Assembly: GCA_012861695.1 (NCBI GenBank)
Contig: JAAOOA010000133.1
Coordinates: 398,501 to 462,500, forward strand
Origin: Trematomus loennbergii
Lineage: Eukaryota; Chordata; Actinopteri; Perciformes; Nototheniidae
DNA length: 64,000 bases
Reading direction: 5' to 3'
Positions 1 to 64,000 of the stretch are shown here, one piece after another; the stretch's first letter is position 1, and every line of letters starts with the position of its first letter. The notes beneath the pieces were generated by a model. It saw only the letters and a program-made list of their open reading frames with translations. It was not told the DNA's origin and ran no database searches. A program made the translations under genes and the position numbers.

Positions 1-308
1 GAGAGGACTCTTTAAAGTAGAGACACTACATACTGATATACACCTGAACATCAGCAGGAGAGGTCTCTTTAAAGTAGAGACACTAAATACTGATATACAC
101 CTGAACATCAGCAGGAGAGGACTCTTTAAAGTAGAGACACTACATACTGATATACACCTGAACATCAGCAGGAGAGGACTCTTTAAAGTAGAGACACTAC
201 ATACTAATATACACCTGAACATCAGCAGGAGAGGACTCTTTAAAGTAGAGACACTACATACTGATATACACCTGAACATCAGCAGGAGAGGACTCTTTAA
301 AGTAGAGG
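1..308. repeat. 57-bp tandem repeat, about 5.4 copies
   Basis: Near-identical units beginning GAGAGGACTCTTTAAAG recur every 57 bases (starts at 1, 58, 115 and so on) and run off the left edge of the window. It lies in the intron just upstream of the first visible slc4a5-like exon. Copies differ by single substitutions. No coding role is seen. Confidence 0.95.
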
Positions 309-553
309 GTTATTTCATCATGTCTTTATACAGAGAAACACTACATCTCCTGCTATAGGTGAGAACAAGTAAATGTATATATCTTTAAAACAAAGCAAGT
401 ACTGTAAAAGTGCTTCATACAATGGGGAAAGCATTGAGGCAAAGACCAAAACCTACACACTACAGGAAAGAGAAAACTCATGATCGAGCTTCTTTAAAAG
501 CTTCAAAATGTACCCTGTTTTAACCATGCTTTCTCTGATGTTCACTCCCACAG

Positions 554-825
554 GAGCAACGATATCGACTACATGGAGCTGCGTCTGTGGATCGGGATGC
601 ACTCGTGTCTGCAGTGTTTAATCCTGGTAGCTACAGACGCTAGTTTCATCATCAAATACATGACGCGCTTCACGGAGGAGGGCTTCTCCAGCCTCATCTC
701 CTTCATCTTCATCTCAGACGCCATTAAGAAGATGGTGGGCTCCTTCAAGTATTACCCCATCAACACCGACTTTAAGCCCGAGTACGTCACCATGTACAAG
801 TGCGAGTGCCTGGCCCCGGACCCGG
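554..825 (+). CDS. slc4a5: slc4a5-like exon A (membrane core)
   Basis: Acceptor CACAG at 549-553, donor GTGAG at 826. Reads [18 protein letters not shown], then the VATDASF helix, the [15 protein letters not shown] segment, the [13 protein letters not shown] motif and a Cys-containing extracellular start ([10 protein letters not shown]). Intact frame, 272 bases, enters and leaves in phase 1. The KKM motif is where stilbene inhibitors react in related transporters (family knowledge). The upstream exon is outside the window or buried in the repeat-filled intron; I see none in 1-553. Confidence 0.92.
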
Positions 826-1417
826 GTGAGTTCAGACTGTTGCTCAGGGAGATAGAGGGGGGTTATAGTGGACCCTGAAGGCAGCATCTCCCTGGATCAG
901 TGGGATTTCTCCATGTTTTTGGAGTATTGCAGTACTCTCTGTCAAACATGGGGCGAAGCCTGCGAGCTAGTTCAGGCAGTCAACTCGAGCACTTATGCTG
1001 CATTCATACATAACGCCCCTTGCCACTCTACAACCACCAAACAGAGTCTCCTTAATATGCCGCTCTATTTAACCTGCCAGATATCTCTCTATGCTTTGCT
1101 TGCTGCTGCTATTGCTGCAGCTACTTCACGTCGCTGCTGCTTGCCTGCCCCACCACCCCCCCAGCTTCCACTGTAGGCTCGGGGGGTTAGTTATTTAATC
1201 ATCACTCATCGTGCTATGTATATCTGTGGAGTGATGAGGCCCGAGCCTAGACGCCAAACTCAACTATATGCTGCTTCTAATAAACATGTTAAAGAAACAC
1301 GTGAGTTGTCTGACTGAAAAACGTTTATGATACTTACAGGTTTAGTTCAGCAGGATAATCTCCACATATTAACACCACTTTATGGTTTCTGAAGTAAAAA
1401 ACTAACGTTAGGCTATA
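826..1417. other. Intron, unclassified repeat-like DNA
   Basis: Intron after exon A. An open frame at 868-1176 has no recognisable domain, shows low-complexity ends and follows directly on the exon, so it is not called. The stretch 1170-1310 has an AATAAA at about 1279 and resembles a transposon or LTR tail, but no partner copy is in the window. Confidence 0.4.
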
Positions 1418-2234
1418 TAGTTCGTTTATAACCAACATTAGCCGCCTTTAGCTTAGCGGTGGTGACGTGAAGTCATGTGACCGTGCTGTAGTTCCTTTAT
1501 AGCCTAACATTAGCCACCTTTAGCTTAGCGGTGGTGAGGTGAAGTCATGTGACCGTGCTGTAGTTCCTTTATAGCCTAACATTAGCCTCCTTTAGCTTAG
1601 CGGTGGTGACGTGAAGTCATGTGACCGTGCTGTAGTTCCTTTATAGCCTAACATTAGCCACCTTTAGCTTAGCGGTGGTCACGTGAAGTCATGTGACCGT
1701 GCTGTCGTTCCTTTATAGCCCAACATTAGCCACCTTTAGCTTATCGGTGGTGACGTGAAGTCATGTGACCGTGCTGTAGTTCCTTTATAGCCCAACATTA
1801 GCCGCCGTTAGCTTATCGGTGGTGACGTGAAGTCATGTGACCGTGCTGTAGTTCCTTTATAGCCCAACATTAGCCTCCTTTAGCTTAGCGGTGGTGACGT
1901 GAAGTCATGTGACCGTGCTGTAATTCCTTTATAGCCTAACATTAGCCACCTTTAGCTTAGCGGTGGTGACGTGAAGTCATGTGACCGTGCTGTAGTTCCT
2001 TTATAGCCTAACATTAGCCACCTTTAGCTTAGCGGTGGTGACGTGAAGTCATGTGACCGTGCTGTCGTTCCTTATAGCCCAACATTAGCCACCTTTAGCT
2101 TAGCGGTGGTGACGTGAAGTCATGTGACCGTGCTGTAGTTCCTTTATAGCCCAACATTAGCCGCCGTTAGCTTAGCGGTGGTGACGTGAAGTCATGTGAC
2201 CGTGCTGTAGTTCCTTTATAGCCCAACATTAGCG
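1418..2234. repeat. 72-bp minisatellite, about 11 copies, with M-box-like motif
   Basis: Units of 72 bases containing CTTTAGCTTAGCGGTGGTGA and then GTGAAGTCATGTGACCGTGC. Each copy carries TCATGTGA (an E-box of the MITF M-box type) and most carry TGACGTGAAG next to it. Copies differ at a few positions and one has a one-base deletion near 2071. Located in the intron between exons A and B. Confidence 0.95.
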
Positions 2235-2678
2235 TTTTACTTCAGAAATCATAAAGTGATAATATTTTCTGCAATAGATGCTAACTTCAGGGTTTGCCTA
2301 CAAATATAAGTCATCACTGCACCACTCTATTTTGCACTATTAGCAAATGATTCAGCATTTTAGCTCTTCATGTTCTCCCTTATAGAAATCATTGTTATTT
2401 TGTATGTGTTTTTGGTTGTTAGCCTGAAATGAAGTCTAACACAAGCTGAAGACATTTTAACGTTTTCACATTTTAATTGCAGTCCTTTCTGTAGACAATG
2501 ATTTCTGTAACTGATTTGTCTCCTGTCTGTTTTGCCATGCACAAACACTTTGGCTGCCATCTCTTACAAGTGAGTATCTGTTGGTGTGTGCATGAGCCTC
2601 GCAGTGATTTCTGCAGAAACAGATGCTGGATTCTCCTTTCTCCTCATTAACTCTCCGTCTCTCCCCATTCACAAACAG
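2235..2678. other. Intron remainder
   Basis: AT-rich intron up to the exon B acceptor. No repeat, domain or conserved motif recognised; the short minus-strand open frames here have no family features. Confidence 0.5.
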
Positions 2679-2746
2679 TGGCTACAATGATCTTCAATGC
2701 TTTAGTTCCAATGCCAGATAACAGCTCGAGTGTCTCTGTCATTGGG
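2679..2746 (+). CDS. slc4a5: slc4a5-like exon B (extracellular loop)
   Basis: Acceptor AACAG at 2674-2678, donor GTAAG at 2747; 68 bases, completing the split Val codon from exon A. Reads VATMIFNALVPMPDNSSS and leaves in phase 0. NSS is an N-glycosylation sequon in the large extracellular loop, which is glycosylated in the family. Confidence 0.85.
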
Positions 2747-3015
2747 GTAAGTGCTTGTTTCATTATGTTTTCACATTTTAAATTTGTGGTGTATTTATTC
2801 CCAAATAATAGCAGAGGTGAAGTACTCAGATCTTGTGCTCAAGTAATATAATAATAATAATAATATATAATAATAATAATAATATAATAATAATACATTT
2901 ATTTAGTATAGCACCTTTCACAGAAATGAAATTCACAAAGTCCTTCACAAGAAAGAACAAAAGTTACAATTAAGACCGCAGAAACATGAATACAATAACA
3001 AAAAGTAAAAGTAGT

Positions 3016-3318
3016 AGTACTCAGATCCTGTACTTGAGTAAAGGTAGAAGTACTCAGATCTTGTACTTGAGTAAAGGTAGAAGTACTCAGATCTTGTACT
3101 TTAGTAAAAGTAGAAGTACTCAGATCCTGTACTTGAGTAAAAGTAGAAGTACTCAGATCTTGTACTTGAGTAAAAGTAGAAGTACTCAGATCTTGTACTT
3201 GAGTAAAAGTAGAAGTACTCAGATCTTGTACTTGAGTAAAAGTAGAAGTACTCAGATCTTGTACTTGAGTAAAAGTAGAAGTACTCAGGTCTTGTACTTG
3301 AGTAAAAGTAGAAATACC
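3016..3318. repeat. 33-bp minisatellite inside a MITE, about 9 copies
   Basis: Unit AGTACTCAGATCTTGTACTT followed by GAGTAAAAGTAGA, repeated every 33 bases. Because 33 is a multiple of three, it leaves long open frames on both strands; these are artefacts. It is a local amplification of the outer part of the surrounding hAT-type MITE. Confidence 0.95.
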
Positions 3319-3346
3319 AGAGTGTAGGAATACTCTGTTACAGTAA

Positions 3347-4107
3347 TGGCACGTTTCCACTACAGCGCGGAGCACGGTTTAAGAGGGCTGTGACGTCAGC
3401 GGCCCGTCTTTGGTTGCGTTTCCACTTGGCCTAGTACGGCCGGCGGGTCCTAATTCACAGTTTTTCTGGCCTCATAAAATCGTGGGTCTAGGGCCAGAGA
3501 CAACGAGGCTGAGTTGGGCTGAGTTTGCTAAACTAGAGAGAGAATCGCTGGCAAGGGGGCTACAACTACAACAAGATGAACATATTTGACCGTGATTTAA
3601 TTGTAATACACGTTTCAAAATGATGAAGTAACAACATACTGATACCGGTTAGTAAAAACCATGAATTAATGCTTTGTCAAGTCTGCAGACAGACGGCAGG
3701 CGAAAAACCTTTTAAAATGCGTGTTTTCTAGGTGGAGATCGGCTAAGCTAACGCAGTATATGCTCCGACCGTCCACACTCACAACAACGGCCTATACAGA
3801 CATAAATAAAGCAGCGACTGTATTCACCATGACACAGGCAGTCTGTGGTGTGTACTTGTTTAACTTTAGTCTAGTTTCTGAACATATATGAGGAGCTGTG
3901 AGCTCTGAGTGCTAACAGCTAACGGCTGTGTTGTTTTTCTGGGGTTCTCATTGAAGATGACGTCACGGCTCCGCCTACACTGCGTTACTATAGTTACTAC
4001 CCCAGTTCCTAAACTGTAATGGAAATGCGCCAAAAAGTCAGCCAGTCCTAACGAGGCCTAGCCATACCGAGCGAGGCCGAGCGAGGCCGTGTAGTGGAAA
4101 TGCGCCA
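3347..4107 (+). mobile_element. Harbinger-like MITE, copy 1 (761 bp)
   Basis: Terminal inverted repeats TGGCACGTTTCCACTACA and TGTAGTGGAAATGCGCCA. Flanked by TAA at 3344-3346 and 4108-4110, a 3-bp TWA target duplication of the PIF/Harbinger type. A near-identical copy is at 18202-18963. No transposase is encoded; short frames inside are non-coding. The corresponding empty site exists at 48441 (single TAA). Confidence 0.85.
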
Positions 4108-4597
4108 TAAAAGTCCTGCATTCAAAATGTTCCTCAAGTGAAAGTAGAAAAGTTTCTCATCAAAATATAGTGAAAGTAGCGACAGTAAAAGTAGTCATGC
4201 TGCAGATTGGTCCATTTCAGAATAATATATATGATATGTTTTATAATGATTGATCATTAAAGTGTTATCAAAGCTGGTAAAGGTGCAGCTAGTTTGAATG
4301 ACTTTGTATACTGCAGGGTAGCTGTAAATAAAAATAAGAATTACATATTCCAATTTCCATTCATAGCTTCTTCCTGATTGGGACAGTTTTTTTTTTTTTA
4401 AAACATAATTGTAGTTAATTATCTACTGCTCTCATCCTCTCCTCTTTGTGTCTCACTTCATCCCATCATTCTGTCTCACTCTGGTTTAAACATCACATTC
4501 ATGGCTCCAATTTTCACTCGACCGTATGTTTAATTTTCCTCCACGTCAATACTCTTCGCTGTTCTTCATCCTGCCGCCCCCCTCCCCCTCCCTCCAG

Positions 4598-4789
4598 TTG
4601 AATGTGACAGGTCTGGACTGGAGCCAGCTGAGTAAGAAGGAGTGTCTGAAGTACGGAGGGGCTCTGGTGGGAAATACCTGCAAGTACGTCCCCGATCTGG
4701 CCCTCATGTCCTTCATCCTCTTCTTCGGCACCTACTCCATGACTGTCAGCCTCAAGAAGTTCAAGTTCAGCCGCTACTTCCCCACCAAG
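4598..4789 (+). CDS. slc4a5: slc4a5-like exon C (loop and next helix)
   Basis: Acceptor CTCCAG before 4598, donor GTGAG at 4790; 192 bases, phase 0 at both ends. Reads [20 protein letters not shown], then [20 protein letters not shown] and the [12 protein letters not shown] connection. NVT is a second glycosylation sequon, and the Cys of KEC and NTC match conserved loop cysteines of NBCe proteins. Confidence 0.92.
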
Positions 4790-5070
4790 GTGAGGAGAAT
4801 ATCTGCCTGAGCGTCTTCTCTTATAGACAAAACAAAGGGATGTGCAGCGAGGCGGTCATTAATGAAAACAGAACAGCGATAGGGTGAGCAGGATCCCGAC
4901 CCAAATACAATTACCCGGCTACGTATTTAATAAACCCAAGACTTGACTCACAATATTGATTTAGAAATCGTAATTGCTTCCGCAAAGATAAAAATACTCT
5001 GTTTTCTGTAACTGTCCAAGTCTGTTTACAGTTTATTGACCACTCTTTAAACCGCAGAGCCCATATCGTG

Positions 5071-5473
5071 TTCCCTTTAGTGTTTACTTCCTGTCTGTCT
5101 TCTTTTGCTGTTCCCTTTAGTGTTTACTTCCTGTCTGTCTTCTTCTGCTGTTCCCTTTAGTGTTTACTTCCTGTCTGTCTTCTTCTGCTGTTCCCTTTAG
5201 TGTTTACTTCCTGTCTGTCTTCTTCTGCTGTTCCCTTTAGTGTTTACTTCCTGTCTGTCTTCTTCTGCTGTTCACTTTAGTGTTTACTTCCTGTCTGTCT
5301 TCTTCTGCTGTTCACTTTAGTGTTTACTTCCTGTCTGTCTTCTTCTGCTGTTCACTTTAGTGTTTACTTCCTGTCTGTCTTCTTCTGCTGTTCCCTTTAG
5401 TGTTTACTTCCTGTCTGTCTTCTTCTGCTGTTCACTTTAGTGTTTACTTCCTGTCTGTCTTCTGCTGTTCCCT
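5071..5473. repeat. 40-bp minisatellite, about 10 copies
   Basis: Unit TTCCCTTTAGTGTTTACTTC followed by CTGTCTGTCTTCTTCTGCTG. Each unit contains TGTTTACTTCCTG, that is a forkhead-type TGTTTAC joined to an ETS-type ACTTCCTG. Some units have TTCACTTTAG instead of TTCCCTTTAG, and the last unit is 3 bases shorter. Intronic. Confidence 0.95.
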
Positions 5474-5767
5474 TTGTCACTACCCGATCTGCAGCCCTGC
5501 CCTATCTGCAGTGCGCATGTGCGAGATGGTCCGCCATTTTGGACAACTCCATACGGCAACTCTAATAGGACATTTGACGTCTAGACGGCTGCCCGATTTG
5601 CATCGTGCATGTGCGAGTCATAAACGTCTCAAATATCTATATACAAATATTTTGTTATTTTATTTTATTTGAAATAAAATGAAGGACATTCACAGTTAAT
5701 GTAATTAGATATAAATTATGAATGCCGTACATATTGCATACATTCACAGTCAATATTTCTTCAGTAT

Positions 5768-5940
5768 GTATGATAGCTGTCTAACAGAAGTTAAATCCAT
5801 TTCTCACTTATTCTGACAATGTACTTAACCCAATAAAAGGGGTTGAACAACTCTTTTTATTGGGTTCTTTTATTTGGTGTTAAGTACATTGTCAGAATAA
5901 GTGAGAAATGGATTTAACTTCTGTTAGACAGCTATCATAC
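5768..5940. repeat. Fold-back element with perfect 62-bp inverted repeat
   Basis: The left arm 5768-5829 (GTATGATAGCTGTCTAACAG...) is the exact reverse complement of 5879-5940. The 49-base spacer itself contains CCAATAAAA and TTTTATTGG, which extend the hairpin. Probably a short fold-back MITE; no clear target duplication was identified. Confidence 0.9.
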
Positions 5941-6142
5941 TGAATAAATACTGAATGTACTTTTTAGCATCACATGCTGATTATACAGGCTCTCCTGCAT
6001 CTGATCTCAAACAGGAAGTGGATAACCAAAGAGACAAAATAACTGAACCCTTCTTTTACCTGATGCTGGACCTGAAGTGAATTCAGTTCGGGGACAAATA
6101 CATGTTTATTTTACTTTAATTGTGACTTTTGTTTCCGTCCAG

Positions 6143-6256
6143 TTGAGGAAACTGATCAGCGACTTCTCCATCTTCATGTCAATCATGACCTTCGTGGGGC
6201 TCGACATGTTGCTGGGACTCGGGACCCCCAAACTGATCGTCCCCACAGAGTTTAAG
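6143..6256 (+). CDS. slc4a5: slc4a5-like exon D
   Basis: Acceptor CCGTCCAG before 6143, donor GTACAG at 6257; exactly 38 codons, phase 0. Reads [20 protein letters not shown] followed by [13 protein letters not shown]. The [10 protein letters not shown] wording differs from typical NBCe1 (GVDTPKLIVP) and supports an SLC4A5-like assignment. Confidence 0.93.
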
Positions 6257-6284
6257 GTACAGAAACTCTTTTACAATTAAGCAG

Positions 6285-6420
6285 AATCAGAAATCCTTAA
6301 TTTGTCACAAAGCAGGGAAATGTACGGTATTACAGCAAAGGCACAATGTACAGAAAAAGGCAAACAGAAGATAAGTAGACTAACACATTAAATATAAACA
6401 CTAATTCCACAGCACTCACT
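6285..6420. repeat. Retroposon-tail-like fragment
   Basis: AATCAGAAATCCTTAATTTG TCACAAAGC resembles the common teleost 'AATCAGAAATACTTTATT' LINE or SINE 3' tail. Related tails appear near 11700, 14612 and 45843. Too short to classify. Confidence 0.45.
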
Positions 6421-6476
6421 AAACAAATAACTCACCATGTTCAAATCAGAAACTCACCTTTTCAGAACTGCTTTTA

Positions 6477-7648
6477 GGCCCCGTCCAGACGGAGACGAAA
6501 CCGCTTTCGAACCGAAGTCGATTTTAAAAAAGTCTTCCGTCCAAACGAAACCGCTCGAAACCGCTGGAGACGCTGTAGTACATATGCCGGGCCTGTAAGT
6601 GGGGCTGTGCTTCCACCACAAAATACACCAAAAGCAGCGAATAAGACCCCCCGAGCATGGGCATAAAGCATAAACAAATAAACAAGGTAGAAAAAGCTCA
6701 AATCTGTATCATGATCAGTTTGTTTGCAGCCTTTATTTATCCAGGTAAAAATCCCATTGAGACCAAACGATCTCTTTTACAAGGGAGACCTGCCGCACAT
6801 TGGTTACACATGTAACAGAAAACAAAAAGGACACATACAACATAATGACATGGGTACAATTTACACAATTATTCACAAAGACAGGTACCAGGAGTATCAA
6901 ATATCAAGTCATCAATCTGTGCTTTAAAATGATGCAGGGGAACCAAAATGCTCATTTTCAATATGTTTTGCAGACTGTTCCAAGCAAGAGGAGCTGCGCA
7001 CATAAAAGTTGTAGTGCCTAAAACAGTCCTAGCACATGGTCAGTAGCGTCTGGAGCACGAACGCAACCCTGTGATCCGCTATTGAAGAATTTTAGAATTG
7101 GGAGGGATGAAACCCTCTTTAATGCTCACACATGCAGCACACAGCACACAGTGACATGTGTTCTCTGCTTTTAACCCATCCTAGTACCAGGAGTCTAGTA
7201 CCAGGAGTCTAGTACCAGGAGTCTAGTACCAGGAGTCTAGTACCAGGAGTCTAGCACCAGGAGTCTAGTACCAGGAGTCTAGTACCAGGAGTCTAGTACC
7301 AGGAGTCTAGCACCAGTAGTCTAGTACCAGGAGTCTAGTACCAGGAGTCTAGTACCAGGAGTCTAGTACCAGGAGTCTAGCACCAGGAGTCTAGTACCAG
7401 GAGTCTAGTACCAGGAGTCTAGTACCAGGAGTCTAGTACCAGGAGTCTAGTACCAGGAGTCTAGTACTAGGAGCAGTGGGCAGCTATTGTAAAGCGCCCG
7501 GGGAGCAATGGGAGTGGGGGGGGAAGGGGGATGTCCGGTGTTCGGGCTCCGAAACCGCGGCTCCGTTTCGGCCTCGTGTGGACGAACCGTCTATACGATA
7601 AAGAACTTTAGCGGATACAACTGAAATCGTCTCCGTGTGGACGGGGCC
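6477..7648 (+). mobile_element. Harbinger-like element with 21-bp TIRs and internal minisatellite
   Basis: Ends GGCCCCGTCCAGACGGAGAC and its inverted partner CGTCTCCGTGTGGACGGGGC match with one mismatch over 21 bases. Flanked by TTA at 6474-6476 and 7649-7651, a Harbinger-type TWA duplication. The left part contains a module (6561-6610) also found inside the TTAA-target MITEs. The interior holds unrelated sequence and a 14-bp tandem array. No transposase. Confidence 0.8.
7181..7471. repeat. 14-bp minisatellite, about 21 copies
   Basis: Unit CTAGTACCAGGAGT, with rare CTAGCACC variants spaced through the array, inside the Harbinger-like element. Confidence 0.95.
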
Positions 7649-7788
7649 TTAATTTGTAAGGGTAAATGGACTGTTCTTATAAATATCTTTATCAGGTATT
7701 TTCGACCCCTCAAAGCTCTTTACATACAACGAGTCATTCACCCATTCACACCTCATTCATGCAGAGCAGCACCACTTGCTCTAGGGAA

Positions 7789-7815
7789 GCTAACACACAC
7801 ACACACACACACACG

Positions 7816-7868
<53 letters not shown>

Positions 7869-7870
7869 AC

Positions 7871-7928
<58 letters not shown>
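7789..7928. repeat. CA dinucleotide microsatellite
   Basis: About 140 bases of nearly pure (CA)n with a few interruptions (CGCACG, AAACAC). The Thr-His and Cys-Val open frames across it are artefacts. Confidence 0.98.
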
Positions 7929-8045
7929 ACACTCACACAACCATTGGTGTAAGAGGTTAAACCTACCTAAAAAACTGTTAAGGGTCTAAAATGTAGTGTA
8001 AATATCAGATATAAGATATGTATCGCCTCTCTCTTCTGCCTCCAG

Positions 8046-8205
8046 CCGACTCGTCCGGGCCGAGGCTGGCTGGTGATGCCGTTTGGGAAGAACCCGTGGG
8101 GGTCTACGTGGCAAGCTTCGTTCCAGCGCTGCTCGTCACCATCCTCATCTCATGGACCAGCAGATCAGCGCCGTCATCGTCAACAGGAAGGAGAACAAAC
8201 TCAAG
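8046..8205 (+). CDS. slc4a5: slc4a5-like exon E, with two one-base deletions
   Basis: Acceptor GCCTCCAG before 8046, donor GTGGG at 8206. Begins PTRPGRGWLVMPFGKNPW and ends MDQQISAVIVNRKENKLK. It is 160 bases where the family needs 162. One base is missing near 8098-8102 (one Trp of the conserved PWW pair) and one near 8149-8151 (in the ILIFMDQQ segment). Between these points the literal frame is wrong but the intended reading is clear. Both fall in short homopolymers, suggesting sequencing error. Confidence 0.88.
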
Positions 8206-8604
8206 GTGGGAATATTACATCCTGATGATGCATTCAATGGCATTACTGTGGGAAGTAGTGGAGTACAAATACTTTGTTACTTTACTTAAGTACATTTTTC
8301 TGGTATCAGTACTTTACTCCACTACTTATTTTTCTAACGACTTTTTACTTTGACTTCTTACACTTTTAACACAAATACCTGTACTTTCTACTTCTTACAC
8401 TTTCAAAACAGGCTGGTTACTTTAGTTTTAATCTGTGTTTGGTGGCGTGATCATTATTATTTAGAGTCATTAGGCGCTTTCACACCAAGTACTTTGCCGT
8501 ACTTAGTTCATCAAAACTCTTTAGTTCTCATGAACTAAGTTCAGATCGCGTTCCCACCGGAATAAGTCCCTGAGGGAGGATTAGGCAAATGAAGCCGCTG
8601 ACGT

Positions 8605-8662
8605 CACTTCTTCTTCTTCTGCTTTGGGTTACTGGCAGGCCGCAAACCACTTCACGGCGCAT
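8605..8662 (-). mobile_element. I/Nimb-type LINE 3' tail fragment (minus)
   Basis: On the minus strand it reads GGTGGCAGTATGCGCC then GTTTGCGGCCTGCC and a (GAA)n-like end. Similar tails are at 28335-28402 and 55292-55365, the latter attached to LINE coding sequence. Confidence 0.55.
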
Positions 8663-8703
8663 ACTGCCACCCGAAGTCCCCGGCCGGAAGTCCCCGGAGT
8701 TGG

Positions 8704-8758
8704 GGAAGGCTTCAGTAGAAGCTGCTGGGACTCCCAGCAGCTTCTACTGAAGCCTTCC
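8704..8758. repeat. Perfect 27-bp palindrome with one-base spacer
   Basis: GGAAGGCTTCAGTAGAAGCT... at 8704-8730 is exactly reverse-complemented at 8732-8758 around a single C at 8731. It would extrude as a hairpin. Confidence 0.95.
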
Positions 8759-9699
8759 GAGTAAATCGCCAGAATGCCGACACCTCCTCATCTCCACCGT
8801 TCCCATGTTTTCTTTTGTGTTGCCATAAATTAGTCTCTCTCCGTTGGTGCGCTGGCTAATGCTAATGCTAATAATGCTAATGCCAGCAAATACAATGGCG
8901 GCTTCACAACACTTTTCGGACTTTTACGGGGCGTGGTTTGCAATTCGCCCAGCCAATCAGAAATAGGAACCTTTTTCTCCCAGGAAAGTACCTGCTCTCT
9001 AGCAGGCACTAAAAAGGTGGTGAAAAGGTTCTCATGAACTAAGTTCTAGTTCCGGATTTTTTGGTGTGAACGCAACATTTCAAGAACTATCGGAACTATA
9101 CTGGGAAAAGTACTCCGGTGTGAAAGCGCCTATTGCGTGCCTATTGATTTGAACACGATCCGTGTATCCATCATTTCCTGGTCTTCTCTAAAGAAGAGGG
9201 ACCAATGAAAACGTTGTCATGTTGCCGTTGTTCAGCATGGAAACATTCATTAGCTAACAATGACATTATTGTTCTATTAATATAAAGGGAGGTCAGGTAC
9301 TCTTTAAAACAGCTGCTAGTTATGGGTACTTTTTACTGAAGTACATTTCAAAGCCCTCTTTACTTTTACTTGAGTAAAGAAGTTTAGTCAGTACTTTTAC
9401 TTTTACCAGAGTATTGTTAAACACGAGTATCTGTACTTCTACTTGAGGAAAGGATGTGTGTACTTTTGTCATCTCTGATAGTTTGCACTTTGTTTGGTTG
9501 ACTTCGATTCAGCGTCTTGGTGTGAATGGTTCAGCTATCAAACTACGGAAAGAACCAAAGCACAGCGGCCGGTCGGACTGCAGACTAAAGGTCATGAGGA
9601 AAGTTTATAAAAACTCTCTTGCCAGAAGGGGAAACAAAGGTCCACATGCTGACATTTGGAAAAACAAGTTAACCTCAGGAACCACCAAGAAATGATGGA

Positions 9700-10397
9700 T
9701 ACACGGATCGTGTTCAAATCAATAGGCACGCAATGACTCAAAATAATAATGATCACGCCACCAAACACACATTCAGACAAAAGGAACCAGCCTGTTTGGA
9801 AAATGTGAGAAGTAGAAAGTACAGGTATTTGTGTTCAACATGTAAGAAGTAGAAAGTACAGTATTTGTGTTCAACATGTAAGAAGTAGAAAGTACAGGTA
9901 TTTGGGTTCAACATGTAAGAAGTAGAAAGTACAGGTATTTGTGTTCAAATGTAAGAAGTAGAAAGTACAGGTATTTGTGTTCAACATGTAAGAAGTAGAA
10001 AGTACAGGTATTTGGTTCAACATGTAAGAAGTAGAAAGTACAGGTATTTGTGTTCACATGTAAGAAGTAGAAAGTACAGGTATTTGTGTTCAACATGTAA
10101 GAAGTAGAAAGTACAGGTATTTGGGTTCAACATGTAAGAAGTAGAAAGTACAGGTATTTGTGTTCAACATGTAAGAAGTAGAAAGTACAGGTATTTGTTC
10201 AACATGTAAGAAGTAGAAAGTACAGGTATTTGTGTTCAACATGTAAGAAGTAGAAAGTACAGGTATTTGTGTTCAACATGTAAGAAGTCAAAGTAAAAAG
10301 TCGTCAGAAAAAAAATAAAAAAATAAGTACTGATACCAGAAACATGTACTTAAGTAGAGTAACGAAGTATTTGTACTCCACTACTTCCCACCTCTGA
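9700..10397 (-). mobile_element. hAT-type MITE, minus copy with expanded interior
   Basis: Reverse-oriented relative of the element at 8253: begins near GATACACGGATCGTGTTC and ends at TACTCCACTACTTCCCACC followed by TCTG. A 37-bp internal segment has been amplified (9830-10290). Confidence 0.75.
9830..10290. repeat. 37-bp minisatellite within a MITE, about 12 copies
   Basis: Unit AACATGTAAGAAGTAGAAAG then TACAGGTATTTGTGTTC. Several units lack one to three bases in the TTTGTGTTCAAC part. The ancestral single copy is visible, inverted, at about 8365-8400. Confidence 0.95.
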
Positions 10398-10431
10398 TAA
10401 CAACACAATAACCCCTCCCCCCCCCTTGCAG

Positions 10432-10610
10432 AAAGGCTGTGGCTACCACCTGGACCTGTTCTGGGTGGGGGTCCTGATGGCCGTCTGCTCCTTCCTGGGT
10501 CTCCCCTGGTACGTGGCGGCCACCGTCATCTCCATCGCCCACATCGACTCTCTGAAGATGGAGAGTGCGTCCAGCGCGCCGGGAGAGCAGCCGCAGTTCC
10601 TCGGGGTCAG
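10432..10610 (+). CDS. slc4a5: slc4a5-like exon F
   Basis: Acceptor CCTTGCAG before 10432, donor GTGGG at 10611; 179 bases, phase 0 to phase 2. Reads [40 protein letters not shown] and [12 protein letters not shown]. This is among the most conserved parts of the SLC4 membrane domain. The frame is intact. Confidence 0.95.
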
Positions 10611-11076
10611 GTGGGTGCAACAACACACAGATACAACTTTATTAGAGACACAGTCTGCGGACGAATGGTACAAACAAATCAGTACAAAATCAATGAAAAC
10701 AGGTTTTTTTTAATTGTTTGTTCACAGCATGTAAAGCGGCCTTGGTTCCCTTGAAAGGCGCTATAAAAATATAATCTATTATTATTATAAAGGTGTTTTT
10801 GATTGTAATAAGTACAAATATCTTCTATTAGAACAAATGGATAATTTGCTACGGAAGATTTATTGTAAAAGAAGGGATATTTAGATAATTGTGATCTTGT
10901 AATTAGCTAGGGAAACTTATTTTGAATTATATTTTACCAGAATAAGGAAGTGATGTTACAAAATAAGCCACAAACGCTCAAAAGATTTCTGCAATCTGAT
11001 GTTAGTTTGTGATTTACAAAAGTAAAATATGAATCTCAGATACAACTCAAATAAGTGGTTTTCAAGAGTCTTTGGT
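10611..11076. other. Intron with a LINE 3' tail
   Basis: At about 10724-10790 the text GTAAAGCGGCCTTGG and GAAAGGCGCTATAAAAATAT then ATTATTATT is a typical teleost LINE 3' end. The rest is AT-rich and unremarkable. Confidence 0.55.
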
Positions 11077-11564
11077 TTAAAGGGGACCTATCATGCAAAA
11101 TGCCTTTGTACGTCTTTTCTACATGAATATGTGTCCCCGGTGTTCCAGGGAACTCACCAAGTGTCAGAAAACACAACCCTCTCTATTTTCCTCCATACCC
11201 AAATCTCTAAAAACGGGGCTGCAACGGATCTGATAAAAACTGATCCAGATTTGAACACTGTCCTGACGTCAGGACGGTGGCGCTACGGCTATTGGGCCAA
11301 CTCCACCAATCAGGAGGAGACAGCCACGGACATTGCCGTTCAAAAGCGCTGGAGACGCTGTAGTACATATGCCAGGCCTGGAGATGGTGCTGTTCTCACA
11401 GAATCAGCCCTTGCAAAAACAGAGCTAGAAATGGTCAAATTGAGCAAAATGAGGCATGGCTAAAATGCATGATCTGTTTGGTTTTGAAAAAAAAAAGTAT
11501 AAATATGCCTTATATAGGGTCCTACACTATATTATTCAAATATAGCATGATAGGTCCACTTTAA
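11077..11564 (+). mobile_element. TTAA-target MITE (GGGGACCTATCATGC family), copy 1
   Basis: TTAA at both ends (11077-11080, 11561-11564), TIRs AAGGGGACCTATCATGC and GCATGATAGGTCCACTT. TTAA targets are typical of piggyBac transposons. The interior carries TGACGTCA (11264-11271), ATTGG and CCAAT boxes. A 144-codon open frame crosses it but is not a gene. Confidence 0.88.
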
Positions 11565-12001
11565 GATACTTTAAGATGCATTGTCCAAAAGCAATACCCT
11601 ATATCTCACTGCATTTTTACATCTCATATCAATTGTAAAGAATATTCTGACTTGATATTAGACGATATTTGTAGTGTATGTCTTTTCCCAACCACTTCAG
11701 AATCAGAATACTATATTCGTCCAACAGGGGGGAACATTTACATTGTTAGAGCAAAAGTTAAGAGCCAAACATAGCTTGATATCAATTAGGGATCATGCAT
11801 CAAAATATGAAAGATAAAAAAAGAAATGACAGACATTTCAATTTACAAAATACACATCCGGTACGAGTAACAGTATTAAAGGTTTAGAGGAGAATTCATC
11901 AGGACTTAAGAGAGACAATGGCATAGGATGTAAAATGCTTAAAAAGCCCCGCTATAAAGACTATTTGACTGCAATTATACTTTTACTTTTTTAATAAACA
12001 G
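11565..12001. other. Intron, retroposon-tail remnant
   Basis: Contains AATCAGAATACTATATTCGT CC, a retroposon-tail-like motif near 11700. Otherwise AT-rich with no feature. Confidence 0.4.
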
Positions 12002-12074
12002 AGAACAAAGAATGACGGGCATTCTGGTGTTCTGCCTCACCGGAGTCTCCATCTTCCTCGCTCCTGTACTCAAG
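12002..12074 (+). CDS. slc4a5: slc4a5-like exon G
   Basis: Acceptor AAACAG before 12002, donor GTATGA at 12075; 73 bases. It completes Arg across the junction (VREQRMTG), then reads [18 protein letters not shown] and leaves in phase 0. Intact. Confidence 0.92.
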
Positions 12075-12116
12075 GTATGAAGCTTTGATAATAACACCTG
12101 TTTGATACTACTTTTA

Positions 12117-12916
12117 CTTAGAGGTCACCTATTATGCAAAATCCACTTCTCATGTCTCTTCTCCATCAACATGTGTCCCCTCTTCTTCATGTCTCTTCTA
12201 CATCAACATGTGTCCCCTCTTCTTCATGTCTCTTCTACATCAACATGTGTCCCCTCTTCTTCATGTCTCTTCTACATCAACATGTGTCCCCTCTTCTTCA
12301 TGTCTCTTCTACATCAACATGTGTCCCCTCTTCTTCATGTCTCTTCTACATCAACATGTGTCCCCTCTTCTTCATGTCTCTTCTACATCAACATGTGTCC
12401 CCTCTTCTTCATGTCTCTTCTACATCAACATGTGTCCCCTCTTCTTCATGTCTCTTCTACATGAACATGTGTCCCCTCTGTGGAAAGAGACTCTGAAAGT
12501 TTCAGGAACAAAGATTCTCTCTCTTTTTGATCCATTTCTATAAAAACCTGTCTGAAAATGAGCTGATCAGATTTTGGCCACTTTATGATGTCATAACGAT
12601 GTGTTGGCTTGAGTAACCATTAGCCAATCAGCAACCAAGATAACCCCCCCCCCCCTTATCACCTGAATCTCCTCCTATAGCACCATTGAGTTCTTTGTAA
12701 CCAAATCTCTCTCAGAGGGGCGTGGGGAGGGGCTCCTTATTTTCATCTAATGTAACAGACAGAGAATCAGCACTTTGGAAACAGGGCTGAAACAGAGGGG
12801 ATTATGGGTAATGCTGCAATGATCTGTTTGGTGTTTCAGCCAATCAGAGATAGGCTCTGTATATATCTGAGACCTATAATATATTGATGAAAAACAGTAT
12901 AATAGGGGACCTTTAA
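12117..12916 (+). mobile_element. TTAA-family MITE relative with internal minisatellite
   Basis: Starts TTAGAGGTCACCTATTATGC and ends AATAGGGGACCTTTAA. It is a diverged member of the TTAA-target family. An internal 37-bp segment is amplified at 12157-12470, and interior GCCAATCAG motifs are kept. Confidence 0.75.
12157..12470. repeat. 37-bp minisatellite, about 8 copies
   Basis: Unit TCTTCTACATCAACATGTGT then CCCCTCTTCTTCATGTC. As 37 is not a multiple of three, all three frames read the same peptides in rotation; the three overlapping 111-120 aa frames are artefacts. Confidence 0.97.
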
Positions 12917-12950
12917 TAAATAATCTCACATGTTGTTTTTCCGCTCACAG

Positions 12951-13018
12951 TACATCCCGATCCCGTGCTCTACGGCGTCTTCCTCTACATGGGCGTGGCG
13001 TCTCTCAGTGGGATCCAG
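12951..13018 (+). CDS. slc4a5: slc4a5-like exon H, with a one-base deletion
   Basis: Acceptor GCTCACAG before 12951, donor GTACG at 13019. Encodes the YIPxPVLYG motif and FLYMGVASLSGIQ. It is 68 bases; 69 are needed to join phase 0 to phase 0. One base is missing at about 12960-12963 within the IPMPVLYG codons. Confidence 0.88.
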
Positions 13019-13512
13019 GTACGCTGTTAATGTAGTTTTTCAAGATAAATCGAATTATTGTAGCTGGAGATCTTTTTTTAAACAATATTTGTATTGAAGT
13101 TTTCAAACATAACGAACATTACACATACATAAAACGGTCAGTCTAGGTGGCAGATACAGTGTACAACCACTGTGTAAATAAACACAGGTCAGTATTCAGA
13201 TGATACAGGGGTAACAACGTACAGACATCTGAAATAAATCTGAAGAATATGACGTGGGCTTCTACACTTTAAGCTGGACTTCTTCCTTATTGCAGATATA
13301 TCCGACGAGAGGCAGGTGGGAATCGGCTTATTTAGAGCTGCCAAACAAACAAACAAGCAGAGAGCTGAGAAAACACAATCCTAGGAAGAGCTGTTATAAG
13401 CCCCACATGTTGTAAAAGTGCAAATAAGATATTAATACATAAACTGTAGATATAAATGTGTCAATGTAGGTTTGTGATAATAAATATCCACAGCAGAGTT
13501 TTTATCTAAATA
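13019..13512. other. Intron, nothing recognised
   Basis: AT-rich intron DNA without recognisable genes or repeats having partners in the window. Confidence 0.4.
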
Positions 13513-13928
13513 CAGTCGGTGTCACAAACGAGCTGAGAACCAAAATGCAACACACGGGGAAACCAGGGATAGTCGGTAACCAGCTTTATTAAAGGCAATA
13601 AGCTGGTAGGAGACGAAACGGCAGATAGTAGGCAAAGGCTGGTCAGGGACAGGCGAGGGTTCCAGGAGAAGGCAAGACGGGAGTCGCAGGTACAGACCGG
13701 GTCAGGAGCAGGCAGGCAGAATAGTCCGGGTACAGGCAGGGTCAGGGAGCAGGCGAGGCAGGCTGGTCAGGAAACAGGCGAGGCAGGCTGGTCAGGGACA
13801 GGCAGGGTCGAAGCCGGGAGAGCAATCTGGAGGGTAGTGCGGGAAAGACTGGCATGCTGCAAAGTACGATCTGGCACTGAGGTGAAAGTGAAGTGGGCCT
13901 ATATACTAATGGAGCTGATGGGTGTAAC

Positions 13929-13967
<39 letters not shown>

Positions 13968-13970
13968 GTG
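13513..13970. repeat. Unclassified GC-richer repeat with GA microsatellite
   Basis: GTGTCACAAACGAGCTGAG through CAGGCAGGGTCAGGGAGCAG, with degenerate GGTCAGG/GGCAGG units. It ends in (GA)n at 13931-13964. General layout resembles the repeat at 34675-35110; class not determined. Confidence 0.5.
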
Positions 13971-14768
13971 ACTACCAGGTGACTAAGGAATGTTAATGTA
14001 GAAAATAGGTGAGTGAGAAGCAGACGGTATAACTTTCTGAGCAGGGTGAAACTTCCTGCAAATTAGGATTAGGGTTTAACTTTGTTTTGTGATTTTTGGT
14101 AGGTTTGTCTTAGGTACAGGTCGTGGTATTGCATTGTCTCATGACTGTTTAAAAATAAAAATATCTGACATGATTACCAGCATTTTAAAGAGATTTGCAT
14201 TGTTGTTTTGACAGCTCACTTTGCATTTTTGCTAGTTTATGGCTGGTAAACGGTGCAAAATGTTTTCCCTGATTCTTTAAAGAAAACTAAATGGAATTGG
14301 TATTATTTTTAAGTTTCAGATTGAAAGAAAATCATACATGTAGATCTCTCGCTCGTTGTAATGCATAACAAAAAGTCTATTAAGTATGTATGATTGTTTA
14401 AAATGTGAAATACATTCATAATACAGATAGGGTATTGCATAAGGTTCCTAAAAACACGAGGAAAGATAATCTCTCTTGGAAAGAATCTGCATAAATTAGC
14501 AATTTTGATGAGTTTTGCATTCCCTATCACAGTTCATTGTACAGTGTTTATCAGTTGCTCTGTACTGGTATTGTAATGCATTGATTTGAATATTACAGTA
14601 GTCACTTTTAGATTAGATTACTTTATTGTCATTACATAATGCAAGCAGAGTGTAACAAAATTAGGAGGGTCTAACCAGAGGTAAATAGATGTCAAATGTA
14701 TTTTTTTGTGTGTATTTTGAGGTCTGCATGTCAGTAATGTGTCCTCTTTGTCTCCTGGTGCTGCTCAG
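13971..14768. other. Intron, mostly unique
   Basis: AT-rich. At about 14612 GATTACTTTATTGTCATTAC resembles a LINE or SINE tail. Nothing else supported. Confidence 0.4.
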
Positions 14769-14940
14769 TTCTGGGACGGATCAGTTGTACATGATGCCGT
14801 CCAAACACCAGCCGGAACTTCCCCTTCCTGGCCACGTCCCTCTGAGGAAGGTCCACCTCTTCACGCTGGTCCAGATCTTATGTCTGGCCGTGCTCTGGAC
14901 CCTCAAATCCACGTTCCTGGCCATCATCTTCCCCGTTATG
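14769..14940 (+). CDS. slc4a5: slc4a5-like exon I, with four one-base indels
   Basis: Acceptor GCTCAG before 14769, donor GTACG at 14941. Family reading: FWDRIKLYMMP..KHQPDFPFLRH.. then [20 protein letters not shown] and IIFPVM. It is 172 bases; 174 are expected. Missing bases lie near 14777, 14784 and 14830, with an extra base near 14816. Downstream of 14835 the frame is clean and strongly conserved. Confidence 0.85.
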
Positions 14941-15029
14941 GTACGTGGGAATACAATTCTTACATTTACAAACGTATAGCTTTCGGTGAATGCCGTATTA
15001 TATGTAAGAGGAATTATGTTCACTAAAAA

Positions 15030-16150
15030 CAGGTCCACTGGTGTGCGTTAATCCTCAAAATACCACTTAATTCTTCAAAATACTACCTTAACCGAACATA
15101 TACCACCTTGACTCACAAAATACCACCTTTACCACAAAAACACCGTCCTAACCTCCAATACCACAATTACTCACCAATATCCTCCAAAAATATCACATTA
15201 AACCTCCAGAATTCCATCTTATCGCATAGAAATACCACCGTACCAACCAAAAAAACTTAACCAACTAAATACCACAAATCAAATATCATATTAAACCTAA
15301 TACCAGCATTGAAATACCACCTTTATCCACCAAAAACCATCCTAAACCTTCAAATACCACCAAAATATCCTCCAAATATCACATTAAACTCTACAAATAC
15401 CACTTTAACGCATCAAAATTCCACTTTAACTCTCCAAAATTCACCATAACTCGCTTTAACCCCTCAAATACCAATTTAACCCACCAAAATTACACTTTAA
15501 CTGAATAAAATACCACCTCAACCCTACAAATACCACTTAACCCACCAAAATACCACCTTAACTCTACAAATACCACTTTAACTCAGCAAAAATTCCACCT
15601 AGCCCTCCAAAATCCACCTTAATTTTCCATAATAAAACCTTAACAAATACCAATTTAACCCACAGAAATTACACCTTAACCTACCATAATACCACTGAAT
15701 AAAATTACAAAATTACAAAATTACACTTTAACTGAATAAAATACCACCTCAACCCTACAAAATACCACCTTAACCACCAAAATACCACACTATCTCTACA
15801 ATACAACTTTACCCGAGCAAATACCAAATGTATACACCAAAATACCACACTAACTCTACAATACCACTTTAACCAAGCAAAATTCACTTAACCATCCAAA
15901 ATCCACCTTAATTCTCCATAATACTACCTTAACCTCCTAATTTCACTTTAACCCACCAACATTCCACTTTTCCTCTCCGAATAAAACCTGACTCCACCAA
16001 AATCTCTTGACCTACTAAATACAACTGTTATCAACTAGAATACCAACATTAAGCCTAAAAATTATACCTTTTATCCACCAAAAAAACACCTTACCCCTCG
16101 AAATACGACCTTACCGAACATAGTATACCACCGTTACCCTCCATTTACCA
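15030..16150. repeat. Degenerate AATACCACCTTAACC-type satellite, about 1.1 kb
   Basis: Loose repetition of ACCACCTTAACC / CCAAAATACC / CTACAAATACCA motifs every ~16-22 bases with heavy divergence. Strongly C/A-biased on the + strand. A second, shorter patch occurs at 17486-17600. No coding content. Confidence 0.8.
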
Positions 16151-16164
16151 TTTTAACCCACAGT

Positions 16165-16480
16165 AATACCGCAGTAATGTGTTTTGCGATGGCATACGCA
16201 TGTACTTCATGTGTTTATATTGGAGTGAGTCTGTGTATTTTCTCTGTGGTCTATTTATTTTACTTTGCTGCAAGATAAACCCCCCTCAGGGAAATAAGGT
16301 TGGAGTTGAAACGTCCTGCAGAGAATTGGATATAGTTCGGTAGCATGACATCCAGATTCTGTCTGAGCTCGCAGGGTGCTGAGAAGAGCTCCAGAGAGGT
16401 CGGACATGTTGCAAAAAAACAATCCAGTCCACAGAACAGAAACAGAAATTATCTAATTCCTTAAGACTTACCTTTTGGAC
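16165..16480. repeat. Segmental duplicate, left copy
   Basis: GTGTTTTGCGATGGCATACG through GGAGTTGAAACGTCCTGCAG to about ACAATCCAGTCCACAGA. Near-identical to 17612-17890, on the other side of exon J; satellite DNA precedes each copy. Confidence 0.85.
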
Positions 16481-16716
16481 CATTTTCAGTTTTCTATTAT
16501 AACTTGTTAAAATTATACTATTGGTTATATTCTGGAATATACATATTGTTTATTGTTTATTGTAGTAAAATGGTAGACATAATTATTCATCCCAAATTCT
16601 GAATTTTGCATCTGTGTTTGACATTTGACAAAATTGACATTGCAGCAAAATATAGAAATATAAAATGATTATTATTAGTGTGTATTTAAAACATATCTTT
16701 TCTGTCCTCGGTGCAG

Positions 16717-16945
16717 ATCCTGGGTCTGCTGCTGGTCCGGAAGATGCTGGACATGGTCTTCTCTCAGCACGATCTGGCCTGGATAGACGACCTCCTGCCA
16801 GGGAAAGACGACGAGAAGAAGAAGGAGGACGACAAGAAGAAGAAGGGGAAAGACGAGGACAAGAAGAAGAAGAAGAAGGGGAAGGAGAAGAAGAAGCCCA
16901 AACAGGAGGACAGCGAGGAGGAGGAAGGAGGAGGAGGAAGAGGAG
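16717..16945 (+). CDS. slc4a5: slc4a5-like exon J (last helix and charged tail)
   Basis: Acceptor GTGCAG before 16717, donor GTGAG at 16946. Reads [40 protein letters not shown], then runs of KKKKGK and [13 protein letters not shown] occupies the position of the LDDV carbonic-anhydrase-II motif of NBCe1. Long Lys tracts are shared with NBCe tails. It ends in phase 1 whereas the next exon reads sensibly from phase 0, implying a one-base indel somewhere in the purine-rich tract or an unseen donor. Confidence 0.9.
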
Positions 16946-17029
16946 GTGAGAAACTTGAGCCTCTGCTGCCCCCTGCAGGAAACATGGAGTCACTGCAGAG
17001 CTGGGGCTGTACTGCCTTGTATCACAGAG

Positions 17030-17385
17030 AGGGCAAAAGTACACACATCCTTTACTCAAGTAGAAGTACAGATACTCGTGTTAAAATACTCTGGTGAAAG
17101 TAGAAGTACTGACTAAACTTCTTTACTCAAGTAAAAGTAAAGAGGGCTTGAAATGTACTTCAGTAAAAAGTACCCATAACTAGCAGCTGTTTTAAAGAGT
17201 ACCTGACCTCCCTTTATATTAATAGAACAATAATGTCATTGTTAGATAATGAATGTTTCCATGCTGAACAACGGCAACATGACAACGTTTTCATTGGTCC
17301 CTCTTCTTTAGAGAAGACCAGGAAATGATGGATACACGGATCGTGTTCAAATCATTGGCACGCAATGACTCTAAATATAATATAA
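17030..17385 (-). mobile_element. hAT-type MITE fragment (TACTCCACTAC family, minus)
   Basis: From CAAAAGTACACACATCC to GGCACGCAATGACTCTAAAT. It is the reverse complement of the right part of the element at 8253-9478 and carries an uninterrupted CAATGACTC site. Confidence 0.75.
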
Positions 17386-17485
17386 TAATAATACGTTTTT
17401 ATTATTATTATTATGCTGCTGTGTTTATTGTATTTGTGTAACTCTGGCACATCAATTTCCTTCGGGATAAATAAAGTCCTATCTT

Positions 17486-17600
17486 ATCTTAAGCATCAAA
17501 ATACTATACATATACCCACCAAAAACAACCGTACCCCTCTAAATACGACCTTAACCCAACATAGTACCACCGTTACCCTCCATATACCATTTGAACCCAC
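17486..17600. repeat. Degenerate satellite patch
   Basis: CCACCAAAAACAACCGTACC and CGACCTTAACCCAACATAG correspond to the end of the satellite at 16070-16150. Confidence 0.75.
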
Positions 17601-17611
17601 CGTAAGAACAC

Positions 17612-17890
17612 AGTCATGTGTTTTGCGATGGCATACGCATGTATTTCATGTGTTTTATATTGGAGTGAGTCTGTGTATTTTTCTCTGTGGTCTATTTATT
17701 TTACTTTGCTGCAAGATAAACCCCCCCTCAGGGAAATAAGGTTGGAGTTGAAACGTCCTGCAGAGAATTGGATATAGTTCAGTAGCATGACATCCAGATT
17801 CTGTCTGAGCTCGCAGGATGCTGAGAAGAAGCTCCAGAGGAGGTCGGACATGTTGCAAAAAACAATCCAGTGCACAGATCAAAAGAATAG
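17612..17890. repeat. Segmental duplicate, right copy
   Basis: Copy of 16165-16480 with about 1.45 kb offset. A (T)ATTTTACTTTGCTGCAAG segment is shared. Together with the satellite patch, the duplicated block is about 370-390 bases. Confidence 0.85.
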
Positions 17891-18201
17891 AAACTGAAAT
17901 GATCTAACCAGCATTTTCAAATGAAGTATCTCAATCAAAATTATTCAGATGAATTTAAACATTAAAGAGGTTTCAGTAGCGGACCGCCACAGTGTGATGT
18001 TTAGAATAAAAACATATAATATAATACTAAAAATGAACATTAGCAGCAAATACATTTCTCACGAGACTAAATCTGCACATTACTGTTAATTTATTCTATA
18101 AATGGAGCAGATAAAACAATATCCATCGTCCCCTGGGCATCAATAAAATATCTTTGTTTGAAAAATAAACATATGATTTAATCTTTACCTTATCTATGTT
18201 A

Positions 18202-18963
18202 TGGCGCGTCTCCACTACAGCGCGGAGCACGGTTTAAGAGGGCTGTGACGTCAGCGGCCCGTCTTTGGTTGCGTTTCCACTTGGCCTAGTACCGGCCGGC
18301 GGGTCCTAATTCACAGTTTTTCTGGCCTCATAAAATCGCGGGTCTAGGGCCAGAGACAACGAGGCTGAGTCGGGCTGAGTATGCTAAACTAGAGAGAGGA
18401 GCGCTGGCAAGGGGCTACAACTACAACAAGATGGACATATTTGACCGTGATTTAATTGTAATACACGTTTCAAAATGATGCCGAAGTAACAACATACTGA
18501 TACCGGTTAGTAAAAACCATGAATTAATGCTTTGTCAAGTCTGCAGACAGACGGCAGGGGAAAACCTTTTAAAATGCGTGTTTTCTAAATGGAGATTGGC
18601 TAAGCTAACGCAGTATATGCTCCGACCGTCCACACTCACAACAACGGCCTATACAGACATAAATAAAGCAGCGACTGTATTCACCATGACACAGGCAGTC
18701 TGTGGTGTGTACTTGTTTAACTTTTGTCGAGTTTCTGAACAGATATGAGGAGCTGTGAGCTCTGAGTGCTAACAGCTAACGGCTGTGTTGTTTTTCTGGA
18801 GTTCTCATTGAAGATGACGTCATGGCTCCGCCTACACTGCGTTACTATAGTTACTGCCCCATTCCTAAACTGTAATGGAAATGCGCCATGAAGTGAGCCA
18901 GTCCTAACGAGGCCTAGCCATACCGAGCGGGGCCGAGCGAGGCCGTGTAGTGGAAACGCGCCA
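18202..18963 (+). mobile_element. Harbinger-like MITE, copy 2 (762 bp)
   Basis: TIRs TGGCGCGTCTCCACTACA and TGTAGTGGAAACGCGCCA. TTA target duplication at 18199-18201 and 18964-18966. Near-identical to copy 1 at 3347-4107, so recently active. Confidence 0.87.
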
Positions 18964-19170
18964 TTAGTGTCTCTATATTAATTTCTTCTAAAAATTGAGC
19001 GATTGCATCTATGTTCACCAAAGGGTCAAACTATGGTGTTTTCATAATCTCCGACACATCATGGGATAACGGACAGATGTGAAGGAGCACTTTACTCCAG
19101 CTCCTCTCCTGTCATCTAGATAGATAGAGCTTCGACCTGTGTCTTGACGTTGTGTTTGCTTTGCACACAG

Positions 19171-19229
19171 GAAAAGTACCGCGGGTACTCCAACCACTGC
19201 CCGAGCCCGGACTCGGACCTGGACCGCAG
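19171..19229 (+). CDS. slc4a5: slc4a5-like exon K (cytoplasmic tail)
   Basis: Acceptor CACACAG before 19171, donor GTACTG at 19230; 59 bases. Best reading EKYRGYSNHCPSPDSDLDR plus AG, which joins exon L in phase 2. If the donor is not used, the same frame continues through YCVLKLHIPYKDLVHPEENE to a TGA at 19339-19341, giving a possible alternative C-terminus. The other frame from exon J is Pro/Leu-rich and opens into the CA repeat, so it is unlikely. Confidence 0.7.
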
Positions 19230-19339
19230 GTACTGTGTCCTCAAACTGCACATCCCCTACAAAGACCTGGTGCACCCCGAGGAGAACGAGGCTCAGTGGG
19301 GGGCGCAATGCCAGCCTGCTGCCACACACAGGGCCCTCT

Positions 19340-19412
<73 letters not shown>

Positions 19413-19421
19413 ACACACACA

Positions 19422-19470
<49 letters not shown>

Positions 19471-19478
19471 CACACACA

Positions 19479-19523
<45 letters not shown>

Positions 19524-19545
19524 ACACACACACACACACACAGGG
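19340..19545. repeat. CA dinucleotide microsatellite
   Basis: About 205 bases of (CA)n with several CC interruptions, starting right after the CCTCTGA of the possible read-through tail. Confidence 0.98.
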
Positions 19546-20074
19546 CCCTCTAACATACACACAGGGCGTTTAATGATTTCATAACCATTAATTATTTTAC
19601 AAGTATATTTCTGTGACCTCTCCAGAGTCAGTGACACTCTCTTCCTGCACAGACACATGCTGGTGAATTATTTTTAAATGACTTCTACTGGATTACCTCC
19701 ATAGTTATGAGGTTGCAGTAGAAATGTGTGAAAAACGTTTTGTAATTTGTGTGAACTGACCTATTAAAATGCACAAATCTAGACACGTATTTAACAGCTT
19801 ATCTGAAGACTAAATATTTAAACGACCAGAGGGATACTAAGAGGTCCATAAAAGCTTCTGACATGGTGTTGCATTGCATTAAACTAAGGTGCTCTTCCCA
19901 TGATAACTAACGATAAACCTCCTGTTTTCTGTGCTGTTTATCCAAATGAATGTTATGGCACGTCCTCTCACCAGGAGGGTTGTAACTTCTTCCGGTAACA
20001 CTTTCTTTGACGTTTACATCTATAATGCATTAAACATACTTATAATATGCTTATAGGATCATTAAATGTTATAC
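19546..20074. other. Intron, nothing recognised
   Basis: AT-rich intron sequence without supported features. Confidence 0.4.
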
Positions 20075-20550
20075 TTAAAGTGGACCTATCATGCTATATT
20101 TGAATAATATAGTGTAGGACCATACCTATATAAGGCATATTTATACTTTTTCTTTTTTCAAAATACCAAACAGATCATGCATTTTAGCCATGCCTCATTT
20201 TGCTCTATTTGACATTTGGGCTGATTCAGTGAGAACAGCACCACCTACTGGCCTGGCATATGTACTACAGCATCTCCAGCGCTTTCGAACGGCAATGGCC
20301 GTGGCTGTCTCCTCCTGATTGGTGGAGTTGGCCCAATAGCCGTAGCGCCACCGTCCTGACGTCAGGACAGTGTTCAAATCTGGATCAGTTTTTATCAGAT
20401 CCGTTGCAGCCCCTTTTTTAGAGATTTGGGTATGGAGGAAAATAGAGAGGTTGTGTTTTCTGACACTTGGTGAGTTCCCTGGAACACCGGGGCACATATT
20501 CATGTAAAAAGACGTACAAAAGTGCATTTTGCATGATAGGTCCCCTTTAA
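20075..20550 (-). mobile_element. TTAA-target MITE, copy 2 (minus)
   Basis: TTAA at 20075-20078 and 20547-20550. Reverse complement of the family: starts GTGGACCTATCATGC, ends GCATGATAGGTCCCC. Interior CRE-like TGACGTCA and ATTGG/CCAAT boxes are present. Confidence 0.88.
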
Positions 20551-22069
20551 AGCATTTTATTATCAAAATACATTTTAGATTAAATAATATTTTTTCACTT
20601 ATTTTGTTTGTTTGTATGAATATATATTTTTTTATAAATATTTTTCCACTTAGAATGAATTATAATCACATTTGTATGCATTATAACAATGATTTAAAAA
20701 TGATAATTTATAAAAACTGCAGGAATTAAGATACAGAATTGCCAGCTTTCTCAAAAAAGTATTTAAATTATGAAGTATTTTGATCAAATTAGATCAGAAA
20801 AAAGTGCTATATGTACTTTTTATGCATTATTCATTCTTTACAGTGCTATCATCAGATTATAATGCATTTAAAGCCTTTTTTAATGCACTATACTCATGGA
20901 AAGTGTTGCCCTTCTTCGTACATTTTCCATATACATTTACATTTTGCACATTTTGTGGGGGGACACGTGCAGACGGATCATTTCTCATAACTTCTCCCCC
21001 TCTTGTCTCAGCTCAGTCTCCTCTCCATGCACTTTAAGGCAATGCAGATCATTGTGACGTTTTTAATAATGACTATAATCCTGCTGCTCTTCCTGTGTCC
21101 AATGTGTCGCACACACCACGCAGCATATGGTAAATCTTCACTGATGTGTGTTATTAGATTTTGAAGACTCTGAAGTGCATGCTGTAGAGTTTGTGTCTTT
21201 CTGTTTAGATTAGAGGCATTTCAATACAAATAAAGTGTGGAATATTAAGCATGATGTTTATCTAGAACATGTAGAGGATGTATTATAATAGGCCAGATTG
21301 TGTACACCTGTTTCCTCCTCAACATGCAACAGGTTGTTTTGGTTGTTTCTTTTTCCTCCCATGTGCTGAAAATCACTCTCACCTGCATCTCAAATGTCAA
21401 CCCCGAAAACCTGCGGCATTTTCCATGGAAATGTTTGCATTGAAAGTGCAGCTGCTGAGGATTTTCTCTTTAATCCAGACATTTAACCACCGTCATTGTT
21501 CCCTTTCTGTGGGAGAATCTAAAAGACTCATCATGTCTGCATTGCTTTGAAAGAGGCATGGTTTGGAATTGACTGTGTAACTGATTTTGGATTTATATGA
21601 ATTTGATTTGGATGTTTGATCTTGCTTTTAAACCTTCCTAGAATGGCATTTTATCCCCCAAACCTTACCCGCCTATCTGTTTATATTTCTCCTTTTGGAA
21701 ACACAGGTTTGACATTCAGTAATTGGTTTTAAACATGTAGTGATTTAAACAGCAAACGGTTCAATTCAGATATGACTATAGCAGGGGACGTAATCAACAG
21801 CAATTCGGCCGTCTTTGGACCATTAACCTGTACGGCGAAGAAGCATACCCTATTTTATTTAAAGTGTTAAACATTGTCAGTAGTCACTGGTATGTAACAA
21901 CCAATACAACGACCAACAAACATTTAACATAACAGCACAATCACTGAGATAAAACATGCTCAAAGAGCCTTTCGGGTGCATTCGATACAACTGGTTAATG
22001 TGTGCGGGAGCTAAGCAGTGTTTCTGGTTTTGGGAGTGTGTATGGTAACCGGAGCTTGCCCTTCCCCAG
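20551..22069. other. Last intron, mostly unique
   Basis: AT-rich, with no repeats having partners in the window and no domain-bearing frame. It ends at acceptor CTTCCCCAG before exon L. Confidence 0.45.
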
Positions 22070-22235
22070 CATCACCCTCCACCTGAAGATCTCCTGCCCG
22101 TCGTCTCCGGCCGTTCCTATTGGCCGAGGGATGGGCTGCCCGGTGCCCCAGGTCAAGATCGAGATGGAGTCCGACTACGACTCCGACATCGACCCCCGCA
22201 GGCCCCGAGACATGAGCAGCGAGACCACGCTATGA
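22070..22235 (+). CDS. slc4a5: slc4a5-like terminal exon L with PDZ ligand
   Basis: Acceptor TTCCCCAG before 22070. Reads S-ITLHLKISCPSSPAVPIG, then VKIEMESDYDSDIDPRRPRD and SSETTL, with TGA at 22233-22235. ETTL is a class I PDZ-domain ligand (Thr at -2, Leu at 0), suggesting anchoring to a membrane scaffold. An acidic stretch with Ser/Tyr could be regulated by phosphorylation (inference). Reading frame and stop are clean. Confidence 0.88.
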
Positions 22236-22930
22236 GGCCCTTCGAGACTCCACGTCTTCGTTTCAACGCACAAACTTAAAAAGTGTGTGTGTTGTGTTAG
22301 TGTGTGGGTGCAGCCAGTGCTGACCCACGGACAGAACGAGGGGGGGGCAAACACACACGGAGTAAAACTGGAATAAAAAATGGACAGCTGAAGAAGCTTA
22401 ACGTGCTTTGAAATTGGTGCAGCTCTGCTTTGAATATTATATAAAATGTGTATGATGTAAATGGCCATATTAACAGAGGAAATATATATCTGTATGTGCT
22501 GTATAGGGTTATATATTCAATGTGAACATATTTATCTTTATACATATTAGCTATTTATTTATGTACTTTACTCCGAATATTGAAATGTCCGCGATCTGTG
22601 TGTACAGAGATTTTTGAGGCAGGAAATGTGAAAACGAGCATTTTAGCAGCAGATATAATAACCAGGAGGTTGTAAAGTCTTCTTCTATATGTTAGTGTTG
22701 AATATGTTTGGATTCGCTGTAGTGTGCCTCTCCTTTCCTGGTTTCCCCCTTAGTTCGTCACACATTAACCTGGATCAAAAAGAAACAACCAAAAGTCCTG
22801 ATGTTGCTGAAAAGGATTTACGATGCGAGCCTTAGCGCACAGGTTCATATTTGTACTTTTATGAGAAGATTATAATCCAAAACCACACCTAGATGCATAT
22901 GTCAATAAAGAGAAATGGAAAATATATAAT
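22236..22930 (+). other. slc4a5: slc4a5-like 3' UTR
   Basis: AT-rich sequence after the stop. AATAAA at 22372 and again at 22904-22909 (GTCAATAAAG). The latter is followed by A-rich then unrelated DNA, so it is the likelier polyadenylation signal. Confidence 0.7.
22904..22909 (+). terminator. Polyadenylation signal AATAAA
   Basis: Canonical hexamer about 670 bases after the ETTL stop codon. Cleavage site not determined. Confidence 0.6.
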
Positions 22931-23154
22931 TTATGTAATTAAAATGGCATTACTCCAAAGCATGTGGTTTGTTGTGTGTTGAAAACAGCGGCTTCTCGAT
23001 GGGAAATAACACAGCTGGGTTATTAGCGAGGTATGTTGACCCTAGTTGGAGTTTTTAATAGACAGCGGCACGTCACTTCCTGTTGAAATGACGCCGACTT
23101 CCCACTTCATCACAGCTAATTATGCTAATGATGCTAACGTCAATCCCATAGACC

Positions 23155-23640
23155 AGAGATGTCCAAACTGCGGCCCGTGGTCCTAGTTTAATTGGCCCTC
23201 AGCAAATTCAAAAAGTATAATTGAGTACGGCCCACACCTGAAACGTGTGCTTGTCTTATATTGTACTTCTTAAATATATATGTAAACAGATATCAGACAG
23301 CAGTATTCATGTGTTAGTAAGCCCACTTTTCAAATAAATGTAGACATTTAAAGTTAAAAACCTTTTCTAACAAATCTTAGTTGATAGAAAAAGTCCAATA
23401 CCTTATTTCCATAACCAGCTTTAAATAGACCCTTCATATTTAATAATAAAATATAATACATTTCATTTTAGGCGCTTTTCATGACACCCAAGGACACCGT
23501 ACAGTTTGGTTAAATGCTAAGAGGCAACAGAGCATGATAAAGCATGATACATTTCCCCTTATTATAAACAATCTGAGACTCCTGTTGTAAGGAATGAGCT
23601 GCAACGCAATCAATTAATCCCTCTGGAGAGCTGGCATTTT
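23155..23640 (+). mobile_element. hAT-type element fragment (GTCCAAACTGCGGCCC family)
   Basis: AGAGATGTCCAAACTGCGGC then TTGGCCCTCAGCAAATTCAA. The same family is at 55867-56280. The 'AGGGGTGTCCAAACT' start is a common hAT MITE end in fish. Confidence 0.65.
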
Positions 23641-23689
23641 CAAATATCAAGAATAATTTATATATTTGATTGATTTTGCTAACTTATAC

Positions 23690-23790
23690 TTAAAGGGGAC
23701 CTATCATGCAAAATGCACTTTGTACGTCTTTTATACATGAATATGTGTCCCCGGTGTTCCAGGGAACTCACCAAGTGTCAGAAAACACAA
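23690..23790 (+). mobile_element. TTAA-target MITE, 5' fragment
   Basis: Begins TTAAAGGGGACCTATCATGC and stops after GTGTCAGAAAACACAA, where a LINE fragment follows. No matching right half is found. Confidence 0.8.
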
Positions 23791-23799
23791 GCCACTTTT

Positions 23800-24575
23800 T
23801 CCCCCCAGTCCGCCCCTGCTTCGACTTAGCACTTTTGACCTGTGAGTGAAGCTATGCCTAAAACGCAGCCATTCTACCTCTGAGCCTGATTTTCTAGCCT
23901 TTGCCCAGGCCTTGTTTCTCTCATGTAGGAGACTGGATAATTCAGCAGAAAACCAAGGATTGCCTCGTCCCTTCACTCTAAATGTACGCAGGAGTGCATG
24001 TCTATCTATGATCTCCATAAAACCAAGATAAAAATAAGACCATGCAGTTTCTACATCAGCACACAGATCGATTTTACCCAATCAAAACCAAACAGATCAT
24101 GAACAAAACCCTGCTCCACAAAATGTTTTATGTCTCTCTTAATAATAATACGAGGTTTAACCTTTTGGACTTTAGTGTCCCTAATTGTGGCTACAGCACA
24201 GTGGTCACTCAAAGCATTCGCAAATACTCCCACAGATGAGTATATTATAGAACATTAGTTAGAATGAGATCAATTAGGGATGATTTATTAGGGGACTTAA
24301 TGTTAGGGCGAGTAGGACTGTTAACAATCTGAGTAACATTCAGAGAGATACAAAGGTTTTTTAATCCTCTGATACAGCAGTTAACCAGTCCCATTAAATC
24401 ACCAAGCAGCACTATTTCCTTGTAGTCTAGTTGCAATAAGATTTGCTAGCGAAGACAAGGAGTCCTTGACAGCTGAGGGGGGTCTGTAACAGCCCACCAC
24501 CATGACTTGTTGCCCCTTTGCCACTTCTATATTTAGAAGTGGCAAAAGGCTAAAATTCGAATTGCTTACTGATCA
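23800..24575 (-). pseudogene. LINE endonuclease-domain fragment (minus, broken)
   Basis: On the minus strand, in three frames: MVVGCYRPPSAVKDSLSSLA, then IVNSPTR..SSLIDLILTN, then SDHCAV (the SDH catalytic motif of the endonuclease), then GNPWFSAELSSLLHERNKAW and ARKSGSEVEWLRFR. This is the C-terminal half of an APE-type endonuclease and its linker in L1/L2-like non-LTR retrotransposons. Frameshifts and truncation at both ends make it inactive. It interrupts a TTAA-target MITE. Confidence 0.8.
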
Positions 24576-24583
24576 GTGGCGAG

Positions 24584-24787
24584 CCGTCAGGGCCCTCTAG
24601 GCCCTCTCTGATATTCTAGGCCTAAGATATTCTAAAAATAAATTTTAAAACATTAAAAAAAAAAAAAAAAAGTGTTATATATTTCATTAGTTTTACCAAA
24701 AAACTTGATTTAATTGTATTTAAAATAACATTTCCAAAGAAATAAATCCTTCGAATCTGCCTGTTCAGTTTCTGTTGGAATGTGAAG
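24584..24787 (+). mobile_element. Repeat fragment (CAGTGGCGAGCCGTCAGGGC family)
   Basis: CAGTGGCGAGCCGTCAGGGC followed by CCTCTAGGCCCTCTCTGATA and an A16 run. Its continuation may resume after the hAT insertion at 25756. Class unknown, possibly hAT. Confidence 0.45.
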
Positions 24788-24795
24788 GGTTAAAT

Positions 24796-25747
24796 CAGTG
24801 GCGTAACAAGGTTGTGATTGGCCCCGGTGCAAATATTGTTTTGGGGCCCCCCCCCCCATCGCCCCAAACATAAGCGCACGCTGATGCGCTCACACACACC
24901 GGACATACACAACCACTCAGAAGCGCCACATGTATAGGCTATCACAACAGCCTGCCCGGCCTCAGACCACCACAGCCTGACAACGGCACAGCGAACTAAG
25001 AAGAGGATTAAACCTGTTTTCCTTGATGTTTGTCTCTGGGGAATGGGCCTACATGGACCGGTTGCTATAATATAGCTTTTGATCTTGGCGTCGGGGGTCT
25101 CAATAGCGCCATAGAGTCCCCTATAGGTTTGGGGCCCTTGGGGGAACTGTAGGACCACCGCCGGGCACAGCCAAATCCAGCCTCTCCTCCTGGCTGCTGG
25201 AGAAGAAGGTTGCACAGCCACGGATACAGCTTCACTTGTGGAGCTAGATGGCAATGATGGTGGTGAGCTATCGTTAGCCTCTGGCTCAGGCTGCCGCTGC
25301 ACGTCAACATTGCTAACGTTAGCGCTCGATTTCGAGGACGATGTATGACAAATAAAAAACGGTCTAATTTTGTCAGTTTAGCTGTTACATCTCCTTCTCT
25401 ATTGTCCTTTCTCTTTTGAGAGCTGCTCTTGTGCTTTGGTACATTATAAATGCAAGCTATTACATTTTTTATAATGCTGCCGAACTTGCTGCTGCTAGCT
25501 ACAGTACAGTACAGGTTGATTAAACGTTTCGCTCGTCACGCAAGGTAACACAGGACATGAAAGGGAGCAAGGTCATTGGACAGACAAAATTAATTTAGGT
25601 CGCTTGGTTACTTTGAAGACTGCGTGAACCAGTCAGCCATTGGGGCGCCAACAAAAAATGTTTTTTTTTCTTTTTTTGCATGGGCCCCTTGCCAGCTTGG
25701 GGCCCCGGTGCGTTGCACTGGCTGCACCGTTGATAGTTACGGCACTG
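24796..25747 (+). mobile_element. hAT MITE with 8-bp target duplication
   Basis: Ends CAGTGGCGTAAC and GTTACGGCACTG (one mismatch). Exact 8-bp duplication GGTTAAAT at 24788-24795 and 25748-25755. Interior has GGGGCCCCCCCC and GGGGCCCCGGTGCG tracts. A 170-codon minus frame covers part of it but has no recognised domain. Confidence 0.88.
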
Positions 25748-26186
25748 GGTTAAATGAAAGAAGCTCCTTTAGCCGTCTCTGCAAGTTACTGTGAGACGGG
25801 AGAGCTTGTTGGTCCCTCTGTACTTTCACAGAGGGCCCGCTATAGTAACTCACGAGAGAGTAATGTCAAATGACAGTACAATTGACCAATCATATCTTCC
25901 CTCTAATGGGTGTGCTTTATGACAAGTTCCGCCCGCTGTGAAGTCTGACGCGTCCTAAAACCCGGAAGTAAGCTGCGCTCGGATTCCCTCGACACAAAAA
26001 GCAATGGGATTTCTCCATAGGATTTTGGAAAATAGCTCGAATAAGGTCAGTGGAAAACAAACCTGTTAGATAAATGCACGTTTTGCTCAGCCGGATAATA
26101 TCCACATGTCTACCCTACTTTTATAATTTCTAATCATAAATCTAATCGATAGATTTATGATCGATAGATTTATGATTAGCATACGT

Positions 26187-26369
26187 TTGTTCATGATGGC
26201 TCATGTCAGTGATGACATCGTTGCGAAATTATTAACCGAGTCATTTTCAAGATTGAGTTACAATGATAAACTGGAGGCAAAGGATCAGCTGCACGACCCG
26301 CCATTAAGTGCTTTCATCCAAAAGGACAGGAGATGGACTTTGTTTTTAAGTGATTTGATCATCAAAGGT
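26187..26369 (+). pseudogene. Possible transposase-derived exon
   Basis: Reads VSDDIVAKLLTESFSRLSYN, then DKLEAKDQLHDPPLSAFIQK and DRRWTLFLSDLIIK, followed by GTAGGA, a possible donor. The pattern 'LL..SF..LSY..KLE.K....P' recalls N-termini of hAT/ZMYM-type transposases, but this is from memory and short. No other exon was found nearby. Confidence 0.25.
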
Positions 26370-26381
26370 AGGACTAAGTAA

Positions 26382-27140
26382 TTTTCAATGTGGGCCGCCG
26401 TGCCGACTTAATTCATTTGTAATTGTACTTGCTGGGGTGCCCTGTCATGATAGGTGTTTTATATAAATGGTGTTGTTTTGTGTGGTAGTAGGGTCGCTGC
26501 CATTGATGCGTTTTGCACCAACGTGACGTAACGAGTACCCATGGACCAATTGGTCCAAATGGACCAATCCCGCGGAGCCGTTACGTTACGTCCGCGGAGC
26601 CGTTACGACTTCCTCACACACACACACTCAATCTTTTCTCAGCTGCAGCTCCGTGGATTTCTCAGCCTGAGATGGCGGGACGCAGCGAGGCTGTGAGTCT
26701 GTGTGTAAGCACACACACAGACTCACAGCCAGGCAGCTCACACTGTCCGCTCCTCGCAGCAGCGAGCCTCGCAAACTCCGCCAACACGGCACCCAAACCC
26801 CACGCAGCATTCTCATTTGTTTGTCATTACTGGTGTCATTTTCTGTTTGCTAACGCCATTGTAACACATAATCACTGATGTTCCGCTGTAATGGTGGTGG
26901 ACTCATCAGAACAGAGTGGGCGAGCTGACCAATCAGAGCATAGTGGGCTCATAGGGGGGGAGGGGGGGGGCAGGAGCTCCAACAAGCCGTTTAGGACAGA
27001 GAGTGAATACACATACTATAACCAATGTGAGTTTGGAAAATTGCACAATATAAACTATTTTAGTATACCTCAACAATGGAATTATGATGATAGAAATGGC
27101 CATGTCATGGGACCTTTAAGAAATTCATAGATGATCCAAA
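26382..27140. other. GC-richer repeat-like DNA, unclassified
   Basis: Contains CCGCGGAGCCGTTACG twice, a short CA run, ACCAATCAGAGCATAGTGGG and a GATAGAAATGGCCATGTCAT-GGGACCTTTAAG end like the TTAA family. Probably one or two diverged MITEs. No gene supported. Confidence 0.4.
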
Positions 27141-27164
27141 ACAGCATTTGATGAAACACGGTGA

Positions 27165-27290
27165 CTCTGAAATGCACGGAAAGGTTGTGAGTTCAAATCC
27201 CGCCTGGAACACCACCACTAGTGTGCCTTGAGTAAGGCACTTAGTCCTTAGTTACTCCAGGGAGAATGTCCCTGTCGTTGTGGAATTAAC
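27165..27290 (+). mobile_element. tRNA-derived SINE fragment
   Basis: GTTGTGAGTTCAAATCCCGC is a pol III B-box-like stretch, followed by CTTGAGTAAGGCACTTAGTC and TCCAGGGAGAATGTCCCTGT, the conserved tail of V-SINE/DANA-type fish SINEs. The A-box region upstream is weak. Confidence 0.65.
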
Positions 27291-27399
27291 GGACGTGACG
27301 TTGTGCGATTGCATTGCCAGTCAACAGCTTGCGTTCATGTTAATTTACAAACTCTTCAACTAGAACCGTAGTTATATTTAAAAACATTTTAGTCTATGA

Positions 27400-28060
27400 G
27401 CGTCGTGTCGCCCTACTCAGATTGGTGTGTCTTGGCGTGTACTGCACCGCTGTGTCTTTTCGGCCGTGCCGACACCTTCCGTCGCCGATTTCGACATGTA
27501 GAATCGGGAGGCTGTCGGCTAAAGGGCGTCGGCCAAATAAATCACTCTGATTGGCTGTTCAGCTTAGCGAATCAGTGCATGAGAAGCGAAACGGAAGTGA
27601 GGGACCCAAACAAACTATTAAGAAGGCAGATCTGAGATTTCATTTAACTCCAGCTCTCGAAACAGGTTCGGGAAAGCCCCATGAGCTTCTCGCTGTAGAG
27701 TGAAAATGGAACGTATATATCACGCAGTCTGTCTTCCGGTGTTGCCTCTTTTGAATGACGAATACACACCACCGACGCCTGTTGGTAAGGAGAGTTATTG
27801 CCACTCACGCATGCGCAGTTCGTACATGCAATTTGGCCGTCGGCTGAAGTCTTTGCGGTGTGTTCCAGTGCGAAACATGGCCAAGACGCAGGAGACGTGA
27901 GACGTGAAGCAACGTGAAGCAAGAAGCAACGTGAAGCGACGTGAAGCGACGTGAAGCGACGTGAAGCGACGTGAGGCGACGTTCCGTCGGGACATGTTCT
28001 TTGGTGTCAGTTTGGTATTTAAGGACCGGGCAATGGGACACTACTCAAGATGGCGCAGAC
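27400..28060. other. Repeat-like DNA with decamer array
   Basis: GTCGGCTAAAGGGCGTCGGC and CGTCGGCTGAAGTCTTTGCG suggest related termini of a DNA element. A GTGAAGCGAC decamer is repeated about 6 times at 27903-27985. No gene. Confidence 0.4.
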
Positions 28061-28334
28061 AAATCAACTTCCGGTGATACGAGGACCGAGGAGCGAGGAA
28101 ATGAAAATAAGAGAAGTGAGAAGCAGCCCATGACTTTTCGCTATCAGGGCTGTTAGGGAAAACATCAGGCAATATTGTGAAATTATTAAGTTTCTAAGAG
28201 AAATAGATACATTTAAAATAATCTAGAGTTTTATTTATTTTTATTTCTTTCCTTTTCTTTTTCTGCATAGATGAATTACATGAATTAAAGAAATGAGAGA
28301 GGACCATAGTCTCTTGTCCACACTCCAGTCCAGT

Positions 28335-28402
28335 TGGTCACGGTAATGCACCTACAAGTTGGTTTGCCAACCGCCAATAAACACCAAAGAAGAAGAAAAA
28401 GT
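28335..28402 (+). mobile_element. I/Nimb-type LINE 3' tail
   Basis: GGTAATGCACCTACAAGTTG then GTTTGCCAACCGCCAATAAA and GAAGAAGAAAAAG. The same tail ends the LINE coding fragment at 54765-55365. Confidence 0.65.
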
Positions 28403-28429
28403 GAAGTTCCCAGCTCTTTCTAACAATAG

Positions 28430-28510
28430 TATGAAGCTGCAGCGTGGAGGCTGCACTCTCAGGACCGCACTCCCAGGACCCTAGTGGTTTTGCAACATCG
28501 CCACCTAGCG
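28430..28510. repeat. Inverted repeat, left arm of a 2.6-kb pair
   Basis: ATGAAGCTGCAGCGTGGAGG through CAACATCGCCACCTAGCGG is the imperfect reverse complement of 30922-31000. Arms are about 80 bases. Confidence 0.8.
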
Positions 28511-28904
28511 GATTGGATGACCGCAAAAGTAGACATTGTAATGCTTGTTATTAACCATCTAAAAATGCTAAAAATCGCAAAAGTAGACATTTACATGCAT
28601 GAAAATATGTTTTATTATTATTATTATATTTATTATTGTTTATTTATTTATTTTTTACAACAACAATTTGTTGTTAATATCAAATGTATTTTGTATGTCA
28701 GATGTAAAAAGATAGTTTTATATTTGTCTTATCAAATTTGACATGCAACGTAAATATATATATATTGTAGTAATAATGATATCATCTATTTATAATTGTA
28801 AATGTATATTGTATGTAGACATACATTTATTATATATATTTTTTTATTGTATTACACGTTCAAAATAAATCAAATCAAATGTGTCTTTGAAGAGGTGCTA
28901 GATT

Positions 28905-29455
28905 ACTGAAAAACAACAGTGGGTGACCTTAGGCCGGTGGTTATCCACAATGAACCCATAACTCAGGTCAGCTCCTATAAGTACCTTGGTGTCCATCTAG
29001 ATAATACACTCAGCTGGAAGGCGCATGTTCAAGGTCTGTGCTCTAGACTTCAGCAGCGGTTGTACTTTCTGCGTCGACTCCGGGCTTTGGAGTCGACCAG
29101 AAGTTCATGTTACTGTTCTATCATGCAGTGTTGGAGAGCATCATGAGGTATGGTATCACTGCCTGGTATGGTAACTTGACAGTGCAGTCAAAGTCACAGA
29201 TCGCTCGCCTGGTACAGACTGCTATGAAGATTATGGGGGTTAAAAAACACCCATCTCTCCAAATCATATACGAGCAGTCGATTATCAGACAGGCAAAACA
29301 AATTGTGTCTGATCCCACCCACATACTCCACCCAGAATTCCAGCTCCTACCTTCTGGTAGAAGATTCAGGGTTCCCAGGAGCAGGCTGAACCGCTATAAG
29401 CACTCATTCCTACCTATGTCGATTAAGCTTCTTAACATTCACATGATATGATATG
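28905..29455 (+). pseudogene. Rex1/L2-like LINE reverse transcriptase C-terminus
   Basis: Two overlapping frames give VSSYKYLGVHLDNTLSWKAH, QQRLYFLRRLR, then MRYGITAWYGNLTVQSKSQI, VQTAMKIMGVKKHPSLQIIY and LLPSGRRFRVPRSRLNRYKH. This is the thumb/C-terminal part of the reverse transcriptase ORF of fish Rex1/Babar or L2-like LINEs. A one-base frame break near 29105 separates the halves. It is 5'-truncated, as usual for LINE copies, and ends at a TGA near 29449. The downstream 29460-29870 is probably its 3' UTR. Confidence 0.85.
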
Positions 29456-29459
29456 TAGT

Positions 29460-30170
29460 CAAATGTAATGAAATGTACTTTTTAAATGTTGGCCATGAGG
29501 GTTGTGCAATAGGTCGCCATTGTCAGTATGTGCGTCTGTGTATTGTGTTTGTTCAAAGGGTGTATGACTGATGATATGTGTATGTCTCTTAATGTCCACT
29601 ATGTTTGTATATGTACATGTATGCACTGCAGGATGGAGTCCAGAACAAATTTCCTTACACAATTGGTGCACAATTGATATGCATTAATAATCTCAACAGA
29701 TATTGCCATCCAGAGTCTTACAGCTCTTGTTACTGATGGTCTACTGATCTGTAGATGGTTAACCTAATATAACTAACAGATGTTCTATTGACATGCTACT
29801 GAGTTTGTTGAGAGATTGTAGATAATCTACAAGTGACCCTCAAAATAAAGTGTTACTGAAATTAAAACACACATATTGTTAAGGGCTTTCATACCCTTGT
29901 ATTTCAAAACGCTCCATGAGAATAATAATAACTGACTAAAACACCTCATGCAATATTGCAAAACATGTCAGAATTATGAGACTGTCTGATAAACAGTAAA
30001 CAGGCAGTCAGCACAGTTAAGATTATTTACAATGAATTCAAATAGTAATACAATGACTATTAAAGAAGCATTTACACTGAAGACAGAACTTAGGCTACTG
30101 CTGATTTAATGTAGCGGACAGACAGATCATATTGACATGCTTTTGTCATCCTTTGAAGTTTAATTAATTA
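29460..30170. other. Probable LINE 3' UTR and AT-rich DNA
   Basis: Follows the reverse transcriptase stop. AATAAAGTGTTACTG at about 29846 may be its end. The remainder is AT-rich with no features. Confidence 0.4.
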
Positions 30171-30921
30171 GCTGACTATAATTAATGATCAGAGTTGGGA
30201 AGTTTACTTTTTTTAAATGTAGTAGGTTACAGATGACTAATTACCCTGTTAAAAATGTAATAAGTAATGTAACTGACTATGTAACTATTTGTATTGATAT
30301 TCTAATGTTAATTATGGTTATTTTATGTTTTTTGTGAGTCACTTTGGATAAAAGCCTCTGCTAAATAACATAACCATAACATACGGTTTCATTAAACAAA
30401 TAAACAAAAAGGCTAACAGTTGGTTTTGCAGCGAGTCATCATAGGCTAACAGATGACATTTAGCACGTGTTGCTTGTATTGCTGTCCAATTGAATACACC
30501 AGAATAGTTGTTAACTTTAAACAAACAACATGATTCACATTACTCACACTCTTACTGTAATTAGTGATTAAATCAACAATTAATGTAGGACACCTAGTTG
30601 GGCTTGCCAAAATCACGCTACAGTTTCATTAAACAAATAATCAAATATGCTAACGAAACTAATGCTTTTGCTAATAATGCTTTTACCGAAAGCTATAGCT
30701 AACGAATAATTGTTTTTAGTGCCTTTAATACTGTTAGAAGCTATCATAAGCTAACAGATGTTTGTTTGTATTGCCTTAAGACTATCATAGTTAATGTTAG
30801 CTAATCACACTTCATTTCAAGACACCGGAATTGTTATTAATGTTAAACAAATAAAACTTTAAAAGCACTTCACATTACTCACACTCTCTGCGTTGTCATT
30901 CATATTCAGGTCTCCTGCTCG

Positions 30922-31000
30922 CTAGGTGGCAGTGTCACGAAAAACTAGGGTCCTGGAGTGCGGTCCTGAGAGTGCAGTCTCCGACGCTGCAGCTTCATGC
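30922..31000. repeat. Inverted repeat, right arm of a 2.6-kb pair
   Basis: CTAGGTGGCAGTGTCACG to GACGCTGCAGCTTCATGC, complementary to 28430-28510. It ends 12 bases before the zinc-finger copy 1 homology starts. Confidence 0.8.
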
Positions 31001-31143
31001 TACTCTTTCTAACCTGGATCGAGGTGGCGTCTCGTCGCTACGGTTCTCTCTCTCTGTGTTCCCGATAAAGTGTGTGTGAGCTCCAGCAGTACTGATCCAT
31101 CATCTGTGTGTCTGGATAAACCTCTGAATGGACTCTAGTAAAC

Positions 31144-31336
31144 ATGAGTAAAGTCCAAATGCTGCTGTCGTTGAAGAAGCAGCGACTCACTGCTGCTCCT
31201 GAAGAGATATTTGCTCTGTTTGAAAAAACGATAGCAGAGCTCGAGGAGGAGCTGTCTCTTTCCAAAGAGGAGAACGAGAGACTCCAGAAACTACTGGACG
31301 CTGTTTTACAGCCTCAGCTTCGGATACACAGAGCAG
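31144..31336 (+). CDS. C2H2 zinc-finger gene, copy 1, exon 1
   Basis: ATG at 31144: MSKVQMLLSLKKQRLTAAPE, IFALFEKTIAELEEELSLSK and NERLQKLLDAVLQPQLRIHR, then G|GTCTGT donor. This N-terminal heptad-like helix is the standard first exon of a large fish-specific family of nuclear zinc-finger proteins (no KRAB), where it probably mediates self-association (inference). It pairs in phase 1 with exon 2 at 35803. Relative to copies 2 and 3 the 5' UTR lacks about 150-170 bases between GGACTCT and AGTAAACATG, which removes an upstream in-frame start (MERETVCLTEF). Confidence 0.85.
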
Positions 31337-32279
31337 GTCTGTTCCCTTTACTCTTAATTAAGACTTTAAACTCTTCAGTAACACTTTATTATCCCATTAA
31401 TAACACTTTAGACTCTGTATTAGCTCTTTAGACCCTTTATCAGTACTTGCTGCAGGTAGTAGATCCTACTGCGGTCAAGCCAGCCTCCACTTCGGAAAAC
31501 ACAGTCATGCCAGCATCCGCGTTGTTTTGCGGTGCGCGAATATCCTATGCATTACGGTAGCGGTCTGGAAAAACTGCCTTCAAAATAAAATTGCTTACTC
31601 GGTCAATAACAATTATACCAAACATATTAAAATATGTACTATATAGGCCTAATGTGATCAATAATAATGTAAGACAAACTACGTATAACTACTACATTAT
31701 AACTGACTGAATGTAAAACTTAAAGAGTTTCAAAATAAAAGACCTTTGAAGTCTCATATATGAGCTATCATCCCTCTGTTTTTATCAAATCAAATCAAGT
31801 TTTATTTATATAGCACATTTATAAACGATTTTTGGTCGAGCCAAAGTGCTGTACAATTAATAAAAATACCCTACAGTAAAGACATTTTACAGCTAATACA
31901 ACAGCACAGTTTGTCAGAATATCAGTATGAGAAAAACGACACCCTCTGTCCTTAGACCCTCACATCGTATTTTAGATGAGAATAAAACAAAAACTGTCCA
32001 GTATCAAATACTAATATCACTTCAGGGGTGATAGCAGGACACACCATCTAGTCACTCAAGGAGAATCAGGACAATCTGATGTAGAGTTTCAAAATAAAAG
32101 ATCTTGAAGTCTCATATATGAGCTATCATCCCTCTGTTTTTAGATAAGAATAAAACAAAAACTGTCCAGTATCAAAGACTTATTTCACTTCTGGGTGATT
32201 GTCCTGATTTTCTCTGAGTGACTAGATGGGGTGTCCTGCTATCACATTGTCATGACTATCATGAAGTTACCTTTGTCAC

Positions 32280-32334
<55 letters not shown>

Positions 32335-32870
32335 GCTCTGTTTTCCAGCCTGAGTATTTAATTTATTGTTTTGGTTGTGTATGATTTAATTAATGTATTA
32401 TAATTAATTAATTAATTAAGTGTCCAAAATAGGCACTCGTACACGGGTAGAGTCACTGTCAACTCCTGTTACATTCCTCCAGAGCGTTGTGCCAAAACTG
32501 AAGAAAAATAAATAGAACTTTACTGTATGAAGTGACTTCCATGAATTGGACATTGCACTTAAGTGTTCTAAATGTACGAGACACAAGGAAAAGGCTGTTA
32601 TTCTCCGCTGTGGACGCTCTGGCTCTTTTTCTCCCTCCCAGAGGCAAGCGTTTGCTCCTGCTGTAAATATCTCCGGTAGTCCAACAGCAGATGAAAAACA
32701 CCCAGGGACAAGGGGGACCGTGCGGCAGAGTTTCAGTTAGATTTGTTCTCACCGGTCAACATGTCCGTTAAAGTTTAAATCTTCCAGACAAAATGTGCCT
32801 ATTGCGTGTGGGCGGAATACTTTTTTGATATTGATTGCGGTCCGTTTGCGTTATCGTCCTTGTGTGGCTC
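31337..32870. other. Copy 1 intron, first part
   Basis: Contains a LINE-tail-like TCAAGTTTTATTTATATAGC ACATTT near 31795, two partial direct duplicates (31721-32000 and 32085-32260: AGACTT or AGATCTTGAAGTCTCATATA), a GATA microsatellite, and 32540-32800 related to 54180-54430 (GAGGCAAGCGTTTGCTCC; GGGGGACCGTGCGGCAGAG). Confidence 0.55.
32278..32335. repeat. GATA tetranucleotide microsatellite
   Basis: About 14 uninterrupted GATA units. Confidence 0.97.
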
Positions 32871-32877
32871 CAGCCTA

Positions 32878-33172
32878 AGAAGGCAAGTAATTCCACACAT
32901 TGACTCTTGACAAGGCACACATGTTAATTGAAAACCATTCCAGGTCACGACCTCATGAAGCTGACTGAGAGAAGCCAAGAGTGAGCAAAGCTGTCATCAA
33001 GGCAAAAGGGGGCTTTTAACACTTAACTAGATAATTCCATATGTGTTATTTCATAGTTTGGATGTCTTCAGTATTAATCTACAAAATAGAAACAAATTAA
33101 AATAAACAAAAACCATTGAATGAGAAGGTGTCCAATCTTTTGACTGGTACTGTATATAAAAAACACACACAT
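32878..33172 (+). mobile_element. Tc1/mariner 3' fragment, copy in zinc-finger intron 1
   Basis: CACACATTGACTCTTGACAA to TTTTGACTGGTACTGTATAT. The last part is the transposon end, and the first part matches the transposase C-terminus region better preserved at 49958-50280. It has an internal deletion after GGCAAAAGGGGGCTTT. Confidence 0.75.
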
Positions 33173-33526
33173 TTTAATATTTAGCAGGTTCCCTCATCTA
33201 TAATCATTTATACAAGCGCAACTTTGAACATGTACAGCAGTAAAATGCAACATACACACTAATCAAGAAACCTCATAAATTAAACACTGACTTGGAACAT
33301 TTTACTGCACCATCATTACTATTACATAAGAAGGTGCCGTAAAATGTTCTGATAATACTTGCATACTTTTACTTTAAGGATTGAATGCAGGATTTTAATT
33401 TGTAACAGAGTATTTTCATTCTATACTGTAGGCGTAGTGTATCTGTGAACGATCCCAAATACAATTCATTGTTTACATTGCAGCTAGTGCTAAACCAGAA
33501 GAAAAAAACCTTTTCATTTTTAACTG

Positions 33527-35609
33527 CACTGAAAGAAACGACTTGTAGGATTTACTTGATTAAATCTTAGCAAGTATTTGCACTTACTTTTTTTAAGTAT
33601 ATTTTACTGCTGTAATATCAAGTAGAACTTACTTTCCAGTATCAAGTAAAATGTACTTATCACCAGACGTAACATTTGTGAAAATATTAAGTAAATCTTA
33701 CTTAATAATGTTTAAGTTACACGTTATATTTATTTGAACTAATTAAGTAAAGTCTAATTATTTTCTTCATGGACAGGAACATCACTGTTATCAAATTATT
33801 AAGTAAATATTATATATCTGTAATAGTTACTGTTATGAAGTAAATAAGTAGATTTTATCATATTTTTTCTGTTTAAAATGTTGAATTACTCATTTGTTTG
33901 AAGTTATATTACTCACTTTAATTACGTAATTGTTACTCATTTACTTTTGAAAAATGTTACCTAATAAATGTAATAATCTATGCATTTAATATACATTGAG
34001 CACAAATCACACAACTAAAATACAATACAATTAAACTTTATTTTGTCAACAATTCAATCACTATTAGCCGACAACATTAACATTATAATAACTGCATGCA
34101 ACATTAACATTATATTAACATTAACTTATCAAAAAATACAAAATCTACTCCATCATAGATTTGGAGTGGTGCTTTTTAAACATTCAATACAAACGTTTCT
34201 TTACCTAAGGAGGGGGAAAAAACATATAACAGAATATGAATAGACGGCAACAACTGTAATCCGTGTGAGAGAGAGAAAGAGGGAGAAATGTTTATACGGA
34301 GAAAGAAAAAAATGGCAGAGGGGGGAGACAGAGATTGATACAGCTCCCTGAAACTGAGCAATTGCAACATGGACAGTGGAAGGTACATATGAAGAACACA
34401 TTTTCCATGTCTTTAAGACAGCAGGTTCACCTTCAAAGCTTGTACTTTTGGGGTCAGCTTAATCCCATCCAGTCCGAGAAAAAGTTACATACAAGACATG
34501 AAAATGAAAGAATTTCAATTATTTGAAATAAAACGTGGAACCTTCTTTAGATGCATGTGAGTGTTTTTTTTAATTATCTGGTAAATTACAGTTAAGGTTA
34601 GCTAGCTAACAGCACGTAACATATCTAAAACATAATCTCTCAACTTTGTGAACTAATGCACAGAAACGTTAATGTGACGTATGGATTCTTGGACCCCAAA
34701 GCAGAGACAGACACAAGTTAAGCTCAAGGTGTTTAATAAATAATAGGCCAAGGCAGGTACTGAAAACAGGGAGCTGGCTGGCTGCAGAAAGGTCCAAAAA
34801 CAAAGCAGAGGGAAACGTCCCAGGCTATACTCGAAAAGTAGCTCAAAAACTGCAAAGAAACAAAACAAAACTCAAGGCTGCAGAAAGGCACTCTGGATCG
34901 TTGAACAGCATTTAATTCTCTGGCAGAGAAGTGAGGTGAGGGCCAGGCTCTTAAAGAGCAGGTGATTATCTGAATGGGAACAGGTGTGCCTCATCTGCAG
35001 CCAGGAGAATACCAGCCACGCCCCCTGTCACACACCAGCCCTGCAGAGAAGGAGAGACAGAGTAGTGAGGGGTAAAAGGAGCAAAACAGGAAATCACACA
35101 ACAACAAAACCCATGCATAAACATAACAGTTAACATGGTTCAAGCAAACAAGAATCAGGCTATTATGCACAAAGACACATATATTATCATAAGTCTTAAA
35201 CAGAGAGACAATAACTTACCAACACTTCTTTTTCCAGCCATGCAGCTCCTCCGACAGCCTTCAAATGTGCAACTGCAAACCCAACTGAACCGTCGTCCAA
35301 AAACGCGGGTATCTTGTCTTGTCAAGACGCATGCGTGGATTCAAACAGCTACTATGGTTTTAGATTAACATTTACTTAGTATTTTAAGGTTTATGAGCAG
35401 TGACTATAAATCATTTAAATAGTATGAGTAAATATATAATAAAACGTACTCCTCCCATACTGTAAATGTATTACATGAATAAAAGGTGTATACATTTAAA
35501 ATGTTACTTAAGAAATTCTAGTTCTTTGTGAATCTTGATATTACCATGTAAAAAGTACGACAGTTAATTAAGTATATTTTACTACACCAAAAAGTCAGTT
35601 TTTTGAGTG
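33527..35609 (+). mobile_element. 2.1-kb DNA element inserted in copy 1 intron
   Basis: Left end CACTGAAAGAAACGACTTG, right end AAAGTCAGTTTTTTGAGTG (imperfect inverted repeats). Copies 2 (50637) and 3 (60100) continue directly from TTTTTAACT to GGAAGTGG, so this is an insertion after duplication. A nested GC-richer repeat occupies 34675-35110. AAGTAAAATGTACTTA-like motifs repeat. No transposase seen. Confidence 0.8.
34675..35110. repeat. Nested unclassified repeat
   Basis: TGACGTATGGATTCTTGGAC to ACACAACAACAAAACCCATG. It has a layout similar to 13513-13970: an opening with a TTTAATAAA, then CAGGC-rich middle and GCCACGCCCCCTGTCACAC. Confidence 0.45.
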
Positions 35610-35802
35610 TGGAAGTGGAAGGGGTTGGGCTACATGAGGTGAATTGAGCCAACACAAATACACAACAGGTGGGACTAAAAGATAATGAAAGTATAAAAAC
35701 AAAGACATTAATTAGGGCTGCAAAATGTCTCCCATTTAATGGTGATTAGATTTTTAAATGCTAACGCTTTTTTTCTGACTGTGTGTTTCCTGTTACCTGC
35801 AG

Positions 35803-36488
35803 ACGTCCAGCAGTGGTGGTGGTTAAAAAAGAGGTTCTCCCTGACCAGCAGGAGTGGAGCACCAGTCTGGACCAGGAGGACCCAGAGCCCCCCCACACAT
35901 TAAGCAGGAACAGGAGGAACCAGGATCAGTCAGGAGAGAGCAGCTTCAGGAGCTGGAGGAGGCTGATATCACCAAGTCCACTTTCACTCCTGACCCTGTG
36001 AAGAGTGAAGATGATGAAGAGAAACCTCAGTCCTCACAGCCTCATCAAAGACAAACTGAACACATGGAAACAGAAGCTGATGGAGAGGACTGTGAGGACC
36101 AGAACCAGCCAGGAACTCAGATCCAGAGAGCAGTTTACAACCAAAGACTGAGTACGCCACTGGAGACTCTTCTGAACCTGACACTGGAGACTCTTCTGAA
36201 CCTGACGCTGAAGAGAGTGCTGATTGGATGAGACCAAGACCTGCATCAGGCTCAAACTCACTGACAAATAGACATGAATCCGTCAGTGATTCAAGCCGTA
36301 GTGCTGTAAAGAAACCACACAGCTGCTCAGTCGGTAAGAAAGCTTTTTCTTAGAATATAAATGTAAAGACACACGTGAGAGTCCACACAGGAGAGGAAAT
36401 ATACAGCTGCAATGTTTGTGACAGAAGATTTAAATGGCATAGTGAATTCAAAAGACACAAGTGTGTTGGTCGTCAGCTGCTTCTGTAA
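35803..36488 (+). pseudogene. C2H2 zinc-finger gene, copy 1, exon 2 (broken)
   Basis: Acceptor TACCTGCAG. Encodes, across shifting frames, the acidic linker (QQEWSTSLDQEDPEPP, ADITKSTFTPDPVKSEDDEE, QTEHMETEADGEDC), two copies of the 8-aa GDSSEPDT repeat, then one damaged finger (KPHSCSVGKKAFS, second zinc Cys lost, then TAG) and a terminal finger-like YSCNVCDRRFKWHSEFKRHK. At least one base is lost at about 35812 and another near 35890-35930. With only one damaged finger it could not work as a normal DNA-binding protein, unless the missing fingers are an assembly collapse. Confidence 0.8.
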
Positions 36489-36856
36489 CTGAAGTTCCTC
36501 CTTATGGACACAAAAACATGGGACGGTTCCTTATATTGGACACACTTCCTCTTAATGGAAATGTTATGTCCAATTCAAGTGGCATTGGGATATTTTTTGT
36601 TTTAAATCCTCTGGAGCAGAGAGAGGAGCTGTGGATTATTGTTATTGATTAGTGCATCAGTGTTTCTTAGGGTCAAAAACACTAAACTCACAACTTAAAA
36701 TGAAAGCGTTTATTTAATAAAAGAGCACATGTTCAATGTGAAAAATGACAGTAGATATAGATTAGTTGCAATTTGGTTCCAAATTAAAACAATATGCATA
36801 TGCACTCGATCTGAGAACGGATTTTAATCAAATTCAATGTGTCTGTTACAGCCAAG
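36489..36856. other. Spacer between zinc-finger copy 1 and the next gene
   Basis: AT-rich with no duplicated counterpart after GGTCGTCAG. No feature supported except a CTGTTACAG acceptor-like end at 36843-36851, just before the next ATG. Confidence 0.4.
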
Positions 36857-37618
36857 ATGCTATCCGAATGCCTGCTGTGCGGGAAGTTCTACAAGGCTCT
36901 CAGTCAGCACCTCAAGAGCAATCACATGGTGCTTAATATAGAGGAGAGGAGCATCCTTCTAAAAATGGCAAACGGCAGGATCGTTATAAGGACCCAACCC
37001 TGTAACCTCTCCGGTGTGATTACCATGGGACAAGACTGGACCGCCATCTGGCCAAGGAACACAAGGAGCTCTCCCAGAAGGAGGCAGGCGTGGCCCTTCG
37101 TAATATAAAGCACAAAGTTGGACTGCAGATGCTCCGGGACCTCCGGCGGAGAAACCCAGAAATTGGAATGATTTCCACTTTGGATGAAGACGATGGAACA
37201 TTGGAGGAGTGGGGCAGATTGATACTCTCAAACGTGAGGTGAAGTCCCTGCGCTGCAAGCTGCAGAGGGTGCTAAAGAGAAAGCGGCAGAGGACCAAGGA
37301 AAAGGCTGTTTCCATTGGAGGGGAGGAGGAAACAGGAACATGTGTTTATAAAGGAACCGAACAAAGACGCAACCCCAAGTTCCTCCCGCAGCAGAAACCA
37401 AATTCCCTTATTCAGCAACACCCCAGTTGCCTCCTGCAGCAGAACCCCCCCAGTTCCCTCCTGCAGCACCCCCAATTCCCTTGCGTCTTGCCTCAATAAG
37501 CCGAAAGCTGCACGCAAGACCCCGGCTGGAGAAACGTCCTCTCCCACATTCTCCCCCTGGTCCTCTGGGTGGGGACAGGGGAATATCATGCGGAGAATAA
37601 CGCTCCCGAACATCATAG
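36857..37618 (+). CDS. Uncharacterised zinc-finger/coiled protein, exon 1 (frame-broken)
   Basis: From ATG at 36857: MLSECLLCGKFYKALSQHLK..H (C-x2-C...H-x4-H), then NIEERSILLKMANGRIVIRT, a second motif C-x4-C-DYHGTRLDRHLAKEH, then KHKVGLQMLRDLRRRNPEIG and STLDEDDGTLEE, a basic helix TLKREVKSLRCKLQRVLKRK, a Gln/Pro-rich stretch, and KAARKTPAGETSSPTFSP..MRRITLPNII. Donor GTAAGG at 37619. The frame shifts near 37010 (GG where GGG is expected), near 37205 and again before 37480. I recognise no named family with certainty; the paired zinc motifs and '..LSQHL' pattern suggest a nucleic-acid-binding protein of a multicopy fish family. Confidence 0.6.
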
Positions 37619-37702
37619 GTAAGGGTGTTGAATACGTTCAAATGCAGTTTCTGTAACATACGAGGTGTTGTCATTAAAGCATTATATTATGTCTCCTCAC
37701 AG

Positions 37703-37876
37703 AGGAATACCTAACGGCTTACCGGGAGCATCATGAGGGCATCGCTCCTAACATAAGGCAGAGCGAAAAAGCGCAGTCAAGGTCAGCCGGGTCATGACCT
37801 TCCTGATGTACATGGCGCATGGTAATACCCGGCTGTCGGATTGGGTATTCATTAATGACGTGAAGAGGATCCGTGG
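37703..37876 (+). CDS. Uncharacterised protein, exon 2
   Basis: Acceptor CTCACAG before 37703, donor GTGAGT at 37877. Reads EEYLTAYREHHEGIAPNIRQ, then after a one-base break in the A5 run near 37768, VSRVMTFLMYMAHGNTRLSD and WVFINDVKRIRG. It joins exon 1 in phase 1 (II-E-EY) and exon 3 in phase 2 (R-G-Y). The helical 'VMTFLMYM...WVFINDVKRIR' recalls SAM-like core-binding domains of tyrosine recombinases (inference, not certain). Confidence 0.65.
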
Positions 37877-37972
37877 GTGAGTAACAGCAACTACTGTCCA
37901 CAGTCTCAGCATCATTGTGTGTGTTCTCCACATTGACGCTCAATGTACTGATGCGTTTTCTTTCACCAACAG

Positions 37973-38222
37973 CTATTCCCGGAGCACAATAAAGTCGGGC
38001 AAGGCAGTCACAACTGCAGACCTTAAAAATGTGGCACAATTTGTAAAACACATGATGGACACACCGTGCCGGGGGAGCAGGCTCACTATGCCTGAAATGC
38101 GCACTATCCGCCGAGAGGTGAAGGCCGGCCTGAATGCCCTGAAGAAGCCGGTGCTTCTCCACCAAATTTGGGTGAAGCGGACCAAAAATAGAGGGTCTGC
38201 CGAGCCAGACGGACATCATTAA
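37973..38222 (+). CDS. Uncharacterised protein, exon 3 (C-terminus)
   Basis: Acceptor ACCAACAG before 37973; stop TAA 38220-38222. Reads YSRSTIKSGKAVTTADLKNV, AQFVKHMMDTPCRGSRLTMP and EMRTIRREVKAGLNALKKPV, then LLHQIWVKRTKNRG. This frame is intact. 'KAVTTADLKNVAQFVKHM' fits a helical DNA-binding fold. No tyrosine-recombinase catalytic R-H-R-Y set follows, so if related to a recombinase it is only the N-terminal domain. The protein is basic at its end. Confidence 0.7.
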
Positions 38223-38744
38223 TTCTTGTTTTAGTGTCTGTTCCTTTCTCCCAGACAGTTTCCAGTGAAGGCTTCTCAGATGGTTGTTAGCCAGGTTAAC
38301 CATTAAAGAGAGAACTGGAGGATTTCCCCAGAAATATGTCAAACTGTTGCTTTAATGTTTGGTCAGTAGGCCTGCTGATATATTTATGTGTTGGAGTTTA
38401 TCAGGGTTCACTCCTATGTTGTGCTCAGGTCAGTGTAATTTTGGTGTTGGGGTTATGGCTTTTCTTGTGTCATGTTTTGTTAAGAAAATAAATGAAAAAT
38501 GAAAATTCTAAGTGTCTTTATTTTGGCCAAAACAGTGAACAATTGACTTTTTACAGCTGAGGTTAAACTTCCATAATTAACTAAAATAATCATTTTTGTA
38601 GACATGCAGCATAAAGGCATAATAAACAGTTCAAGGGACACAAGGAGTTAAGGGAGGTTTGATAATAACAATAAATTACAATAAAATAAATAATGATCCC
38701 ACACAGAAAAAAAACACAATAAAACCTATAAAATACTTTTTTAC
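38223..38744. other. 3' flank of the uncharacterised gene
   Basis: AT-rich; AATAAATGAAAAATG at about 38488 may be its polyadenylation signal. No other feature. Confidence 0.45.
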
Positions 38745-38897
38745 TGTTGGTACTTTAACTATATGTTGATGCTTATACTTTTACTTGAGTAACATTTTGA
38801 ATGAAAGACTTGTACTTGTAACAGAGTATTCCTACACACTGGTACTTCTACTTTTACTCAAGTACAAGACCTGAGTTCTTCTTCCACCTCTGCTCCT
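38745..38897 (-). mobile_element. hAT-type MITE end (GTACTCAGATC family, minus)
   Basis: TTACTTGAGTAACATTTTGA to GTACAAGACCTGAGTTCTTC and CCACCTCTG, the reverse of the family end at 48366. Confidence 0.7.
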
Positions 38898-39042
38898 GAG
38901 GCACATCAAACATTAAAATAAAAGTTCTCACCTTGTTGAACACATCCTCAAACTGTGCGTCCGTCACACAGCCAAGCCTCCTCAGCACCTGAGTATCAAT
39001 AATGAAGATAATCAGAGGTGGGAAGTAACTAAGTACATTTAC

Positions 39043-39529
39043 TTAAAGGGGACCTATCATGCAAAATGCACTTTTGTACGTCTTCTACATGAATATGTGT
39101 CCCCGGTGTTCCAGGGAACTCACCAAGTGTCAGAAAACACAACCCTCTCTATTTTCCTCCATACCCAAATCTCTAAAAAAGGGGCTGCAACGGATCTGAT
39201 CAAAACTGATCCAGATTTGAACACTGTCCTGACGTCAGGACGGTGGCGCTACGGCTATTGGGCCAACTCCACCAATCAGGAGGAGACAGCCACGGCCATT
39301 GCCGTTCGAAAGACGCTGTAGTACATATGCCAGGCCTGTAGATGGTGCTGTTCTCACAGAATCAGCCCTTGCAAAAACAGAGCTAACATTTTTCAAATTG
39401 AGCGAAATGAGGCATGGCTAAAATGCATGATCTGTTTGGTATTTTGAAAAAAAAAAAGTATAAATATGCCTTATATAGGTATGGCCCTACACTATATTAT
39501 TCAAATATAGCATGATAGGTCCACTTTAA
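39043..39529 (+). mobile_element. TTAA-target MITE, copy 4
   Basis: TTAA at 39043-39046 and 39526-39529. Family ends intact, interior TGACGTCA present. A short deletion after GTTCGAAAG shortens the interior open frame. Confidence 0.88.
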
Positions 39530-39755
39530 GTATCATTTAGAGTTACTTGTACTTTACTTGAGTATCTCCCTTTTATGCTACTTTGTATTTCTTTTTTTCT
39601 ACAGTTCAGAGGTAACTGGTGTACTTTTACTCCACTAAATGTATTTAACACCTTTAGTTACTTTACAGATGTGGATGAATGATGTGAAATATAATCAAGT
39701 GTTAAATCAGACTTTAGTTCCACCTGGAGTAAATTCACAAGCTACCCTGCATTAT

Positions 39756-40425
39756 AGAGAGGTGAAGTCCCACCCATATACTTCCGACCCTGGGACCTTA
39801 TTTCGGAAAAAATTATGCATTGAAATCAATGGGGAGAGAAAGATTATCTTTCATCCTGTTTGAATTGTGCCACGAATTATACATATGATGTTTTTTAATC
39901 TTAAAAAATAATTTCCATGTCAAAAAAGTCACAGTTTGTCTTAAAACTGTTGAAATATAAGACGATGAAAAATACGCAACTAGAAAGACTACAAATCCCA
40001 GAATCCCGGTCCCGCATGCTGGCTCTTAGGAACCGACTAATCCCCTTGTGTGTATGCAGCTCTCAACATGCCCAGACTTTAGTGATTTTCACCTCTTTAA
40101 TACTTTTTGCCTCATTCTGAAAGAAAGAAGTGAAATGTGCCAACGTGACGGCCGTCTTGGTGTGTGGTGCGAGACGGGAGATGGAGTTCATTGAGCGCTT
40201 TCACACAAAAAAAACGTACTTCACAGTTTTACGACACATTTTTTTTTTTACTTGAATTATCTTTTAAATTGACAAACATCATGTGTGTAATTCGTGGAAC
40301 AATTCAAATGGAATCGAAAGATAATCTTTCTCTCTCCATTGACTTCAATACATAATTTTTCCGAAATAAGGTCCCATGGAGCTCCCCCGGAAAGGGAGGG
40401 ACTTTGCCTCTCTATACAAAGTCAT
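39756..40425 (+). mobile_element. DNA element with ~150-bp inverted ends
   Basis: Left GAGAGGTGAAGTCCCACCC...GGGACCTTATTTCGG pairs with right CCGAAATAAGGTCCCATGG...GACTTTGCCTCTC. TATA flanks both ends while the empty site at about 48644 has one (TGCAGTATACAAAG). A partial relative is at 44253-44500. Confidence 0.75.
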
Positions 40426-40664
40426 TAAAACTAGCTGCACCTATACCAGCTTTGAGAACAGTTTAATGATCAATAATTATAAACCATATCATATATATTA
40501 TTCTGAAATGGACCATTACCTTTTGTATACAAAAAATTAATATATGTGCTTGAATAAAAAAAACGGTTTCCTCATTGAATGATGGTGCAGTCTGAACTAT
40601 CGTGATTGTTTACTCATTGAATGATAGTCCAGTCTGAACTATCGTGATATCATGAACTGTTTAC

Positions 40665-41600
40665 TCACTACTAGAGATGGCAAATCCGGATCCTTTTACG
40701 GACTCTGAGTCTTCTGAGTCAGTCATTGAAGAGATCCGGATCATTTGAGTCATATGAGTCAGCATCACCAAGAGCGTAGAAATCCTACAGGTGAAACCGA
40801 AACGTTGTTGCATTTCACGAGCATATTAAACTAAAGTTAGATTAACCTCCGCTACACAGTGTCTTTTCCTTTAAAGGGGACCTATCATGCAAAATGCACC
40901 TTTGTACATCTTTAATACATGAATATGTGTCCCCGGTGTGTCAGGGAACTCACCAAGTGTCAGAAAACACAACCCTCTCTATTTTCCTCCATACCCAAAT
41001 CTCTAAAAACGGGGCTGCAACGGATCTGATAAAAACTGATCCAGATTTGAAGATACTGTGACGTCAGTGACAAGGAGCTCCGCCTATATGGCCAACTCTC
41101 CACCAATCCGGGGAATGAGAGGTTGCCGTGGCATGGTAACAGCATGGTAACAGCATGGTAACAGCATGGTAACATGGCGCTCGTAACTCGGCCCCCTCCT
41201 TTGCAGGGGGGCGTGGTCAGCTGCAGCGCAAGCAAAGACAGGGTTGAGGAGAGGAAAATAGAGCAACATGAGGCATGGCGAAAAATCCATGATCTGTTTG
41301 GTATTTTGAAAATAAAAACGTATAAATATACCTTATATAGGTATGGCCCTACAATATATTATTCAAATATAGCATGATATGTCTCCTTTAATAAAAAATG
41401 TTGATCACAAAAAAAGGGTTATTTTGCGATTTGGCGAATCTGAGTCTGCTGTTGACTCGACCATGACGACGAGTCTGCTGGATCTTTGGAACTGCTGCTA
41501 TACGGTTACGGCTCTGAGTCCGCACGAGTCTGCTATGTTTTGCACAGTGAGTCAGGATCAAGCCCCCAGGAAGTGTGCCGGACTCTGAGGAAAATATTCG
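40665..41600. mobile_element. GAGTC-rich element split by a TTAA-target MITE
   Basis: AGAGATGGCAAATCCGGATC and repeated GAGTC motifs before 40870, resuming after 41391 with GGCGAATCTGAGTCTGCTG. Class not determined. Confidence 0.45.
40871..41391 (+). mobile_element. TTAA-target MITE, copy 5
   Basis: TTAA at 40871-40874 and 41388-41391. The left half matches the family; the middle differs (GCATGGTAACA repeated four times at about 41131-41175, then GGGGGGCGTGGTCAGC). Confidence 0.85.
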
Positions 41601-42145
41601 TTGTGGCCAAACGGCGGTACTACACTTCCGTTAGGTTGCTGGGCCCGGAAACACTTTTTCCCATTGACTAACATTGGGAAAGAGACGTGTGTAAATCGTT
41701 GGATAATTTTTTTAAACTAAATAAACTACCCAGTATGAACGTTTGTATAGCCCTTATTAAAAACATCCGATCCTCAAGTTGTAAAATGTGCTAATAACGT
41801 TATTCTGAGGGTTATTTTCCGCTGCATTATGAACGTGCATCTAACCCACGGGACCGCGCCGCCCAGCACGTGCATGTTACGTGTTCAGCACTACATGCGT
41901 TTTACCTTTACCCATGGATGCACAATAACAACGGACCCATATCGCCTTACTGTCAGCCCACGGAGCTGCAATAATGGATATATTGCACATGTTTGCTGTA
42001 ATTCATCATTTGTCAAATATTATACTACATGGGCTGTATGATGTAAATCTTGTACTGTAAATCTTGCATTAAATAAAGTTAATATTACCGACGTAGATTA
42101 ACGTCCCTGTAGCTTCTTATTGCACTAAGAAGCTTATTGCACTGT
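41601..42145. other. Repeat-like and AT-rich DNA
   Basis: Part of the preceding element family (GGGCCCGGAAACACTTTTTC CC) and unremarkable DNA. No gene. Confidence 0.35.
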
Positions 42146-42160
42146 ATATACATATATATA

Positions 42161-42196
<36 letters not shown>

Positions 42197-42214
42197 TATA
42201 TATATATATATATA
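42146..42214. repeat. AT dinucleotide microsatellite
   Basis: Two (AT)n runs separated by ATACAGTATA. Confidence 0.9.
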
Positions 42215-43118
<904 letters not shown>

Positions 43119-43120
<2 letters not shown>

Positions 43121-43192
43121 AAGAAAAACAATTGGACGGTAGATACACGGATTCTTAACAATCCGTATATCTACTGTCCAATTGTTTTTCTT
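43119..43192. repeat. Short hairpin element
   Basis: AAAGAAAAACAATTGGACGG at 43121 is reverse-complemented by CCAATTGTTTTTCTTT ending at 43194, with CTTAAC in the loop and one or two mismatches. Directly abuts the hAT-like element. Confidence 0.8.
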
Positions 43193-43539
43193 TATTAAGC
43201 ACGTAAACGGAAGAGCGTCTGAGAGGAGTTTTTGCTTTTTGCTTTTTACCTTACTAAATGGTCAAATGGTCCTTGGAGCAAGGGGCGGGGCGAAACTCAC
43301 GGAAGTGATTTCAAAACAAAAGCACTCGTTTGCTAAAATCACACTTTGAATCACTACAGTATCCTGCTGAAGGAACGGTGATTATTATAAACAAGGGGAA
43401 TTTAGCGATCACAACGAAAACGGCCAAGACACATATTGAGCCCAGAAAATGAATGTTATTAAGTGCTGTAAATATAATAAGCCTATGTCTAAAATGGACA
43501 ACATTGTTAGGAGATTTAAACTATACAGCGATTCTGCAC

Positions 43540-44252
43540 TGCGGTCACCTCAGCCGCCTCTCGAGTTCATCGTAGTTGCTGTCTACATTCCACCGTACAC
43601 GGACGCGGAGGTGGCTGGTGACGTCATTCACTCCTCTGTGGCGAAACTCCAAACTCTTCACCCTAATGCATTCATCACAATAACTGGGGATTTTAACCGT
43701 GCAAAACTGGACAAATCTCTGCCTACATTCACCCAGTATGTGAAATGCCCCACCAGGGGAAATAATACACTGGATCTTTTATATGCTAATACCAAGGATG
43801 CATATTGTGCCACTGCCCTCCCCCCCCTGGGCAGATCTGACCACAACCTCGTCTTTTTGGCTCCTAAATATGTCCCTCTGGTGCAGAGGCAGCCTGTATC
43901 CACCAGGACTGTGAGGAAATGGACTCCAGGGGCTAATGAGGCTCTACAGGACTGCTTCGAGACCACTGACTGGGACGTGCTTTGTGTGCCACATGGAGAG
44001 GACATCAATAACATGACTGACTGCATCACAGAATACATCAACTTCTGTGAACAAACAATATTACCGGCTAAAACTGTCAAACTGTTTCCCCAACAATAAA
44101 CCCTGGATTACTAGTGACCTGAAAACTCTTTTAAATAAGAAAAAGGAAGCTTTTAAGTCTGGGGACAAATCACTGCTGAAGAGTATCCAGCATGAGCTGA
44201 GAGACAAGTTGAGGAGGGGCAGAGATTCCTACAGGAAGAAGCTGGAGACTTG
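43540..44252 (+). pseudogene. Rex1/L2-like LINE endonuclease fragment
   Basis: Reads FIVVAVYIPPYTDAEVAGDV, NAFITITGDFNRAKLDKSLP, PTRGNNTLDLLYANTKDAYC, then LGRSDHNLVFLAPKY and RTVRKWTPGANEALQDCFET. GDFN and SDHN are the conserved endonuclease motifs. A frameshift at about 44080 leads to NKPWITSDLKTLLNKKKEAF. The copy is truncated on both sides, with no reverse transcriptase. It could belong to the same LINE family as 28905-29455. Confidence 0.85.
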
Positions 44253-44592
44253 ATTTGTAGTCTTTCTAGTTGCGTATATTTCATAGTCTTATATTTCAAC
44301 AGTTTTACGACAATCTGTGACTTTTTTGGCATGGAAATGATTTGTTAAGATTGACAAACATCATATGTGTAATTCATGGCAAAATTCAAACGGGATCGAA
44401 AGATACGTTTTCTCTCTCCATTGACTTCAATACATTATTTTTTCCGAAATAAGGTCCCATGGAGGTCCACCGGAAGGGGAGGACTTCGCCACTCTATTGG
44501 AACGGGACTTATCATGGCTGCCACTGAGGGACTTCTGGGTCATTTCACTCGGTTAGGAAGGTTCCTAAGCTAAATGGACTATTCGACTTCAG
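44253..44592 (-). mobile_element. Two MITE fragments joined before zinc-finger copy 2
   Basis: 44253-44500 is the reverse of part of the long-TIR element at 39756-40425 (TTTGTAGTCTTTCTAGTTGC). 44510-44592 is the reverse complement of 46135-46235 (GGCTGAAGTCGAATAGTCC). It ends exactly where the zinc-finger unit begins (CTGGATC). Confidence 0.65.
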
Positions 44593-44872
44593 CCCTGGAT
44601 CCATGTGGCGTCTCGTCGCTACGGTCTCTCTCTCTCTGTGTTCCCGATAAAGTGTGTGTGAGCTCCAGCCCTACTGATCCATCATCTGTGTGTCTGGATA
44701 AACCTCTGAATGGACTCTGTGCTCTTTTTTCTGGAGCGTTTACCACGGACTATAGGAGCTAGCTTAGCATGCTAGCTGGAAACACGTTAGCAACACTAGT
44801 CAGATTGAGAGTTTGATGGAGAGAGAAACGGTGTGTTTAACGGAGTTTGCAGGAAAAGGTGATCTAGGAAAC

Positions 44873-45065
44873 ATGAGTAAAGTCCAAATGCTGCTGTCGT
44901 TGAAGAAGCAGCGACTCACTGCTGCTGCTGAAGAATATATTTGCTCTATTTGAAAAACGATAGCAGTGCTCGAGGAGGAGCTGTCTCTTTCCAAAGAGGA
45001 GAACGAGAGACTCCAGAAACTACTGGACGCTGTTTTACAGCCTCAGCTTCGGATACACAGAGCAG
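44873..45065 (+). pseudogene. C2H2 zinc-finger gene, copy 2, exon 1 (stop)
   Basis: MSKVQMLLSLKKQRLTAAAE as in the other copies, then an extra A in GAAGAATAT shifts the frame to a TGA at 44951. A missing A in the following A-run restores it 17 bases later, so the remaining LDAVLQPQLRIHR reading is conserved. Donor GTCTGT at 45066. An upstream in-frame ATG at 44817 (MERETVCLTEFAG) is also conserved with copy 3. Could be a real null allele or paired sequencing errors. Confidence 0.8.
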
Positions 45066-45109
45066 GTCTGTTCCCTTTACTCTTAATTAACTATGGGCTT
45101 AGATATGTC

Positions 45110-47360
45110 TCATAATTATTTGTGTGAACATAAAAAATAATTTGTGTGTAAATATGTGATTTGTAAATGTAAAACACCATCCACAAATGCATTTAAAAGA
45201 TTTGCAAACTCACAAATACATTTGCAAATGTAAAACAGGTCTAAAAATACGCAAAATATTTTTACAAATAACAAAAAAAAGATCTTTGAATATCTCTTTA
45301 ACATTTAAAACTTTCGATCAGGCATTTGTGAATCCATTTTGTATTTGTCGACCAAAAATGCGCTTCTGGATCTCACATTTCTGCTCGTGGATCTCAAAAC
45401 TCTGCTTGTGGATCTCAAATATCTGCTTGTGGATCGTCTTTTTACACACACGATGTTTTGAGACAAACTTTCCGCCGGTCTCGGTAAGGTAATCTGTAGA
45501 AAAGCACCGTATTTAGGTCAGCCTTCATAGTAAGGCTACATTAAATGTTATAATATTAATCGTGTCCTTTCTACTGTATGTATGTATTTCTGTCTATTGC
45601 TTACATTTTATGTTTAATGTTATTATGTTCATACTTGTTTCCACACATTTCACAATTTGGGATTAATTAAGTATCTATCTATCGGGGCGGCGCCAGGCGG
45701 TAGCTTGCAGTTGCTACACAAACAATTGGCCCACACAAAGGGAGACAGATTGATTCATTTAACTTCAATAATAAAAGAAAAACTACCCCACAGCACCCCC
45801 AACAGAACATCTCTGGCGCCATCTGTCTGTATATGGATAGATACTTCATTCATCCCAAATTGTGAAATGTGTGGAAACAAGTATAAACATAATAACATTA
45901 ACAATAACATTAACACAAACTAACTGTATCACTATGACATGATGGTGATCAAGAATGCATCTAACGTTCCGCTGTTCATTAAAGAAACAGCGCATTAAAC
46001 AAACCATCATGCTCTTACTTTGAAAACCATGCGGAAATGTCGTCATCAGCAGGCCATCACGTGGTTTCCAAAAATAACCGAGTGACACGAGTAGATTTTT
46101 AGCCGAGACCGGCGGAAAGTTTGTCTCAAAACTCTGTGGCTGAAGTCGAATAGTCCATTTAGCTTAGGAACCTTCCTAACGGAGTGAAATGACCCGAAAG
46201 TCCCTCAGTGGCAGCCATGATAAGTCCCGTTCGAATTCTCTAGATGAAAGGAAAGGAGGTTTCAAACTTCCTTTATAACCTCCTTTAGCTTAGGAACCAC
46301 TGGACTCCCTTGACGAAAGGAGAGGAGAAAATGCTGCCCCACAATGCCTTGCAGCCGCAGCATTTGCCGTCACACAACAGTCACGGAAACAACCGATTAT
46401 GACCGAGAAATTATATCATGAAAGTTACGGTGCTTATTAAGCATTTTAAAACGTATGTGGTAACTTGCCAGAGTGCTTTGTTTTGAACGTTCATCAGTAT
46501 TATAATCAAAAAGAGAAATATGAACGTTAGTCGCCAACTTGTGTCCCCACGCAAAGTTATATGATGAGGCCCTCTGTGGCGCCAGCGTCATCGTCTGGGG
46601 GGGCAGGTGCTAGTGGAGCCTCGCAGCGGCGAAACTGTGGCGCGGCTGAACTGCACGGAGAACTGCGCACAGCAGCTGAGGCCCTCTGGTGCCTGCGTGA
46701 TTGGCCTGTAGGGACGAGCATAAGTTTCACTTTCCTTTTTATTTCAATTCCAACTTTGGTCATGAAGAATATGTTTCTCTGTTGTCCCCGTTCATAAAGC
46801 ATAAAGCAACAGCATCAGAGCACGGTGCAGAGTCTCTAGATGAGTTTACAGTAGTCCCTCGTTCTTATTAAACATCCATGTTGTAGTCCGCTGTATAGAA
46901 ACGTGTAGTTTCCATAGTTTCCCCACAGCAGCAGGCGCACATTTATGACCTCCGCTGGCGCTTCATAAAACACGTCGGATAGTGAAAGTGCAGTCGGATG
47001 CTCTAAAGTACCGCAGTCTCTTCTCCTAAGTCCTTTTGAATTCTCCTATCCACTATCCCTTAACCACATGACCTTTCCCTCAGAGGTCAAGGGATAGACG
47101 ATAGGGTTAGACGTTAGGAGCTGATTTTTGGATTATCCGACCGCAACCTGTGTGTGTAAAAAGACGATCCACAAGCAGAGATCTTAGATCCGCAAGCACA
47201 TTTTTGATCGACAAATACAAAATGGATTCACAATGCCTGATCGAAAGTTGTCAATGTTAAAGAGATATTCAAAGATCTTTTTTTTTATTTGTAAAAATAT
47301 TTAGCGTATTTGCAGATCCGTTTTACATTTGCAAATTTATTTGTGAGTTTTTTATTTATT
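45110..47360. mobile_element. 2.2-kb composite with nested inverted arms
   Basis: 45205-45465 is the imperfect reverse complement of 47150-47355 (TGTATTTGTCGACC, GGATCGTCTTTTTACACAC). Inside, 45462-45487 pairs with 46103-46130 (GAGACAAACTTTCCGCCGGT), and 45590-45675 pairs with 45848-45905. Likely several fold-back or MITE insertions. No transposase. Confidence 0.65.
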
Positions 47361-48365
47361 TAAATTGGTTCTATTTGTAGATTTATACTGAATACATCAA
47401 AACTATAAAAGAACACATATGGAGTTATCTAGTAAACAAAAAAAGTGTTAAAAAAATCCAGATCATGATTTGTATTTTGCTGCTACTGCAGAATGCTGCG
47501 GTAGCCATGCTGGTTAAGGTTGCCTTGAATTCTGAATAAATCACCAACAGTGACACCAGCAAAGCCCTTTTTGACTAAGACGAGACGATGACGGGCTAAA
47601 AATAGATTCTTGATAATAAAAGCTGTAGCGTATCCCTCCGAAATATGGTTGTAGACTTTACTGATGATTTAGATGTTTATTGAAACTCAGAGTCAACGTA
47701 AGAGTTTGAGCCTCTTCGGGGGTGCTAACATTAACCATACACTTTATTATTTTCTTTCTCCGTCGTTATATCTAGAAGATATTATTCTCCGTCACGTTGT
47801 TTCTATAACAACTTCCTGTCAACATCGTAAACTCGCCTTCAAAATAAAAGCATCTAAATAAAACAGGATGTTAACCTAAATTACATTTAAGACGTATATA
47901 AAACTGCAACAAAAACAATGCAACATCCCCTTCAGTCTCACATAACACAAATTGGGTTCTTTACAAAAACTGTGAAGAAATGTATATTTAGTTTTCGTTG
48001 ACGAGACGGGACTAAGGTGTTAATGGTGGACTATCGGACATTCAAAATGCAGTGACTTGTCTGTCAAAATGCATCTTACTTTTCTAACTTGCAATATCAT
48101 TATTTCCGCTCTCTTCACTCCAGAAGAGCGATCTCTCTGTGTGCGGGGGCGGGGCCTAACAGACGCTGCAGCGGCACACAGAGATGTGGACAAAGCTCGT
48201 TTGCCATTAGTGTTTTTGTGTTAGCGCGTTGACACGAGCAGTCTGTCCAAACAGCTGGCCAAAAGGAATCATATTCAGTCGGAGAAATGCACAATTTTCG
48301 ACTTCCTTAACTCGTAGCTCTGTTGCCCCAATTACGAGTAACTTAATAATTATCACATCAGGTGC
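47361..48365. other. Copy 2 intron, middle part
   Basis: Includes GAACACATATGGAGTTATCT and TGCTGCGGTAGCCATGCTGG TTAAGG (Tc1-type end remnants) at 47410-47600 and GTTTTCGTTGACGAGACGG near 47992, related to the CGACTAAAACTAGACTAAAA repeat at 49235. No gene. Confidence 0.45.
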
Positions 48366-48860
48366 GCAGAGGTGGGAGAAGTACTCAGATCTTGTAGTTA
48401 AGTAAAAAAAGTACCAGATTGTAGGAATACTCTGTTACAGTAAAAGTCATGCATTCAAAATGTTACTCAAGTCAAAGTAGAAAAGTATTATCATCAAAAT
48501 ATAGTGAAAGTAGCGACAGTAAAAGTAGTCATTGCGCAGATTGGTCCATTTCAGAATAATAGATATGATATGTTTTATAATGATTGATCATGAAAGTGTT
48601 CTCAAAGCTGGTAAAGGTGCAGCTAGTTTGAATGACTTTGTATACTGCAGGGTAGCTTGTGGATTTACTCCAGGTGGAACTAAAGTCTGATTTAACACTT
48701 GATTATATTTCACATCATTCATCCACATCTGTAAAGTAACTAAAGGTATTACACACATGTAGTGGAGTAGAAGTACACCATTTACCTCTGAACTGTAGTG
48801 GAGTAGAAGTACTAAGTACCTCAACATTTTACTCAAGTACAGTACAATATAATAACATAA
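48366..48860 (+). mobile_element. hAT-type MITE (GTACTCAGATC family), uninterrupted
   Basis: AGAGGTGGGAGAAGTACTCA through CAGTAAAAGTCATGCATTC to GTGGAGTAGAAGTACTAAG. It acts as the intact reference for the split copies at 2812 and 39012, including single TAA (48441-48443) and TATA (about 48643) empty sites. Confidence 0.8.
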
Positions 48861-49355
48861 TTATATATTTGATTTATTTCACATTTAAATAAAGCAATGT
48901 TAGTTCGGTTAACAATTTGTTTAGTTTTTCCCTTTAAAAAATAACAAAAGTACCTACAAGAATACCGTTAAAGTACCGGATCGATAAGAGTAGTAGTACC
49001 GTTAAAAACCTTAACGATACCCATCCCTAGATATTACACAAGTAAAGTCTTTAGAGAGTGAAATGTTGCTTTACGAATTTCAACACTTGACGCTGTCACC
49101 TTGATTCCAATTTCAGATTCCTGTATTTGCCTAACTGAATTAGTTTAAAGAGAGAAAACATTTTGACTAAAAGTTAGAAATGTAATGATTTTTCATCGAC
49201 TATCGACTATGAAAACCATTTTGAAAACGTTTTGAGTTTTCGTCGACTAAAACTAGACTAAAACTATGCAGGATAAAAGGACTAAAATGTGACTAAAACT
49301 AATAACCATTTTCTAAAGACGAAGACTAAATCAAAATAGCTGCCAAAATTAACAC

Positions 49356-49742
49356 TTAAAGGTGGGGTAGGTAAGTTGAGAAACCGGCTCGAGATACACT
49401 TTTTGTTATATTCCATGGAATGCTCTTAACATCCCGATAGCAATGAATATCTGAAGTGCTTTGACAAAAAATCCATAACAAAATGTCATCTGTGGAAGCC
49501 GTGGTACTGTAAAAAGCACGACCAATCATCTGAGCCGGCCGGCTAAAATAACTGGATGGCCTACCTGCCTGTCAGCCTTCCATCTGTGCACAAACTTATC
49601 TCGTGCCCTCATTGGTCATTTGAGCGTTCGTGTGTGTTGGAGGAGAGGCTCTGTAAGGAAGTGGCAGATTTTCTCCGGTTGTGTATTTTCAAATTCTAGC
49701 GATCTCGAGCCGGTTTCTCAAACTTACCTACCCCACCTTTAA
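49356..49742 (+). mobile_element. 387-bp MITE with TTAA ends and ~40-bp TIRs
   Basis: TTAAAGGTGGGGTAGGTAAG with GTTGAGAAACCGGCTCGAGA on the left, and the inverse at 49701-49742 on the right. It is inserted between two copies of an ~88-bp direct repeat (TAATAACCATTTTCTAAAGA). Confidence 0.85.
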
Positions 49743-49957
49743 GTGATGATGGACTAAACTAATAACCATTTTCTAAAGACTAAGACTAAATCAAAAATAG
49801 CTGCCAAAATGAACACTTAATGATGATGGACGGCCGTTTCTCTTTACTGAGTTGAGTGGTCTTGCCATAATATGGATTACAACAGCAGTCAAATAGGGCT
49901 TTCCACTGTGCACTAACTCTACCGCTGCACAACACAACTGATGGTCTCAAACACATT

Positions 49958-50280
49958 AAGAAGGCAAGTCATTCCACACATTGACTCTTGACAAGGCACA
50001 CGTGTTCATTGAAAACCATTCCAGGTGACGACCTCATGAAGCTGACTGAGAGAAGCCAAGAGTGTGCAAAGCTGTCATCAAGGCAAAAGGGGGCTACTTT
50101 GAAGAATCTAAAATAAAAATCATATTCTTGATTTTTTAACTTTTTGTTCACTAGATAATTCCATATGTGTTCTTTCATAGTTTTGATGTCTTCAGTATTA
50201 ATCTACAAAGTAGAAACAATTAAAATAAAAAAAACATTGAATGAGAAGGTGTCCAAACTTTGACTGGTACTGTATATAAA
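49958..50280 (+). mobile_element. Tc1/mariner 3' fragment in zinc-finger copy 2 intron
   Basis: In one frame RVCKAVIKAKGGYFEESKIK, the C-terminus of fish Tc1-like transposases, then the 3' region ending GACTGGTACTGTATATA. The copy in the intron of zinc-finger copy 1 (32878-33172) is in the same relative place. Confidence 0.82.
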
Positions 50281-50827
50281 AACACACATATTTTAATATT
50301 TAGCAGGTTCCCTCATCTATAATCATTTATACAAGCGCAACTTTGAACATGTACAGCAGTAAAATGCAACATACACAATAATCAAGAAACCATAAATTAA
50401 ACACTGACGGAACATTTTACTGCACCATCATTACTTTTACATAAGAAGGTGCTGTAAATGTTCTGTTATACTTGTATACTTTTACTTAAATAAGGTTTGA
50501 ATGCAGGATTTTAATTTGTAACAGAGTATTTTCATTCTATACTGTAGGCGTAGTGTATCTGTGAACGATCCCAAATACAATTCATTGTTTACATTGCAGC
50601 TAGTGCTACGCCAGAAGAAAAAACCCTTTTTAACTGGAAGTGGAAAGGGTGGGCTACATGAGGTGAATTGAGCCAACAAAATACACAATAGGTGGGACTA
50701 AGAAAGAAATACGAAAATATAAAAACAAAGGCATTCATTAGGGCTGCAAAATGTCTCCCATTTTAATGGTGATTAGATTTTAAATGCTAACACTTAACAG
50801 TTTTTTCTGACTGTGTGTTTCCTGCAG

Positions 50828-51911
50828 ATGTCCAGCAGCTGGTGGTGGTTAAAGAAGAGGTTCTCCCTGACCAGCAGGATTGAGCACCAGTCTGACCAGG
50901 AGGACCCAGAGCCCCCCCCACACATTAAGCAGGAACAGGAGGAACTCAGGATCAGTCAGGAGAGAGAGCAGCTTCAGGAGCTGGGAGGCTGATATCACCA
51001 AGTCCACTTTCACTCCTGACCCTGTGAAGAGTGAAGATGATGAAGAGAAACCTCAGTCCTCACAGCCTCATCAAAGACAAACAGAAGCTGATGGAGATGA
51101 CTGTCGAGGACCAGAACCAGCCAGGAACTCAGATCCAGAGAGCAGTTTACAACCAAAGACTGAGGACGACACTGGAGACTCTTCTGAACCTGACACTGGA
51201 GACTCTTCTGAACCTGACACTGGAGACTCTTCTGAAACAGACGCTGAGACTCTTCTGAACCTGACACTGGAGACTCTTCTGAACCTGACGCTGGAGACTC
51301 TTCTGAACCCGACACTGGAGACTCTTCTGAACCTGACACTGGAGACTCTTCTGAACCTGACACTGAAGACAGTGCTGATTGGAAGGAGACCAGAGAACCT
51401 GCATCAGGCTCAAACTCACTGAAAAATAGACAAGAATCTGTCAGTGATTCAAGCCGTCGTGCTGTAAATAAACCATTTGGCTGCTCTGTGTGTACGAAAG
51501 CTTTTTCACAGAGTGGAGGTTTAAAGGAACACATGAAAATCCACACAGGAGAGAAACCACACAGCTGCTCAGTCTGTAAGAAAGCTTTTTCGCAGAGTGG
51601 AGGTTTAAAGGGACACATGAGAATCCACACAGGAGAGAAACCACACAGCTGCTCAGTCTGTAAGAAAGCTTTTTCACAGACTGGAAATGTAAAGACACAC
51701 ATGAGAGTCCACACAAGAGGTAATATACAGCTGCAATGTTTGTGACAAAAGATTTAAATGGTGTATTGACTTAAAAAAACACAAGTGTGTTGGTCGTCAG
51801 CCCTCACAGCTTAATGAAATTCAAACTGAGGATAACGGAGAGGCAGAGCCTCCAATCAGCAGCTCAGCTGAACACATGGAAACAGAAGCTGATGGAGAGG
51901 ACAATGAATAA
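50828..51911 (+). pseudogene. C2H2 zinc-finger gene, copy 2, exon 2 (frame-broken, 3 fingers)
   Basis: Acceptor CCTGCAG. Acidic linker: VQQLVVVKEEVLPDQQ then a break at GGATTGAGC (copy 3 has GGAGTGGAGC); ADITKSTFTPDPVKSEDDEE; an 8-aa GDSSEPDT repeat expanded to about eight copies (one with a lost base at 51246). Then three clean C2H2 fingers at 51482-51712 ([60 protein letters not shown]) with TGEKPHS linkers, then a break at ACAAGAGG and a fourth finger-like FKWCIDLKKHKCVG. Stop TAA 51909. Probably nuclear DNA-binding if the breaks are errors; otherwise a pseudogene. Confidence 0.85.
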
Positions 51912-53480
51912 GTCTTATGACAGTTCACACATGAGAAAATCTGTCTGACTTGATTAACATTGTTGCACAACATTCATATAAGACTTAAGTGAACTCTATC
52001 TTTATCAACATAAGTGGACAATATGTCTAATGTTTTTGTCATACTGATTTTCTGATGTATACGTTCACCACTGACTGTTGATGAACCATTTTATTTGGAT
52101 TGAGGGCTCCAAGTTTCCATATAGAGATATAGGATGATTTGATGTATTGTTCTTTATTTCTAAATGTTTTGTATCATTGCTATCCTGTTAATGAGCCCTG
52201 TTTTACATAAATGTTATCTGATTGTTTTTGCTTCTGTAACTGTAAGGGAATACATTTGCCTATTTTGTATCCTGATGACCTAATGCCGTTACATGTAATA
52301 CGTTACTCCCTAAGCCTGATTTCACCCACCTGCAACCGATTCGCTAATAATCACAAATGTTCATTTCTTTGACCCCTTGACTCGACTATTTCTTGTTTAA
52401 TAATCGTTACATCTCCTCAGGACCAAGTTCCCGTGTCCTGCCTTTCACCTGCTGATCCCCCACTGCTCATTTAAGGTGGACTGACCTTTACAATGGACCA
52501 GCTACTCTTAGTGTCTTAATGCAAACGTTTTGTAAAGTGATGCTAGACCAAAGACGTGCTGTTGGGTTGTGTGCTCTCTGCAGGACGGGGTCTGTACTCA
52601 AAGATTGTTTATGAAATGAAAGCTTCACTCTGTTTTTGTTGTCCACACGATGCCAACAGAGCGACATGTCTTCTTTCCAGCAGATGGCATAAATGTTACA
52701 TCATCCAGTTCAACTGTCATCCACATATTAATGATTGAAAACAGCAATGTGTGAGATATGGCTAGTAATTGACTGTTTCAACAGAATGTGAAGAGGTTAC
52801 AGTCTTGAGGCCATGTCCAATATGTTTATGTTTTGTTTGATTAAATCTACTGAAATGAGCATTCAATGACTAAATTATTCTTAATTACTGTCATTACATC
52901 ATGGGTTTGCATTGCAATATTAGAACGCATAAAACCCAACTTTATTTCTTCCAAGTTGCGGGTGTTCATTGTTTAGAAGTCCGCTGTGTTTCATCCAAGC
53001 TACCACTTCGTGCTCCGATAATGCTGAAAGTATCTGTTGTATGCTTTACCTGCTCCAGTAACACAAGTGTAATTCACCGGACAGAGACAAGAGATAGTGG
53101 ATGGATCCAGAGGAGAACCAGAAGATAGTCCGTATAGAGCCTTCAGGTTCTGAAAATTATCAGATAGAGCTAGAAAAAAACTCCAAAAACCTGAATAGAG
53201 CTAGAAGATAGCCAGTACAAAGCCAAGAAAGACCCAGTAGAAAGACAGGAAGGAGCCAGAAGAGTTTGTATTTTATTTATTTGTTATATTCAAGCTCTTC
53301 TCTTAAAGAGCTTACGAAATGAAGGACAATACTGTTCTTATTACGATAATATATACTATTATTAATGGGAAATAATTTGTCATTCATGACAAAATGCCCG
53401 CTGTATTTATAAATCGTGAATTATTACAACTTTCCATGCTCGCTTCCGATGTTACACAACCGCTCCGAACATAACAGCTT
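51912..53480. other. Zinc-finger copy 2 3' flank and unclassified DNA
   Basis: 51912-52079 is homologous to the 3' flank of copy 3 (to CCACTGACTGTT). Beyond it no partner is found. Several short frames have no domain features. Confidence 0.5.
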
Positions 53481-53489
53481 TCGCCGGTT

Positions 53490-53520
53490 AGTGACGTCAC
53501 GCACGTCACGGTACGTCACG
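53490..53520. promoter_or_regulatory. Cluster of CRE-type motifs
   Basis: A full TGACGTCA at 53492-53499 followed by two CGTCAC half-sites (ACGCACGTCACGG, TACGTCACG), about 40-70 bases before an ATG. CRE sites bind CREB/ATF factors. Promoter function is inferred. Confidence 0.5.
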
Positions 53521-53560
53521 AGTAGAACACTTGTTGAATAATACACTACCTATATGGCTG

Positions 53561-53722
53561 ATGTCGGACTCTGGAGACAAATTGAGTGACAGTGAGTCGT
53601 CAATAGACTCGGTGCACTTTCAAGAAGAGGAGGGTTTTATTGAAGAGGATGCCGGTGTAGTGGAATCAGATCATGCGGGCGGGTCTAACGTGGTGGAACC
53701 ATACCAGTTTGAGCCACAGGCC
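53561..53722 (+). CDS. Possible first exon of an acidic protein (P2X7-like type)
   Basis: ATG at 53561: MSDSGDKLSDSESSIDSVHF, EEEGFIEEDAGVVESDHAGG and VVEPYQFEPQA, after which the sequence changes to a repeat (TTTCTCAATCGCGAGG). An acidic Ser-rich start followed by 'PYQFEP' is typical, as I recall, of a multicopy fish family annotated P2X-purinoceptor-7-like. No downstream exon was found, so it is a fragment or interrupted gene. Confidence 0.35.
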
Positions 53723-54753
53723 GTTTCTCAATCGCGAGGATGCTGGCTTGGTAGCACAGCCGAGCCGAGCATCTTGCTTCAGAAGCAAGGCAAGAATACT
53801 TCCTGCTATTCGGAAAACGAAGAGTGGAACAGGCTAGCGAGTGTGCAGGTGTGCGTCATATGAGAGGCCCCGCCTTACATCTTCCGCCACAGATTTGGGG
53901 AAATTGGTCGATGCGCAAAGCATTGTGGGGATTTTAAGGACGCGATGCAACGGATCTGATACAGACTGATCCAGATTTGAACACTTCACTGACGTCACAG
54001 AAGTGGCGCTACGGCTATTGGGCCAACTCTCCACCTATCAGGGGAATGTGGGGTTGGGCCACGGCCGGCCATTCCCGCTCGAAAGCGCTGGAGACGCTGT
54101 AGTACATATGCCAGGCCTGTAAGTGGCGCTGTAGTCTGCCACAAAAGCAGTGAAGAAGACTTCCCGCCCATAGTTACCATGGTTACCCTTCTGTTTATTC
54201 TCCGCTGTGGTTTTTTTTCTCCCCCCCGAGGCAAGCGTTTGCTCCCGCTGCTTTAATTCAATGCAATCCCTCCCCGTCGAGGCAAGCACTGTAATTCTCT
54301 CCGGTTAGTCCACCAGCAGATGACAAACACCCACCTTCCAAGGAACGAGGGGACCGTGCGGCAGAGTTTCAGTTTCAGTTTGTTTCGCCGGTCAAGATGT
54401 CCGTTAAAGTTTAAATCTTCCGGACAAAATTAGAAAAGTGCCGGTCAAAGGTCTTCTTTGTTATTTATTGAGCTTTAAAACAAATGAATAACGACTCTAT
54501 ATAATAAAACACGGAGGACGGAGATCTCTTTTTCTCCCCCTCAGCTGATCAGAGCACGTCTCCCCTCTCCTGCAGGGGGGCGTGGTCAGCAGAATCAGCC
54601 CCGTAGACAGCAAACAGCACATAGAGCGAAATGAGGCATGGCTAAAATGCATGATCTGTTTGGTATTTTGAAAACAGAAACGTATAAATATACCTTATAT
54701 AGGTATGGCCCTACAATATATCATTTAAATATAGCATGATAGGTCCACTTTAA
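53723..54753 (+). mobile_element. Repeat fragment plus 5'-truncated TTAA-target MITE, copy 6
   Basis: 53723-53935 is an unclassified element starting CCGTTTCTCAATCGCGAGG. 53940-54753 holds the interior of the TTAA family (CAACGGATCTGAT, GACGTC, ATTGGGCCAAC, GCTGGAGACGCTGTAGTAC) with an inserted block (54180-54430, related to 32540-32800) and the right end GCATGATAGGTCCACTTTAA. Confidence 0.7.
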
Positions 54754-54764
54754 GGAAATAGCAA

Positions 54765-55365
54765 TACAAGTTTCACTTGGGAAAGGAGAAGGAAAAGCAA
54801 TATTTAAGAAGAAGGGTATGGCAATATGACAGAAAAGGTGGGAGGAAGATCAGAAAGGGAGGAGATGCCACAAGTTACAGAAATCAGTCATAACAAAGAT
54901 CTATACAGAAAGGAACAGACGGGAGGAGATCATCACCACTAGACTCAGACTGGATCATACAGGATTAAACGGCACAATGTTTATAATGAGAAAAAGCGAA
55001 GTTGAAGAATGCAGGGGGTGTGGAGTCAAAGAAAATGTGGAACACATCATATTACACTGCAACATGTACAAAACAGAGAGGGAAAAACTAAGAGACAGGG
55101 TCAGAGAGGCAGGAAGGGAGTGGAGCCTGATGGGGACACTGGGGACAGAAGGTGAGGGGGTAAGAGCTACCAGGAAGGCCATTATTAAGTATTTGAGTGA
55201 AACAGGATTGATTGGAAGAATTTTAAACAACGTAAATACAGTGGTATAATTCCACAAGTGGTGATAGGATGATATGGTGATACACACTCTTGTACAGTAG
55301 GTGGCGGTATGCACCTTAAAGTTGTTTGCAATCCGCCAAAAACCGAGAGAGGAAGAAGAAGAAGA
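54765..55365 (+). pseudogene. I/Nimb-like LINE C-terminus with 3' tail
   Basis: Frame reads TERNRREEIITTRLRLDHTG, NGTMFIMRKSEVEECRGCGV, ENVEHIILHCNMYKTEREKL, then GEGVRATRKAIIKYLSETGL up to a TAA at about 55249. 'RLRLGHTGLN...C..C...E..EHI..HC..Y' is the conserved end of LINE ORF2 in I-group elements, beyond the RNase H region. The 3' tail GTAGGTGGCGGTATGCACC ends in GAAGAAGAAGAA, directly before zinc-finger copy 3. 5'-truncated. Confidence 0.82.
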
Positions 55366-55587
55366 ACCTGGATCGAGGAGGCGTCTCGTCGCTACGGTTC
55401 TCTCTCTCTGTGTTCCTGAGAAAGCGTTTGTGAGCTCCAGCACTACTGATCCATCATCTGTGTGTCTGGATAAACCTCCGAATGGACTCTGTGCTCTTTT
55501 TTCTGGAGCGTTTACCTCGGACTATAGGAGCTAGCTTAGCATGCTAGCTGGAAACACGTTAGCAACACTAGTCATATTGAGAGTTTG

Positions 55588-55834
55588 ATGGAGAGAGAAA
55601 CGGTGTGTTTAACGGAGTTTGCAGGAAAAGGTGATCTAGTAAACATGAGGAAAGTCCAAATGCTGCTGTCGTTGAAGCAGCGACTCACTGCTGCTGCTGA
55701 AGATATATTTGCTCTGTTTGAAAAAACGATAGCAGAGCACGAGGAGGAGCTGTCTCTTTCCAAAGAGGAGAACGAGAGACTCCAGAAACTACTGGACGCT
55801 GTTTTACAGCCTCAGCTTCGGATACACAGAGCAG
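55588..55834 (+). CDS. C2H2 zinc-finger gene, copy 3, exon 1
   Basis: Open from ATG 55588 (MERETVCLTEFAGKGDLVN) through a second ATG at 55645 (MRKVQMLLSLKQRLTAAAED, IFALFEKTIAEHEEELSLSK, NERLQKLLDAVLQPQLRIHR) to donor GTCTGT at 55835, phase 1. One Lys is lost relative to copy 1 (LKQR versus LKKQR). The family usually starts at the MSKVQ-type Met; both starts are possible. Best-preserved first exon together with copy 1. Confidence 0.85.
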
Positions 55835-55866
55835 GTCTGTTCCCTTTACTCTTAATAAACACTTTA

Positions 55867-56300
55867 AAGCAGGGGTGTCCAAAGTACGGCCCGGGGTCCA
55901 AATGCGACCCGCTGGCCATTTTGAATTGGCCCTCAGCAAATTCAAAAAGTATAATGAAATATGGCCCACAAAGGAAACTTGTGCTTTTCTTATATTGTAC
56001 TAATTAAATATATATGTACACATATATTACACAGTAGTATTCATGTGTTAATAAGCCCACTTTTAAAATAAATTCAGTCAATTCATGTTGATAACATTTT
56101 CTAACAAATCTTAGTTGATAAAAAAGCCTAATAACTTATTTACATAACAAGCTTGAAATAGACCCTTCATATTTCATCTTCTTATAATCACTCTGAGACT
56201 TCTGTGTTAAGGGATGAGCTGCCAACAAGATAAATGAAACCCTATAGAGAGCTGTGATGTAGGTTCATGTGAGCACTGCAGCAGTCTAAAGCCCGCCCAA
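55867..56300 (+). mobile_element. hAT-type element fragment in copy 3 intron
   Basis: CAGGGGTGTCCAAAGTACGG then TTGGCCCTCAGCAAATTCAA. Same family as 23155-23640. Inserted within 35 bases after the exon 1 donor of copy 3. Confidence 0.75.
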
Positions 56301-56375
56301 AATGCTCTCATTGGTTGAGACGTGATAATAACACGTTAACTTGCCCAGCCCTACTATTCATACGTTCATTAACAC

Positions 56376-57547
56376 TTAACCTGTTAAGCACCAAGCCTGT
56401 TTTTCATGTTTCAGGCTCGAAAATGACATGCCCAAAACAAATGACTACAACTTAACTTCTAAAAGGGTTATATGAATAATTTCTTTTATCAAAGCAAGGT
56501 TACATCTGTGAGTTGGATGTAGAAGTGTCAGAATCAATATAGATGTTTTTTATTTTAAAGAAATTCAGATTTTACATAGTAAAAAACTGTAAATTATAGT
56601 GTCCGTCCAAAAAATCTTTTTACTTATAGTGAAAACTACCCTTGGATGATGGGTTAGTAGACTAAAAGCTTTAGGAATCCAAAGTACAACATATAATAAG
56701 TACCCTGTATCAAGATTGATGCAAAACAAGTGACATTTGACCTTTTTAGAGAGGTTTATCCAAAACCACCCCACCTCTGAGGTGATTTGGGTGAAAATGT
56801 TTTTTTTTTCATATCTCTGGCCCCCCTTGGTCGATTTTGATGGTTGACACCTCTTTCTGACCGTTAGAGCCAATAGAATCGAAGGGGAGGCCCCACACAC
56901 ACTCGTTGTGAAAACAAACGGTGGGGGCTTCCCGCATGCAGGTTTGCACCAGAGTGAAGCGATCTCTCTCGCTCTGACATCTGGAAACGAAAAAGCAGTT
57001 TTATTGCTTATGGATTATCAGAAATCATTTCAAAGAGGACACAGACACATTGGATTAACCTATGGATTAACTGCAGCATCGTTTTATTTATCGTTTTAAT
57101 GCCATTGAAGACCAGTTTTGACCAAGGTAAGCCATGTTAGCGCTTGTAGCTACCTAGCGCCACATGTTTTGATGTACGTTTTCATTTATAGCGTCGCAAA
57201 TGTTTATCACTGAGTGTTGAGGTGGGCACCCACATATTCTGTGTCTCCAGGAGATGCTAATCGAGGGGTTGGCTGTGCATCTAGGATAAGTAATAAGGAG
57301 TTATGAGTGAGTTTAGGTGCAGTGACAGGTTACATTTTTTCGCTCGTGGCTAATTCAGAGGCTGAGTGTTAGCATTGTGGGTTTTTTTTGGAATTGTTTT
57401 TAAAAAGATCAGTTAGCTGAGTTTCTTCCCGTTACATGGATATAAAACATTCATAGTTTATTAAATATTAAGATTCCTTAGACGTTGTTTCCTGCAAATT
57501 ACGCGTTTATCCGCCCGGTACCGGGGGGGCAGTGCGTAACAGGTTAA
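56376..57547 (+). mobile_element. piggyBac-like MITE, TTAA ends (plus orientation)
   Basis: TTAA at 56376-56379 and 57544-57547. Ends CCTGTTAAGCACC and GTGCGTAACAGG. The interior shares CACCAGAGTGAAGCGATC and ACACATTGGATTAACCTATG with the next element in inverse orientation. No transposase. Confidence 0.8.
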
Positions 57548-57695
57548 GCTGAAAAATAATTTCTTTGAGTTAAAGACAAGTGAAAACATTAATTGACCAA
57601 AAAGTAATATAAAAAATAAATGTAGAAAATATTGAATTCATAAAATGCTAAATGTTTCCTTTTGCAATTGTTCCACTATTTATCTCTCTTCTTGT

Positions 57696-58486
57696 TTAAC
57701 CTGTTAAGCCCGAGAGACCCCGGTACCGGGCACTGCCGCAACATCTTGCAGGAAACAGTGTCTGAGGGCATGTTCATTTAATAAACTATGAATGTTTTAT
57801 ATCCATGTAACAGGAAGAAACTCATCTAACTGATCTTTTTTTTTTTTTTTTTAAAGAAAACCCACAATGCTAACACTGAGCCTCTGAATTAGCAACGAGC
57901 GAAAAATGCTAACACCTTACTGCACCGAAAATCACTCACAAAACCTTATTATTTATCTTTTCACCACATCCAACACATCGATTCACATCGTGAGGTGACA
58001 CAGAATCGATTGACACCTACATTACTACTGAATTATACGTATTTGCAACGTTATAAGCAAAAACGGACATCAAAACAGGTGACGCTAGGTAGCTAAAAAT
58101 GCTAACATTTTTACCTTGGCTCTGTAGTCTCTCCAAAGTGGTCTTCAATGGCATTAAAACGATAAAAACGCTGCTGAAGTTAATCCATAGGTTAATCCAA
58201 TGTGTCTGTGTCCCTTTGAAATGATTTCTGATAATCCATAAGCATTAAAACTGCTTTTCCGTTTCCAGATGTCAAAGCTAGAGATAGGTTCACTCTGATG
58301 GAAAATTACATGCGCGAAGCCCCCACCTTTTCTCTTCACAACGTGTGTGTGGGGAACTCCCCCTTCAATTCTATTGGCTCTAACGGTCAGAAAGAGGTGT
58401 CAACCATCAAAATCGAGCAAGGGAAGCCAGAGATATGGAAAATCCACCCAAATGCTGAAAAACAGGCTCAGGGCTTAACAGGTTAA
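57696..58486 (-). mobile_element. piggyBac-like MITE, TTAA ends (minus orientation)
   Basis: TTAA at 57696-57699 and 58483-58486. Ends CCTGTTAAGCCCGAGAG and GGGCTTAACAGG. Internally deleted inverse relative of 56376-57547, with 148 bases between them. Confidence 0.82.
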
Positions 58487-58813
58487 TGTTCCCCTTTTAT
58501 AAATGTATTTTTAAATGATTTATTCATTGTTAAATGTATGTATTTATTTTTTCATATTGAGACAGAAAATGAAATAAAGGTAAAAGAAAAAATACAAAAT
58601 TACATTTTGGGTGTATTCAGATTGTGAGTTCCCTCTTATTTCATCATTTATAGAAGTGCAACCGTAAACATGTCCAGCAGTAAAATGCAACACTGACAAT
58701 AAATCAAGAAACGTCATAAATCAAACACTGACAGGGAAAATTTTATTGCAGTATCATTACTTTTACATAAGAAGGTGCTGTACATTTTTCTGTTAATAAT
58801 TGCGTACTTTTAC

Positions 58814-59312
58814 TTAAAGGGGACCTATCATGCAAAATGCACTTTTGTACGTCTTTTATACATGAATATGTGTCCCCGGTGTTCCAGGGAACTCACCAAG
58901 TGTCAGAAAACACAACCCTCTCTATTTTCCTCCATACCCAAATCTCTAAAAAAGGGGCTGCAACGGATCTGATCAAAACTGATCCAGATTTGAACACTGT
59001 CCTGACGTCAGGACAGTGGCGCTACGGCTATTGGGCCAACTCCACCAATCAGGAGGAGACAGCCACGGCCATTGCCGTTCGAAAGCGCTGGAGATGCTGT
59101 AGTACATATGCCAGGCCTGTAGGTGGTGCTGTTCTCACAGAATCAGCCCTTGCAAAAACAGGGGTAAAAAAGTGCAAATTGAGTGAAATGAGGCATGGCT
59201 AAAATGCATGATCTGTTTGGTATTTTGAAGGAAAAAAAAGTATAAATATGCCTTATATAGGTATGGTCCTACACTATATTATTATAATATAGCATGATAG
59301 GTCCACTTTAAA
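58814..59312 (+). mobile_element. TTAA-target MITE, copy 7
   Basis: TTAA at 58814-58817 and 59309-59312. Near-identical to copies 1, 2 and 4. The 121-codon frame inside is shared with those copies and is not regarded as a gene. Confidence 0.9.
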
Positions 59313-59995
59313 GGGGACCTAGTATGCAAAATGCACTTTTGATGTCTTTAATACATAAATATATGTGTCCCCTGTGTGTCAGGAGACTCACAAAGTGTCA
59401 GGAGAGAGAGAGAGAGAGAGACACAGAGACAGACACATAGACACAGAGAGAGAGACACAGAGACAGAGACAGACAGACAATGTTTGTAACTGTTCTAGCG
59501 GCAAACACTTAAGAAAGGACATGTCAAGCTATGTGCTGTATCAGAAATAATGCACAGAGTGTTTTGGGAGTACTATGGTTCTGTGTTTACATTAGCAAGC
59601 ATGCTAACACTCAGAGCTAATGCTGTAGGCTACTGGAGAGAATATGTGTAACGTAATGTCCTTGCGGTAAACCCTGCGAGAGAGAAAGGTTTGAGCTCCT
59701 ACTGTTTCAGAAATAATGCTTGAAGTAGTTTGGAACATAATATGGCATTTAATCACGGCAGCATTTAGCTGAGTTTCTCCCGGTAGAAAACTCTCTTAGC
59801 AGGGGAAGCTGCATGACGCTACAAAGGGGCGTGGCTAGCAGCAGCTGTTCCATTTAACAGAATCAGCCTTTTTGGAACAGGGCTGGAATAGAGGGGTATG
59901 AGGCATGGCTACAATGGGTGATCTGTTTGGTATTTTAAGCAAAAAACTTCACAGTCATGTTTTGTATAGGTATGGCCCTACAATATATTTTTAGT
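59309..59995 (+). mobile_element. Diverged TTAA-family MITE abutting copy 7
   Basis: Begins TTAAAGGGGACCTAGTATGC, sharing its TTAA with the previous element. It has a GA/CAGA-rich microsatellite at 59402-59480 and ends near TATGGCCCTACAATATATTT without a clear right TIR. Confidence 0.75.
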
Positions 59996-60306
59996 ATTAC
60001 CATTCTATAGGCGTAGTGTAGCTGTGAACGATCCCAAATACAATTCATTGTTTACATTGCAGCTAGTGCTAAACCAGAAGAAAAACCCTTTTTCATTTTT
60101 AACTGGAAGTGGAATGGGGCTGGGCTACGTGAGGTGAATTGAGCCAACAAAAATACACAATAGGTGGGACTAAGAAAGATAATATTAAAGTATAAAAACA
60201 AAGGCATTATTAGGGCTGAAAATGTCTCCCGTTTTAATGGTGATTAGATTTTTAAATGCTAACACTTAACAGATTTTTCTGACTGTGTGTTTCCTGTTTC
60301 CTGCAG

Positions 60307-61260
<954 letters not shown>

Positions 61261-61425
61261 CAGTTCACACATGAGAAAAATCTGTCTGACTTGATTAACA
61301 TTGTTGCACAACATTCATATAAGACTTAAATGAACTCCATCTTTATCAACATAAGTGGACAATATGTTTAATGTTTTTGTCATACTGATTTTCTGATTTA
61401 TACGTTAACCACTGACTGTTTTTAA

Positions 61426-61765
61426 AAAGCATAACATTTGCTTTGCAGATGATTTGCAGGTATACCTGCCTATAAAAGCAAATAAGGAATCTAGGATTGC
61501 CTTGCTTAGCTGTCTGAAAGACATAAAATCATGGATGGAAATCAACTTCTTGACTCAACGAAAACAAGACAGAGATTTTAATATTTGGTTGGACAGTGTG
61601 AACTCCTGGATGGCTTTTAATAGTGTACTCAGCCCCTTAGCCTCCTACAGCTCTGTCAGAAATCTTGGAGTCATGTTTGACAACTGTTTTAAATTTGACA
61701 ATTAAATAAGCTCAGTTGTCAAGACAAGCTTCTTCCAGCTGCGGCTTCTGGGGAAGGTACAGATG
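61426..61765 (+). pseudogene. L2-like LINE reverse transcriptase fragment
   Basis: Reads FADDLQVYLPIKANKESRIA, LLSCLKDIKSWMEINFL, then SPLASYSSVRNLGVMFDNCF and, after a stop and shift, VVKTSFFQLRLLGKV. FADD is the catalytic motif of the reverse transcriptase. Broken and truncated. It interrupts the 3' flank homology of zinc-finger copy 3 at 61420. Confidence 0.82.
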
Positions 61766-61794
61766 TAGCAGCTTATTTAGGACAGTTTGAAACG

Positions 61795-61845
61795 CGAGGG
61801 CCGTGAACGGCCCGTGAACGGCCCGTGAACGGCCCGTGAAAGGCC
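61795..61845. repeat. 11-bp tandem repeat
   Basis: GGCCCGTGAAC repeated about four times (GGGCCGTGAACGGCCCGTGA...). Short and GC-rich. Confidence 0.9.
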
Positions 61846-63150
61846 AGTGATGAAGAGCCTGCCCCCAGTCTGACATGAGACCGCCCCCGTGATAAATAAT
61901 GTAATTATTGTGAAGCCAGCTGCAATGGATCATTGATCCACCAGGGGGTGCAGTGGGGTTCCACACTGGAGCTCATGTGAAATCAACTTCGATACAGTAA
62001 GCTGGATGTACAGTATGTCTGGTACTACTGTATAGCGGATCTTTGTTAAGATCCATATGTCACGGATAGGATCATAGTCTGTGCTAAATAAGACATGTAA
62101 TCATTTACAAAACATCACCATGTTGTTATTTAACAAAATAATGTTGTTTAGTCGAAAAAAACGAACGAGAGGAAATGCAGCCGGCTCTCGATTTTTAATC
62201 CTAATTTAATCATCATCTTCACCACGATCATTTATGTTTATGTTCGCCGAATTGACATGAAATCACTGACAAATATGAATATTCTGTATTCAACTTCATT
62301 AAAACGTTATTAACGTGCCTAAACTCAGTAATTCACTAAAAATATTTATATTTTAATGGAGCCTTGTCAGGCAGATCAGGATCCCGACGCGTAGCGATTT
62401 TTCCCCACAATGACCAAGTCGCTGCAAATTATCCCGCTTATTACATGGCCACATTCTCAACAAAGTAATGAAATGAAATGCTTTTATGGATTTAGAAAAT
62501 GTTTTTATTGATTTAAAAAATAGTTGTATGTATTGATTTAAATTGACATGCATCCGCTAAGAAAAATAGTCCGTTGTTACCGTTTTTTAAACAGTCTGAA
62601 TGCACACCTAATGGCCCATCAACCACAGCTCTCTCCCCCCCCCGATCTTTCTTCTCCAGCAGTTAAGTTAACTGTAGGTTACTCTGAGTGACAAGCTTAC
62701 AGTTAGTGAAGTAACACTTTTTTGTGTGAGTCACGACCTGGCTGTTTCATTCAAACATAACGCTCCAAATGCTACTGTTTCCACTCGGACTTCAATACAG
62801 CTACACCATTGTTTGGTTTCCATGGTAGCGCGTCTCTTTATATATACAGTCTATGCTCTTTAGTAGCGCGCACTCCTTTCCTGTAAATTACAGGTCCAGC
62901 TGCTGCATGAGACAGACACTGAAAAGTATTATCATCTGAAATTAATCATTATGTTATTAGTATTTTTACAGCTTGTATTTAGAAATACTCTGTTGTAATT
63001 ATTGATGCATACATGTGTTCATCCATTCAATGTGGCATCTGCTATAATGGGGTTAATGTATGATATTACTTAATAATACAATACACTATATAATATGTGA
63101 CCCGCTCTATCGAAATCAGTCGGAAGTCGCAACGGCTCATTTCAAAATAA
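61846..63150. other. No gene recognised
   Basis: AT-rich DNA. TTTATATATACAGTCTATGC and GCTGCTGCATGAGACAGACA (62897) look repeat-derived; the latter recurs at 63930. No coding or RNA feature supported. Confidence 0.45.
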
Positions 63151-63164
63151 ACGTGGATTTGCGT

Positions 63165-63520
63165 AAAAAACTATTTTTTCGGGGTTCGGGTGTTTTGTTT
63201 GATTTTAAATAAACAAAGTCTTGGCTTTCAGAATATGAAACTTTTATTTCCAAAATCACACGATAAATACATTTGTGAAGCTTGTAAAGGGAAGATGACA
63301 GGCAGCAATCTGCTCTTCCGCAGCGCCTCCCTCCGGCTGAAATTATGAATGTACAGTAAGGCATATAGTAATCATAGATAACACGGCAGGGTCCGTTACA
63401 GTTTGTTTTCATCTGATTTCAAATAAACAAAGTCTTGGCTTTCAGAATATTAAACTTGTTTCGGCAAATTTAGATGATAAATACAACTATGAAGCTTGTA
63501 ACGGCATAATTACAAGCGGA
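63165..63520. repeat. Tandem duplication, about 235-bp spacing
   Basis: AAATAAACAAAGTCTTGGCT TTCAGAATAT at 63208 recurs at 63421. GATAAATAC...GAAGCTTGTAA at 63262 recurs at 63475. Diverged, non-coding. Confidence 0.8.
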
Positions 63521-64000
63521 GAACGGAGTAATTTAACGTTACAGCAGGCATAACAACAGCCGGTGTTTCTCGTGAGTGTTTTCCCCGGGAAACAAACACA
63601 ATATACACTTACGCAAAAATACACAAACACACACACACACATACACTCGCGAGCTTCCCCCAGACCAGTAATCCAAACGGAAATATTTTCCCTCCGGACT
63701 ATTTTGATCATTTGCTCCGCTAATAATCAATCAGATCGATGGATTCCAGAGAAGAGGAAACTTTGAAGGCCTTTTTCTCAAAATGATGACTCGGTGACAG
63801 TCATTATATAATGTGACATATTTTGCTTAATATTTGGAGTACAAAAACAATCCTGATATCATTAGAAAGCTAGGAATCTCCTCTTTCCAACAGTGTATAC
63901 AACTCAAAATGTGTCACTCATTACTGGATCAGCTGCTGCATGAGACAGACACTGACGCTGTCAGAAGAGAGGGAGGACAAAGAGAGGCCAGGCTCCGTGT
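63521..64000. other. Window end, no gene recognised
   Basis: Contains a short CA-rich run (63625-63645) and GCTGCTGCATGAGACAGACACTGACG, a second copy of the 62897 segment. Nothing else supported. Confidence 0.4.

What the first reader, a model, noticed from the sequence alone, without database searches (positions are those of the whole stretch)
36857..38222. Three-exon gene of unknown family: paired zinc motifs plus recombinase-like helical domain
Exons join in phase (I-I|E-E-Y and R|G-Y) with canonical splice sites. It combines two C2H2/C2HC-like motifs (CLLCGKFYKALSQHLK..H and C-x4-C-DYHGTRLDRHLAKEH), a basic coiled helix, a Pro/Gln linker and a C-terminal helical domain (KAVTTADLKNVAQFVKHM). 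It sits between zinc-finger copies 1 and 2. It may be a domesticated piece of a Crypton-like mobile element or a lineage-specific multicopy family. No catalytic recombinase residues are present.
Basis: partly seen in the sequence, partly recalled or inferred. Interest (0 to 1): 0.75.

Follow-up and report, generated by a model that had tools for sequence, protein, structure and literature searches.

The report
Truncated recombinase-derived fish gene
A small three-exon fish gene that kept the DNA-binding front half of a mobile element's tyrosine recombinase and lost the cutting half; a nearly identical open version is predicted in an Antarctic fish, so it may be a young case of a transposon part becoming a host gene.

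Summary
In detail: 36857-38222 carries two zinc motifs, a coiled coil, a linker and a helical domain in three exons with GT-AG introns. It derives from a tyrosine-recombinase (YR) mobile-element family. Most sampled relatives in the same 1.2 Gb genome are intronless, and many have open frames near 900 aa that include a YR catalytic domain; a full-length homologue folds like XerA/Cre. Homology of the window copy stops at ~38216, before the catalytic domain. A predicted 397-aa Pagothenia borchgrevinki protein (P0039) is open and ends at the same residues: 9 differences in 380 comparable residues. So the truncation is shared between species. Two places here match it closely. The two introns occur at three places; between window and C55 they differ at 14% of sites, four-fold exon sites at 54%: unexplained. 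Best reading: a recently domesticated, catalytically truncated DNA-binding protein. Against it: transcription, selection and synteny are untested, both copies here are frame-broken as assembled, and the truncated protein alone gives no convincing fold match. Crypton membership is not established: by my box assignment, the His of the R-H-R-Y tetrad is Thr in 15 of 15 aligned proteins.

The parts
36821..36856 (+). 5' leader shared with the element family; homology to other copies begins at 36821
   Evidence: blastn 36821-36847 100% to L003, L005, L072
36857..37618 (+). exon 1: two zinc motifs, coiled-coil helix, Pro/Ser/Gln linker (three frame breaks as assembled)
36869..36925 (+). zinc motif 1, C-x2-C-x9-H-x4-H; 5 of the 9 differences to P0039 fall in residues 4-21
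37001..37062 (+). zinc motif 2, C-x4-C-x9-H-x4-H, crossed by a frame break absent from C227 and P0039
37212..37316 (+). basic coiled-coil helix (P0039 residues 120-154)
   Evidence: helix 116-154 in the P0039 model
37619..37702 (+). intron 1; found at 3 places in the genome
37703..37876 (+). exon 2: first part of the YR core-binding domain; one frame break near 37780 shared with C227, absent from P0039
37877..37972 (+). intron 2; found at 3 places in the genome
37973..38222 (+). exon 3: rest of the core-binding domain, short frame-shifted tail GSAEPDGHH and stop, the tail identical in P0039
38216..38216 (+). approximate end of DNA homology to the full-length family; the catalytic domain would follow here and is missing

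Best explanation
A low-copy, three-exon gene made from the front part of a tyrosine recombinase of a fish YR transposon family. Shown: it keeps the paired zinc motifs, coiled coil and core-binding region and lacks the catalytic domain; an open protein with the same end is predicted in Pagothenia borchgrevinki. Inferred: it is expressed, dimerises through the coiled coil, binds DNA with the zinc pair plus core-binding domain without cutting it, and was kept by the host as a DNA-binding regulator. The likeliest target is the binding sites of the YR elements still abundant in the same genome (competitive repressor).
For: Element origin: tblastn of the 912-aa family protein covers zinc motifs and core-binding part of the window; exon 3 as query gave 150 scored matches out of 906 candidates, 43 of the 150 in open frames of 855-944 aa by my hand count; a homologue folds like XerA/Cre. 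Truncation. Second species: P0039, 397 aa, 9 differences in 380 residues, same last residues. Low copy: only C133 and C227 match P0039 above about 55% (104 of 2094 candidates scored). The T. borchgrevinki genome paper describes BRAKER3 with RNA-seq and zebrafish proteins and TSEBRA filtering (PMC11708224 section 10).
Confidence: 0.58

Rival explanations
1. A truncated relic: an old intron-bearing element copy that lost its catalytic half by deletion and drifts; P0039 is a gene-finder's reading of the same relic in a close relative.
For: Frame breaks in both copies; no expression data; the tail GSAEPDGHH lies in another frame than the family's continuation; C55, the other intron-bearing copy, also changes frame outside its introns.
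Against: P0039 is open for 397 residues with all eight zinc ligands and an identical end; window and C227 break at different places in exon 1, as expected of assembly indels.
Confidence: 0.3
2. An element-encoded short form: a truncated protein that travels with mobile or duplicated DNA and represses its own family, without host selection.
For: Other short derivatives exist: L041 and 18 further loci at 96-99% identity share a repeat with only the zinc pair in a frame of about 107-144 aa.
Against: Only two places match P0039 at 95% in exon 3, both in the same 4.7 kb block; the 344 bases after 38216 match no other fetched copy at length.
Confidence: 0.08
3. A host zinc-finger gene unrelated to transposons.
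For: Lies beside zinc-finger gene copies; C2H2-like motifs.
Against: Homology over zinc motifs and core-binding domain to many YR open frames.
Confidence: 0.01

Closest known systems
Fish YR element family of this genome (P0005; L070, L071) and notothenioid proteins P0010-P0013
   Same: Zinc pair, coiled coil, linker and core-binding domain in the same order; all eight zinc ligands
   Different: They continue into a catalytic domain with R, K, TxxR, H, Y; the sampled genome copies other than C55 are intronless; many copies
Crypton transposons (CryptonA, F, I, S, V; PMC3212892, PMC5753468)
   Same: YR as the transposase; no reverse transcriptase detected in the frames scanned of the sampled element
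   Different: Paired N-terminal zinc motifs (not described for animal Cryptons in the sections I read); Thr where the R-H-R-Y tetrad has His, by my box assignment; no Crypton sequence could be put in a tree here
Crypton-derived DUF3504 genes (KCTD1, KIAA1958, ZMYM2/3/4, QRICH1, WOC; PMC3212892)
   Same: Host genes proposed to have arisen from a YR, with DNA or protein binding as the proposed role
Protein OYC64_003131 of Pagothenia borchgrevinki (P0039)
   Same: Same length plan, residues at the exon joins and C-terminal end; 371 of 380 comparable residues
   Different: Open reading frame; 5 of the 9 differences cluster at zinc motif 1

Membership tests
Tyrosine recombinase superfamily (parent family) | Core-binding plus catalytic fold | tested here: met
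Tyrosine recombinase superfamily (parent family) | Catalytic R, K, HxxR, H/W, Y | tested here: inconclusive
   R456, K488, R561, H586, Y595 invariant in 15 of 15; the H of HxxR is T558 in 15 of 15; box assignment by eye from recalled motifs
Active tyrosine recombinase (window copy itself) | Catalytic domain present | tested here: not met
   Homology stops at ~38216; no catalytic-residue match in window or L069
Crypton | YR without reverse transcriptase | tested here: inconclusive
   In 8 kb around each of two copies the YR is the only long non-repeat frame. Pfam on five other L070 frames gave no RT, but two frames of a 141-bp tandem array reached MLVIN_C (37.6 bits, cut-off 29.2) and Fic-like_C (27.0, cut-off 27), with no single stretch passing. 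Not all frames of the 11 kb were scanned
Crypton | Catalytic tetrad R-H-R-Y (as named in PMC3212892) | tested here: not met
   R-T-R-Y in 15 of 15 by my box assignment
Crypton | No terminal inverted or direct repeats | tested here: inconclusive
   One element pair: about 9.2 kb shared with gaps; best local scores between the ends 20 (direct) and 16 (inverted), not calibrated; exact ends uncertain
Crypton | Groups with Crypton YRs in a tree | not tested
   No Crypton sequences at hand
DIRS/Ngaro YR retrotransposon | Reverse transcriptase beside the YR | tested here: inconclusive
   None seen in the scanned frames; not all frames scanned
Crypton-derived DUF3504 gene | Match to the DUF3504 model | tested here: not met
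   Pfam scans of four window pieces and P0005 (E<=10) and of 15 relatives (E<=0.1) list no DUF3504; that Pfam holds this model is recalled
Domesticated transposon gene | Open frame in the genome at hand | tested here: not met
   Four frame breaks as assembled; C227 also broken; may be assembly indels
Domesticated transposon gene | Open counterpart with the same structure in another species | tested here: met
   P0039; one species, predicted protein, orthology not shown by synteny
Domesticated transposon gene | Low copy number unlike the parent element | tested here: met
   Two places above about 55% identity to P0039 (104 of 2094 candidates scored), both in one 4.7 kb block
Domesticated transposon gene | Purifying selection and transcription | not testable with these tools
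   No second-species DNA, no RNA-seq

The most novel reading that the evidence does not exclude
A young, catalytically truncated YR that an Antarctic-fish lineage keeps as a competitive repressor of a still-abundant YR transposon family, with a zinc finger whose recognition helix is changing quickly (5 of 9 differences to P. borchgrevinki in residues 4-21) and introns that are conserved better than the exons between paralogues.
Probability: 0.2. Interest if true: 0.8.

Novelty: new variant of a known kind. Interest (0 to 1): 0.55.

Why it matters
[quoted passage not shown] If this is a young case, the parent elements are still present in many copies in the same genome, so its binding sites, its effect on the element and its selection history can be tested directly. 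It also keeps a different half of the recombinase from the DUF3504 genes. If it is a relic, it still marks a large YR family in percomorph fish, with intron-bearing and intronless members, that Pfam did not recognise above cut-off in the 15 relatives scanned.

Tried and rejected
Pfam on four window pieces: only sub-threshold hits. Rfam on 36500-38500: no match at E<=5, so no known RNA family in the introns. Folding of the introns: no z-score below -1.1. Gene conversion as the reason for the similar introns: runs test on three-way informative sites P=0.16-0.91 with four donors, and L012-like sites near the introns not significantly enriched (Fisher 0.11-0.33), so not supported. CpG decay as the reason: the difference stays without CpG sites. 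Intron 2 pattern in viral contigs: one 18-base hit, judged by eye to have no wider similarity. Family profile in viral contigs: 21 stretches matched a pattern, none a relative. Fold of the truncated protein alone: no convincing PDB match; the YR entries did not appear among the rows shown; so the core-binding assignment rests on homology to P0010. PDB sequence search with A2: coiled-coil and other chance rows, E>=0.32; with P0005: one row, E 0.61. Literature: Crypton with notothenioid gave 4 papers (passages of one read); the names OYC64 and two LOC numbers gave 0; the other searches showed no description of this gene in their listings. I read the abstract and sections 5, 8 and 16 of PMC3212892; passages of PMC5753468, PMC8869645, PMC5941688 and PMC13131655; passages and section 10 of PMC11708224; the rest as listings only.

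Full report
What is there. As assembled, no single frame runs through: the pieces lie in different frames in exon 1 and again in exon 2.

Parent family. With exon 3 as protein query, 150 of 906 candidates were scored and gave matches; by my hand count 43 of the 150 sit in open frames of 855-944 aa. With the zinc motif 2 piece, 150 of 929 candidates were scored. One such protein, P0005 (912 aa, L070), covers the window's zinc motifs and helical domain (residues 7-131 and 401-599) and continues with a domain that the window lacks. Pfam sees Phage_integrase only weakly there (E 0.032, below cut-off); 3 of 15 relatives match it, best 0.026. The homologues found (15 proteins, 22, overlapping) are four unnamed proteins from JGI or ENA sources, 80-99% identical to P0005, and fish proteins named only uncharacterized: notothenioids, Fundulus, Xiphophorus, Poecilia, Melanotaenia, Brachyistius, Lates. 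In alignment A1 (15 proteins, several of them near-duplicates) the eight zinc ligands and R456, K488, R561, H586 and Y595 are invariant, while the position of the usual His three before R561 is Thr in 15 of 15 (the naming of these boxes is recalled).

Truncation and end. DNA homology to relatives ends at about 38216, just before the stop at 38220-38222. The last residues, GSAEPDGHH, lie in another frame than the family's LPSQ-containing continuation; three regions with the catalytic residues found nothing beyond an 18-residue stretch at 38185-38241 that is this continuation (E 0.26).

The second species. A search with the read-through (X at frame breaks) found four proteins. The best, P0039 (hypothetical protein OYC64_003131, Pagothenia borchgrevinki, 397 aa, 84% identity to the read-through), is open throughout and ends with the same residues. 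Over 380 residues comparable without crossing a break there are 9 differences (97.6% identity; 17 residues, 155-170 and 257, were not compared; 25 of the 380, in exon 2, were compared by eye). So the shortened end is shared by two species and is unlikely to be a sequencing error. Five of the nine differences lie in residues 4-21, around zinc motif 1; in simulations some 18-residue stretch holds that many in 0.15% (place chosen after seeing the data). The genome paper of that fish (there named Trematomus borchgrevinki) used BRAKER3 with RNA-seq and zebrafish proteins, filtered by TSEBRA for supported genes (PMC11708224, section 10); that P0039 comes from that annotation is my inference, so support by transcripts is only indirect.

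Copies of this gene. Only C133 (window) and C227 match P0039 closely (95% in exon 3; other places at most about 54%; 104 of 2094 candidates scored). C227 carries the same 4.7-kb block (98.4% identity, 27 gap openings against 13 mismatches, clustered). It may be a duplicate or the other haplotype. The excess of gaps suggests assembly indels, which would explain breaks private to one copy; the exon 2 break is in both and is absent from P0039.

Introns. Each intron sequence is found at three places: window, C227 and C55. Among the fetched loci in which an alignment crosses it (57 rows), junction 2 is contiguous at 36 distinct places and interrupted at these 3; junction 1 (55 rows) is contiguous at 33 places. 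Four C55 rows of junction 1 had been scored as contiguous by an alignment running past the intron and were taken out by hand; one locus, L021, was unclear there and not counted. C55 (L012) also has a GT-AG insertion inside its catalytic domain that was found at no other place, and its 3' side matches the 115-bp repeats downstream of the intronless element. Window and C55 introns are 86-87% identical, while exons have dS about 1.17 and dN 0.34; four-fold sites differ at 25 of 46, intron sites without splice signals at 22 of 160 (Fisher 6.6e-08). In a tree of 29 sequences C55 groups with notothenioid proteins (99.9/100), the other sampled genome copies with P0009 form one group (96/92; L041, L055 and L061 in it are partial and were not tested for introns), and the window stands alone on a long branch, its place unresolved. 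So one loss of introns in that group, or one gain in the others, would be enough for their distribution, but not for their sequence similarity. Either the introns are constrained, or they moved between paralogues later. I could not decide.

The element. Two copies on different contigs share about 9.2 kb, with gaps, holding one long YR frame, several tandem arrays, and a 115-bp unit that looks the same by eye on both sides of the gene. No clear terminal repeats were seen, but the ends are uncertain.

How it most likely works. Shown: parts list, origin, shared truncation, low copy. Inferred: splicing and translation, zinc binding, dimerisation, DNA binding without cleavage, and use by the host. 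A YR without its catalytic half cannot cut, but could still occupy recombination sites, so competition with the full-length enzyme is the simplest proposal; a role at other genes is equally open. The relic reading (0.3) stays serious until reads and transcripts are checked.

Noticed in passing
L041-L060 except L055 (C533, C64, C1338, C393, C150 and others): A second repeat: 18 loci are 96-99% identical to L041 over 0.8-3.2 kb and carry only the zinc-pair module, in frames of about 107-144 aa; in L041 the first cysteine of motif 1 is changed. Possibly a non-autonomous derivative.
   Followed up: partly
L081:87-457 and L070:1418-1857: What looks by eye like the same 115-bp tandem unit flanks the YR gene on both sides in the same orientation; possible recombinase sites.
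   Followed up: no
window 35703-36490, 50729-51801, 60202-61140: Three zinc-finger gene copies with a 24-bp tandem repeat; only the first is next to the YR-derived gene.
   Followed up: no
L069 5331-5449; L012 1150-1169: Reading through intron 1 stays open for about 40 residues in C227, and begins GKGVEYVT in both C227 and C55; might be a retained-intron form or chance.
   Followed up: no
L070:5599-6375 (-) and L070:5652-6464 (+): Frames of a 141-bp tandem array sum to Pfam MLVIN_C (37.6 bits, cut-off 29.2) and Fic-like_C (27.0, cut-off 27) although no single stretch passes; looks like repeat inflation.
   Followed up: no
window 35703-40347 against C227: More gap openings (27) than mismatches (13), clustered mainly in two stretches, which suggests poorly polished sequence in one or both contigs.
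   Followed up: partly
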